Assembly: GCA_963965975.1 (NCBI GenBank) | Contig: OZ014411.1 | Span: 24,783,249 to 24,847,248 of the forward strand | Length of the DNA stretch: 64,000 bases | Origin: Xestospongia bergquistia | Lineage: Eukaryota; Porifera; Demospongiae; Haplosclerida; Petrosiidae | Direction: 5' to 3' | Shown here: positions 1-64,000 of the stretch, piece by piece | Layout: each line of letters opens with the position of its first letter | How positions within the stretch are numbered: the stretch's first letter is position 1 | Program-made: the position numbers and the translations under genes | Notes under the pieces: generated by a model | The model's input: the letters and a program-made list of their open reading frames with translations, nothing else | Database searches by the model: none | What the model was told of the DNA's origin: nothing

Positions 1-133
1 ATCAGAAATTCTATTAAGAATTTGAGGCAGAATTAACAACTCGTATGGTAAAGGCTCTCTATTTTAAAAAATACACAGAATATGACCTGCAATAGTTAAG
101 AAATACTGGCTAAAAAGGGACTTAGACCAATAT
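1..133 (-). pseudogene. C-terminal fragment of POT/SLC15-like transporter
   Basis: Antisense to the window start, this stretch matches the region of the full copies that encodes TM9-TM10 (compare 1490-1620 and 16295-16420), but with small indels and no usable frame. It ends at a junction shared with the fragments at 14641-14896 and 26437-26715, after which the same non-coding tail (ctaccaagatattgctc...) follows. It is therefore a duplicated dead fragment, possibly larger than the window shows. Confidence 0.75.
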
Positions 134-1134
134 GTATGCTACCAAGATATTGCTCAATAAACAAAGCAAAAAACCAGTAATATTTAGCAGAGGTATGCTA
201 GTTGAAAACATATATACATATATATATGTGTGTGTGTGTGTGTGTATGTATGTAGCAAAATGGTGTATAGAATTTTGCCAGACTTTTCTACCAAAGTACT
301 ATAGAGTATATAATTGGTCATTATAATGCTAGAAAACTCTTGTTAAAATTACTAAGATAACCCAAAGATATGTGTATAGATATATAGCAATGAATTAGAA
401 GTAATATTAATGTATGTTGACATAGAGAACAATAAAAGTTGTTGTACATGTATCCTGTAAAACAAACTACTAGAATGGGAAATAGTTTCAACAAATATTA
501 AATGTCATTTTAACAATGGATAGCAATAGATTATTGCTGTTGTGACTTTTAAAATTATTAAGATAATATTGTCTAACAGAAAATAGGGAATTTATATACA
601 GAGTACTTTAGAAAAGGTACCTTATATAGAGGGAAGGTAAATGGTCAAGAGCCATGGCCTATATAAAGGGAGGTAATATGTTCTTTAATTAATATAAATA
701 GATACTCATTTATTCAATAACTGTCTCCTATATATTTTCATATAACACAATAATAAAATAATTTTACTCTTGATAGTTTATTTGCAGCTAGCTACAACCA
801 TATCTGTGTTATAAAAATTGTTGCTTTTAGCTAAATAAACTATAAAGAGATGTAAGATAACAGCTAGTACAATAACAATAATAAACATTGTCTTTACAGT
901 TTTATTACATATATGCTGCTTGTTATTTTGTTAGCTATACTTTCATTGTGTGTATTATTGATTAATTGTAATTATTACTTTTTACGAAAATTGTAGTTAA
1001 CAAAACAATAGATATACAAAAGGAGACAAACAATAAATTTGTTTACATAAAGTTTCTATATTAGTACAATAAAATTGTATACAATTACATGTGTGTTTAA
1101 TGTGGTATTTTGGAAGCAAAAAAGTACATAGTTG
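134..1134. repeat. Duplicated 3'-flank block of the transporter cluster with TA/TG microsatellite
   Basis: No gene is supported here. The block contains a TA/TG microsatellite (about 208-247). Base for base it resembles 14897-15940 and 26716-27355, with a shorter match at about 22925-23178, so it is part of the repeated unit that carries the transporter copies. The small ORFs inside it run through the microsatellite and are not credible. Confidence 0.7.
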
Positions 1135-2805
1135 TTAATACATTTCAATATATTCTACTTCTTTTATCTCTTCTTTTCTATTTAATGTCCTCTCCCAGTA
1201 CTCTTCTATAATGACATGCTCATTAATTGTTGATGATTCATCTCTTTGTCTTTGCCTATACTGCCATGACACAAAACAATATAGTAGCAAGGAAAGTAAC
1301 ACTATTAAACTCTAAATAGTATAATACAACCAGTCATGACCCAATTCACTACTTAAGGCAATGGTTAATGATACAAATTTTATACTCAATTGACTATATA
1401 ATATTCCAATTAATAGACCTTGCATATGATAAGGTGCCTGTGCAATGATGAATTCAAAAATAGTTAAGAACAAAAAAACAGATATTCCATTAAGGATTTG
1501 AGGTAGAATTAACAACTCGTATGGTAAAGGCTGTTCTATTTCCAAAAATACACAGAATATGACCTGCAATAGTGAAGAAATACTGGATAAAAAGAGACTT
1601 AGACCAACACGCTTCAGCATTTTTGGTAACTTGTGAGAACAAAATGGAAAAATTACAAATTGAAGACACAGTATACCAACAACAATAATCAAAACACTTA
1701 TTGAGGTAGGGAAAACTAACACTATACTTTCCATTAAATTAAGACTGATCTTAGTAGCATTTGTATCAATTGTCATATTGAATACTTTAATATACTCACG
1801 AGCTATTCCTGCTGTAGAGTCATTGAAGTTATAACCAACTAAAGACAACAAGATAAGTAAAATGTTTTTAAAACTCCTCACATCTTCCACTTGATCAGTT
1901 GTAAATGGTCCTCCATATCTCTCTTTAGCTCGGTCTAACATTCCTGGAGGAGCTTCTCCATAAGTGAAAGCACTGCGTTGTAAAGGTCTCTTGTATTTAA
2001 TAGCATATTTGAAGATGTTATAAATCTGTTTGGCAGGATTAACTGTAGGTGGTGGCTCAATTACAATATGTTGTTTTATAAAACAAAGCATAAGAAAACC
2101 AGCTACAGTTGTTAATATTGCAAAGATGTTTAGAACTAATGTTATTATTGTTATATCTACTAACTGTCCTAAAGTTATCATAATTATCATAATGAGAGCA
2201 CCAATAAATGATGGTAGATAGATTGTAAGGTTATGCCAATAAATGTAATATCTTAATTGAATTGATGAAGCAAACAGTAATTGGTCAGTACCAAGTTGAA
2301 TAATGTTTGATTGAAACAAAGCCAATCCAAAGTAAACAGGCAAGTAAGAGGCATATAAAAGTAGTGTCATATCACTATTATTATGATAATAAACAAGAGG
2401 CCAAATAATGGTATTTATTGCAGTACCAATTGCTATAAGAATAGTTCCAACATGCACTACTCGATATCGAATAAACTTATCACCAAGAAGAGCCAGAAAT
2501 GGATAGAGAAGAAAATAACAAAATATTGGTGTAGTTTTAATATCTGCATCCTTGGCATAAAGAATATTAAATATCATTGTGTGAGGCATCAATAGAGATA
2601 TGAACATCAAGAAATTAAATGTTAAAATCAAATAACTACCTTTAGAAAGACTAAAAGTCTTGTCACAATATTTCCTGAATCTTTGCATTCTCATTGGTCT
2701 TCGAACTGAACTGATGTCTAGTGATAAATTGCTTTCACTGTCCCCTTCACGAGATGAGAAACTGGAAGGTCTACAACCAGAGATAAGTGGTAAAGAATTT
2801 GCCAT
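1135..2805 (-). pseudogene. POT/SLC15-like 12-TM transporter, copy 1, premature stop
   Basis: Intronless member of a major-facilitator family that I assign to the proton-coupled oligopeptide (POT/PTR, SLC15-like) group. The assignment rests on about 12 hydrophobic segments and a strongly conserved cytoplasmic block after TM6 containing SAFTYGEAPPGMLD and ERYGGPFTTDQVEDVRSF, as in metazoan SLC15-like proteins. The best start is the ATG at 2805 (MANSLPL). The preceding TTG adds two residues but is not a likely eukaryotic start. A single codon change, AAG (Lys in the other copies) to TAG at 1312-1314, stops the frame after LYYTI, in the last TM. The frame then stays open for another 58 codons to a TAA at 1135-1137, encoding the family tail (WQYRQRQRDE...). 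The product would be a 497-aa protein lacking TM12 and its tail, so it is probably a recent pseudogene, an allele or a sequencing error. Confidence 0.75.
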
Positions 2806-2880
2806 CTTCAATATTTAATTGTGAGTGAGTCAAACACACGTCGGGGAATATCTAATATCTGGACCGCGCATAGAACTGGA
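2806..2880 (-). promoter_or_regulatory. Conserved 5'-proximal block of transporter copies
   Basis: Read on the minus strand, a motif close to ATATTCCCCGACGAGTGT followed by GGCTCA lies 15-45 bases upstream of each family ATG: here, at about 17630-17670, at about 24872-24905, at 36600-36640, and on the plus strand at 28395-28425. Conservation in otherwise diverging non-coding flanks suggests 5'-UTR or promoter function. It may equally reflect recent duplication. Confidence 0.4.
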
Positions 2881-4510
2881 TCGTGGGCTGGACAATTAGC
2901 TACAAAGAATCACACAATGAAAATTAGTATTTCAACAGTATCTATATTGCAGACGCGTGACCATGACTGACAGTAGAACCTTATTTCGTATTTTTTTCAC
3001 TTCAAATTTCACACAACATTCTATCATATCTTACTGAAGTACATAAGATAAAGTAGTTATAATGTAGCTTACTATTGTCATAGTTTATGAATAAAAATTC
3101 TTTCAAGTATTTAGTCATTTAATCCTGTATGAGTAGCAGCTAGTATCAGTTCTATAAGCGTTTGTTCATTCTTAGTTAGCTATAGATACATGCTATTTTA
3201 AGATTCACTGTATAGCAGTACATTTAAGACGTGATATACACTTATTAATAAGTGTATATATCTAATCTAAAAATTAAGTGAACCATAGGAATGATTTATC
3301 ATTAAAATGTCAGCATTTCTGGTCATGGTCAAGTTACATGCAGGAAGATCAGTCAATGTAGATTTTGCCATATATTGATTGATGTATACTATTCACTCTA
3401 TGTCTTCTAACTCATTAGTACTGTTGCTATTAATCAAATCACTACTTTCCACAGTGACAATATTGTTAAAACCAACTTCGGTAATAAAGATGATACTGAA
3501 GAAGTTTTGTTGATGGTAAACGAACTACAGACTCGTTTAATTTGTTCAATATTATCAGCTCCCGTATATGTTGCCTGAACATTAACACCAGTACTACTGG
3601 CTGCCATTGTATTATCTGACAAGTTATCTCACAGTGATACTATAGTGTTACTGTCACTGACCAGAATAATAATCAACAAGTAATCTTTAATATTGATAAC
3701 AGACTAGAGGAATAAATTAGTAACAGACTGTAGGAGTGGACCTCATAGTAACAATAGTTGCTTTAATTAAGATAGTAATTCAAATTTACATTATCGCTAT
3801 TTTAAACATACCCTCTTAGCTCTTGACTCCTCCTCCAATGATGAAATACTTAATAGGTGTTTAGGTCAATTACACTCCTTTATATTTGTGTTCCACAGCT
3901 ACCTACCTCATCTTGTCCTCATCATGATGCTATGCAATACAGAAAGTACAATAATGTCTCTAACAATGATAGTGTCATTGTTGTACTTTCTCCTACTACT
4001 ACCACTACTATCACTGGAGCTACAGGGAAAATTTCAAATTACATAGTACGAAACATTATGATTTGCATGGTTATATTAATCAATAAAAGTGTTTGCTGAG
4101 GAGGTATAGATACAGTTATGATGTTGCACAGTCCAACTAATAAAGTTATCTTGTTATGTACTAATATGTTTCTGTATTAATTAATAGAATTTGAAATGTT
4201 CTTTCTTCATATATTCATCATGTTTAATTTATACGAGTTAGACAACTACACTCAGATGATATAAGATCCATTTATAATATTATTACATTTCTACTAAATA
4301 ATCACTATTGCCATATTGAAAAATTATATAGGGAATGGAGAAAATGGAGGTCACCTACTAGTACTGATAAGAGTACAGACATCAAATTCTACTTTGTAAT
4401 TTCATATTCTGGTTTGAAGTTTTCCAAAAATATTTTTGTATCCATCGATGGAATATTTAACAACTAAAATCCTATACCCCCACCATAACTGGAAACATGT
4501 CACTCCTTAC
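2881..4510. other. Intergenic stretch, no firm gene
   Basis: Up to about 3100 it resembles the upstream flank of the other transporter copies (…cacttcaaatttcacacaac…). Beyond that I see only short ORFs. Two weak exon-like stretches exist: a minus ORF at 3434-3622, and a plus reading after a ccacag acceptor at about 3456 that stays open to about 3575. They overlap and neither is recognisable. A 15-bp imperfect hairpin (GAAAGTACAATAATG and its complement) spans 3942-3990. Confidence 0.4.
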
Positions 4511-4513
4511 TTA

Positions 4514-4568
4514 CTGTCAATGAATACTGATTGCAGCATATTATGCTGCAATCAGTATTCATTGACAG
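4514..4568. repeat. Perfect 27-bp inverted repeat (hairpin)
   Basis: The arms 4514-4540 and 4542-4568 are perfect reverse complements around a single central base at 4541. The left arm starts CTGTCAATGAATACTGATTG. Pairing stops immediately outside. There is no flanking gene end to make it a terminator; it could be a MITE relic or an extruding cruciform. Confidence 0.9.
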
Positions 4569-4569
4569 A

Positions 4570-5230
4570 AAGTAGACTTTAAATTTGCTTCCTACCCCCT
4601 GAATAGTAATTTGTATTAATGTTTTATGGCACATAGGCATATATAGCAGGTATAGTACAGTTATTAGTCTTTTGTTTACATTTATTTAGAAGATTTAAAT
4701 TTACAATAAAGGAAAAGCAAATACACTATAACCAAAGCAGAAGAAAAGCCAACTATCTATATAAAACAAAAGTATATGGTTCAAAACTGTGAAAAATAAA
4801 AACTCAAGGTACTAGCAAAAAGCGAATGCTGTAGGAAAAACATCACCAAATTTTACTTCTACTAATCAGTGAGTTACATTAACAACATTCCAGAAAAAAA
4901 ATATAGTTTGGCACCCTACCCATGCATGTATATCAGTAGTTCCTGCTGTCAGGTTCATGGGACTGTAGTAACACTGATTATACACAAAAGACACAAAGAT
5001 GATTAGGGGGATAAAGGAGCTATACTGCTAGATCATGGGTTAATGAGATCCTATTAGATAAAAATAGAGTCTACATCTGATGAGGAATATTATCTTTTCA
5101 CCATGTGCCTCATTTATAATATTCCATAACAAATTTGCTACAAATAATGCCTTTTACTCTCTTTTTTAGTAATGTTTCTATACTGTACCTTTTTAAATAA
5201 TATGATGTATATAAGGCATGAACACAGGAT
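4570..5230. other. Intergenic stretch, no gene seen
   Basis: AT-rich with no credible ORF. Around 4950-5110 there is weak similarity to 52960-53080 (shared words such as GGGATAAA and ATCTGATGAGGAA), suggesting a decayed dispersed repeat or gene fragment. Confidence 0.35.
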
Positions 5231-6035
5231 GATTATAACCACAATTACACCTTGATGTTGTAAATGGTGATACACATAAATATGAACACATTCAGTTTGA
5301 ATGATAACATTTTATTATGTACATATATTGTAATGACTACACTCTTATAGACTTTAATATCTTCTTTAACGTTATAATAAGATAGAAATTTTTCATATAC
5401 AGATAGTTCTTTACACTTAACAATAATAAACCTCTTGAAATTATCGACTACACAAACTTGGTTTACTGTATATACTATATTCATAGCAGTACAGGAAATC
5501 TACTAGAACTATATAACTTGATTGAGTAGCACCATTATATACCAAAACAAATTTGTCGATGAATTCAAAGTAGATCTCCAATAAAGTGTATTATTCAAGT
5601 CATATTGTTATATTGGTGAAAGAAGTTAGGTTTATTTTATGGAGTCTCACAAACAGTGCATGCTGACAAAATCATTACCATAATTGTATTACTTCATTTA
5701 TAATATAGAGATTCTAGAAACACTCCAAATTCTATTAAGATATAACCAAACAACTGTAAATAAAGATTAATAGAACTACAATTATAATACAAAAAAAAGT
5801 TGCATGAATCAAAACTTGAAGACTAAACTTGATCTTAAGAATGGTTAAAAGGAAAGAAAATCCTAAGCTTGTCCTTGTCCATCATGTACCTGACTAGGTT
5901 TATGGATTAATACTAATTGTACATCCATCAACAAGCCATGCAATAGAGGCAATGTTTTTATCCTTATGGCCAGAATACAAATGTGCTATTCCAGGACTTT
6001 ATGAAGAGGAAGAAACCTCATAAAGTGCTGAGTAA
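5231..6035 (-). pseudogene. 3' flank and C-terminal fragment of the multi-Ubl gene
   Basis: This block matches 8165-8930, the downstream flank and last codons of the ubiquitin-like gene. The shared segment includes the stretch encoding the end of that protein (acatccatcaacaagccatg at about 5921-5940 against about 8801-8820). The similarity breaks at about 6035, where the gypsy remnant starts. It is a duplicated fragment without a usable frame. Confidence 0.65.
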
Positions 6036-8160
6036 CTAAATTTATTTTTCCCTTCACATGGAAAAGAATCTGCCATACAAGTAATTGTGAAATTTCTTAG
6101 TACCAAACATTATTGCAAGTCCCTCTTTCTCTAACTGAGAGTATTTCCTTTCTGTTGTCAATGGTGTTCGAGATGCATATGCTATTGGCCTGTCAGTACC
6201 ATCCTCCATGGTATGAGATAACACAGTGCCAATGTCATAAGGCAAAGCATTGCATGTCAAAACAATTCGCTTAGAAGGGTCATAATGTACTAATAAGGAA
6301 TAAAATTGTAGGGCTTCTTTAGCAATTTGAAATGCCTTGTCCTGGTCCTTACTCCACGACCATTGACGGTTCTTATGTAAAAGGTTATATAAGGGAGCCA
6401 GCTTTGCAGATATGTTTGGCAGAAAACGTCTATAATAGTTAAAAAACAATCATAATTCAGTGACATTTTGAGGCTTAGGAGCCTCCTCGATTGCTTTTAC
6501 CTTTTCTTCGGTTGGGTGTAAGCCATCTGTATCAATTATGTGACCTAAACACTTAATCTTAGATTGCAGGAAGTAACACTCCAAATGGCAACCTGGTGTA
6601 TTGAAACAATCTCTTTGATGTATTGATAGTTACAAAATCTAATTTTGAGAAGTGTTTTCCTCCTGAAAGAGTGGCAAAAGGCTCTTCTACTCTTGGTAAG
6701 GGATAGAACTCTACTTGAGAGACTTGATTAATTGTAATCTCCACAAATTCTCACTGACCCATCCTGTTTTACTACAGACACTATGGGTGCAGCCCACCTT
6801 GAAAACTGAACAGGAGAAATAATACCCAAACTCTGTAATCTGTCAAGTTCTGCTTCCACTTTCTCTTTAAACACAAATGGCACAAACCTAGGCTTATGAA
6901 ATATAGGGTTGGTGTCATCTACTAATAAATGAGCTTTGACACCTTGCAGAAACCCAGTTTCCCCCTAAAAACAACTGAATGCTTTTTTAAGAGTTCCTCA
7001 AGTGGGTGTTGGTTAGTTAGACTGTGAACTTCCCAGAAATTTACTTTAATCTTATTGAGCCAGTTTCTTCTCATAAGGTTAGCCCCAGTCCCGTCCCTTT
7101 TACCACAAGGACAGGTAGGACCTCCTCCTGACCCATGCATTCTAATTTTACCCAGTACTGGTATTGACTCACCAATATAGGAATTGAAAACCTCTATTTT
7201 AATTTCTTGCATTTGTGACAGTCTTGATCCTTGAAGTGACAGACTGAGGCTAAATGACGTCCTCCACACCTATTGCAGGTAATATTAACAGTAGGAGTTT
7301 TTCCCTGGTACTTGTGACAAGAATTGTAGTGAACAGGTACAGTGTTAGTTGCTACAATTTCAAGCGATCCTTTCTCAGCTGCCTCGAGTGATTTAGCTAG
7401 ATGTAATACTTTTTCATATGTAAGATCCTTCTCAGCCAACAACCTACGCTGGATACTCTAGTGATTAACTCCACATACGAGTTGATCTCGTAGCATATCT
7501 TGTAGTGAGTCTTTATAGTCATAATATTCAGCTATCTGACACAGAGCTGCTACATACGTCACAACAGACTCATCTGCTTCTCTTACACAAGCTTGAACAA
7601 TAATAGATGGTTTGGGGTCAGGAATAGGGGGGCATGGCCCAACCAAATACATAATCATTTTATTTTATGCAACACACAAAATAATGATGTACAGCATATA
7701 TGCATGTGTCAAACAGTAAATAATGATGCCCCCCCTCCCCCCCCCCCCCCCAATATAAAATTCATTCCTACACCCATTATAATTGTCTTTCACTATGTCA
7801 TCGTATGACTTGGTTTCAAGTGCCTGAGCGTCAAGTAGACTTCTTATTAGCTTGAAGGTCTGATGCCCACAAATGGAGAGCAATATGGAGCGTTTCTTGT
7901 CATCTCCTTCTACGTCATTTGCGACAAAGTAGAATCCCAGTCTCTCTACGGAATGTGACCAACTTTCTTTGGACGAATCAAATGGAGCTAGAGTGTCGTG
8001 TCCAGCCATGTACCCTCGTCGCCAATATGTCGTGTCTTGGTACTTTTAGTAGAAACTGATAAATTTTATAAAAACAACCATAACACGATAACTAAACTAA
8101 ACAACGTAAACATGAATACTTAAAAATATACGTCATAGAATAATGCATTAACTACTACAT
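6036..8160 (-). mobile_element. Dead Ty3/gypsy retroelement (gag-pol remnant)
   Basis: On the minus strand, in order: a TGGCGACGAGG leader typical of this gypsy group (about 8022-8032), a gag start (MAGHDTLAPFD, 8009), more gag (QACVREADESVVTYVAALCQ, 7458-7620), a zinc knuckle (CNRCGGRH…C then CHKC, about 7200-7290), protease/RT linker (GANLMRRNWLNKIKVNFWEV), the RT amino half (FYPLPRVEEPFATLSGGKHF), RT connection and RNase-H-like region (NYYRRFLPN … RPIAYASRTP … KFHNYLYGR). The RT palm segment that should hold the YxDD box is missing between about 6559 and the connection region, several frames are broken, and integrase is absent. About 8033-8160 may be an LTR remnant. The element is non-functional. 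Confidence 0.85.
7665..7780. repeat. Poly-C tract and insertion inside gag
   Basis: A long C-rich run (about 7730-7752, one T interruption) and about 100 surrounding bases interrupt the gag reading frame between the segment ending KSYDDIVKD and the segment starting DPKPSIIVQ. Those two are adjacent in intact relatives of this gypsy group, so this looks like an insertion into the dead element. Confidence 0.55.
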
Positions 8161-8773
8161 GAAATACCACAGTACTCATACAGTCTGAATGATAACATTT
8201 CATTATGTCTTTATATTGTAATGATTACACTCCTACAGAATTTTATTATCTCTTTTGATCTTATAATAAGATAGGAATTTTTACTATACAGATAATGTTT
8301 ACACTTAATAATAATAAAACTCTTGAAATTGTTGACTAGAAAATGACTACACATAGGAACTATATAAACTGTTTGAATAGCTCCATTATATATCAAGACA
8401 AATTTATCCATAAATTCAAAGTAGATCTTCAATAAAATTGTATTATTCAAGTCATATTATTTATATTGTTCAAAAATTTATGTTTATTCTATGGACTCTC
8501 ACAAACAGTGCATGCTGACAAAATAATTAGCATAATTGTATTACTTCATTTATGAAAATTAAAGAGATTCTATAAACACGCCAAATTCTATTAAGATATA
8601 ACCAAACAACTGTAAATAAAGATTAATAGAACTACAATTATAATACAATAGTTGTGGAAAAGTTGCATGAATGAAAACTTGAAGACTAAATCTTGACCTT
8701 AGGAATGTTGAAAGAACTATTGAAGGAAAGTCCTTAGCTTGTCCTATTAAAAGAGCTCCATCATATACCCTGA
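8161..8773. repeat. 3' flank of the multi-Ubl gene, duplicated block
   Basis: No gene. The sequence (…gaatgataacatttcattatg… at about 8189) recurs at 5299-5700 and partly at 37540-37760, marking duplicated downstream flanks of the Ubl gene family. Confidence 0.65.
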
Positions 8774-9732
8774 CTAGGTTTGTGCATAAATACTAATAGT
8801 ACATCCATCAACAAGCCATGCAATAGAGGAAACGTTTGTATCTCCACGGTCAGAATCAAAATATCCTATTCCATGACTTCTTGAAGAGGAAGAAACCTCA
8901 TAAAGTGCTGAGTAATTATCACCAAAAACTTTACATGCTTCACATACTGCCACTATTTTAATTAATCTGCTCAACATCATCTCCTTTACATTGCAAATAT
9001 TGATGTATGAAGGCGGAAAAAATTTTCTTGTGAAAGTAGTTGAAGGGTGCAAATTATTGCGAGAAGCAGCCATGGACATGTCATATCTAGCCATGTATAT
9101 GTCGTATCTAGAAGTTATTGACAAATTAACTCGTATACCTTCTGTTAGACAAACAAGATAGACAGTAGCTCCATCAAAGATTTCAGGATAATTACGTACA
9201 AGAAGAAGTCTGCCATCTTCATCCCAATCTTCTAGAATTGTGTCGCATACTGATAATCTTTGTTGACAAGTAGATACAGAAAGAGCATCATGTACTAATT
9301 CACGAAGTTCGTATATTGCTGTTAAAGCTAAGTTTTGCAAATGCAGGATTTTCTTTGATCCATCAAGTTGTTGAACATATAGAGTCCATGGACCTTTCCA
9401 ATCATTTTCTGATCTTTGGTAGCTAACTTTGTCTGTAATGAATTTTTGAGAATTTGTAGCTGGTACATAGAATGATCTTTTTTCTGGGTTTGTATTAGGT
9501 GTTGGGATAGTTACCTTCTTCAAACTATAGTTAATGCCATCTTACATCCATCTGTAATGAAAGAACACTCAGTCAGTCTTACTAAGGAATCTCTTTTCAT
9601 AATAGTTCCACCAACAACTAAAATGTGGTCACAATTATTTTCCAAGCCCATTCTGCTAAATATATATTCATGTAATGTTGAAATTGTCCAAACATCTAGT
9701 TCATTCATTGGAATTGATACAGGAACTGTTAC

Positions 9733-12700
9733 CAGTGGCTGATCCAGAAATTCCCAAGGGGGCATGGAATTAAAGTAAAACTCTGTAACTCCATGAGAAA
9801 AAATTACATGTAGCACTACACTTTTGATCATGGACTGCAGCAATCAAGTTTATATTACTGTTAACTTCAAACATGATCATGTATTTACACTTGAGTTGAC
9901 AATGACTTGTGAAAATTTAACTGCATGCATGACTGCTTGATTGTTGGAGCCTAGGACTTCAGTATACTTCAGGTTACTACATGTGTTTGTGCAGCTGTGA
10001 CTAAGTGTCCTCAGTTCATGTCATTGTGTCATGGGAAAGTGGAAAAAGAAAAGCAGCGATGGTACTAAAGACATCAGGTCTTTATTTACCAGTCAAGCTC
10101 AACATCAGTACAAGGTGTAATAATAATAGTTATGAATTGATTATTATAGTCAATGATCTTCACAGGCCCATGATTCAGAGTTGCACTCATCTCAGTCTAC
10201 TATTAATAATGACTTATCTAGTACCAGTAACTCACTCTCACAAGAGTTTTCACATGACAGTTTACAAGATGAAGATATCAGTATTGGTACCAGTATACCT
10301 CAGAGTCCCCAGCAACATAGGAATACAGGAGACAATACATCCCAAATTCCCCAACAAGATACCAGTGAGGATGATCTTGGTACACCTATGATCACGGGTG
10401 ATAATGATGTCATTACTGCATCAGGATCAGGAATGGGACAATGTTCCAACTCATGTGAGGAAAATTCGAGCAGTGTAATTGTTCCACCTTGCCACAATCA
10501 TTCATTAAATCTAATAGAGGTAGCAATTCAAAAAACCAGAGTGCTAACAGAGTCTGAAAAGTACAAACTTCTTACTACATCACCGAATGAAAAAATTCCA
10601 CACAATCAAACCTCAAGCTTGGATTACAGATATTTTCCTTATAAAAGGGGTAGTCAACAGCGAAAGATATCCTTTCAAAGGAAATGGTTGGAACAGCACA
10701 CATGGCTTTTCTATGGTGGATGTGTGGAGAAAGGAGGTTGGTGCTTACCGTGCATAATTTTCTTAACAGATAGTGAGAAGGTACAGCTCAAGAGTTTTGT
10801 TAACACCCCTTTTGTCAATTACAACAAATCCACCGAGATTCTTGCTAGACACTGCAAAAATGTTTATCACTTGCGTGCAGTTCAGAGATCGTACACCTTC
10901 AAAGCTAGCTATTCCAATCCAGAAATCAGAATTGACAGTAGACTCACAGATACTAATCAGAAAAATTTTTTGTTCAATTCTGAAATTTTACCTGTCTTAG
11001 TAGAAGCAGTTTTAACTTGTGCCAGGCAGAAAGTGGCCCTGCAAGGACATAAACAAGACAAGATAGACTTCTCCAAGCCTCCATGTTTCAATGAAGGTAA
11101 TTTCGTAGCTATTTTAAGAGTGCTTGCCAAAACAAACAGCACTTTGCAGGCGCATCTAGTTTCTGGTCCAAAAAATGCAAAGTATATTAGCAAAACAATC
11201 CAAAATGAGATCCTAGAAATAGCTGCCACAGAAATTCGTCAATTTTATCGAGATTGCTTGATGATTTGTCCTCATTTTTCACTGATAGCAGATGAAGTAA
11301 CTTCTCATGGTAAAGAGATCTTATCAGTTTGCTTACGCTTTCTGGAAGTTAGGACTAACACTGAATTTGTTGCCAAGAAACAAGAGGTCCACTTGGATTT
11401 TCCCTTCTTAGAAAGAATCACAGGGGAAAAGATAGCTGAGGGTATCCTAAAGGTACTTGAATGTCATGAAATCGATGTAACAAAATGTCGTGGGCAAGCA
11501 TATGACACTACAGCCTCTATGAGTTCTTCAAGATCAGGTGTACAAGCCCATATTCAGAAATTTGCTCCTGATGCGATTTACCAAGGATGCGTATTACATA
11601 GCTTAAGCCTTGTAATATGCAACTCCTCGAAAATTTCATCTATTAGAAATATGATAGACAGCTGCCATCAAGCATTTTTGTTCTTTGATAACTCCCCAAA
11701 GCGCCAACGATTTCTTGAAATGGTAATCAAATGTTTTTGTCCTAATCATGCAAAGAAAGTTAAAATAAATGGCCTATGCAAAACCAGATGGATTGAACGA
11801 CATACCACTTTTACAGCTATTTTTGAATTGTATCCATATCTTGTTCAAACTTGGAATGAAATATGCCATCCAAGTGATGAGGAACAGTTATATCCAGAAG
11901 GTAATCATTGGAACTGGGATTCTGAGTCTCGCAGTTATGCAAATGGACTTCGACACACTTTCTGTAAATTTGAGCACATAGTCGTCTTCTTGATTGCAAA
12001 AGAACTTTTGGAACCAATTCGTCCAATTGCTGAATGCCTTCAAGGAAGACTACAGGAAGTTTACTTTGGCTTTAAAAAGGTTGATGAAGTAAAAGAGGCC
12101 TACAAGAGAATGAGGGAACATGTATCTACTCAGCACAATTCTGTTTACTCTAAAGCTCTCAAGCTGGCAGATGACATAGGGAGTAATGAGGACATGCCAC
12201 GCATACTGAAGGGAAGACAAACAATGAGATCAAATCCTGATGTTACATCTCCAAAGGATTACTGGAAAGTAACAGTTACAATTCCCTTCCTTGACTCAAT
12301 TGTTTCTGAGTTAGAGTGTAGATTTGCACCAGAAATACGGGCACATTATGAGCTTTGCTCCTTAATTCCTGAAATCATCACTAAAAAGAATGAAAGTGAT
12401 ATTAGTGACACAGCTGATCTCCTAGCTTCAAAATGGACCCATCTGATGCCATCATCAGATAACTTTGAAAGTGAACTTAGACGATGGAAAGTACACTGTG
12501 AAAGTATCAAAGAACCAAGATCAGTAACGAGTCTACTTAAATTAGATGCTGATTCCATTTTTTATCCAAATGTCAGGGAGCTTTTATGTATCCTGGCAGT
12601 TCTTCCAATAGGTAGTACAGAAGCAGAAAGATCATTTTCATGTTTAAGACAGATTCACACATGGTTGCGAACAACAATGACTTCTGACAGACTTGGCAAT

Positions 12701-12914
12701 TTAGGTGTAATAGGGATACAAGGATTTAATTATGATATAAGTATAGAAAAATGTTGTGAACAATTTAAATTAAGAAACCCTAGAAAAATGACTTGTGATT
12801 CAGTTCTTTTCAATTGATTAATTATTGGCTTTATTAAAATTATTTATATTAAGTAATTCATGGGAAAAGGGGGGTGGAAATCCACCCTTACCACCCCCCC
12901 TGGATCAGCCCTTG
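9733..12914 (+). mobile_element. Complete hAT-type DNA transposon with 5-bp target duplication
   Basis: The left end CAGTGGCTGATCCAG and the reverse complement of the right end CAAGGGCTGATCCAG form terminal inverted repeats. The element is flanked on both sides by GTTAC (9728-9732 and 12915-12919). Two paralogous loci (about 18577 and 38507) keep the empty site with a single GTTAC followed by tttaatatc, which fixes the boundaries. It holds one long transposase ORF. A 5-bp duplication is shorter than the usual 8 bp of hAT elements and fits the hAT5-type grouping as I recall it. Confidence 0.9.
10181..12817 (+). CDS. hAT transposase, ZMYM1/THAP12-like (DUF4371 type), intact
   Basis: 878-aa uninterrupted ORF inside the transposon. 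After a low-complexity N-terminus comes a TTF-type zinc-finger region (about residues 150-200: FPYKRGSQQRK, SFQRKWLEQHTWLFY, GGWCLPCIIF). The DUF4371/RNase-H-like transposase core follows, with DEVTSHGKE, RGQAYDTTASMS, QGCVLHSLSLV and CKTRWIERH. The C-terminal hAT dimerisation motif has LPIGSTEAERSFSCLR and TWLRTTMTSDRL. This architecture is typical of the transposon group that gave rise to vertebrate ZMYM1 and the 52-kDa repressor. Acidic catalytic candidates (the D of DEVT, the D of AYDT and the E of EAERSF) are present, and no stop or frameshift is seen, so recent activity is plausible. Domesticated-gene status is unlikely because intact TIRs and target duplications flank it. Confidence 0.92.
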   Translation: MHSSQSTINNDLSSTSNSLSQEFSHDSLQDEDISIGTSIPQSPQQHRNTGDNTSQIPQQDTSEDDLGTPMITGDNDVITASGSGMGQCSNSCEENSSSVIVPPCHNHSLNLIEVAIQKTRVLTESEKYKLLTTSPNEKIPHNQTSSLDYRYFPYKRGSQQRKISFQRKWLEQHTWLFYGGCVEKGGWCLPCIIFLTDSEKVQLKSFVNTPFVNYNKSTEILARHCKNVYHLRAVQRSYTFKASYSNPEIRIDSRLTDTNQKNFLFNSEILPVLVEAVLTCARQKVALQGHKQDKIDFSKPPCFNEGNFVAILRVLAKTNSTLQAHLVSGPKNAKYISKTIQNEILEIAATEIRQFYRDCLMICPHFSLIADEVTSHGKEILSVCLRFLEVRTNTEFVAKKQEVHLDFPFLERITGEKIAEGILKVLECHEIDVTKCRGQAYDTTASMSSSRSGVQAHIQKFAPDAIYQGCVLHSLSLVICNSSKISSIRNMIDSCHQAFLFFDNSPKRQRFLEMVIKCFCPNHAKKVKINGLCKTRWIERHTTFTAIFELYPYLVQTWNEICHPSDEEQLYPEGNHWNWDSESRSYANGLRHTFCKFEHIVVFLIAKELLEPIRPIAECLQGRLQEVYFGFKKVDEVKEAYKRMREHVSTQHNSVYSKALKLADDIGSNEDMPRILKGRQTMRSNPDVTSPKDYWKVTVTIPFLDSIVSELECRFAPEIRAHYELCSLIPEIITKKNESDISDTADLLASKWTHLMPSSDNFESELRRWKVHCESIKEPRSVTSLLKLDADSIFYPNVRELLCILAVLPIGSTEAERSFSCLRQIHTWLRTTMTSDRLGNLGVIGIQGFNYDISIEKCCEQFKLRNPRKMTCDSVLFN

Positions 12915-13162
12915 GTTACTTTAATATCAGGGCGATATATATTTATTATAAACGGTTTTCTTAAAAGACATAAAGCCACACCATCATCTATTCCCTGACA
13001 CTCATCAAGTAACATCTCATCTAATAGAGGTGTTTCCTGACAGTAAAGCGTCTGCTCGTTGGCAGGTATTCTTGTCTTCTTCTCTACCTCTTTTTTGAGT
13101 TGAGACATTGAGCCACAACTTACTACAGACCAACTCTTTGAATTCTCTATTGCTACGGCCAT

Positions 13163-14500
13163 AATTAAAGTGTGCTTATGGCACAAAGGAGAGGTCAGAT
13201 TAGAAGTGGGTCTTGCTTTTATATAATAGTTGTATATATAATAATAGAAAATAAATGACCTTTTCACGCGTGGTCAGGTGAACATCTGACCACGTGAGAC
13301 TAATACATGATATTAATATGTATAGTAATCAAGGTACTGTTCGCGTTCTTCTTGCCGGTAAAAAAAAAAAATTATTATAACTTTCTAATAACTCGGCCAA
13401 ATTCAAAGTCTTTGTTGTACTTTCTATAAGCAAAGTATAGGAGATGCTATCGTCCACGAGGAATCGTGAATTTCGTTAATCAATAAAATGGCTGCCGTTT
13501 GAAGAGAGAAACCAGTATGGTTAGAATAACTTAGAAATACATTCTAACTGTAAAAGTCTAATCATATAGATATAAGTAAAAGTACTATACTACAGTACAT
13601 TACAATTAAAATCTAAATTCATTACCACATCTCAGCTTTCAATTATGATTCTATGTCAATATCTAAAAATAATACTTTTATCTAGATCTGAAAGTATGAC
13701 TTTATACCTATATCACCTAAAAACTGATAAAACATGCAGAACTCAGTTTCCAAGTGTCTTTCTACTTTTATCACTTAAAACCAATATTGTATGCACATTA
13801 CAGCCTTTAGCTATTATCCCACTTCTTCACTTAAAATCTGATTGGCCAAAAAGTACACTGAACCTGGCTACTTATGTAGAGACTTTTGTATAGGTTTGTA
13901 TATTCATTGTGAAGTCAATATCTTCTAAAATCCATTAGTTAAATAAAAGTTGTAAACTTTCCATACACAATAAGTAGTGTTTTGGGATGTTTTGTGGTGT
14001 ACTTATATTATGATTGTAAGGTCCCATTACTAGCCAACCCAACAAAAAGAAAGCTATATAGAAGATAAATTAATGCTACATAATACATGCAATCTATTAC
14101 CAATTTATTTAATTATCTTAGACATAAATCACTTCGTTTATAGACAAAATGGCATGACACCATTGTCTTACCTGTGCAATGTAATGAGAGTATGAGATAG
14201 TGTCATTGGGTAATGAGACTATGCACAGAGTAAGCATTTATAAGGACATGTACTTTGCTTAACCTTGCTGATTTCATTATTGACATTAATGTACTGTATA
14301 GTAATGTACTATATGAAACAAGTTCTTAACATCAAACAGTCTAATACATTTAACGTAGTGTTGCTACACATGTCACTAGCTAGAGATCCAACAAAGATGA
14401 TACTAGAGCAGGTTACAGCAAATGTGCATATAAATAGACAATTGTGATTTAAGGCCATATTCTAGAGGTTCAAATCTGTAAGTATGTTTGTCTATCAACT
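13163..14500. other. Intergenic stretch upstream of the Ubl gene
   Basis: Includes the putative promoter side of the multi-Ubl gene. Small ORFs (13645-13893, 14265-14447) lack recognisable domains or splice context. A 10-base A run lies near 13363. No gene is supported. Confidence 0.45.
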
Positions 14501-14502
14501 GT

Positions 14503-14638
14503 TTATGCTAGATAGGAAGATTTACTACATTCACTAAAACTCCATTGCTATCCTTGACAATTTAAATTAGAATAGACAATTGGACCATCTCCACTACCAT
14601 ATTTGGAATTTGTTGTTTTATTGGCTATTCACTATTAA
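14503..14638 (-). pseudogene. SRCR exon fragment
   Basis: Antisense copy of part of the SRCR-like exon at about 21755-21870 (shared stretch ggaagatttactacattcac). It has point changes and no open frame over the full length. It abuts the transporter fragment directly, so the two were joined by rearrangement. Confidence 0.65.
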
Positions 14639-14896
14639 TTTTACAGCAATGTTTAATGATACATACTTTATACTCAATTGACTATGTAATTTTTCCAATT
14701 AATAGACCATGCATATGATAAGGAGCCTGTGCAATGATGAATTCATAAATAGTTAAAATAAAATATCAGGAATTCCATTAAGTATTTGAGGCAGAATTAA
14801 CAGCTTGTATGGTAAAGGCTCTCTATTTCAAAAAATACACAGAATATGACCTGCTATAGTTAAGAATTGTTCGCTAAAAATGGACTTAGACCAATA
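14639..14896 (-). pseudogene. C-terminal fragment of POT/SLC15-like transporter
   Basis: Matches the TM9-TM12 coding part of the full copies (for example 1340-1620) in antisense, with indels. It is almost the same fragment as 26437-26715 and extends that at 1-133. Confidence 0.75.
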
Positions 14897-15941
14897 TGCT
14901 ACCAAGATATTGCTCAATAAACAAAGCAAAAAACCAGTAATATCTAGCGGAGATATGCTAGTTGAAAACATATATATATATATGTATGTATGTATGTATG
15001 TATATATGTATGCATGTATGTATGTAGCAAAATGGTGTATAGAATTTTGCCAGACTTTTCTACCAAAGTACTATAGAGTATATAATTGGTCAGTATAATG
15101 CTAGAAAACACCTTGTTAAAATTACTAAAATAACCCAAAGATATATGTATAGATTTATAGCAATGAATTAGAAGCAATATTAATGTATGTTGACATAGAG
15201 AACAATAAAAGTTGTTGTACATGTATCCTGTAAAACAAACTACTAGGATGGGAAATGGTTTCAACAAATATTAAATGTCATTTTCACAATGGATAGCAAT
15301 AGAATATTGCTGTTGTAACTTTTAAAATTATTAAGATAATATTGTGTAACAGAAAATAGGGAATTTATATACAGAGTACTTTAGAAAAGGTACCTTATAT
15401 AGGGAGAAGTTAAATGATCAAGAGCCATGGCCTATATAAAGGGAGGTAATATGTTCTTTAATTGATATAAATAGACATTACTATACTCATTTATTCAATA
15501 ACTGTCTCCTATATATTGTCATATAACACAATAATAAAATAATTGATAGTTTAGTTGCAGCTAACTATGACCATATCTGTGTTATAAAAATTGTTGCTTT
15601 AAGCTAAATAAACTATAAAGATATGTAAGATAACAGCTAGTACAATAACAGATGAATAATAGTTAAAATGTTACAAGAAAGAAAATTTAAAACATTGTCT
15701 TTACAGTTTCATTACATATATGCTGCTTGTTGTTTTGTTAGCTATACTTTCATTGTGTGTATTATTGATTAATTGTAATTATTACTTTTTACGAAAATTA
15801 TAGTTAACAAAACAATAGATATACAAAAGGAGACAAACAATAAATCTGTTTACATAAAGTTTCTAAATGTGTACAATAAAATTGTATGCAATTATATGTG
15901 TGTTTAATGTAGTATTTTGGAAGCAAAAAAGTACATAGTTG
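14897..15941. repeat. Duplicated 3'-flank block with TATG microsatellite
   Basis: Second copy of the block at 134-1134, with the microsatellite changed to TATG/TATA repeats (about 14970-15022). No gene. Confidence 0.7.
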
Positions 15942-17623
15942 TTAAAATATTTCACTATATTCCTCTTCTTTTATCTCTTCTTTTCTATTTAATGTCCTTT
16001 CCCAGTACTCCTCTATAATGACACGCTCATTAATTGTTGATGATTCATCTCTTTGTCTTTGTCTATACTGCCATGACACAAAACAATATAGTAGCAAGGA
16101 AAGTAATACTATTAAAATCTTAATAGTGTAATACAACCAGTCATGACCCAATTCACTACTTAAGGCAATGGTTAATGATACATATTTTATACTCAATAGA
16201 CTATATAATATTCCAATTAATAGACCTTGCATATGATAAGGTGCCTGTGCAATGACGAATTCAAAAATAGTTAAGAACAAAACACCAGATATTCCATTAA
16301 GAATTTGAGGCAGAATTAACAACTCATATGGTAAAGGCTGTTCTATTTCAAAAAATACACAGAATATGACCTGCAATAGTGAAGAAATACTGGATAAAAA
16401 GAGACTTAGACCAATACGCTTCAGCATTTTTGGTAACTTGTGAGAACAAAATGGAAAAATTACAAATTGAAGACACAGTATACCAACAACAATAATTAAA
16501 ACACTTATTGAGTTAGGGAAAACTAACACTATGCTTTCCATTAAATTAAAAGTGACTTTAGTATCATTTGTATCAATTGTCATATTGAATAATTTAATAT
16601 ACTCACGAGCTATTCCTGCTGTAGACTCATTGAAGTGATAACCAACTAAAGACAACAAGATAGTAAAATGTTTTTAAAACTCCTCACATCTTCTACTTGA
16701 TCAGTTGTAAATGGTCCTCCATATCTCTCTTTAGCTCGGTCTAACATTGCTGGAGGAGCTTCTCCATAAGTGAAAGCACTACGTTGTAAAGGTCTCTTGT
16801 ATTTAACAGCATATTTGAAGATGTTATAAATCTGTTTGGCAGGATTAACTGTAGGTGGTGGCTCAATTACAATATGTCGTTTTATAAAACAAAGCGTAAG
16901 AAGACCAGCTACAGTTGTTAGTGTTGCAAATATGTATACGACTAATATTATTATTGTTATGTGGACTGACTGTCCTAAAGTTATCATCATTATCAAAATG
17001 AGAGCACTAAAAAATGATGGTAGAAAAATTGTAAGTTTCTGCCAATAAATATAATGTCTTAATTGAATTGATGAAGCAAACAGTAATTGGTCAGTACCCA
17101 ATTGAATAATGTTTGATTGAAACAAAGCAAATCCAAAGTAAATAGGCAAATTAAAAGCATAGCGTAATAAAAGTGGTGTGATATCACTATTACTATGATA
17201 ATAAATGTTAACAAGAGATCTGATAAAAGTTATTAATGCAGTACCAATTGCTATAAGAATAGTTCCAGCAAGCACAACTCGATATCTAATGAACCTATCA
17301 CCAAGAAAGGCCAGAAATGGATAGAGAAGAAAATAACAATATATTGGTGCAGTTTTAATATCTGCGTCCTTGGTATAAAAAGTATTAAATATCATCGTGT
17401 TAGATATGGATATAGGTATGTACATCAAAAAACTAAGTGTTAATATCAAATAACTACCTTTAGAAAGAGTAAAAGTCTTGTCACAGTAATTCCTGAATCT
17501 TTGCATTCTCGTTGGTCTACGAACTGAACTGATGTCTAGTGATAAATTGCTTTCAGTGTCATCTTCACAAGATGAGAAACTGGAAGGTCTACGACTAGAC
17601 GTAAATGGTAAAGAAATTGCCAT
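15942..17623 (-). pseudogene. POT/SLC15-like transporter, copy 2, frameshifted
   Basis: Two overlapping frames make one family protein. The N-terminal part (ATG 17623, MAISLPF, through VEDVRSFKNILL) is followed in another frame by LSLVGYHFNESTAG… and the complete tail to 15942. Compared with copies 1 and 3 (gataagtaaaatg), this copy reads gatagtaaaatg at about 16659-16670, a one-base loss in TM7. Otherwise the frame and all TM segments are intact, so the lesion is young or an error in the sequence. Its 5' half is nearly identical to copy 5 (35115-36596). Confidence 0.8.
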
Positions 17624-18439
17624 CTTCAAAGTTTAATTGTGGGGTGAGCCCCACAATCGTCGGGTAATATATAAACAACAGAGCTAGCTGTGGGCTGAAC
17701 CATGAACTATAAAAAACCACACCTTTACAATGAAAATTATTATTTCTACAGTAGAACCCTCTTTCGTATTTTTTTCACTTCAAATTTCACACAACATTCT
17801 ACCATACCTTACTGAAGTACATAAGGAGTACCTAAAAACTTAGAATATAACTTACTGTTATCATAGTTTATAGCCAATCAATGAACAATCTTTCAAATAT
17901 TCAGACATTTAATATGGGAAGCAGAATCAGTTCTACAAGCGTTTTTTTTATTCCTAACTAACTATAGATACATGTCATTAAAAAAGACACACTGTATAGC
18001 AATACATTTAACAGCTAACAGATCATTCCAGTCTTAAACATGCAGGCTAAAATTTTGGCTGGCTACTTATATAGGGATTTTTGTATGGATTTGTGTATTC
18101 ATCCCTACATTGTTTCTTTCTTCTGGCATATCATCGCAACATCTTTACTACCTTTTTTTTAAAATCATAATAATTACATGTTCAATTTTGGGGGAGCCCT
18201 AATTATAAACTCATCAGGAGATATCTAAAACCTTGACCATTTACTGGACTGATCTCTGGACTGGACCATGGACTACAAATTTAAAAATAGATCTTTATAT
18301 AGAGATTATTATATCTACATTATTATTACTAGTTTATTATCCATGCTGCAGACATGTGTGACAGTAGAACAACTTTTAAAGGTTTAACTGAAAGCAACCA
18401 AGAATGTGCATCCAAATGTGCATCAAGTTTTGACTATAC
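17624..18439. repeat. Upstream flank of copy 2, duplicated at 36597-37390
   Basis: No gene. The stretch is almost the same as the upstream flank of copy 5. Near 18190-18270 it contains an orphan, diverged copy of the transporter 5'-proximal block (GGGGGAGCCCTAA … ACTCATCAGGAGATATCT) with no ORF behind it. Confidence 0.65.
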
Positions 18440-18935
18440 ATATAAATTACCCTTTTCACAATAGTTCCATCAACAACTAAGGCATGGTCATAATTTTTCC
18501 AGGTCCATTTTGCTAAATATATACTCATGTAATGTCCAAATTGTCCAAATATCTAGTTCATTCTTTGGAATTGATACAGGAACTGTTACTTTAATATCAG
18601 GGTGATATATATTTATTATAAACGGTTTCCTTAGAAGACATAAAGCCACACCATCATCTATTCCCTGACACTCATCAAGTAATATCTCATCTGATAGAGA
18701 TGCCTCTTGACAGTAAAGTGTCTGCTCGTTAGCAGGTATATTTGTCTTCTTCTCTACCTCTTTTTAGAGTTGAGACACTGTAAACTTATGAGAATATCAG
18801 GAACAAATATTCCAACAGAAATGTTAGATCCCCACAAATTACTACAGATCAACATTTCTAATTATCTGATTTTACGGCCATACTTAAAATGTGTTCTATG
18901 GCACAAAGGAGAGATCAGATCAGAAGTGGGTGTTG
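18440..18935 (-). pseudogene. Decayed multi-Ubl paralogue (Ubl1-Ubl2 part)
   Basis: Antisense match to Ubl domains 1 and 2 of the gene at 8.8-13.2 kb, uninterrupted by the transposon. The codon run for LKKEVEK now reads CTC TAA (about 18766), a nonsense change shared with the copy at 38.4-38.9 kb. The third Ubl domain is missing. Confidence 0.75.
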
Positions 18936-20160
18936 CTTTATATATATAATCATTAATTTTGTTTTTGATTTCATTTTTCATTTGCATTGGTTATGTTTTG
19001 GTCCTTGAACAATGCCTTTAGTTAGTTTACAGGAAATTTTGAGGATCTCTTTAAGAATTATTTTAGTTAATTATAAGTAGTTAGGTTTTGGTCATTAAAT
19101 TAAAACAATTATTTTGTTTACTTCTCTCCTAGAAAAGTAGTATTAGTTGTCAATAGGTATTTTAGTTATTATATGTGGTTTTAGTTGTTATAGACAGAGT
19201 GTTGTAAATTGAAATGTCTAGACAGATGTACAAAAGTTCAAAGTTTTCTTTTGGTAATGCATTCATTTTAGTGTTGTTTTAGTATATACTTACAAATTCT
19301 TGTATAGTAGTAGTTCTAATATTTGCTCATAAGTTATTCTAGCATGGCACTTGTTCTAGTACTCAGTAAAAAGTTAATTCTAGTGCAGTACTAGTTCTAT
19401 TACTTGAAATTATAGTAATAATGTCAACTATTTTATCTATTCATCAATCTATTAACTCACTAATTAAATCACTTACCCATTAATCTCTCGATACATTTGT
19501 CTGTCCGTCCATAGTCCAAGTATGATCATCGATCTATCAACTGTTTATGCTAGCAAACCTGTTATCCTGTTATATAGAAACTAATAATGTTTTATAATTA
19601 GTGGCCACATATTAATTTACCTGACTTTGATCAACACCACTATACAATACATACTGATAACAAATTTTTATTTGACATTTTGGTTGTTGACCGTCAACAT
19701 GCCAAATTAAATTTCCCACCAATAAAACCCACCATATGATATGCATGTACTAGTCAACAATACCACTATTTCAAAAAGGAAAATGACACCTGCTATGTAG
19801 ACTTAAAATATAAATAATCCATTGTAAGTTCTTCATGAAATGTATAGATGGCAATACAAACATCTGAGCAGTATAAAAATCTACATGCAGTAGCCATATA
19901 GTCTCATGAAACATAATAGTTTTTATGCTGTTGTGCTCTTGTTTCAGATGTTTGTACTAAAGATTTTCTTTATTTACAGCATTATGAATACAGCGCATAT
20001 TCTATAATACAGGTGCATTTAATTATTAACCCTAATTAAGCATATTATACAACGTACATTTATGATTGGGTTATAACATAGTACATATATTGTTAAAATA
20101 ATATCAATAATCTCTTTTTTGTAAATTAAGTAGGTACCACCTTATACCTTAAGAACTTTT
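18936..20160. other. Intergenic stretch, duplicated in part
   Basis: 18936-19450 recurs at 38870-39390 with small changes. It shows irregular GTTCTAGTACT repeats but no gene. 19450-20160 is unique AT-rich sequence upstream of COX17, with no ORF worth calling. Confidence 0.5.
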
Positions 20161-20217
20161 GTGGTAATTATTAACTAACAATTATTTAATTTTTGTAGAG
20201 AACTTTTTACTAAACTG

Positions 20218-20418
20218 ATGTCAACTATAACAGGTGCTAATCCTCTTGCTCCTTCTGAAGGTACAGGAGAAGAGAAACCAAAGTTACGTCCTTGTTGTGC
20301 TTGTCCTGAAACTAAAAAAGCACGAGATGAATGCATTATAGAAAGAGGAGAAGCCAATTGTACTGACCTAATTGAAGCTCATAAAGACTGTATGAGAAAA
20401 CTTGGTTTTAAAGTATAG
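20218..20418 (+). CDS. COX17: COX17, copper chaperone for cytochrome c oxidase
   Basis: 66-aa complete ORF. COX17 carries Cu(I) in the mitochondrial intermembrane space and hands it to SCO1 and COX11 for cytochrome c oxidase assembly. The diagnostic block [20 protein letters not shown] is present: the Cys-Cys-X-Cys copper site at C26/C27/C29 and twin CX9C motifs C29-C39 and C48-C58, ending [16 protein letters not shown] as in animal orthologues. Length matches the family (about 63-69 aa). The ATG is preceded by a pyrimidine-rich tag/AG site (about 20197), which may be the acceptor of a 5'-UTR intron. It is the only obvious housekeeping gene in the window. Confidence 0.96.
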
Positions 20419-20622
20419 GTTTTCTTATCATATTAATTTATTTATAATTCATAAATATACTAACTAGTAAGTATGAAATTTGTATAATGACAATAGTACA
20501 TGTGACTTTCATTATATTTGTTAATACTGTATAGTTGATTATAAGCAAGTTATTAACAACAAACAATACTGACAGTAAACATATGTATATTGTATCTATG
20601 TATGGATATGACTCTTAATTTT

Positions 20623-20628
20623 AATAAA
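20623..20628 (+). terminator. AATAAA polyadenylation signal for COX17
   Basis: AATAAA about 205 bases after the COX17 stop; the first good signal in an AT-rich tail. Confidence 0.4.
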
Positions 20629-20639
20629 TATAAATTTAA

Positions 20640-21350
20640 AAAATCAAACCCACACCCATCTCAAGTTATTGCACAAACAAATGGGTAGTATTACCTTATG
20701 AACATTCATAGAAATCCAACACTATATTCATAACAGTTAATACATTACATTGATTCAATAATCTTTTAATATTTTAGGTGTATCAACAACATAACAAATA
20801 CTATTGTCATTATAGTATTGATTTTAGTTTTATAAAAGTTAAGTGAGACTGAGCTCTGTTCATAGTGCACAGATGATGAAAATATTAGAACAGCACTTTT
20901 GATGCTCTCATAGAATATGTTTCTCACAGAAATCAACTCTCAGTTGATGTGGACTTATTGGGTGTCATTCATAAATATCTTTAGACAATCATATTTCTTT
21001 TGCATAATACATGTATGTTTGTATCATCACCATTTAATATTATTATTACACTTCATATATAAGGATGAATATAACCAATTTTCAGTTTGTGCATCTCTGT
21101 ATATAGTCTGTCCTTCTTTAAATGACTTTGTAATCTTAGTACAATTTGTATTGATTATGTGGTAATTAAAATGTACATGTATGTCCACCAAAATAGTTTA
21201 TTTACTAACGATATGTTATAATTAAATTACAAACATGTTTGTTTTGACTGATATCACATTAATGAATACAAAGACAATAGTCTCAATTGTTATTATTTAA
21301 TAATGACAGTGGACATTATACATCATGCTTAGATTTTTATACGTTTTGTG
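20640..21350. other. Intergenic stretch, no gene seen
   Basis: AT-rich. The ORF 20917-21165 has no recognisable features beyond a chance hydrophobic content. Confidence 0.4.
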
Positions 21351-21354
21351 TTGT

Positions 21355-22860
21355 GTTTTCAGTGCACCTTGTGTAGATAACTGTAATTGTCTACAAATGA
21401 CCACAGCATCTAATGTATTTCAACCAACGTACACCAGTAACATGTCCCCATAAGCCATCATGACATACTTCAACTGTACCCTCAGAGTTAGTACTACCAC
21501 CAACTAATCTAAGTTGATCTTCAACACAATCTGAATGAGAATTGATATTTTAATAAAGATTTTAGCTCAGATTAAGTTTCAGTTAATTGTAAACCAATTT
21601 AACAAATAAGTAAGTCAATGTACTGACATGAATAACTGAAAACAAACATACCATTCTTTTTACATTAATTCTTCTGTAATATATTATTGCCTTTAGTTAT
21701 ACCATCTGTACAAAGGACACCAGCTATATTAGTGTTAGAACATATGAAATGTCGATAGGAAGATTTACTACATTCACTAAAACTCCTTTGCCATCCTTGA
21801 CAATTTAAATTAGAATAGACAATTGCACCATCTCCACTACCATATTTGGCATTTGTTGTTATATCGGGCTCCATTAGAAATAAGAACTTAAACAGAGTTA
21901 TACAATTGAAATTAATTTGAGTTTGTGTAATCAAGTTGTTTGTATCCAATAAAACATCTGTTTTATTCCAACCAGTACCACATATAGTACCCCAAACACC
22001 GTTGACACAAATCACAGTAAAAATTGATTAGTTGATTTAACTAACACATCATTTATACAAGTTGCATGTGCAAAAAAATAACATAATACTATTTATTACT
22101 AATGTATTATGAAATTGATGATTATGTAACTTACATAAACAGTAGTGTATTAGTAATGAAAATAGTATTATGTTTACTTTTTGACAAAAATAAGTTTGCA
22201 TTTGCAACCTGTATAACCCAAATAATAGTTAAATCAACCAATCAGTGATATACCTCAACTCATTCTTCTTAACTAATACAATCATTGACAAGACAGACTT
22301 TACCATCAACACAGCATTTTGCAACAAGAAAATAAAATTACCTTTGACCAACACAATTATGAAGGCAAATCTTTACAACTTTCTTTTGCCAACTTTCAAG
22401 TGGTTTAGCATATTAATTATATACACAGACACATACATGTATATACATAATATGAATGGTACTGTGATTATTTGATGAGCATAATAGGGTATGCTACTGT
22501 CATAATATAGTAGGTTTTGCCACATCTACTAAAACCAAATTGTATGCTATGTTACATAACAAAGCTGTTAAAGTATGCACTCCCTTATGCTCCACATAGA
22601 GAAATGTATACTTACCATCATGTTGGTATGTCGTTATCATAAATTTCATTCATAACGAAAGGAATGATTATAACAGTCAAAGTGAGTTGTAATTTAATTC
22701 AGTATATAACCAATCATTTATGTTTGAGGATCATCTTACCATAACATCTTATAGCATATGGAGCTGTACAACTAGTAGCACAGCTACTATTACTGATTGA
22801 AGAAATACTACAGCTACTTAATGAAGATTCAGTAGCATAATAACTGCAAGAAAAATAATA
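21355..22860 (-). pseudogene. Degenerate SRCR-domain gene (exon remnants)
   Basis: Several minus-strand SRCR pieces are recognisable. At 22843-22740 there is an exon bounded by gcag/GTAAG encoding YYATESSLSSCSISSISNSS and CTAPYAIRCY. At 22015-21665 a piece reads ICVNGVWGTICGTGW … CQGWQRSFSECSKS … AGVLC, with an internal stretch lacking the expected Cys/VVCRQLG core. At about 21535-21400 a piece reads QLRLVGGSTNSEGTVEVCHD then loses the pattern. SRCR domains are extracellular ligand-binding modules. The exon phases do not match each other and the central motif is missing, so I call it a pseudogene, though a divergent receptor remains possible. Confidence 0.6.
22025..22244. mobile_element. Foldback/MITE-like element, ~90-bp inverted arms
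   Basis: The left arm begins TGATTAGTTGATTTAACTA and the right arm ends AGTTAAATCAACCAATCA. Inner parts also pair (ACATAATACTAT against ATAGTATTATGT, and ATTACTAAT on both sides). The arms are imperfect over about 90 bp. It sits beside the SRCR exon, in what would be an intron. No clear target duplication. Confidence 0.65.
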
Positions 22861-23178
22861 GAAAGTAGAGTATGTGTGCTGGATACTCCAGGAATACTAG
22901 AAGTTGAGAAAATTTCTACAAAATCTTAGTCAATGTTGTCTTTACAGTTCAGTCAGTTTAGTCTATGTAATCATGTGCTTTATGTTTATTATATTTTTAT
23001 AATGTGTATTATTGATTAATTTCAATTATCACTTTTTACAAAAAATTATGGTTAAAACAATAGTTATACAAAAGGAGACAAACAATAAATCTGTTTACAT
23101 AAAGTTTCTAAATGTGTACAATAAAATTGTTAGCAATTATATGTGTGTTTAATGTGGTATTTTGGAAGTACATAGTTG
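22861..23178. repeat. Shared 3' flank of transporter copies
   Basis: From about 22925 this matches 890-1134 and 15690-15941 (tgtgtattattgattaatt). It links the SRCR remnant to transporter copy 3. No gene. Confidence 0.6.
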
Positions 23179-24866
23179 TTAATACATTTCAATATATTCC
23201 ACTTCTTTTATCTCTTCTTTTCTATTTAATGTCCTTTCCCAGTACTCCTCTATAATGACACGCTCATTAATTGTTGATGATTCATCTCTTTGTCTTTGTC
23301 TATACTGCCATGACACAAAACAATATAGTAGCAAGGAAAGTAATACTATTAAACTCTTAATAGTATAATACAACCAGTTGTGACCCAATTCACTATTTAA
23401 GGCAATAGTTAATGATACATATTTTATACTCAATAGACTATATAATATTCCAATTAATAGACCTTGCATATGATAAGGTGCCTGTGCAATGATGAATTCA
23501 TAAATAGTTAAGAACAAAAAACCAGATATTCCATTAAGAAATTGAGGCAGAATTAAAAACTCATATGGTAAAGGCTGTTCTATTTCCAAAAATACACAGA
23601 ATATGACCTGCAATAGTGAAGAAATACTGGATAAAAAGAGACCTAGACCAATACGCTTCAGTATTTTTGGTAACTTGTGAGAACAAAATGGAAAATTACA
23701 AATTGAAGACACAGTATACCAACAACAATAATCAAAACACTTATTGAGGTAGGGAAAACTAACAATATGCTTTCCATTAAATTAAAAGTGACTTTAGTAT
23801 CATTTGTATCAATTGTCATATTGAATAATTTAATATACTCACGAGCTGTTCCTGCTGTAGAGTCATTGAAGTGATAACCAAATAAAGACAACAAGATAAG
23901 TAAAATGTTTTTAAAACTCCTCACATCTTCCACTTGATCAGTTGTAAATGGTCCTCCATATCTCTCTTTAGCTCGGTCTAACATTCCTGGAGGAGCTTCT
24001 CCATAAGTGAAAGCACTACGTTGTAAAGGTCTCTTGTGTTTAATAGCATATTTGAAGATGTTATAAATCTGTTTGGCAGGATTAACTGTAGGTGGTGGCT
24101 CAATTATAATACGTCGTTTTATAAAACAAAGCATCAGAGAACCAGCTACAGTTGTTAGTGTCACAAAAATGTATATAACAATTGCTATTTTTGTTATATG
24201 GATTAAAAATTCTGACTGTCCTAAAGTTATCATCATTATCAAGATGAGAGCACTAAAAAATGATGGTAGATAAATTGTAAGGTTCTGCCAATAAATATAA
24301 TGTCTTAATTGATTTGATGAAGCAAACAGTAATTGGTCAGTACCAAGTTGAATAATGTTTGATTGAAACAAAGCAAATCCAAAGTAAACAGGCAAATTAA
24401 AAACATAGCTTAAAAGTAGTGTAATATCACTATTACTATGATAATAAAAGTTAACAAGAAGTCCGATAAAAATTAATATTACCATACCAATTGCTATAAG
24501 AATAGTTCCAGCAAGCACTACTCGATATCGAATGAACCTATCACCAAGAAGAGCCAGAAATGGAAAGAGAAGAAAATAACAAGATATTGGTGTATTTCTA
24601 ATATCTTCAGCCACAATATAAAGAGTATTAAACCTCGTGATGATAGACATGGATATAAATATGAACATCAAAAAACTAAGTGTTAATATCAAATAACTAC
24701 CTTTAGAAAGAGTAAAAGTCTTGTCACAGTAATTCCTGAATCTTTGCGTTGTCGTTGGTCTACGAGCTGAACTGATGTCTAGTGATAAATTACTTTCAGT
24801 GTCTTCTTCACGAGATGAGAAACTGGAAGGTCTATAACCAGACATAAGTGGTGAAGAATTCGCCAT
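23179..24866 (-). pseudogene. POT/SLC15-like transporter, copy 3, frameshifted
   Basis: The ATG is at 24866 (MANSSPLMSG). The N-terminal frame runs through TM8 to CLQFVIF, then the C-terminal frame resumes at FPFCSHKLPK and runs to 23179 with the full WQYRQRQRDE tail. The break is a one-base contraction of an A5 run to A4 (ggaaaaatt to ggaaaatt) at about 23692. Homopolymer slips are a common sequencing error, so the gene may be intact in the animal. The conserved loop FTYGEAPPGMLDRAKERYGG is unchanged. Confidence 0.8.
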
Positions 24867-25440
24867 CTTCAATAATCAATTTTGGATGAGCCCAACACTC
24901 GTCGGGGAATATCAAAAACGTGTACTGAACTGGATCGTGGGCTGGACTATATATCAACTACAAAGAAATCACACAATGAAGGTTATTATTTCTACAGATT
25001 ATATGTTGCAAACACGTGGTCACGGCTGACAGTAGAACCTTCTTTCGTATTTTTTTCACTTCAAATTTCACACAACATTCTACCATATCTTACTGAAGTA
25101 CACAAGGAGTACCTAAAGTTACTTACTGTTGTTATAGTTTATAAGCTTTTGTTATTTTAATCAACAAACATGAAACATCTTATGATGGTTAATAATTAAT
25201 AAACATATCAATAAATTGTATGAACAGTTTAGTCAAATATATTGGGATGATTTAAAAACATCTTTTAAGAACGATGACATTTTATTAAGGTGTGGTTCCA
25301 TAATCATGAGAGAGTCCAGTCCATGGTCCACATTTTACCATGTATTCTTTGATGTTTCACATATTGTCATATTGATGACAATTGGACAATCACTTTCATA
25401 AGCAATTATCATTGACCTATTTACAGTGACAGAAGAGTTA

Positions 25441-25661
25441 TAGGTATTTTAGAAGCAACAAAGTAGTTAATATATTTCACCATATTCCTCTTCTTTTCTA
25501 TTTAATGTCTTTTTTAGTACTTTACTATAATTATACACTCATTAATTGTTGAGATACATCTTTTTGCCTTTGCTATACTGCCATGACACACAACAATATA
25601 GTATCAAGGAAAGTGATACTATTAAACTCATAATAGTGTAATAAAACCATGCAGTTATGAC
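25441..25661 (-). pseudogene. Transporter fragment, 3' part, interrupted by hAT MITE
   Basis: Antisense match to the C-terminal tail and last TM of the transporter family, with indels (compare 1140-1330). It continues on the other side of the insertion at 26437. It ends in the target duplication GTTATGAC. Confidence 0.75.
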
Positions 25662-26436
25662 CAGACATGGGACCAAGTACATTTGAAAGTACTTAAGTAA
25701 AGTACAAGTACTTTCAGAAATTTTTAAGTACAAGTACAATAATGAAGATGTATAAGTACAAGTACAAATGCTTCAACTGATAGATATTATGAATTAAGAA
25801 GTGCTTGGTAGTCTTTGCTGCTTAGATACTGTTCAAACAATCAAATGTCAAACAGTATTATAATTATAGTACATTATTGCATCTTGTAAGCATCAACTGT
25901 TTAAATCTATCATTGTTCAGTCTACACCTCTCTGGTATTAAATTTTTTTCCCACAATGCTGAACAGTGTCTCCAGTGATGAAGACAAAGAAGGTACTCCA
26001 AGAGCTTCTTTGGCAAGCTTTGCAAGAGATGGATACTTTCTATGATTCTATTTCTAATACTTGGCTGGGTTTGTGTCCATGGAGACACAAGGAGCTACTA
26101 TTTGTGTTTGAATTAATCTGGAAAGGAATAGTTTCAGCCTCAGACTCGAGCATGAAGATAAGTAAGGTTTTTCCTCTTCTTTGAAGGTGGTTCCAAACTT
26201 TCTTCAGCATGAATTGAGTGGGGTTAACTTTGTCACTTTGATGAATAAGATTAAAAGGACTTAAATGTACTTGTGAAAGTACTTACAAGTATTTAAGTAC
26301 TTGCAAGTACATACCTAAGTACAAGTACAAGTACTGTGTAGAAATGAAGGAAAGACTTAAGTATAAGTACAAGTACTTTCATAGCTGTACTTATAGTACT
26401 TAAGTACAAGTACTAATGTAGTTGGCCGCATGCTTG
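25662..26436 (-). mobile_element. Non-autonomous hAT element with 8-bp target duplication
   Basis: The 775-bp element is flanked by GTTATGAC (25654-25661 and 26437-26444). The ends CAGACATGGGACCAAGTACA and (reverse complement) CAAGCATGCGGCCAACTACA are imperfect TIRs, followed by long subterminal arrays of AAGTAC-type repeats on both sides. On the minus strand its interior retains a hAT transposase C-terminus: KYPSLAKLAKEALGVPS, SLETLFSIVGKKF, then after a frameshift PERCRLNNDRFKQLM. It is thus a deletion derivative of an autonomous hAT. The homologous transporter sequence without the insertion confirms the boundaries. Confidence 0.9.
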
Positions 26437-26715
26437 GTTATGACCCAATTCACTATTTACAGCAATGTTTAATGATACATACTTTATACTCAATTGACTA
26501 TATAATTTTTCCAATTAATACACCTTGCACATGATAAGGTGCCTGTGCAATGATGAATTCATAAATAGTTAAAATAAAAAATCAGAAATTCCATTAAGGA
26601 TTTGAGGCGGAATTAACAACTTGTATGGTAAAGGCTCTCTATTTCAAAAAATACACAGAATATGACATGCAATATTTAAGAATTACTGGCTAAAAAGAGA
26701 CTTAGACCAATATGC
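26437..26715 (-). pseudogene. Transporter fragment, other side of hAT insertion
   Basis: Continues the fragment 25441-25661 (tatgacccaattcactattt) through the TM9-TM12 coding region, with frameshifts. It ends at the same junction as 1-133 and 14639-14896. Confidence 0.75.
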
Positions 26716-27360
26716 TACCAAGATATTGCTCAATAAAAAAGCAAAAAAACCAGTAATATCTAGCAGAGGTATGCTAGTTGAAAACATATACACATATATA
26801 TGTGTGTGTGTGTGTGTGTATGTAGCAAAATGGTGTATAGAATTTTGCCAGACTTTTCTACCAAAGTACTATAGAGTATATAATTGGTCAGTATAATGCT
26901 AGAAAACTCTTGTTAAAATTACTAAGATAACCCAAAGATATATGTTATAGATTTATAGCAATGAATTAGAAGCAATATTAATGTATGTTGAGATAGAGAA
27001 CAATAAAAGTTGTTGTACATGTATCCTGTAAAACAAACTTACAGGATGGGAAGAGGTTTTAACAGATATATTAAATGTCATTTTAACAATGGATAGCAAT
27101 AAATAGAATATTGCTGTTGTAACTTTTAAAATTATTAAAATAATATTGTCTAACAGGAAATATGGAATTTATATACAGAGTACTTTAGAAAAGGTATACC
27201 TTATATAGGGGGAAGTTAAATGGTCATGATGCATAGCCTATACAAAGGGAGGTAATATGTTCTTATAAATAGACATTACTATACTCATTTATTCAATAAC
27301 TGTCTCCTATATATTGTCATATAACACAATAATAAAATAATTTTACTCTTGATGGTTATT
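26716..27360. repeat. Duplicated 3'-flank block with TG microsatellite
   Basis: Third copy of the block at 134-1134 and 14897-15941. It breaks off at about 27360 and is not followed by a transporter copy. Confidence 0.7.
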
Positions 27361-28031
27361 TTATTGCTTAATATCATACCATATGCAAGTCACATACAAT
27401 CTTAATTGTGTCGTTGTTTAATTTATTTTCAATTTCTTCTTTTTCAGTGTTCTTTGGCTTTGCTAGTCTAACTGATATTTTTTTGGCTTTTACAAGTGCT
27501 GAAGAATGGTTATTGTGGAGCTATAGTTTTATTTACTTGTTCATGTTGTGTCGGTGCAAGTACTGGTTTCGTCTCCTCTAAATGACATTTTATTAGTCTT
27601 ATTGTGGTACCAAGCTGTGTGTTTATTGTTGGTAATGTCTGTTTATCAGTACAGTGTTCTACTAATGTTTTAATAATCTGGATTTTGTTAAAAATGTGTT
27701 GTCTGATTTCAATATACACATACCATGCAAAATATATCTGTGAATTCTTGAAAAAAAGACATGCAGACAATTCAATGTACAATTGACAAAAATACTAAAG
27801 TTGCATAGCACTTTCTTTAAGTAACATCAAACATCTGTGAAAGTTTGGACAATGAATCAGTGATTGCACTATTGCATTTGCAAAAACATGTGTTTCCTAG
27901 ATTCTGTAGTACAACTTCAGGAAACTTTTTGCTACTTTGACAAGCAGCAAGAACTTCAGAAAAATCATCATAATCCATTCTTTAATGTTGCACTCATGCG
28001 TCTTAATGTTTTATTAATTGTGACCTAATTA
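27361..28031 (-). other. Unrecognised stretch with two small minus-strand ORFs
   Basis: On the minus strand, 27978-27817 encodes a 53-aa ORF (MDYDDFSEVLAACQSSKKF…). Further down, a stretch after a ccag acceptor (about 27680) encodes IIKTLVEHCTDKQTLPTINT … to a stop near 27510. The composition looks protein-like, but I recognise no domain and cannot join the two pieces confidently. It could be a small gene or a transposon-derived remnant. Confidence 0.25.
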
Positions 28032-28233
28032 GCAGTAAGGGACTACTTCTGTCAAAACTTTGGTGACCTGATTTGTGAAAAGGCACCACTAGCTGTTAAA
28101 ATACCTCAAAAACAGTTTTGCATAGATATGAATTAACTGTATGTATACAAAACTGCTTTTTGAGATGTTTTAACAGTGGTGCCTTTTCACAGATTAGGTC
28201 ACAAACATTTTGCCAGAAGTGGTCCCTTATTGC
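28032..28233. mobile_element. Foldback/MITE-like element
   Basis: The arms GCAGTAAGGGACTACTTCTG (left) and GCAATAAGGGACCACTTCTG (right, reverse complement) extend inward about 90 bp, including GTGAAAAGGCACCACT in both. The loop is about 25 bp. No obvious target duplication. It ends about 200 bases upstream of the only intact transporter gene. Confidence 0.7.
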
Positions 28234-28319
28234 AAATCCAAGTCACAACTCGTAATATATATTATTCATGGCATCTGTAGTCGTCACGCCTATCTTCATG
28301 AATTTTTAAAGAAATTCTT

Positions 28320-28437
28320 AGCCATTCGTGTTCTCAACTCGACTCAGTCCAGTCCAGACTGTCCAGTCCAGTCCACGGTCCGGGTTTTAGAAATATCCCG
28401 ACGAGTGTGTGGCTCATCCAGCCATTGAATATTACAG
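28320..28437 (+). promoter_or_regulatory. 5'-proximal region of the intact transporter
   Basis: Contains repeated CCAGTCCAG words (about 28345-28380) and the family block AATATCCCGACGAGTGTGTG followed by GCTCATCC, ending just before the ATG. The block is conserved upstream of all five copies; its function is inferred. Confidence 0.4.
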
Positions 28438-30111
28438 ATGGCTAATTCTTTACCACTTACGTCTGGTTATAGAACTTTCAGTTACTTAACTCATGAAGAT
28501 GACACTGAAAGCAATTTATCACTAGACATCAGTCCAGCTCGTACACCAACGAGAATGCAAAGATTCAGGACTTATTGTGAGAAGACTTTTACTTTTTCTA
28601 AAGGTTGTTATTTGATTTTAACACTCACTTTTTTGATGTTTGTATCCATATCCGTATTTAACACGACATTGATATTTAATACTCTTTATACTGATGATAC
28701 AGATACTAAAAATGACCCAACATATTGTTTTTTTCTTCTCTATCCATTTCTGGCTCTTCTTGGTGATAGGTTCATTCGATATCGAGTAGTGCTTATTGGA
28801 ACTTTTCTTATAGCAATTGGTACTGCAATAATTACTATTATTTGGCCTTTCGTTTATAATCATAATAGTGGTATCACACTACTTTATTATGCTTCTAGTT
28901 TGCCTTTTTACTTTGGATTTGCTTTGTTTCAATCTAACATTATTCAATTGGGTACTGACCAATTGCTGTTTGCTTCATCAATTCAATTAAGATATTATAT
29001 TTATTGGTATAACCTTATAACTTGTCTACCATCATTTTTTAATATTCTCATTTTGATAGTGATGATAATGATCAGTTGGACAGATGATTTTACAACACTA
29101 ATAACATTAGTTCTATACATTGTTGCAATACTATCAAATGTAGCTGGATTTCTTTTGCTTTGTTTTATAAAACGACATATTGTAATTGAGCCACCACCTA
29201 CAGTTAATCCTACCAAACAGATTTATAACATCTTCAAATATGCTATTAAATACAAGAGACCTTTACAACGTAGTGCTTTCACTTATGGAGAAGCTCCTCC
29301 AGGAATGTTAGACCAAGCTAAAGAGAGATATGGAGGACCATTTACAACTGATCAAGTGGAAGATGTGAGGAGTTTTAAAAACATTTTACTTATCTTGTTG
29401 TCTTTAGTTGGTTATTACTTCAATGAGTCTACAGCAGGAATAGCTCGTGAGTATGTTGAATTATTCAATATGACAATTGATACAAATACTACTAAGATCA
29501 GTCTTAATTTAATGGAAAGTATAGTGTTACTTTTCCCTACCTCAATAAGTGTTTTGATTATTGTTGTTGGTATAATGTGTCTTCAATTTGTAATTTTTCC
29601 ACTTTGTTCTCACAAGTTACCAAAAATGCTGAAGCGTATTGGTCTAGGTCTCTTTTTATCCAGTATTTCTTCACTATTGCAGGTCATATTCTGTGTATTT
29701 TTTGAAATAGAACAGCCTTTACCATATGAGTTGTTAATTCTACCTCAAAGTCTTAATGGAATATCTAGTTTTTTGTTCTTAACTATTTATGAATTCATCA
29801 TTGCACAGGCACCTTATCATATGCAAGGTCTATTAATTGGAATATTATATAGTCAATTAAGTATAAAATATGCATCATTAACTATTGCCTTAAATAGTGA
29901 ATTGGGTCACAATTGGTTGTATTACACTATTAAGAGTTTAATAGTATTACTTTTATTTCTACTATATTGTTTTGTGTCATGGCAGTATAGACAAAGACAA
30001 AGAGATGAATCATCAACAATTAATGAGCGTGTCATTATAGAAGAGTACTGGGAAAGGGCATTAAATAGGAAAAAAGAGATACAACAAGAGGAATATAATG
30101 AAATATATTGA
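28438..30111 (+). CDS. POT/SLC15-like 12-TM transporter, intact copy
   Basis: The only undamaged member of the local family: 557 aa, single exon. Predicted role is proton-coupled import of small peptides or related solutes across a membrane; the substrate is unknown. After a charged N-terminus (residues 1-45) come about six TMs (for example YLILTLTFLMFV, CFFLLYPFLALL, FYFGFALFQSNIIQLGTDQ). A cytoplasmic loop (about 245-310) with SAFTYGEAPPGMLDQAKERY and GGPFTTDQVEDVRSF leads to six more TMs and a basic tail (WQYRQRQRDESSTINERVII). The ExxER proton-coupling motif of bacterial POTs is not visible in TM1, so the mechanism may differ. The start is supported by the same MANSLPL opening in paralogues. 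It lies in opposite orientation to the other copies. Confidence 0.82.
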   Translation: MANSLPLTSGYRTFSYLTHEDDTESNLSLDISPARTPTRMQRFRTYCEKTFTFSKGCYLILTLTFLMFVSISVFNTTLIFNTLYTDDTDTKNDPTYCFFLLYPFLALLGDRFIRYRVVLIGTFLIAIGTAIITIIWPFVYNHNSGITLLYYASSLPFYFGFALFQSNIIQLGTDQLLFASSIQLRYYIYWYNLITCLPSFFNILILIVMIMISWTDDFTTLITLVLYIVAILSNVAGFLLLCFIKRHIVIEPPPTVNPTKQIYNIFKYAIKYKRPLQRSAFTYGEAPPGMLDQAKERYGGPFTTDQVEDVRSFKNILLILLSLVGYYFNESTAGIAREYVELFNMTIDTNTTKISLNLMESIVLLFPTSISVLIIVVGIMCLQFVIFPLCSHKLPKMLKRIGLGLFLSSISSLLQVIFCVFFEIEQPLPYELLILPQSLNGISSFLFLTIYEFIIAQAPYHMQGLLIGILYSQLSIKYASLTIALNSELGHNWLYYTIKSLIVLLLFLLYCFVSWQYRQRQRDESSTINERVIIEEYWERALNRKKEIQQEEYNEIY

Positions 30112-30179
30112 CAACTTTGTACTTTTTTGCTTACAAATTAAATTACCACATTAATCACAGATATGAATGCATACAATTT

Positions 30180-30441
30180 TATTAACTTTATGTAAACAGA
30201 TTTATTGTTTGTATAAAGAGTGGCAGTTTCAATTGATCAATAATATACACAATAAAAGTATAACAAACATACATGTATACATATTTTGGGTTATTAACTT
30301 TATGTAAACAGATTTATTGTTTGTCTCCTTTTGTATAGCTATTGTTTTGTCAACAATTTTTTATAAAGAGTGGCAGTTTCAATTTATCAATAATACACAC
30401 AATAAAAGTATAACAAACATACATGTATACATATTTTGGGT
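30180..30441. repeat. Tandem duplication in the 3' flank, plus orphan 5' block
   Basis: A unit running from attaactttatgtaaacag to catgtatacatattttgggt occurs twice (about 30180-30293 and 30294-30441). Immediately after (30438-30480) comes GTGAGCCCCACACTCGTCAG, a copy of the transporter 5' block in antisense with no ORF attached. Confidence 0.7.
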
Positions 30442-30481
30442 GAGCCCCACACTCGTCAGGGATTATCTAAAACCTGGACTC

Positions 30482-32500
30482 TGGATTAGTCTGGTGTTGC
30501 TGAACCTTCCCTAAGAGAGGAAGTGTCTGGGGATAAGGGCATATAAGTCTCGTACAGCAGAAATGAGGATATGGGTATGGCATAAACAGACCTGAAATGG
30601 CTATGTGTGGAGGTCAGCCTTCAATTTTTAACCCTTTTGTTTAATCTGGGTCTCGCATGCGCATAATTAAATTATACACAGTTATTTCCATGAATAAAAT
30701 TATAGCCAAATTGTTTTACACAGCATTACAGCCTCCTGGTATCACCAACACAGCTAGCGATTGCTATGCTAATAGTGTCCTCTTCTGCTGAATCATCCTA
30801 TTTTTTAGAATTCCTGCAATCAACCAGTAAACATACATGTTGTGAATGTACAAAATCAGATATAATATATATTTTGTAAGTTTAAAGTTAACAAAAATTG
30901 AAATTACTACAAATTTATGCTGTCACACAGGTGTATGTTTACTGAATTAGGTATTACAAAATCTATACAACATGTACAGGTATAGCAGTGGTACAACAAC
31001 ACTTTCATCAGAATCTCTTGTTCAAACACTATCAAGTAAAAGAGAAAAATACAGTAAATATCAGAGCTTATTATTGTGAACAGATATGAATGAATCATTT
31101 GTTCCCATTAGATACCAAGATGGTCATGAGTATTACATCCAAACAGTCAATAATTTAACTGAATTATTTGTTACAAGATAAGAAGGCATTGTATCGCATC
31201 TTAAAGGTTTTTTTGCTGACTACATGACAAAACAACTAGTAAATAAAAAAAAAATATGACTGGATGGAAACAATACAGTAATATTATTATCAGCTCTCTG
31301 ATTCTTTCTATGTAACAAATGTAATTACAACAACAGTAACACATAGACTAGTAGTACATGTGCTTGAATATAATTGAAAATAGATGTCAGTAATGATATT
31401 AAGAATGGTGCTCAATACTATTTTGAACAAGGTAACAAGAAATATGAAAAAAACAAGTAAGTCCATCTTTAGGACTATTGACTATTGACATCAGTTGTTA
31501 TCTTTAAAAGACTGAGTGCTCACTTGTTCAAGTACAGAAATAGAACATTAGATAAGATGTACGTAGTTATACAAGAAAACACATACATCTGTATATTAAC
31601 ACTGTATGTATGTTTATTTGTATCACATACAGAAAACTACATTAAAAGTAGGCAGTGCTATTTACAAACCTGTGGGGATAGTGAAATATGAGAATAGACA
31701 CTACTCTTCATTTATACACTCCACGGAAAAGAGTACTAAATGATTGTATGTCAGTGAAACTAGAGTATGTACAAATTATATTTTGTATAGTCAATCACCA
31801 GTAACATAGGTTACTCCTGTTGTTAATACAGCAACAATCATTCAACAAGATCCATTCATGCTTTTCTATCAATTAGATGAAGGTACAAATGTACATGCAC
31901 ATTTCATATAGGGAATGTAAACATGTAGACAATAAAAACAACACACTGTCTACGCAATCCATTATGTGTCTCACTACAATAGACTACTTAACAGATGAGG
32001 TGAATACTATGTGAATACTATATGGTCAGTCTGAACAAAGCAATTATTTTAGGTCATTCAAGCATCATAATGGCAAAGGATTAGCAACAGTATGATAAAT
32101 CTAATGTACTATTGTGTATTTTACATATATTGTCAGAACGAAAAGAGTTTATGTATTAGGATCTGAGTTTATCAGGAAGTTATGCTGGATACAAGTCAGT
32201 TATAAAATTGCATCAAAATGTATGTAACAATTTTTAAAAGTCAAAATGCCATTTACTGGTACACAGGTCAACCTTACAAACAAGATCTACTATTGTGTAT
32301 TATTAAAAATGTTGGATGTCATTGGACACTACTAGTACAAAAAATCAGTTACATATTACTACTATATTACTACTTCTATACACAAAACAGGTTAAAGACT
32401 TCTACCAGAGACAAACAGAATATTTTGGTTCATACCAAGGATCTGTGCAAACTTATTAGACAAAATTAAAGTACTATAATCCTGACTACATTCAAAAACA
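30482..32500. other. Intergenic stretch, no gene seen
   Basis: Two kilobases without a convincing ORF, splice pattern or repeat. The small ORFs at 31485-31691 and 32218-32469 lack features. Confidence 0.4.
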
Positions 32501-32509
32501 TTCTTTCAA

Positions 32510-33982
32510 ATCCAAATAGATACAATTAAGAAAAAGGAAAGAATGGCAGTAAGTTCACTAAAAATGTAATAAGTATGAAGATAGTTGTGATCAACAATGT
32601 TAGGACTGTCTAATAATGTTATTGAGCACCTAAGAAGAGGAGCTACCAGCAAAAAAGCAAAAAAAGCTTATATATTATATATTATAGTGATATTGAAATG
32701 GGAGAGTTAAAACAATCTGCATGAACATATTGAAATGTCTCTTCTTATTTCCCAAAATTGTATAAGGATAAAAGTGATTTTAGATTTAAAAACATTTTTT
32801 TAGAATTATATATCTATAGTACTTTTGCTTATACTACTTACCAATAATTCATTACATTATAGAATTTTACAAACAGTTAGAAGTTACTTCTCCAGAAGAT
32901 TCTTACATAAAACTTTATCCAACACTAAGAGCTGGTCATGGCTGTATTAAAGAAGACAGTCTGTGACAATCTTTCAAGGAAATGTATTCCAATGTTTAAA
33001 TTGTAATATTACATGTTCATATCAGTAGGTTTGAGAAAGAGTCATTAAGTGACAAAAAATAGATTCTGAAGATTCCTGAATCAATTTCTCTTCCATTACA
33101 ACCTAAAATACAGGTTTGAAGATATTATAATTATTATTTCTTTAAAGTTTCTCAATTGATCTTTTGTTCTTATCTTTAATGTACATAAGTATGGTCTATT
33201 AATTTAAAAAAACGCTTATCACTAAAAACTAATACTCACACTTAAATAGTAATTTTATAAGAAAAGAAATTGCTCCTTAATTTTTAGTAATTTTTTACAT
33301 TTTTTTATTTTTTTATTTTTTAGTACATCTTAAGTGAAGCATTTTTGTATAGTTTTTAATTAATGTTAATTACTAAGAATTTTCTGAAGAGAGGAAAAGC
33401 TAGTATGTGGTATGGTATGTAAGCAATCTAAATTAATTATATCAGTAATTAAATTTTTGCTTATTGAGGGCACTAACTTAATAAGCATAAAATTATGATT
33501 TACAGTCAACAACCCAAGAAACTTCTTCTCAAAAAAAGTGTCAGTACATTTCTTTCTTGGCCTTCAAAAAAGACAAAATTGTGTTCAAATGGTGCACTGC
33601 ATACTCATACTATAGCTGTTATGTAAGTCGATTACAGATTTTCTTATAATCATGCCCATTTAAAATTAAATTTTCACTTTCTTCTTCTATATTGTAATTA
33701 GACTTGTCAATAAGGACACTAAATCAACCTTTATTTATATTTTTTAACAAAGACATGAATTGTTGTTCATGTTTCATTAAAAATATTTTCAAAATAACAA
33801 TTACTTGTAATAAAGTCTATATGTTTCTATTTAATTTGTTATATAGGTCTGACAGAGTTAGGCAGTGGAAAGTATTTTATCATGACAACAACTATGGACT
33901 TAACATTCCTTCTCTTCATAACTCACTTGAGGATTTGATACAAGACCATTCTGTCTACCCTTTAGTTCAGATGTTAGACTAG
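32510..33982 (+). pseudogene. Decayed paralogue of the death-domain/SH2 gene (3' half)
   Basis: Ordered, same-strand matches to exons 3-end and 4 to 11 of the gene at 40.4-46.65 kb. Exon 4-like about 32690-32755 (has an internal TGA). Exon 5-like about 32872-32990. Proline exon-like about 33045-33115 (TAG inside). SH2 exon 9-like 33378-33410 (TAG inside). SH2 exon 10-like 33508-33625 (the FLxR position now reads FLSWPS, losing the phosphotyrosine Arg). SH2 exon 11-like 33847-33982 with a truncated end. The large intron 3 of the intact gene is absent: about 32650-32690 joins its two ends directly. The death domain is missing. Confidence 0.85.
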
Positions 33983-34290
33983 TCTTTCCAATTAATATTA
34001 TGTGTACAATTATAATTTTAATGTGAAATGTTTAATTAACCTTATACATCATGACCAGTTTAATAAGTAGTCATATAAAGTAACTCACCCAATAGTCTTT
34101 AATAATCATTCAGATAGGAGAAAAGTACACTGAAACAAAATGAAAACAAACTGATTTTGTCATCACAATATTAGGACTATAAGACATAAATATATTTGTA
34201 AAGAAACATTGGTTGAGATACACTTCAGGAAACTCTTATTGGTAGTAGTAAAAATTGCCCATTCCATACTAGTATTTTCCTAATTATTAG
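33983..34290. other. 3' flank of the decayed SH2 paralogue
   Basis: Matches 46651-46760 (cattaattaa type tail, …catgaccagtttaataagtag…), showing that the duplication reached past the gene end. Confidence 0.6.
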
Positions 34291-35131
34291 TCTCCTATAT
34301 TTTAACAACATATACTAAACAGCCATGCACTCTATAATTCTCAAACGTAAATGAGAGCACAAGTGGGACATATGTCAATCCATGAGCTAAGATATTAACT
34401 TCTCATCCTAGGTTACCATTAATTTCCTGTGACATACCTAATAATTAAGGTTATGGCTCAGTTTAGTTAGGACTTGTATTTTTGTTAGACCACCTCAATA
34501 CAATTGAGGATTGATTGCTGCATTGATAACACCAACTTGAAATAGTAAAAGCTACTGCGTATGTAAATTCAAAACAAATTGATTGCAGTAGTGCTAAGTT
34601 TTCTTTTTGATGTTAATAAAGTCCTTGATATATTACTGTATGATAACTATTATATTAGCAACCATAGAGACTTTATTGTATGGATTTGTATTCACCTTCC
34701 ATGTCCACAATACTCAAAAATTAAAAAAAGTTATAACATTTGTTTATTTTTAGGGAAGTATTATAAGTCTACTACATACATATTCAACAGCCATGCACTC
34801 TATAAGAAACAATAGTAAATAAGAACACAAGTGAGACAGATGTCAATCCAAGAGGTAAGAAGTTAGTATCTCATCAAAGTTAATGATGACCTTAACTATT
34901 TATTGAAATAAGGTTATAGTTCAGTTTAGTTAGTTTTAGTGCTATTGTCATACCAGCTCAGTGCAATTCAATTGCAAGGTAACTATGCCAAGTTCACATA
35001 GTAAAAGGAATTGCATATGTAAATTCTTCATTGGATGAGTGTGAAATTTGGTTTTTAATGTTAATACAGTGTTGATAATGTGTAACAATAACTTGTAATT
35101 CAACAGATTAAAGTTTAATTCAGGTTATACA
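34291..35131 (+). repeat. R-family repeat, two units, abutting a transporter
   Basis: Two ~0.46-kb units. Each contains TATAGTTCAGTTTAGTTAG-like, AGTAAAAG…ATGTAAATTC and TTCCATGTCCACA words also found at 46.8-49.1 and 50.97-52.8 kb. The last unit is cut at CAGGTTATA (about 35131), exactly where homology to the transporter coding region of copy 5 begins. Confidence 0.75.
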
Positions 35132-36596
35132 ATTCACTATTTAAGGCAATGGTTGCCGATGCATACTTTATACTCAATTGACTGTATAATATTCCAATTA
35201 ATAGACCTTGCATATGATAAGGTGCCTGTGCAATGAGGAGTTCATAAATAATTAAAAATAAGAAATAAGAAATCCTATTAAGGATTTGAGGCAGAATTAA
35301 CAACTCATACGGTAAAGGCTGTTCTATTTCCAAAAATACACAGAATATGACCTGCAATAGTGAAGAAATACTGGATAAAAAGATACCTAGACCAATACAC
35401 TTCAGCATTTTTGGTAACTTGTGAGAACAAAAAGGAAAAATTACAAATTGAAGACACAGTACACCAACAACAATAATTGAAACACTTATTGAGGTAGGGA
35501 AAACTAACACTATGCTTTCCATTAAATTAAGACTGATCTTAGTAGCATTTGTATCAATTGTCATATTGAATAATTTAATATACTCATGAGCTATTCCTGC
35601 TGTAGACTCATTGAAGTTATAACCAACTAAAGACAACAAGATAAGTAAAATGTTTTTAAAACTCCTCACGTCTTCCACTTGATCAGTTGTAAATGGTCCT
35701 CCATATCTCTCTTTAACTCGGTCTAACATTCCTGGAGGAGCTTCTCCATAAGTGAAAGCACTGCGTTGTAAAGGTCTCTTGTATTTAATAGCATATTTGA
35801 AGATGTTATAAATCTGTTTAGCAGCATTAACTGTAGGTGATGGCTCAATTACAATATGTCGTTTTATAAAACAAAGCATAAGAAGACCATTTACAGTTGT
35901 TAATATTGCAAAGATGAATAGAACTAATGTTATTATTGTTATATGGACTGACTGTCCGAAAGTTATCATCATTATTAAAATTAGAATACTAAAAAATGAT
36001 GGTAGATAAATTGTAAAGTTCTGACAATAAATGTAATATCTTAATTGAATTGATGAAGCAAACAGTAATTGGTCAGTACCAAGTTGAATAATGTTTGATT
36101 CAAACAAAGCCAATCCAAAGTAAACAGGCAAATTAAAAACATAGCGTGATATAAGTAGTGTGATATTACTATTACTATGATTATAAACAAAAGACAAGAT
36201 AAAAACAATTGCAGTACCAATTGCTATAAGAATAGTTCCAGCAAGCACAACTCGATATCGAATGAACCTATCACCAAGAAAGGCCAGAAATGGATAGAGA
36301 AGAAAATAACAATATATTGGTGCAGTTCTAATATCTGCATCCTTGGTATAAAAAGTATTAAATATCATCGTGTTAGATATGGATATAGGTATGTACATCA
36401 AAAAACTAAGTGTTAATATCAAATAACTACCTTTAGAAAGAGTAAAAGTCTTGTCACAGTAATTCCTGAATCTTTGCATTCTCGTTGGTCTACGAACTGA
36501 ACTGATGTCTAGTGATAAATTGCTTTCAGTGTCATCTTCACAAGATGAGAAACTGGAAGGTCTACGACTAGACGTAAATGGTAAAGAAATTGCCAT
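35115..36596 (-). pseudogene. POT/SLC15-like transporter, copy 5, 3'-truncated
   Basis: The 493-aa open frame from ATG 36596 (MAISLPFTSS) contains TM1 to TM11 and the conserved loop (SAFTYGEAPPGMLDRVKERY). The family sequence ends at ALNSEL; the last codons (YNLN) come from the joined R-repeat DNA. TM12 and the basic tail are lost. The first ~115 residues are almost identical to copy 2, while the KISLNLMES region resembles copies 1 and 4, so it is a mosaic. It may make a truncated protein, but loss of function is more likely. Confidence 0.75.
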
Positions 36597-37500
36597 CTTC
36601 TAAGTTTAATTGTGGGGTGAGCCCCACAATCGTCGGGTAATATATAAACAACAGAGGTAGCTGTGGACTGAACCATGAACTATAAAAAACCACACCTTTA
36701 CAATGAAAATTATTATTTCTACAGTAGAACCCTTTCGTATTTTTTTCACTTCAAATTTCACACAACATTCTACCATACCTTACTGAAGTACATAAGGAGT
36801 ACCTAAAAACTTAGAATATAACTTACTGTTATCATATTTTATAGCCAATCAATGAACAATCTTTCAAATATTCAGACATTCAATATGGGAAGCAGAATTA
36901 GTTCTACAAGCGTTTTTTTTTATTCCTAACTAACTATAGATACATGTCATTTAAAAAGACACACTGTATAGCAATACATTTAACAGCTAACAGATCATTC
37001 CAGTCACATGCAGGCTAAAATTTTGGCTGGCTACTTATATAAGGATTTTTGTATGGATTTGTGTATTCATCCCTACTTTGTTTCTTTCTTCTGGCATATC
37101 ATCGCAACATCTTTACTACTTTTTTAAAATCATAATAATTACATGTTCAATTTTGGGGGAGCCCTAAACTCATCAGGAGATACCTAAAACCTTGACCATT
37201 TACTGGACTGATCTCTGGACTGGACCATGGACTACAAATTTAAAAATAGATCTTTATATAGAGATTATTATATCTACATTATTATTACTAGTTTATTATC
37301 CATGCTGCAGACATGTGTGCATGACAGTAGAACAACTTTTAAAGGTTTAACTGAAAGCAACCAAGAAAACATCCAAATGTACATCCAGTTTTGACTATAT
37401 ATATAAATATGCTGTACTTTTTCATTGATATGATATATATATATAAAGCATGCACACAGGATAGTATAATAATTATAACTATAATTACACCTTTGCTTTG
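36597..37500. repeat. Upstream flank of copy 5, duplicate of 17624-18440
   Basis: Nearly the same as the upstream flank of copy 2, including an orphan 5' block at about 37150-37240. The two diverge at about 37390, where this copy has about 1 kb more. Confidence 0.7.
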
Positions 37501-38870
37501 TAAATTGTGATATACATATATGTAGGAACATATTAAGCTTGAATGATAATATTTTATGTGTTGTACATATATTGTAATGATTACACTGTTACAGAATTTT
37601 TATATCTCTTTTGACCTCATAACAAGAGTGGAAGTTTTCATATATGGATAGATGTTTGCATTTAACAAACAATAAACCTCTTGTTTCCAATGAAATTATT
37701 GACAGCACAACTTTGGTTCACTATATAGTAGTATGTACATTATATTCATACCAGCTAACAGAGGAAATCTAGAAGGAAAATATAACTTTAAAGTGTTTGA
37801 GTATAGCACTATTATGCATCAAGAAATTTCTCAATGAATTCAAAAACAATACAATATACAAAGAAGATTCAAGATAGTAGGGATGGCATTTATATCATAC
37901 CTACATAATTACTCAAGTGAGACAAAGAAGTAAAGAAATACACAAACAATCTAAATGACTTAAATAACGTCATTTGTTATTGCATTCTGTGCCTGTACTT
38001 TGATCCATTCCTAATATATATTCTGATAATCCACCCTTATGTCTAATTACATATAATAAGAGGTCTGCCATCTTCATCCCAATCTTCTAGAGCTGTGTCA
38101 CATACAGTTTATCTCTATTCATAAGTAAATACAGAAAGATCATCATGTACTAGCTCACAAAGTTCATATAGCCCAAATTTTTCAAATGCAAAACTTTATT
38201 TTGATCCATCAAGTTGTTATGAACATAAACAGTCTATGGGTCTTTTCAATCTTTTTCTGATCTTTGGTAGCTAATTGTCTCTCTAATAGTTTTTCCAAAT
38301 TTGATATTGATCATTGTAAATCTATCCATAATTATAAATTGAAGAACTCTAAGTCAGTCTTTCTAGCAAGTACTCTTTTCACAATAGTTCCATCAACAAC
38401 TAAGACATGGTCATAATTTTTCCATTTCCATTCTGCTAAATATATATTCATGTAATGTCCAAATTGTCCAAACATCTAGTTCATACTTTGGAATTGATAC
38501 AGGAACTGTTACTTTAATATCAGGGCGATATATATTTATTATAAACGGTTTCCTTAGAAGACATAAAGCCACACCATCATCTATTCCCTGACACTCATCA
38601 AGTAACATCTCATCTGATAGAGCTGTCTCTTGACAGTAAAGTGTCTGCTCATTAGCAGGTATATTTGTCTTCGTCTCTACTTCTTTTTAGAGTTGAGACA
38701 CTGTAAACTTATGAGGATATCATGAACAAATATTCCAACAGGGATGTTAGGTCCCCACAAATTACTACAGATCAACATTTTCAATTATCTGATGTTACGG
38801 CCATAACTTAAACTGCGTTCTATGGCACAAAGGAGAGATCAGATCAGAAGTGGGTGTTGCTTTTATATAT
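37501..38870 (-). pseudogene. Decayed multi-Ubl paralogue with 3' flank
   Basis: The antisense order Ubl1 (about 38860-38560), Ubl2 (about 38535-38330), Ubl3 (about 38280-38050) and downstream flank (37540-37760) parallels the gene at 8.8-13.2 kb. The open piece 38608-38411 reads LLDECQGIDDGVALCLLRKP then DIKVTVPVSIPKYELDVW, showing the native Ubl1-Ubl2 junction without the transposon. A CTC TAA nonsense change lies in Ubl1 (about 38689), and Ubl3 is frameshifted. Confidence 0.75.
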
Positions 38871-40378
38871 ATATAATCATTACTTTTGTTTTTGATTTCA
38901 TTTTTCATTTGGATTTAGTTATAGTTATGGTTATGTTTTGGTCCTGGAACAATGCCTTTAGTTAGTTCACAGGAAATTTTGGGGGTCTCTTTAAGATTTC
39001 TTTTAGTTAGTTATAAATAGTTAGGTTTTGGCCATTAAATTAAACAATTATTTTGTTTACTTCTCTCCTAGAAAAGTAGTATTAGTTGTCAATAGGTATT
39101 TTAGTTATTATATGTGGTTTAGTTGTTATAGACAGAGTGTTGTAAATTGAAATATCTAGACAGATGTACAAAAGTTCAAAGTTTTCTTTTGGTAATGTAT
39201 TCATTTTAGTGTTGTTTTAGTATATACTTACTAATTCTTGTATAGTAGCAGTTCTAATAATTGCTCATAAGTCATTCTAGCATGGCACTTGTTCTAGTAC
39301 TCAGCAAAAAGTTAATTCTAGTACAGTACTAGTTCTAGTAGTTCTAGTACTTGAAGTTACGTTAAAGTATAATAATGTTAATCTATTAATTTTTATCTAT
39401 TCATCAATTTATTAACTCACTAACAAAAACACTTATTCATTATAATCCCTCCATACATTTGTTTTCTTTCCGTCCATATTTATTGATCAATTCATCCAGC
39501 CATCAACCATGCCAAGCTCTTTATAATTAGTTTTCATCAATTGAACATCCACACCTTATATATGCTACAGTTAAAAATTAATTATATACATTTGTAGTTA
39601 TATATGACTCTCTGCTTCTTAATTTATGTTGTGAAGAGATCTGTTGAAATTATGATGGCCAAGGAACAACATGCAAAAATCTGATGTCTTAAAGCATAAT
39701 AGGATATCAATGACAATTTTGAAAAATTGCTGTTTGTGCAGGATCACTAACAGTTCGGAGGGTTGAATTGACATTAAACATCTGAAAAATTTACATTATG
39801 ATATATTGCTCTAATAGGTATGTGCTCACAAATTATATCCACAACATACACTAAAGGACATTATAAAAATGAATCTCACTATAGGTTCATATCATTCGTA
39901 TTGATAGACCTATATGTAGTTGACCGTCTAACCACTTGATAATTAGGTAATAAATAATATTGGTGTAATAAACCTTGAACCTACATGTATTAATTATATA
40001 TTCATTATGTAATTATGACGTCATGCATCGATTATAAAACCGCATGCTTTTAGTAAGTTGTCATAGCTGTCTTATTGCTACAGTTGTTATAGTTATCATT
40101 ATCGTTATTATTACTATTGTCATTGGGTCAGTTGTCAGTTGTATCAATAGCTGGCTTAGTAATTTTTCGAGTCCTCTGGTCAAGTTTGTGACTACTACGT
40201 TCTATAATTCTTCTCCAATCACTCGGTAGGAGGGCAATAGATACATTTTTGGGGAGTGGCTGTTAAACTTAGCGAAGCAAAATATAATATCCAACATTTA
40301 TGGTAAGTTTTATTTTATTTATGGTTAGTATACTTATTTTGTTATGCCTCAATTAGTGCAATTTGTTTCACTTGAATC
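38871..40378. other. Intergenic stretch upstream of the death-domain/SH2 gene
   Basis: 38871-39400 duplicates 18936-19450. The rest is unique. A TATAAA at 40033-40038 could be a core promoter element for the next gene. A hydrophobic ORF at 40044-40229 is low complexity (ATT/GTT-rich) and not called. Confidence 0.4.
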
Positions 40379-43300
40379 ATGGCTGATTCTGTACTACTAC
40401 AAGCTAATAAAGGTAGTAAATATCAATATATTTATTCATTCTATATTACAAATATTGGTCGAAGTAATCTATTTAATGTTAATTTTTTAATATTCACAGA
40501 TACTACTCAGCCAATTTGTGAAGAAAGGCTGGAGGAAAAATGCCAAGACAATTTGTTTGTTGCTCTAAGTACTCGTATCACTCATTTTGATAAGATAGCA
40601 TTTCATTTAGAGTTAACGCAGGCTGATATTGAGCAGATTAGACGAGACAAAGATCGTGAACAAGCACGAATATTAGCTGTCTTGTGGAAGTGGAGAGCAA
40701 GACGTGGAAATTATGCCACATACTCAGCTTTATTGACTGCTTTTATGGAAATGGATGACCGTGAAGTGGCTGAATTCATTGAGGAATATGTCAGAAAATG
40801 TAGTGGACCATTATCATCAACAAAAATGCCATTTACACCAGAGAAAACGGAAGAGAAATTTCTCAATTGGGAAAAGTTGACAGATAATGAAAGAGAACGT
40901 ATTAAGAATGAGCTTCAAGAAGAAAATAATTTAGTACGTGAGAAATTTGCTTGCCTTTTTATTGATATACTCAACTCATTTGAACAAAAACAAGTGCAAT
41001 ACATGAAACTTAAGATATTTTTGCAGTTGTCCCTTAGAATTTACTCACATAAAGTCATCTTTCCTGACCTTGAAGCAGCTGAAAGCCTGATGAATGTATT
41101 TAGCTTTCTTAGTAATCACTGTTCCTGGTACAATTTTGAGGTTCTTGAGAGTGTTGTCAAGAAATTCGGAAGCATTGATGACGAGAGATTACTTTCTGTC
41201 TATATTGAAGGCATCCTTAAGCCATATCTTGAAAGATCCATTTTTGAAATTCCACCAGATTCTTTAGGTGCTAACTGTGACCCTGCTACTCTACAACGAG
41301 TTTACTTAAAACTACCAGATGACCTGGTTCCTTCTGGTTGTGATATTAAACTGATACAGACTAAGTTAGCAAAACGAATGGGTATACCCACATCAATCCT
41401 ACAACTTCAGTCATATTGTACTGGATGTATTGAACTTGAATTTATTATTGAAAGAGTATACTTGACTGATCTTCCTGATGACATTCCATTTTTTATAGAT
41501 ACTATTTGGGATGATAACAAGCAAGTTTATTTTATCAATGCAGACATTTTGACAATTTTGTGAGTATTGGAAATAATAATAATTATTACTAAACAGCACT
41601 AACACTTTTTAATTAAATAATGATAACATCATGTCTAAAATAAGATCTATGTATTTTTACAAACTAGTTCTTAATGGTGTCTTCCCTATATATAGGTTTT
41701 TTGATCACAATGTAAAAGGAGAATTGTCTGTTGTTCATAAACTACTTAATGTGAAGAAAACAAAAATTGATGATTACAATGAAGAAAAAGGAAAGCATTA
41801 CAGTAAGTTCACTAAAACTATAATACCTATGAAGATAGTTCTGATCAACACTGTTAATACTGTCTGGTAATGCTGTTGAGCACCTATAGAGGGAGAGCTA
41901 CCAGAAAAAAGATAAAAAGCTTTGTAACTGACGACATACCTTAAAGTATTTGTGTTCAAAGATTACAAAAGTCTATCTTGTAAGATATAGAGTTTTAGCA
42001 ATGATGTTATCTTGATTATGGTTAGTCTACCTAAACCTCTCAAAATTTATCAACCTAATACATTGTAAGGATTAATATGTTACTAATTTGTAGCTTGCAT
42101 TGGTGGAACATTATGGAATTCAAAATTCTTGTGAATTGCTCACAATATAACTTGTTACTTTTGTAATAGTATACTATACCAGCAAACTAACCAAACTTTA
42201 CCAACAAAGGAGTTTGTCTCTTACAAAATGTTTAGAAACTTTATTATCTATGCTATATATGCTTACAAATGATAACGTTAAGCATGTGTTGTCTAATGCC
42301 AGTATGACTGACTCCTTAATTAGTACAAGCAATTTGTATAAATTACACTAAGTGGATGATCACTATATAATTATAGTAAAGTTATATAAACAACTAATGT
42401 CTCAACATCCATGCTAAACTTTTGTGTAAAGGCTGTTATTACAGAATTTATGATAGGACAACTCTAAATACCACTTCTTTGTTCAGTTACATAAATTGTA
42501 CAATTCAAAATGAAAAAAGTACACGTGTCATTGATTATTTTTCAATGTATTGTATAAGGTGATGTATGCAACCAATAACAATGCATTTTGTATGAAATTA
42601 TTAATGCTAATTTCACCTCTATATATTTCCCTCTTAAATATACTGTAAACATGTGTACACCATGCACAATTAGCTAAAAAATTGGTAAGTTTAGGGCTTA
42701 CCATAAGCTACAGCAATTTAATGGGTGTGTCTATAAGTTTATGTATTATTCTAATTACAATAAACCATGACTTGATAATGAATAAAAATTAAAAGATAGC
42801 TGTAACTAAGTGTATTGAGATGACCTTCAACTCTCCATAGAATGCTAAAACAATTAATGAGTCTGTCTATTTGATGTAAAGATCCACTGTAAATAGTGGT
42901 ATGTCATTTTTACATATCAATTTGTTGTTCCAGGTTCACGTTACTTATTGGTTATATGGTAATAAATAAGATACCTAAACAGATCTACAATGTATATATA
43001 CATATAATGGTTAAATCATCATAATTAGTTCATTACTTGTCTAGACTAATGACTCTAATTGTTTATAATACTGTAAGGTTTAGCATCCATATATGACATG
43101 GATTCTAATTAAATTCACTTCCATATGGCTATATAATAGATAGTTAATGTATGCTAGTACATTAACTATATAAGCATTATATCTGATGGTGCTCCTACTT
43201 GCATATAGCTAGTTTTAGTATGTCACATATCTCTACTAAATCCATGTTTCAGTAAATTTAAGCAGCTATTACACAATACCAGGAGCACATGATGAAAAGC

Positions 43301-43726
43301 GTAAGAGAGTAGTTGTTGAATTGCCCCATGATTCATTCCCACTGTACTGGAAATACTATATTTAGACATCAAATGACAATCCTGGGAATGAAAATGGGGA
43401 GGCATACTGCTTGCTGCTAGTTTAAATTTACATCCAACTTTGCTTTTTAGAAAGGTCTCCTAGGTTAGCAGCATGAGTTCTATCACATATTACACCAGAT
43501 CATTGCATGGTCATCAAGAGTTGTAATCATCAACACAGACGAGGTTATAATACAGTTTATTTTCAGCTTAAGTCTCTTCTTTTGTACTAGAAGAGTACTT
43601 CTTTTGTGTATATTACAGTATTTGTTATGTCAATATTTAGCAAAGCAATTTATTTTTATTATACATGAACAAAATGTTGACTGTTAAGAAAATTAAATTA
43701 TTAATAATTGAAAATAGTAAGTGTAG

Positions 43727-43788
<62 letters not shown>

Positions 43789-46650
43789 CAATGTACATAT
43801 ATGTCAGCCTTTCATACAACATTTTTGCAGATTTGCTTACCTAGCCATGATTGGAATGTAACCAAACAATCTCTATTATCTAGGAGATTCACACTTCTTC
43901 ACATTTACCATTTCATCATGTGTTCCTGACAGTTATGGGGCAGTGTTTGTGTCAAAATTAAGCAATTTATACAAAAATTAATTAATTATGTTAAGGATTT
44001 ATAAATCCTACAATAAATATGATAAATGCTAACAGAGATTTGTAAATACATGTGGAACTTTATAAATAATGTTAGAAATTTGTAAAACTGTCACAAATTT
44101 TTTAAAAAAGGATGTATTAATACTGTCAAGATAACAATAAGCAATGCTAATAATTTATTAATTCTGCAATTATTTTTAAATAGACCTTAGAATTTTAAAA
44201 TACTTCTGAGAATTTATAAATATTGTTAGCAACTTATAAATACTGTAATTAATTTTAAATACACCTAGGAAATTATACTGTTATCTTGATAGTATTGATA
44301 AAATCCTTGAGTTGTTATAAATATGGATTAATAAATATAGTACTGTTTGTAACTTTTCCAAGAGGGTTAAAAATACTTGAGGGTGCTCTCATCTATGTAG
44401 TCATTCTGTCTATCACTCCTTAACTATAGAATCTATAAAATACTAGCATTGTTTATATTGTTATCTTGATAGTATTAATAAATCCTTGAGTTGTTATAAA
44501 TTCCTGAGAGTCTTTATAAACCTCTAATATTATTTATAAATTCCTGCATGTATTTATAAATCTCTTAGGATTATTATATTTATTGTAGAATTTATAAATC
44601 CTTACACGTAATTATATATGTATAATTTATTTTGATTTGGACATAAACAGTGCCCCATATGACAGTAGCATATAAGGAGTCATTATCATGTATGAAACTC
44701 ACATAACAAAATCATATGTTATAGTGGAATTGATTATAATTCTTGTACTATACTTAATTTCACTGCAAGGAATATACATATCATATATATCTACTTCTAG
44801 TTAGGTTTCCATTACGTTTATGTTGTTTAACTTCAATATTTTAATTTGAATTATATTATCTCAATTAGAATAATCTTGATATTGCACTAAATTATATTTC
44901 AGGTCAAATTACAACATCATCTTGCCTACATGATATTGAAATGGAACACTTAATACAATCTGTTGAAGATATTGAAATGTCTTCACCTATTTCCCAAAAT
45001 GGTATGGAAACAAAAGTAACTTTTAGGTTAAAAATATTTCTTTTAGAATTATAATATTCTTTGCTTATACTATTTATCATTAATTCACTATAATCTAGAA
45101 TTTTACAAACAGTTAGAAGTTACTTCTCTCGAAGATTCTTATGTAACACTTTATCCACCGCTCATAGCTGATCATAGTTGTATTAAGGAAGACAGTGACA
45201 AACCTTTACAGAAAAGGTCATTCCCACATACATATATTTCAATATTAAAATTGTAATATTACATGTCCAGCTTAATCCTTTATGAAACTGATGATTCTCT
45301 TTGTTGGTCTTAAAGCAACTTCAATGTTGTTTCTTTACTCTATATAGCATATTTGGCACTATTAAGAATGCAGAAACATCCGCAGATGGAGAGTACGATT
45401 ATCCTTTAGGAATGGCTGGATTTATTAAGTATGTTCTTATCTGTTTTCTATCAAATGTCAATTTATGATTATATTTTATCACATAATTTTACATCTTATT
45501 ATCATCTAAGTGTTATTGTTTAATCTGCATGTCTGTAGATCCGAAAAGGAGCCGTTAAGTGACAAAAAACAGAAGATGCCAGAATCAATTCCTCCTCCAT
45601 TACCACCTAAAATACAGGTTTGGATATATTATAATTATTAATCCTTTTGAATTTGATATTTGCTCTTATCTCTGATGTACAAAAGGTTTTTAGTAATGAA
45701 AAAAAAGAGAAGATGCCAGAATCAATTCTTCCTCCATTACCACCTAAAATACAGGTTTGGATATACTATAATTATTAATCCTTTAAGGTTTGATTTTTTG
45801 CTCTTACCTCTGATGTACAGAAGATTCTTAGTATGGTCATTAAAAATCTATAAATTTAATAAAATACTTGGCTTATCATAAATTCCTCCTTAAATTTTAT
45901 AGTAATTTTTACATTTTTTTAATTCTTTATTTTGTAATACATCTTACGTCAAGCATGTTTGTATAGTCTTTAAGTAATAATGTGTTAATTATTAGGAATT
46001 TTCTGAAGAGAGAAGAAAGTGGTATGTGGATTGTACTAGGTATGTAAGTAATGCATTTTAATTATATCAGTAAATTAACTTCTAATTATTGAGGGCACTA
46101 AGTATGAATTTATGATTTACAGTCAACAAGCCGAAAAACTCATTCGCAAGAAAAGGGCTGGTACATTTCTTTGTCGGCCTTCAGAAAAGACAAAGATGTG
46201 TTCAAATGGTGCATTGCATACTCATACCATAGTTGTTATGTAAGTTAATTAGTTACATATTTCCTTGTAATCATGCAGTTTTAAAATTTAATTTTAGTTT
46301 CTTCTTTTATATCGTTATTAAACTTCTCAATAAGGACATTAATCCAACCTTTATACATATATTTTTTAACAAAGACATGAATTGTTGTTCATGTTTCATT
46401 AAAAATATTTAACTACATTCTCTAAATAACAATTCCTTTTTACAAGGTCACTATGTTTCTATTTAATTTGTTATATAGGTCTGACAGAGTTAGGCAGTGG
46501 AAAGTATTTTATCATGACAACAAGTATGGACTTAACATTCCTTGTCTTCATAACTCACTTGAAGATTTGATACAATACCATGTTATCTATCCTTTAGTTC
46601 CTGATGGAACATCAGATGTTAAACTAGTTTTTCCAATTAACATTGTGTGA
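40379..46650 (+). CDS. Death-domain/SH2 fusion adapter (11 exons, 659 aa, predicted)
   Basis: Exons by GT-AG and phase: 40379-40412, 40500-41559, 41696-41802, 44903-45001, 45099-45216, 45348-45428, 45539-45617, 45686-45754, 45996-46039, 46123-46239, 46479-46650; the total of 1980 nt closes in frame. Residues ~20-111 form a death domain (LEEKCQDNLFVAL … QIRRDKDREQARILAVLWKW … EFIEEYVRK). About 190-364 is a helix-rich region (WYNFEVLESVVKKFGSIDDE … YIEGILKPYL) that I recall from sponge death-domain proteins only. About 510-549 holds two proline-rich PPPLPPKIQ/LPPLPPKIQ exons. About 555-655 is an SH2 domain (GTFLCRPS with R582 at the phosphotyrosine position, RQWKVFYHDNKYGLNIP, SLEDLIQYH), closest in pattern to the C-terminal SH2 of PI3K p85. 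A TGA at 41561 would end a shorter death-domain form, but it overlaps a GTGAGT donor. It would couple tyrosine phosphorylation to death-fold assembly (inference). Confidence 0.78.
43730..43782. repeat. (AT)n microsatellite
   Basis: About 50 bases of uninterrupted AT dinucleotide. The ORF on the minus strand through it (Ile-Tyr repeats) is an artefact. Confidence 0.95.
43934..44659. mobile_element. Non-autonomous TIR element, 7-bp target duplication
   Basis: Flanked by TGACAGT (43927-43933 and 44660-44666). The ends TATGGGGCAGTGTTTGTGTC and (reverse complement) TATGGGGCACTGTTTATGTC form TIRs. The 726-bp interior is built of irregular TTATAAAT-centred repeats and two copies of a GTTATCTTGATAGTATT-type unit (about 44280 and 44460), with an inverted one near 44125. 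No ORF. The superfamily is unassigned. Confidence 0.75.
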
Positions 46651-46839
46651 ACAATTATAATTTTAATGATAAATATTTAATTAACCTTTCTACATCATGA
46701 CCAGTTTAATAAGTAGTCACATGAAGTATATATCTATAAAGTAGTCTCTTCTGTGACATATTAAAGCACTTTGTAGCTAGTCTCACAAAATGTTTTTTTA
46801 ATTACCAATCAGATATGAGAAAAGCACATTTGCAAATCA

Positions 46840-49110
46840 ACAATAAAAACAAATCCAAGAGTTAAGACATTAGTATCTCATCATTGATTATCATTACATT
46901 CCTATAAGATATAAATATTAATGATAAGGACTTTGAATTTACAATCACTGTTGCTTTTACTATGTCAACTTGACATTATATACTCAGTAAATTATCTTGA
47001 ATTGTGGTGAGCTGGTCTAGTACTAGTCCTAACTGAACTGAACTATAACTTATAGTTCAGTTCAGTTAGGACTAGTACTATTATCAGACTAGCTCACCAC
47101 AATTCAAGATAATGTACTGAGTGTACAATGTCAAGTTGACATAGTAAAAGCAACAGTGATTGTAAATCCAAAATATACATTGCATGAGTGTGAAGCTTGC
47201 TTTTAATGTTACTACAATGTTGTATAATGTGTAACAATAACTTACTATTCAACGAGTTAAAATTTACTTCAGGTTATAGTGTCTATAAATCCTCTGTTTA
47301 TTGTTACTGTAGAGTAATTGTCATATTTTCAACAAAAGAAGCTTTATTACATGGACTTGTATTGCCCTTCCATGTCCACATTAGCTCACTTTTTTATAAA
47401 TTGTAATAGCTACTGATTATTAGATAGAAGTATTAAAAATCTCTACAGCTATACTCAAAAGCTATATACTCAAAAGCTATGTACTCTATAAGACAATAGT
47501 AAATGAGAACACAGATGTATTCAAAAGTTAAGAAGTTAGTATCTAATCTTAGGTTGCCATACTATCCTGTAGCATAATTATTGATGATCTTAACTACTAA
47601 TTCAATTAATTATAAGGTTAGGACTACTTAGTACTGTTGTCAGACCAGCTCATTACAATTCAAGATAATTTGCTGAATTTACAATACCAAGTTAATATAG
47701 TAAAAACAACTGTTTACAAATTATAACAATAGCATGTTCATTTGCATGAGTTTGAAATTTTATTTTTAATGTTACATCATTGTATTATAGTGTTTCACAA
47801 TAATTTACTATTCAACAGGTCAAAGTTTACTTCAAGTTATACTTATATTTAAAGATAAAAGTATGTTGACTACAGACAACTGTGTACAAATTATAACAAT
47901 AGCCTTCACCTTTAATACAATGTGCATGATTGTTGGGTTAGTCAGAGAGGATTGCTATTAATTGGGAATGCTAGTATATCTTATGTACTTTTTTGATTAT
48001 ATATTATAAGAATAGCTCATTTCAGAGTCTGTAACATCGCTGATTGCATATTTAAATATCTAAAAAGCTTATGATGTTAAAATAAATATGATAGTACACC
48101 TGATCAGGCAAAGCATCCTGTTCTACTTTCTGGACTGAAAAATGTTTTGGTTGTTGAGTGGATAACAGTTTTGTCAAAAAATATAATATCCTTATAAATG
48201 TGTTAATAGATCCCCCAAATCATTCATGATAGTACAAGTGGTAATGATAGTGCTCTGTTCTATCTTGTGTGTAAGAAATTAGCATCTCATCCTAGGTTGA
48301 CAACTTTTATACAACAAATAATAGTGTTAAATATTAATTCAATTAAGGTTATAATTCAGTTTTGTTAGGATTAGTACTATTATCAGACCAGCTCACTACA
48401 ATTCAAGATAATTTGCTGAGTCATAATGCTGAGTTGACATAGCAAAAGTAACTGTCAATGTAAATTCAAAGTAAAATTCATTCCATGAGTGTGAAATTTG
48501 CTTTTTAATGTTATTACTATGATGTGTAACAATAGCTAACTATTCAACAAGTCAAAGTTTAGTTTAGCTTCTTTTTACTATTACTGTACAATAATTGTAA
48601 TATTTTCCACCAAAGAGGCTAATTGCACAGAGTTATGTTTCCCTTCCATGTCTACACTAGCTCAAGAAATTGTAATAACTACTGATTTTGACAAAGAAGT
48701 ATTAAAAGTCTTTACAACTATACTCAAAACCTATGTACTCTATAAGCCAATAGTAAATAAGAAAACATGTGAATCAGATGTATTCATAAGTTAAGAAGTT
48801 AGTATCACAGCATATACTTATCAATGATCTTAACTACTAATTGAATTAATCATAAGGTGATAATTCAGTTTAGTTCGGACTGGTACTATTGTCAGACCAA
48901 CTCAATGTAATTCAAGATAACTTGGTGAGTCATAATGTCAAGTTGATATAGTAAAAACAACTGTGTATGTAAATATAGTGTTCACATAAAATTAATTGCA
49001 TAAGTGCAAAACTTGCTTTTTAAAATTACTACGATGTTGTAAATAATATGTTACAATAACTTGCATTACAACAGGTTATAGTTTAATTCAGGTATATGTA
49101 TATTATATGA
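46840..49110. repeat. R-family repeat array, first block
   Basis: Several 0.5-0.7 kb units, recognisable by TTCAGTTTAGTTAGGACTAG, CAGACCAGCTCA and GACATAGTAAAAGCAACTG (about 47050, 47620, 48350, 48860). The first two units are head to head, producing the long inverted repeat 46931-47172. 47630-49110 recurs almost unchanged at 51350-52800. Confidence 0.75.
46931..47172. repeat. Long inverted repeat with perfect 31-bp core
   Basis: The arms 47018-47048 and 47050-47080 are perfect reverse complements around C47049. After a short mismatch the pairing continues imperfectly to about 46931 and 47172 (both carry the ACTATGTCAACTTGACATT word or its complement). It arises where two R units meet head to head. 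Confidence 0.85.
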
Positions 49111-49600
49111 TAAAAAACATCTGTAAAGCTGATCTCTGTCTCTTTTATTATCAATGTAAAATAATTATTGTATTAACAAACTAACAGGGCTTTAATGTTC
49201 ACACTGATTGTACATTAAAGGATCTTAATATTTATTATCTCTTAAGAACTTTAAGAACAATAAATTACTTTAAAAGAGAAAGTTTAGTTTACTTATTTAT
49301 TACAAGATAACTCAGTATCTACACAATGACTAGCAAATCATTGCATTTACTGCATGTATAAGTACAGAGTCTTGTTTAGTAATATTAATTTAATATTTTA
49401 CTTGTTAAATCAACTTACCAATCACAAGGTTGCAAAATCTAGACTAATTAGTATTTTCAAAATTAATTTTTAGATATATAAAATGACTTTATAAAATAGT
49501 ATTAGCTATTCAGTTCATTCATTATATCAGTACAAATGTTAGTTCATTCATTATATTAGTACAAAGGTCAGTACAACTTATGATAACTCAGCACACGTTG
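49111..49600. other. Upstream region of collagen gene A
   Basis: No ORF. 49260-49600 is almost the same as 53835-54200 upstream of collagen copy B, including a short tandem TTAGTTCATTCATTATAT repeat (about 49513-49563). The promoter is probably here. Confidence 0.5.
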
Positions 49601-49702
49601 AGACGATAATATAATCTTATGAATTATTCATATCTAATACTACAATTCACTATAAAAGGAGAACAAAAGGTTAGAAGATTTATTGAAACTCACTCCATAA
49701 AA

Positions 49703-50559
49703 ATGATTTTTAAAATTTTCTTCATCATTCTAATGTTAGTACAGCTTATACAATGTGCCGAAGGTATGATTGTAAATAATAAAATTTATGTGTATTTTAT
49801 ATTTCAGAGTCTTCAAACAAGGCTATGTTTTCTCCAGTAAAACGAAATGCACATGACTCTAATACTACTGACTTTTCTCTAAAACATCCTTATTTACAAA
49901 TCTTACGAGGTCGAGATGGACGTGATGGCTTACCTGGGAGAGATGGTGTGAAAGGAGACAAAGGTGATAAAGGAGACAAAGGAGATCGTGGTAAACAAGG
50001 ACCACCTGGACCAAAAAATGGTGGTATAGTCTACACACGATGGGGTAGAAAGTCTTGTCCTAATAACACAGGAGCACAGCTACTTTATGAAGGAATAGCT
50101 GGTGGTAGTCATTACACTCACAGTGGTGGAGGTGCTAATTATATCTGTTTGCCTAAAGTTCCTGATTACTTGAGTACTGCAGATCCACCAGCAGAGTCCT
50201 ATTTGTATGGAGCTGAATATGAACAAGTAAACAACATATTTCCTTCTAAACATGATCATAATGTTCCTTGTGCTGTATGTTATACTTCTACTAAAGTTGT
50301 TCAACTAATGATACCAGCTAAAACTGCCTGTCCTACATCATGGACTTTAGAATATAAAGGTTACCTCATGACTAGCTATTATGATCATAAGAGGAATGCT
50401 GTATATGAGTGTGTTGATAAAGATGCTGAGTCTATTTATGGTAGTTCTGGCAACATCAATGGTGCTCTGTTCTATTTTGTTCAAGGAACTTGTACTGGTC
50501 TACCATGTCCTCCCTATGTCAATAATAGGGTTATTACTTGTGTTGTATGTACTAAATAA
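49703..50559 (+). CDS. Short-chain collagen C4-like secreted protein, copy A (2 exons)
   Basis: Exon 1 (49703-49763) encodes a signal peptide (MIFKIFFIILMLVQLIQCAE). The 44-nt GT-AG intron 49764-49807 joins in frame to exon 2 (49808-50559) for 270 aa. About residues 55-92 are some 12 Gly-X-Y triplets (GRDGRDGLPGRDGVKGDKGD … GPPGPK). Then follows a Cys-rich C-terminal domain with YTRWGRKSCPNNTG, GGSHYTHSGGGANYICLPK and DHNVPCAVCY, as in the sponge short-chain collagen C4 (spongin-type) family. The product is likely an extracellular trimer-forming matrix or filament protein. An upstream in-frame ATG at 49619 would bury the signal peptide, so I prefer 49703. The gene lies in a tandem segmental duplication with copy B. 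Confidence 0.88.
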
Positions 50560-51350
50560 TGATATGATATTAGATTGTTTACATATCTTACTAAACTATA
50601 ATATGCCCCTTTTTAATTTGATTGTGTTATATCCTTCTTTATTGTCTTAGGAATTTTTTCAATATATACATTTTGTGTAGTGTGTAATGAAAGTATATAT
50701 AATAATTGATATTGACTTTATTATTTTATATTCAAAAGTTCTGTAAATGGCCAGTGAGTGGAAATGTACTTTTAAGTGCATTTGCCCATTTTTTTTGCAT
50801 TCACAAAATAAGACATTTGTCAAACATATGATTGATAGTGTTCTGATAACATCTAGTACATTTGTTATTGTGTGCATCAAGAATAATCATATAAAATAAC
50901 ACAAAAGAAAATGATATAAAACAAAGTTGATAATAAAACAAATGTACAGAAAATGATTGCATATTGTTCTTCAATGAGCTGACGATTTATAAAGCAACTG
51001 TGTATGTAAATTCAAAGTAAACCTCTAATGTGGACATGGAAGGGCAACACAAGTCAATGCGATAAAGCCTCTTTGCTTGAAAATATAACAATTGCTATAC
51101 AGTAACAAAGAAAGGCTGAACTAAACTTTAACTTGTTGAATATTAAGTCATCATACAACATCGTAGTAACATTAAAAGCAAATTTTCCTGAAAAATTTGT
51201 AATAACTACTGATTTTTACAGGGAAGCATTAAATGTCTCTACAACTATACTCAAAAGCTATGTACTCTATAAGACAATAGTAAATGAGAACACAGGATGT
51301 CAGTCAACTACTAATTCAATTAATTTTAAGGTGATAGTTCAGTTTGGTTA
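50560..51350. other. 3' flank of copy A and inverted R-repeat unit
   Basis: 50560-50880 is almost the same as 55020-55230, the 3' flank of copy B. From about 50970 to 51190 an R unit lies inverted (TGTGGACATGGAAGGGCAAC is the complement of the usual word). A direct unit follows. Confidence 0.6.
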
Positions 51351-52800
51351 GGACTTGTAGTATTATCAGACCAGCTCATTACAATTCAAGATAATTTGCT
51401 GAATTTACAATACCAAGTTAATATAGTAAAAGCAACTGTTTACAAATTATAACAATAGCATGTTCATTTGCATGAGTTTGAAATTTTATTTTTAATGTTA
51501 ATACGTTGTATTATAATGTTTCACAATAACTTACTATTCAACAAGTCAAAGTTTACTTCAAGTTATGCTTATATTTAAAGATAAAAGTATGTTGACTACA
51601 GACAACTGTGTACAAATTATAACAATAGCCTTCACCTTTAATACAATGTGCATGATTGTTGGGTTAGTCAGAGAGGATTGCTATTAATTGGGAATGCTAG
51701 TATACCTTATGTACTTTTTTGATTATATATTATAAGGATAGCTCATTTCAGAGTCTGTAACATCACTGGATTGCACAATTTAATATCTATAAAGCATACG
51801 ATATTAAGATAAATATGATATATCAGGCAAAGCATCCTGTAATGTTTTGGTTGTTGAGTGGATAACAGTTTTGTCAAAAAATATAATATCCTTATAAATG
51901 TGTTAATAGATCCCCCAAATCATTCATGATAGTACAAGTGGTAATGATAGTGCTCTGTTCTATCTTGTGTGTAAGAAATTAGCATCTCATCCTAGGTTGA
52001 CAACTTTTATACAACAAATAATAGTGTTAAATATTAATTCAATTAAGGTTATAATTCAGTTTTGTTAGGATTAGTACTATTATCAGACCAGCTCACTACA
52101 ATTCAAGATAATTTGCTGAGTCATAATGCTGAGTTGACATAGCAAAAGTAACTGTCAATGTAAATTCAAAGTAAAATTCATTCCATGAGTGTGAAATTTG
52201 CTTTTTAATGTTATTACTATGATGTGTAACAATAGCTAACTATTCAACAAGTCAAAGTTTAGTTTAGCTTCTTTTTACTATTACTGTACAATAATTGTAA
52301 TATTTTCCACCAAAGAGGCTAATTGCACAGAGTTATGTTTCCCTTCCATGTCTACACTAGCTCAAGAAATTGTAATAACTACTGATTTTGACAAAGAAGT
52401 ATTAAAAGTCTTTACAACTATACTCAAAACCTATGTACTCTATAAGACAATAGTAAATGAGAAAACATGTGAATCAGATGTATTCATAAGTTAAGAAGTT
52501 AGTATCACAGCATATACTTATCAATGATCTTAACTACTAATTCAATTAATCATAAGGTGATAATTCAGTTTAGTTCGGACTGGTACTATTGTCAGACCAA
52601 CTCAATGTAATTCAAGATAACTTGGTGAGTCATAATGTCAAGTTGATATAGTAAAAACAACTGTGTATGTAAATATAGTGTTCACATAAAATTAATTGCA
52701 TAAGTGCAACATTTGCTTTTTAAAATTACTACGATGTTGTAAACAATATGTTACAATAACTTGCATTTCAACAGGTTATACTTTAATTCAGGTTATATGT
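51200..52800 (+). repeat. R-family repeat array, second block
   Basis: Near-identical duplicate of 47465-49110 (for example the shared run around 47870 and 51590, and around 48190 and 51890). Differences are few, so the duplication is recent. Confidence 0.8.
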
Positions 52801-52899
52801 ATATTACATTATGTCTCTCTTTTTATTATCACTGGACAATAATTATTGTATTAACAAACTAATAGGGCTTTAATGTTCACACTGATTGTACATTAAAGG

Positions 52900-53470
52900 A
52901 TCTGAAAACTTATGGTGTTGAGAGTGATGGCTCACCAACAAGAGATGGAGAAAAAGGCACAAATGTGATCAGGGAGATAAAAGCTACATCATGGTGGATG
53001 AGAACATTCTGGAATGAAAATAGTGGGTATAGTATATGTAGGCCTATATCTGATGAGGAACATTATTTTTCAGCCTGTACGAAGACAATGAGATAACTAA
53101 CACATTTTATAGTCCAGTAAGTAGTACAGGAAGTGTTATCTGATATATCAGTTTGTAGAAGTATATGGGATACAGCACTGATGACATTATGTTTATACTG
53201 GTAAGAATATATATAATTTCTTACTTAATTTTGGTTCAATATAAATGAGGCTGTTACTGTCAAAAAATGAATGATATGCATAAATACATTGATAGATCCT
53301 CAAACTCAATGATAGTATTAGTGATAATGATGGCATTGCTTTCCATGGTGTGTGAGGAATTTGTATTGCCCTCCCATGTCCTCCCTATGACACAGAATTA
53401 CATGAGTAATAATACCATATTACCAAATGTACTCCTTTTATTGTTTGTCTTAATATTTATTATCTCTTAA
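52900..53470 (+). pseudogene. Heavily decayed third C4-collagen copy (tentative)
   Basis: At 52917-52965 the sequence translates with residual Gly-X-Y character (SDGSPTRDGEKG). At 53310-53395 TTTGTATTGCCCTCCCATGT followed by CCTCCCTATGAC mirrors the end of the C4 coding region (ACTTGTACTGGTCTACCATG TCCTCCCTATG). Between them similarity is weak. Present only in the downstream duplicate block. Confidence 0.4.
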
Positions 53471-54250
53471 GAACTTTCAAATTGACGTATTTAAATTTGT
53501 GTGGTGCATTGAAGATATATTAATTATAATTATTGAGATTTATAATAGTGAATATAAGATTGACTATATAATATACAATATAATATAATATACAATATAG
53601 GTGAGTGTGGTATATTGTGTTTGTGCTATTGCTACCATACATTTATATTTATTTATAATTTCAACCATTGTCCTACATTTATCAATCCATCTTAAATGTT
53701 ATTGTACTATAGTTTAGATAGGACAGTAGCCAGGTTAGCTCAGTATAATATAAGATATTCTGTAGACCTTCCATATTTAATATCATGTTAGCTCAGACAA
53801 GTATATATTTGAGTCAAACATTTGCTCCTAATATCAATACAAGTTTCAATAAATTACTTTAAAAGAGAAAGTTTAGTTTACTTATTTATTACAAGATAAC
53901 TCAGTATCTACACAATGACTAGCAAATCATTGTATTTACTGCATGTATAAGTACAGAGTCTTGTTTAGTAATATTAATTTAATATTTTATTTGTTAAATC
54001 AACTTACCAATCACAAGGTTGCAAAATCTAGACTAGTTAGTATTTTCAAAATTAATTTTTAGATATTATAAAATGACTTTATAAAATAGTATTAGCTATT
54101 CAGTTCATTCATTATATCAGTACAAATGTTAGTTCATTCATTATATTAGTACAAAGGTCAGTACAACTTATGATAACTCAGCACAAGGTGAGATGATAAT
54201 ATAATCATTCACACAATGTGGTGAAGGGATGATTGTAAATAATAAAATTT
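53471..54250. other. Upstream region of collagen copy B
   Basis: 53570-53600 has ATATAATATACAAT repeats. From 53835 it matches the region upstream of copy A, up to about 54205, where the signal-peptide exon should start but is deleted. Confidence 0.6.
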
Positions 54251-54270
54251 ATGTGTATTTTATATTTCAG

Positions 54271-55019
54271 AGTCTTCAAACAAGGCTGTGTTTTCTCCAG
54301 TAAAACGAAATGCACATGACTCTAATACTACTGACTTTCCTCTAAAACATCCTTATCTACAAATCTTACAAGGTCGAGATGGACGTGATGGCTTACCTGG
54401 GAGAGATGGTGATAAAGGAGACAAAGGTGATAAAGGAGACAAAGGAGATCGTGGTAAACAAGGACCACCTGGACCAAAAAATGGTGGTGTAGTCTACACA
54501 CGATGGGGTAGAAAGTCTTGTCCTAATAACACAGGAGTACAGCTACTTTATGAAGGAATAGCTGGTGGTAGTCATTACACTCACAGTGGTGGAGGTGCTA
54601 ATTATATCTGTCTACCTAAAGTTCCTGATTACATTAGTACTGCCAATCCAGCAACACAGTCCTATTTGTATGGAGCTGAATATCAAGAGGCATGCATATT
54701 TCCTTCTAAACATGATCATAATGTTCCTTGTGCTGTATGTTATACTTCTACTAAAGTTGTTCAACTTATGATACCAGCTATAACTGTCTGTCCTACATCA
54801 TGGACTATAGAATATGTGGGTTACCTTATGGCTGAACATTACACTCATAAGAGGAGTGCTATATATAAGTGTGTTGATAAAGATGTTAAGTCTATTTATG
54901 GTAGTTCTGGCAATATTGACGGTGCTCTGTTCTATTTTGTCAAAGGAACTTGTACTGGTCTACCATGTCCTCCCTATGTCAATAATAGGGTTATTACTTG
55001 TGTTGTATGTACTAAATAA
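54271..55019 (+). pseudogene. Short-chain collagen C4-like, copy B, lacking signal exon
   Basis: The main exon is open from the acceptor (…atttcag at 54270) to the TAA at 55019, about 90% or more like copy A. It keeps Gly-X-Y repeats (GRDGRDGLPGRDGDKGDKGD) and the Cys-rich domain (YTRWGRKSCPNNTG). Upstream, about 130 bp including nearly all of the signal-peptide exon is gone (…ataatcattcacacaatgtgg…). The splice donor reads GG instead of GT (aagggatg against aaggtatg), and the internal Met of copy A is Val (gtg). As it stands there is no start codon or secretion signal. It is either a pseudogene or uses an unseen new first exon. Confidence 0.75.
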
Positions 55020-55229
55020 TGATATGATATTAGATTGTTTACATATCTTACTAAACTATAATATCCCCCTTTTTAATTTGATTGTGTTATATGCTTCTTA
55101 ATTGTCTTAGGAATTTTTTCAATATATACATTTTGTGTAGTGTGTAATGAAAGTATATTAATAATTGATATTGACTTTATTATTTTATATTCAGAAGTTC
55201 TGTAAATGGCCAGTGAGTGGAAATGTACT

Positions 55230-56100
55230 TTTAAAAATAAAAGCAATACCACCACACTAACGATTACTGCCTTCACAGAAGATGATATCATTCTGACAGG
55301 GACAGTGATGATGAGGAGAAAGTGGGAATGGTGGAAATCTAATAATAGCGAGGAAGTGGGAGTTAAAAAATCCAGATGAGGATCACAGGGATGTGAGGAG
55401 GACCAGCAAATGATGGAGATTGATTGACCATTGGAGGTGGAAGTGTATGCATTGGGAGACATGTTCCTTGATAGTGATAGTATATTGATGGAAGTGGTGG
55501 ATGAGAAGGAATTATGGGAAGACTTTTGGCCAGTAAAAGGGACCATGAATAAATGGTTGGGAAGAGACTGGAATAGGCAACAGATTCTGACAAGGAAAAC
55601 AATAGAGTCAGTAAAAAAAGGTTTCACAGGGGGATGATGGCACTTGGAAATAAAGAACTATTATAAGAAGAGACACATATTGATATGGATTACTATTCAC
55701 TAATGAGTACTGATCATAACTTTAATGTCATGCTAGAATAAGAATTAGCAAAGAAATCTTAATATGTCTGAGGGTCTAAAATGGGAGGTAAATATGAAAT
55801 ATTACTCTAGTTTATAAATCATAACATATTCTATTTGGTAGTTAAGAAACAACAATGTCATAAACAAGAACACTGGAAGTCTGTGTCATCTTGTGTATGA
55901 TAATATTCTTACAGACTGTAACAAATAATAAACTATCTCCTCAATTATTAAAATTATTCATACAGCTTAATAGACTTTTTGGTTAGTTAATCAAACTAAT
56001 ATTCTCCACACAATATACATAATACAACAAAAAACATAATTGTTACAGTAATAGAGAAATTGGTAGTATTAAATTTTGATTTAAAAAGTTACTTAATGTC
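55230..56100. other. Intergenic, with a GC-richer protein-like stretch
   Basis: 55260-55640 has clearly different composition (GGAA-rich). It has a plus ORF 55431-55637 (WEDFWPVKGTMNKWLGRDWN…) and protein-like pieces in other frames before it. I recognise no domain; it may be a remnant of a gene or transposase. The rest is AT-rich without features. Confidence 0.3.
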
Positions 56101-56169
56101 TATTTCTAACTTCACAGGCAACATCAAGTGCAATGTCAAATCAAACCTCAACACAGAATTAAACTATGT

Positions 56170-56665
56170 TTACTCTGTTTATTGGATCAGATACTTAGAG
56201 AAGTCAACAACAGACATCCATTTCTATTTTATATATAATTAGACATATGAGCTGTAATAATTTAATCTATATGTAGATTGTCATTACTATATACTATACT
56301 TTTTTAGAATGAAAACAGAGCCCTACTGATTTTTAAAGGTCAAATTATATGTTACTAAAATTTTTAGTTGTTGTTATATCTCTTGTTACAGAAGACAAAG
56401 TAAGTTTAAAAATTAATAGGTTTGATTATTAATATTGATAAAATATATTTTCAATAGGTAAAATAACAATAAAAGTGTCCTTCCTTGTCAATTTGCTTCT
56501 GTAACTTCATACTAACGAGTTGCCCATTGTTGAGAATGAATTGGACGTCCAGATTGATCGTTTTTCTTATGGCTAATAAAAAGTGTGCCTTGTTTATATC
56601 CATGACCAGCTTCTAATGCAACATTATTATAATCAGATACAATCCGTCCACCTTCAAACTTAAAT
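56170..56665 (-). pseudogene. Fragment of the beta-trefoil gene and its 3' flank
   Basis: Matches 63076-63615 in the same orientation: the last ~45 codons (reading SQQW/WATR region in antisense at about 56517-56660) plus downstream flank. It stops abruptly at about 56665, where the C4 3'-end fragment begins. Confidence 0.75.
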
Positions 56666-56830
56666 CAGAGTTATTACTTGAGTTTATGTACTAAATAATG
56701 ATATGATATTAGATTGTTTGCATGTCTTACTAAACTATAATATGTCCCTTTTTAATTTGATTTTCTTATGTTCTTTATTGTCATAATTATCTCTTAGGAA
56801 TTTTTTGATATATACATTTTATGTAGTGAG
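56666..56830 (+). pseudogene. 3' end of a C4-collagen copy (last codons and 3' flank)
   Basis: GTTATTACTTG…TATGTACTAAATAATG matches the stop-codon region of copies A and B (50528-50560, 54988-55020) and about 120 bases of their 3' flank, but with no upstream coding sequence. Directly fused to the beta-trefoil fragment. Confidence 0.75.
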
Positions 56831-57428
56831 TATTGAAGTTTCAAGTGAATTGACATTAATAACAAATAAACAAATATTCATATATAATGATTGACATGAT
56901 AAATCAGTTATTGCTTAATGGAGTTTCGAATATAAAAATAAAAATTTCAAATATAAAACATAATAATTAAAGCTGATTTTAAGCTAGTGACAGAGTTGAC
57001 ATTTTAACAGAAGAAGAAAGCAAGTCATATTAACTTAATTTGCTCTAAGTATAAACAACTCTTGGTTTTATATATTTTTACTTTTATCCTTACTCCTCTT
57101 CTTCTCTTATATTAAATACTTATTTTAAAATTTTTCCACACAACATATTGTTCTTGTATTTGGTATTCCACTCACATTTTAAATGTAGAAACCCCATTAG
57201 AGTGAAGGAATTCAAATAATCAATGGTTGAAATTACCAATTAACAAAGATTAGGTATGATAATAGGGTCAATTAATGAAATATAATCTATGAGATAGTTG
57301 AGATAACGCACACTGTTAACAAAAGTATTTAAAAGTTGCTAAACATAATGAACATTAAAACTAAACCACAACAATATCTAGTAGCACACATATAAAAAAT
57401 AAAGGTCTATATGTTTCTCAATTTTATT
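56831..57428. other. 3' flank of the SRCR receptor, no gene
   Basis: AT-rich; no ORF. The receptor's polyadenylation site should lie here on the minus strand, but I cannot pick one signal. Confidence 0.4.
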
Positions 57429-60561
<3,133 letters not shown>

Positions 60562-60985
60562 TTCCAAGCTTCATACAGGAAGTCTAATAATAACTACTTA
60601 TAACTGAACCCAAAACAATACAACTAGCGTCGTACAGGAAGTAGTAATCCAGTTAAGATAACAGCAAAATTTAATACATATACTTTAATGATATCATTGT
60701 GTTGTGATAATTGTTTCAGTAAGTTTCAAGAATTAACAAAGGCAAATACAATTAAGTTGATATAGCAATTAAGGAAAATAGATTCTATTCAAGAGGTTCA
60801 TTTATATTATTCAATGTAAATCAACTCATTACAATTTATAATCAAACTTTCTACAGATTTGATAACAAGAGCAACACAATTAAGTAACTGAAAATAAATA
60901 TAGCAATGACAATTAAAATCAGATATAGAGTATATTTTAAATTATTAAAAAGCTCAGCGTAACTTAGAGGAAGAGAAACTATCAT
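60562..60985. other. 5' flank of the SRCR receptor
   Basis: No ORF. Contains the presumed promoter, with no distinct element that I can defend. Confidence 0.4.
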
Positions 60986-60994
60986 TGTATTAAC

Positions 60995-61335
60995 CACCTA
61001 TTAGTAATAGGATCTCTCCACACAAATGAAATCAGACTCAACATCTACTAATCCAGACACTGGATTATTAGCACAATATTGTATATCAAAAGAACCTTCA
61101 CAATTTTCTATATTAGATGTTTGCTGTCTGCACAACATGATTACAAGTTGTGAGAGTTTCAAAGGAAGTCAGTGTATCTGATGGATTAGGTTGTCTGCTT
61201 TGATTTGAAGGCACTGAAGTTGCTCTGGATTGACATGTTTGAGTTGTTGTTTGAGAAGTAACTAAAATAGAATACATATAAATGCTAGATACAACAATAA
61301 GTATACTGATAACAGAACATAGTAGCATCATGATA
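60995..61335 (-). CDS. Small membrane or secreted Ser/Thr-rich protein (hypothetical)
   Basis: The ATG at 61331 opens a 72-aa ORF with an N-terminal hydrophobic helix (MLLCSVISILIVVSSIYMYS) and a Ser/Thr/Gln-rich stalk (TSQTTTQTCQSRATS…), ending at 61113. An AG at about 61105 followed by ENCEGSFDIQYCANNPVSGL … could be a further Cys-containing exon to about 60998. I do not recognise the family. It may be the stalk or TM part of a broken SRCR gene, since SRCR debris lies upstream. Confidence 0.3.
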
Positions 61336-61339
61336 GTTG

Positions 61340-62860
61340 CTATTCACATATCAATAATGGTAGAATAACAACACTGTAGGATAGTGAGGTAGTTGTTAAA
61401 AGGACAGCTGACATAATCCAGTAACTTGGGACTGTCGTCAGTACCATACCTATAACTAAGGGTTAAAATTAATATTAACTATACATTAATATAATACTAA
61501 CTATGACTTTCCATTACTATAAAACTGTATGTCTCTATTATAATGCAGTTGCCTCATCCTCCTATTATTATGGTATAGTACAGATCTATATTAACAATAG
61601 GTGGGGCAATATCTGTGATGACTCCTATTACAGTCAATATGAAGCTGATGTCATTTGTCATCAGTTAGGATATACTGGAGCCTCTAATTTTTAATCAAAA
61701 ATTGATATAATAAATGACCAACAGATAAACATGTACCTATTGGAGATTTGTACCTATTAGAGTCTCTAGTGACATTAATAGTATAGCGTGCATTAAAAGC
61801 TAAAAATAGTAAATTTTCAATAGATGACATATTATTTATTAGAGCTAACTACACTACATTCAATAGTCACATCATTAGTATGACTACAACCTGTATTATC
61901 AGTACTTGAACAAGTATTACTGTCAACAAAACAAGGAGTCTGATTATGAACTGATCATATTGGAGATACAGATTGGTTTAGATCAACTTCCAGGTCTAAA
62001 AAGTAAGTAGTCTCACTACTATACCAACAAAAATAATTATATCTCACATTGTCAGTTGGTTATAGTTTGAGTACCAAGTATATACCAGTTGCTTACATAA
62101 GCAGAACTAAATCCATTATCACGTATTTTTCCCCATACAGTAGACCTCCACATTTCCTTGATTACAAAAACTACCTTCCTGGAGATGTATCATACCTGGG
62201 TAAGCATTATTGTTCCAGATCCTTGTAGTATCTGTAAAAATATGTTACATGAAAAATAATATTATCACTATTTATCATTAATTGCTCACAGTAATATACA
62301 GTAGCATCATAATAGTTACAACTACATCCACTATGTATGTTGAGTAGGAACATTGTAAGATAGTGAGGTAATCGTTGTTATCACAAAAAACACGATTTAG
62401 TAACATGGAGTTATAGTCATTGCCATAGCTAGTCATGATAGATATTAACATATTTTTACTTTGGAAATTTCACTTCACTAATCCAGCTCTAGAGTAACTA
62501 GAGGCTCCAATATATCTTAACTGATGACAGATGACATCAGCTTCATATAGATTATAGTAAGAATCATCACAGATATTACCCCACTGTCCATTATACTGTA
62601 TCTGTACAATACCGTAGTAATAGGATGATGGGGTGATTCCATTACGATAAATGGCAATAGCGCCATCACTCACAACTATACACATGTGAAAATTTAAAAA
62701 TTATGAAATGTTATCGTATTCTTACTACAAACAACTCAGCATCCTTATTATGACCACAATTGGATGATTCAATACTGTCATGAGAACAAGAGAAGATGGA
62801 CACTTCATTACCAGTACATTGAACATCATCTAATAGTATTGAGCCACTCCCTTAAAAGTT
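61340..62860. pseudogene. SRCR-domain debris in both orientations
   Basis: Pieces found: plus 61540-61694 (SYYYGIVQIYINNRWGNICD, YEADVICHQLGYTGAS then stop); minus 62685-62470 (same domain half, WGNICDDSYY, YEADVICHQLRY); minus about 62215-62060 (GNVEVY then frameshift, GKIRDNGFSSAY); minus about 61985-61850 (PCFVDSNTCSS … HTNDVTIEC); minus about 62853-62725 ([20 protein letters not shown], lacking its final Cys). 61345-61445 and 62310-62440 are duplicate non-coding stretches. Together these look like an inverted, decayed SRCR receptor gene related to the intact one. Confidence 0.65.
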
Positions 62861-62869
62861 ACTATACAA

Positions 62870-63460
62870 TTGATATTTTAAATAGTACTAAATAAATGTT
62901 TCAGTGTATAAATGTCTTATTATAATACTTTAGCATTCAATATCAAATATGTAAAAAAAATCATAATCCATACATTATACCACAAAACCTTTAAAACTAG
63001 CTACAGCAAAACTTTGCAAGTCATTAGAAAACTTGGTGCAAAATGTAGCAAGAAGTTATGTTTATTCAACTTTATTGCATCAGATACTTAGAGAGGTCGA
63101 GAGCAGACATCCATACTACTTTATATATAATTAGACATATGAGCTGTAATATTTTAATCTATATGTAGATTGTCTATATACTATACTTCAAAATATATAG
63201 ACACCAGTTTGAGATAGTCTTCATCACACACAAGTGACTTTTTTAGAATGAAAACAGAGCCCTACTGATTTTTAAAGGTCAAAAAATATGTTACTAAAAT
63301 TTTAAGTTGTTGATATATCATCTCTTGTTACTGAAGACAAAATAAGTAAAACTATTCAAAAGTTAATAGGTTTGATCATTAATATTGACAAAATATATTT
63401 TTAATAGGTAAATAATAATAAGTGTGTTCTTTGGTCAATTTGCTTCTGTAACTTCAATAG
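62870..63460. other. 3' flank of the beta-trefoil gene, duplicated
   Basis: 63076-63460 matches 56170-56515. No gene otherwise. Confidence 0.6.
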
Positions 63461-63862
63461 TTAACGAGTTGCCCATTGTTGAGATTGAATTGGACGTCCA
63501 GAATGATCGTTTTTCTTATGGCTAATAAAAAGTGTGCCTTGTTTATATCCATGACCAGCTTCTAGTACAACATTATTATAATCAGATACAATCCGTCCAT
63601 GTTCAAACTTAAATCTTTGTCCACTGACACAAGACCCTTTCCTTCCTAATTTAGCATACAACCCACCACGATCTTCTGCCAACGTAATCACAAGGTTGCT
63701 ATTATCAACGTGTTCAATATGATAAAAGCCATGTCGCTCATCAGTGCAACGCCATTGAGATCTTGTGTTACTAGTCAGTATGATTAAATTCCCTTCACGG
63801 ACGTCAATGTCAACATCTAGATGTCCTACATCATAATAGAGACTAAAGATCTCAATTTCCAT
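63461..63862 (-). CDS. Single ricin-type beta-trefoil (QxW)3 domain protein
   Basis: 133-aa ORF with three repeat blocks each ending in a Q-x-W/F-type motif (NTRSQWRC, VSGQRFKFE, IQSQQWATR) and typical strands such as GRIVSDYNNVVLEAGHGYKQ and SNLVITLAEDRGGLY. This is the pattern of ricin-type beta-trefoil carbohydrate-binding domains. The family name denotes the fold only; no enzymatic toxin chain is present. There is no signal peptide at this ATG. The bases before it (tttgcagaATG) form a good 3' splice site, so an upstream exon may lie beyond 63870 and add an N-terminus. A partial copy of its 3' end sits at 56517-56665. Confidence 0.6.
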   Translation of the reverse strand: MEIEIFSLYYDVGHLDVDIDVREGNLIILTSNTRSQWRCTDERHGFYHIEHVDNSNLVITLAEDRGGLYAKLGRKGSCVSGQRFKFEHGRIVSDYNNVVLEAGHGYKQGTLFISHKKNDHSGRPIQSQQWATR

Positions 63863-64000
63863 TCTGCAAATAGAGTATGCACAATACCTCTCAACAGTGT
63901 TTTCATCAGACTGTCTATTATTTATAGTACTTTAAGAAATGAGGAAATGTTAATTCACATGTATTAAGACATGTTGTAAACATTCTTGAAAAGCTAGATG
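63863..64000. other. Window end, possible upstream intron
   Basis: No ORF. If the acceptor at about 63865 is used, this is intron sequence of the beta-trefoil gene. Confidence 0.3.

Follow-up and report, generated by a model that had tools for sequence, protein, structure and literature searches.

The question raised by this locus is whether a single sponge gene joins a Death domain to an SH2 domain, or whether the two domains belong to separate genes or to a decaying one. The window, as we call the whole stretch of 64,000 nucleotides of Xestospongia bergquistia that was analysed, contains at 40379-46650 (+) all eleven exons of the original prediction; the acceptors are AG, the donors GT, and the phases fit together in one consistent frame. 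The spliced product is a single open frame of 659 aa, closed in exon 11 by a TGA stop at 46648-46650. The answer that we consider probable is one multi-exon intracellular adaptor gene, made of a Death/TRADD-N module and captured p85 SH2 exons.

32521..34023, + strand: decayed partial copy, from the end of exon 3 to exon 11; stops and indels, Trp at the equivalent of Arg582
40379..40412, + strand: exon 1; start codon, 11 aa plus one base
40500..41559, + strand: exon 2; Death domain, helical bundle, TRADD-N-like domain
40586..40789, + strand: Death domain (Pfam, residues 41-108), with Foldseek and VIA matches
40883..41230, + strand: helical region, possibly DED-like (exon-2 residues 128-243)
41291..41536, + strand: TRADD-N-like alpha/beta domain with GC motif (exon-2 residues 264-345)
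41560..41565, + strand: donor GTGAGT, containing the TGA that would otherwise terminate the frame
41696..41802, + strand: exon 3; short, helix-prone, homologous to exon 3 of the paralogs, exits in phase 1
41803..44902, + strand: intron 3; dispersed repeats at ~42881-43257 and ~43933-44662, plus a TA run
44903..45001, + strand: exon 4; without relative in the genome outside the window
45099..45216, + strand: exon 5; weak donor GTCATT
45348..45428, + strand: exon 6
45539..45617, + strand: exon 7; PPPLPPK motif
45686..45754, + strand: exon 8; LPPLPPK, tandem duplicate of exon 7, skipping frame-neutral
45996..46039, + strand: exon 9; start of the SH2 domain (WYVDC), intron position and phase as in the p85-like gene on C5
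46123..46239, + strand: exon 10; SH2, FLCRPS with Arg582
46479..46650, + strand: exon 11; end of the SH2 domain and stop

A gene ending at the TGA at 41561 was ruled out, since this TGA lies inside a donor that is conserved in all 31 rows of the alignment (the window and 29 paralog places, one of which is entered twice; 30 distinct places including the window). The donor at the end of exon 2 is GTAAGT, GTGAGT or GTAGGT, with a stop in frame inside each, and the predicted junction 41559/41696 is well supported by this common feature. Of 18 loci read by eye, 16 (among them the window) have the family's ag|AT at the acceptor of exon 2; in L033, which is one of the 16, the frame after the acceptor is shifted. 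Among exons 1-3 the least certain site is the donor of exon 1, because the open reading frames P0001 and P0002 read through it in frame. In these two near relatives exon 2 is open, with 95% and 87% identity, respectively. A search of the genome with exon 2 gave 109 rows, partial matches counted, and stops are present in some members of the family.

Exon 3 also belongs to the family. Leaving out the window and L010, whose matches came from pattern alternatives based on their own sequences, a general pattern matched an exon-3 homologue in 18 of 29 rows, and six of the 11 misses (L013, L015, L019, L020, L026 and L034) show the exon by eye. With a slightly wider pattern exon 3 was found in 19 paralog rows, 15 of which present a phase-1 donor-like site, as in the window; from the remaining ones, L011 has a phase-0 site only and three have no donor-like site. 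A single outgoing phase fixed throughout the family was thus discarded, phase 1 being common and not universal. In the best-scoring paralog, L010, exon 3 closes with a stop, so a Death/TRADD-N protein without C-terminal domain can occur, although L010 carries a TGA inside exon 2 as well. In paralog L047, with homologous exon 2 (34% identical) and exon 3, the exons downstream of exon 3 are SF1-helicase-like (PF13086, AAA_11) and no SH2 is present. The C-termini of the two members examined are then different, helicase-like in L047 and SH2 in the window. The other junction of interest in the original prediction, 41802/44903, is plausible across a 3.1-kb repeat-bearing intron, judging by its splice sites, its phase and the fact that no further coding exon was noticed in between.

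The Death domain was recognized by Pfam above the curated score (38.6 bits, E 1.2e-9, residues 41-108), and its Foldseek and VIA matches are the death domains of RAIDD, FADD and RIPK1. Both a Death profile match and a six-helix fold, which define the Death domain superfamily, were found; the AF2 model of exon 2 has a mean pLDDT of 84.8. The helix-rich region expected next consists of a helical bundle followed by a TRADD-N-like domain with a GC motif. The middle helices form a bundle that is perhaps DED-like, at a level below formal proof. In the AF2 model the TRADD-N-like region is ordered as strand-helix-strand-strand-short helix-strand-strand. Between beta2 and beta3 there is a motif of a tiny residue followed by S or C, which is GC in the window (flanked by strands 301-306 and 311-317 of the model) and GC or GS in 26 A2 rows.

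Further evidence on this domain comes from profile comparison, in which it matched the P0004 family with an hhalign probability of 99.3%. Three of five further members of that family give sub-threshold PF20694 matches at the corresponding place (E 0.0039-0.12), and a PF20694 match was not found in P0004 itself. In the family of the window gene sub-threshold PF20694 matches appear in one of 26 and one of 43 members (E 0.15 and 0.14, respectively), and neither PF20694 nor Pfam TRADD-N is called in the window product. A profile search of the genome at E 0.01 matched neither PF20694 nor PF13820, the latter search having matched no control genome either. A direct Pfam assignment as TRADD-N was rejected, as the matches are sub-threshold or negative. 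No TRADD-N chain is present among the structure matches listed, a list from which absence cannot be concluded. Three other Foldseek entries, 8yt8_O (dystrophin glycoprotein complex), 5iwb_A (PPR with MORF protein) and 2re1_B (aspartokinase), have high E-values and, as their aligned ranges are not given, are left uncounted as support. Taken together, we call the alpha/beta domain TRADD-N-like, an identity that stays below formal proof.

At the other end of the product, the SH2 domain also exceeds its curated Pfam score (26.2 bits against a cut-off of 21, E 8.6e-6, residues 558-637, positions 1-77 of the 77 of the profile), so that the profile run on the spliced product returned both domains. 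Its p85-like nature, as was foreseen, is borne out by the best PDB relatives, which are PI3K p85alpha chains (E 1.9e-9). The SH2 has no non-local match in the genome at E <= 0.001 other than exons of two p85-like genes, one on C5 and one on C2, and both SH2 intron positions, with their phases, are common to the p85-like gene on C5. On these sequence grounds, the SH2 exons are derived from a p85 C-terminal SH2. The phosphotyrosine Arg said to be retained is exactly R582, in FLCRPS, at the betaB5 position. Of the three basic residues that commonly line the phosphotyrosine pocket (betaB5 Arg, betaD4 His and alphaA2, here placed by eye), the window SH2 keeps only the betaB5 Arg. The betaD4 His, which is not universal among SH2 domains, is replaced by Trp (RQWKV here versus KHLKV in the C5 p85-like gene), and alphaA2 is Gln in both the window SH2 and the p85-like gene of the host. 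In the 659-aa product neither a Pfam match to a second SH2 nor an iSH2 alignment was obtained. The p85 linker is not supported as the source of exons 4-6 (score 38, versus a shuffle maximum of 49 and mean of 27), and a search of the genome for relatives of exons 4-7 beyond the window found none. The PPPLPPK of exon 7 is presumably of SH3-ligand type.

None of the death adaptors FADD, RAIDD, RIPK1 and TRADD is known to carry an SH2 domain, and in this they differ from the window gene. The likeness to p85 lies in the C-terminal SH2 sequence, the preceding WYV exon and the proline-rich segment before the SH2, and that to the C5 p85-like gene in the two SH2 intron positions and phases; however, nSH2 and iSH2 were not found in the window gene, SH3 and BH are not called by Pfam, and its product is not a partner of p110 of the known kind. 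Exon-2 relatives were not confirmed in viral_contigs or in genome_contigs (the bacterial and archaeal set), and the four proteins that match the 659-aa query each align with at most 55% of it and include no orthologue of the whole fusion. The original prediction also suggested that no established animal adapter has such a domain order, which is contradicted by PMC8195603 (eLife 2021), where SH2 is among the C-terminal domains listed for Amphimedon TRADD-N proteins. This paper reports 357 such proteins in Amphimedon, an NCOA6-clade Death/TRADD-N expansion, with expansions in other animals too; in most architectural types, between one and three Death-like domains are followed by TRADD-N and then by a variable C-terminus. 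As far as described there, the window gene resembles this expansion in the N-terminal Death-like domain(s) ahead of a TRADD-N-like region, the small residue plus S/C motif, the many copies and the variable C-terminus, whereas Pfam calls no TRADD-N in it. Because of this published architecture, the helix-rich region is probably not an anonymous linker. In the light of PMC8195603, the domain arrangement itself is unsurprising.

The locus looks like a real shuffled adaptor gene, presumably expressed as a single transcript. The exon 1-3 module of a large shuffled family would have gained the 3' exons of p85 after exon 3, giving an adaptor with the order Death, helical bundle (perhaps DED-like), TRADD-N-like domain, a short helical linker, a pair of PPLPPK motifs of SH3-ligand type and SH2. 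The SH2 may dock the adaptor on a receptor or scaffold that carries phosphorylated tyrosine; clustering at the docking site would raise the local concentration of Death domains and seed their homotypic assembly, and TRAF-type or SH3 partners could be recruited through the TRADD-N-like surface and the proline motifs. It can fairly be inferred that tyrosine phosphorylation is read directly into death-fold assembly, as first proposed, with phosphotyrosine binding, oligomerisation and partners all being presumed. A more specific version, in which exon capture of the C-terminal SH2 of PI3K p85 made a Death/TRADD-N scaffold into a switch leading directly from phosphotyrosine to the death fold, with former PI3K docking sites seeding Death assembly, is only tentative; if true, a single switch protein would bypass separate adaptors. 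If there is one transcript, the gene would allow a connection from receptor tyrosine phosphorylation to death-fold assembly to be tested in an early-branching animal. It is also a clean example of the assembly of immune-type adaptors in sponges, with a shared Death/TRADD-N exon, conserved borders and a C-terminal domain whose donor gene can be identified and whose intron positions are preserved.

The same segment could be read as two neighbours, a Death/TRADD-N gene that stops in exon 3 or shortly after it and a gene for a p85-derived SH2 fragment from exon 4, where an ATG at ~44942 is its putative start. The 3.1-kb repeat-bearing gap, the termination of L010 within exon 3 and the fact that exons 4-7 resemble nothing beyond the window agree with this, and exon 3, if unspliced, would stop ~22 codons beyond its donor. 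However, that donor is GTAAGT at the phase found in 15 of the 19 paralog rows, the acceptor of exon 4 has the matching phase, and SH2 exons that stem from a gene's 3' end could be expressed alone only with a new promoter and start. As these exons have no start of their own, we infer that reading in from an upstream gene is favoured, and two separate genes appear unlikely. Within a single protein, the SH2 could instead act as a competitor of p85, filling pYxxM sites and blocking PI3K recruitment while the Death part is incidental. Its descent from the p85 C-terminal SH2 and the absence of second SH2 or iSH2 matches are in line with such a role. The SH2 domains of p85 prefer pYxxM, but for the window SH2 this preference is only presumed, and the Death/TRADD-N half is kept in the near relatives; we find this role improbable.

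Finally, like the copy at 32.5-34 kb of the same window, the locus or its SH2 half might be decaying and yield no functional fusion protein. Stops in some family members and the loss of the betaD4 His point in this direction. Substitutions between the window gene and the decayed copy are distributed 53/52/57 over the codon positions (summed over exons aligned over >60% of their length, with exon 3 counted though alike at its end only), which gives no codon-position signal, and exon identity is overall not above intron identity. Selection on exons 4-11 is not demonstrated by this comparison, which is uninformative because one of the copies is decayed. Against decay stand 659 stop-free codons with intact splice sites and an exon 2 still open in P0001 (95%) and P0002 (87%), and we judge it quite improbable beside the single adaptor gene. 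In the decayed copy exon 6 and the start of exon 4 were not found; its short intron 3 was rejected as the ancestral form, since the exon 4 start and its acceptor are missing there. The short distance between exons 3 and 4 in that copy is best read as a deletion.

The eleven exons between 40379 and 46650 (+), with exact boundaries taken from the window sequence, join as claimed into a predicted product of 659 residues, every intron being GT...AG with compatible phases. On this spliced product, Pfam places a Death domain at residues 41-108 (E 1.2e-9) and an SH2 domain at residues 558-637 (E 8.6e-6), both above the curated cut-offs. The phosphotyrosine-pocket arginine is kept as R582, and the betaD4 His is replaced by Trp. 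As an observation, the original prediction is sound. Its statement that no established animal adapter has such an order did not survive comparison with the NCOA6-clade expansion of Amphimedon, for which PMC8195603 reports 357 proteins. Most of their architectural types start with one to three Death-like domains, followed by TRADD-N and a variable C-terminus, most commonly ankyrin repeats or SH3 with LRRs; kinase, MATH, SH2, PDZ, caspase and more are also described. The window gene is alike in its Death domain and SH2 C-terminus, and likely also in a TRADD-N-like region. Because this arrangement falls in a published class, its novelty is modest.

The TRADD-N fold and its motif of a small residue plus S (sometimes C) are described in that paper too (eLife 2021;10:e70394). 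Exon 2 (40500..41559) likely contains a TRADD-N-like region, assigned transitively through the family of P0004, a protein related to this exon. Profile comparison of residues 130-320 with that family gave 99.3%, and PF20694 was found below threshold in three of five further family members (E 0.0039, 0.02 and 0.12), the place matching by coordinates. The match was absent in the other two and, at E 10, in P0004 itself; in the window's own family, direct Pfam TRADD-N tests were sub-threshold in one member and otherwise negative. In another protein, P0075, the same helical and TRADD-N-like region precedes a kinase domain of the protein kinase type (PF00069, PF07714).

The original prediction allowed that the gene might instead stop at the in-frame TGA at 41561, just past exon 2. 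This is very unlikely, because the paralogs share an exon-2 donor with an in-frame stop and most of them have an exon-3 homologue. With its 354 residues as query, exon 2 matched 109 rows at E <= 0.001 across the 146 Mb and 21 contigs of the genome, some covering just the Death part or just the middle part. Most rows that span the full exon share 27-36% of their residues with the window exon; identity is higher in L010 (C1:6776987; 45%) and at one place on C2 that is split into two rows (48% and 47%). In these alignments both exon ends are common to the family. By eye, the ag/AT start is present in 16 of 18 loci, window included. The exon ends in GTAAGT, GTGAGT or GTAGGT in 31 of 31 rows, donor bases 2-4 being the in-frame stop. 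Since L032 and L046 are one place, the rows represent 30 separate places, window included; L045 and L047, which repeat L010 and L011, had been set aside. In L033 (C1:25530652), one of the 16 loci, the frame after the acceptor is shifted and the beginning of the exon is read in another frame than the remainder, in contrast to neighbouring family copies. In two short-contig ORFs, P0001 (95% identity to exon 2) and P0002 (87%), the frame stays open across intron 1; P0002 has a different residue at the exon-1 donor, which may not be kept there.

A general pattern recognized an exon-3 homologue downstream of exon 2 in 18 of 29 rows. The window and L010 are not among these 29, and their matches were not counted, since the pattern's extra alternatives derive from their sequences; by eye, exon 3 was seen in 6 of the 11 rows missed. 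With a slightly wider pattern, a phase-1 donor-like site follows exon 3 in 15 of 19 paralog rows, as in the window, the others having phase 0 (one) or no donor-like site (three). Intron 3 (3.1 kb) carries repeats present elsewhere in the genome, and no further coding exon was noticed in it among the window ORFs. The genome search found no relatives of exons 4-7 outside the window. The likeliest reading is a predicted join of exon 3 to exon 4 across this intron (41802/44903). The dispersed repeats of the intron lie at 42881-43257 and 43933-44662; the second has self-complementary copies and occurs on several contigs.

The window also holds a damaged relative of the gene:
32521-34023 (+), decayed partial tandem copy, exon 3 end to exon 11, carrying stops and indels; Trp replaces the SH2 pocket Arg

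Most of intron 3 is absent from this copy. Because the exon-4 start is missing there as well, the copy is no evidence of an old short intron 3. Comparison of the copy with the window exons gave no selection signal. Within the gene, the stretch 45560-45833 (+) holds a tandem duplication of exon 7 (PPPLPPK) as exon 8 (95% DNA identity) and an additional 30-base fragment at 45804; skipping of exon 8 preserves the frame.

The p85-like character of the SH2 domain was borne out. The closest solved sequences are those of PI3K p85alpha, in an alignment that starts at residue 528 and takes in the proline segment. Beyond itself and the decayed copy, the window SH2 matches only exons on contigs C5 and C2 (E 2.7e-5 and 6.6e-5), each 2-4 kb from a second SH2 exon; by eye, the C5 gene has the p85 order of SH2, coil, proline linkers and SH2. 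Two phase-2 introns are common to the window SH2 and the C5 gene, at the second codon past WYVDC / WYVEC and at the third past HTHTI. Because the closest genome matches lie in p85-like genes and these two positions and phases are shared, sequence comparison identifies a p85 gene as the source of the SH2 exons, and the donor can be named. The product differs from PI3K subunits of known kind, as its 659 residues gave no second SH2 or iSH2 match. Among the best 150 Death exons, only the window's own has a detected SH2 exon within 30 kb, the window SH2 having been put on the SH2 list by hand; more split cases may be overlooked, because the Pfam scan overlooks SH2 domains split over exons. Against the 81 Pfam-detected SH2 exons, none of 50 family places drawn from the exon-2 search had one within 40 kb. 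In the Death/TRADD-N paralog L047 (C3:3859000-3866000), SF1-helicase-like AAA_11 exons (PF13086) lie downstream, apparently twice over.

Every step of the proposed working beyond the domain list is one that we infer: the protein would be clustered through SH2-mediated docking, its Death domain would then assemble, and the TRADD-N-like and PPLPPK parts would recruit partners. The proline motifs may bind SH3-LRR members, called most common in PMC8195603.

Other features of the window are:
1315-2814, 15945-17632, 23182-24875 and 35118-36599 (-), repeated ORFs of one membrane-protein-like family, some copies lying in two frames
28429-30108 (+), copy of the same family, for which Pfam gave no match at E 0.01
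49783-50556 and 54246-55016 (+), a closely similar pair of collagen-like ORFs within a tandem duplication of ~4.46 kb
21668-22027 and 58734-59198 (-), scavenger-receptor cysteine-rich-like ORFs, recognized by eye
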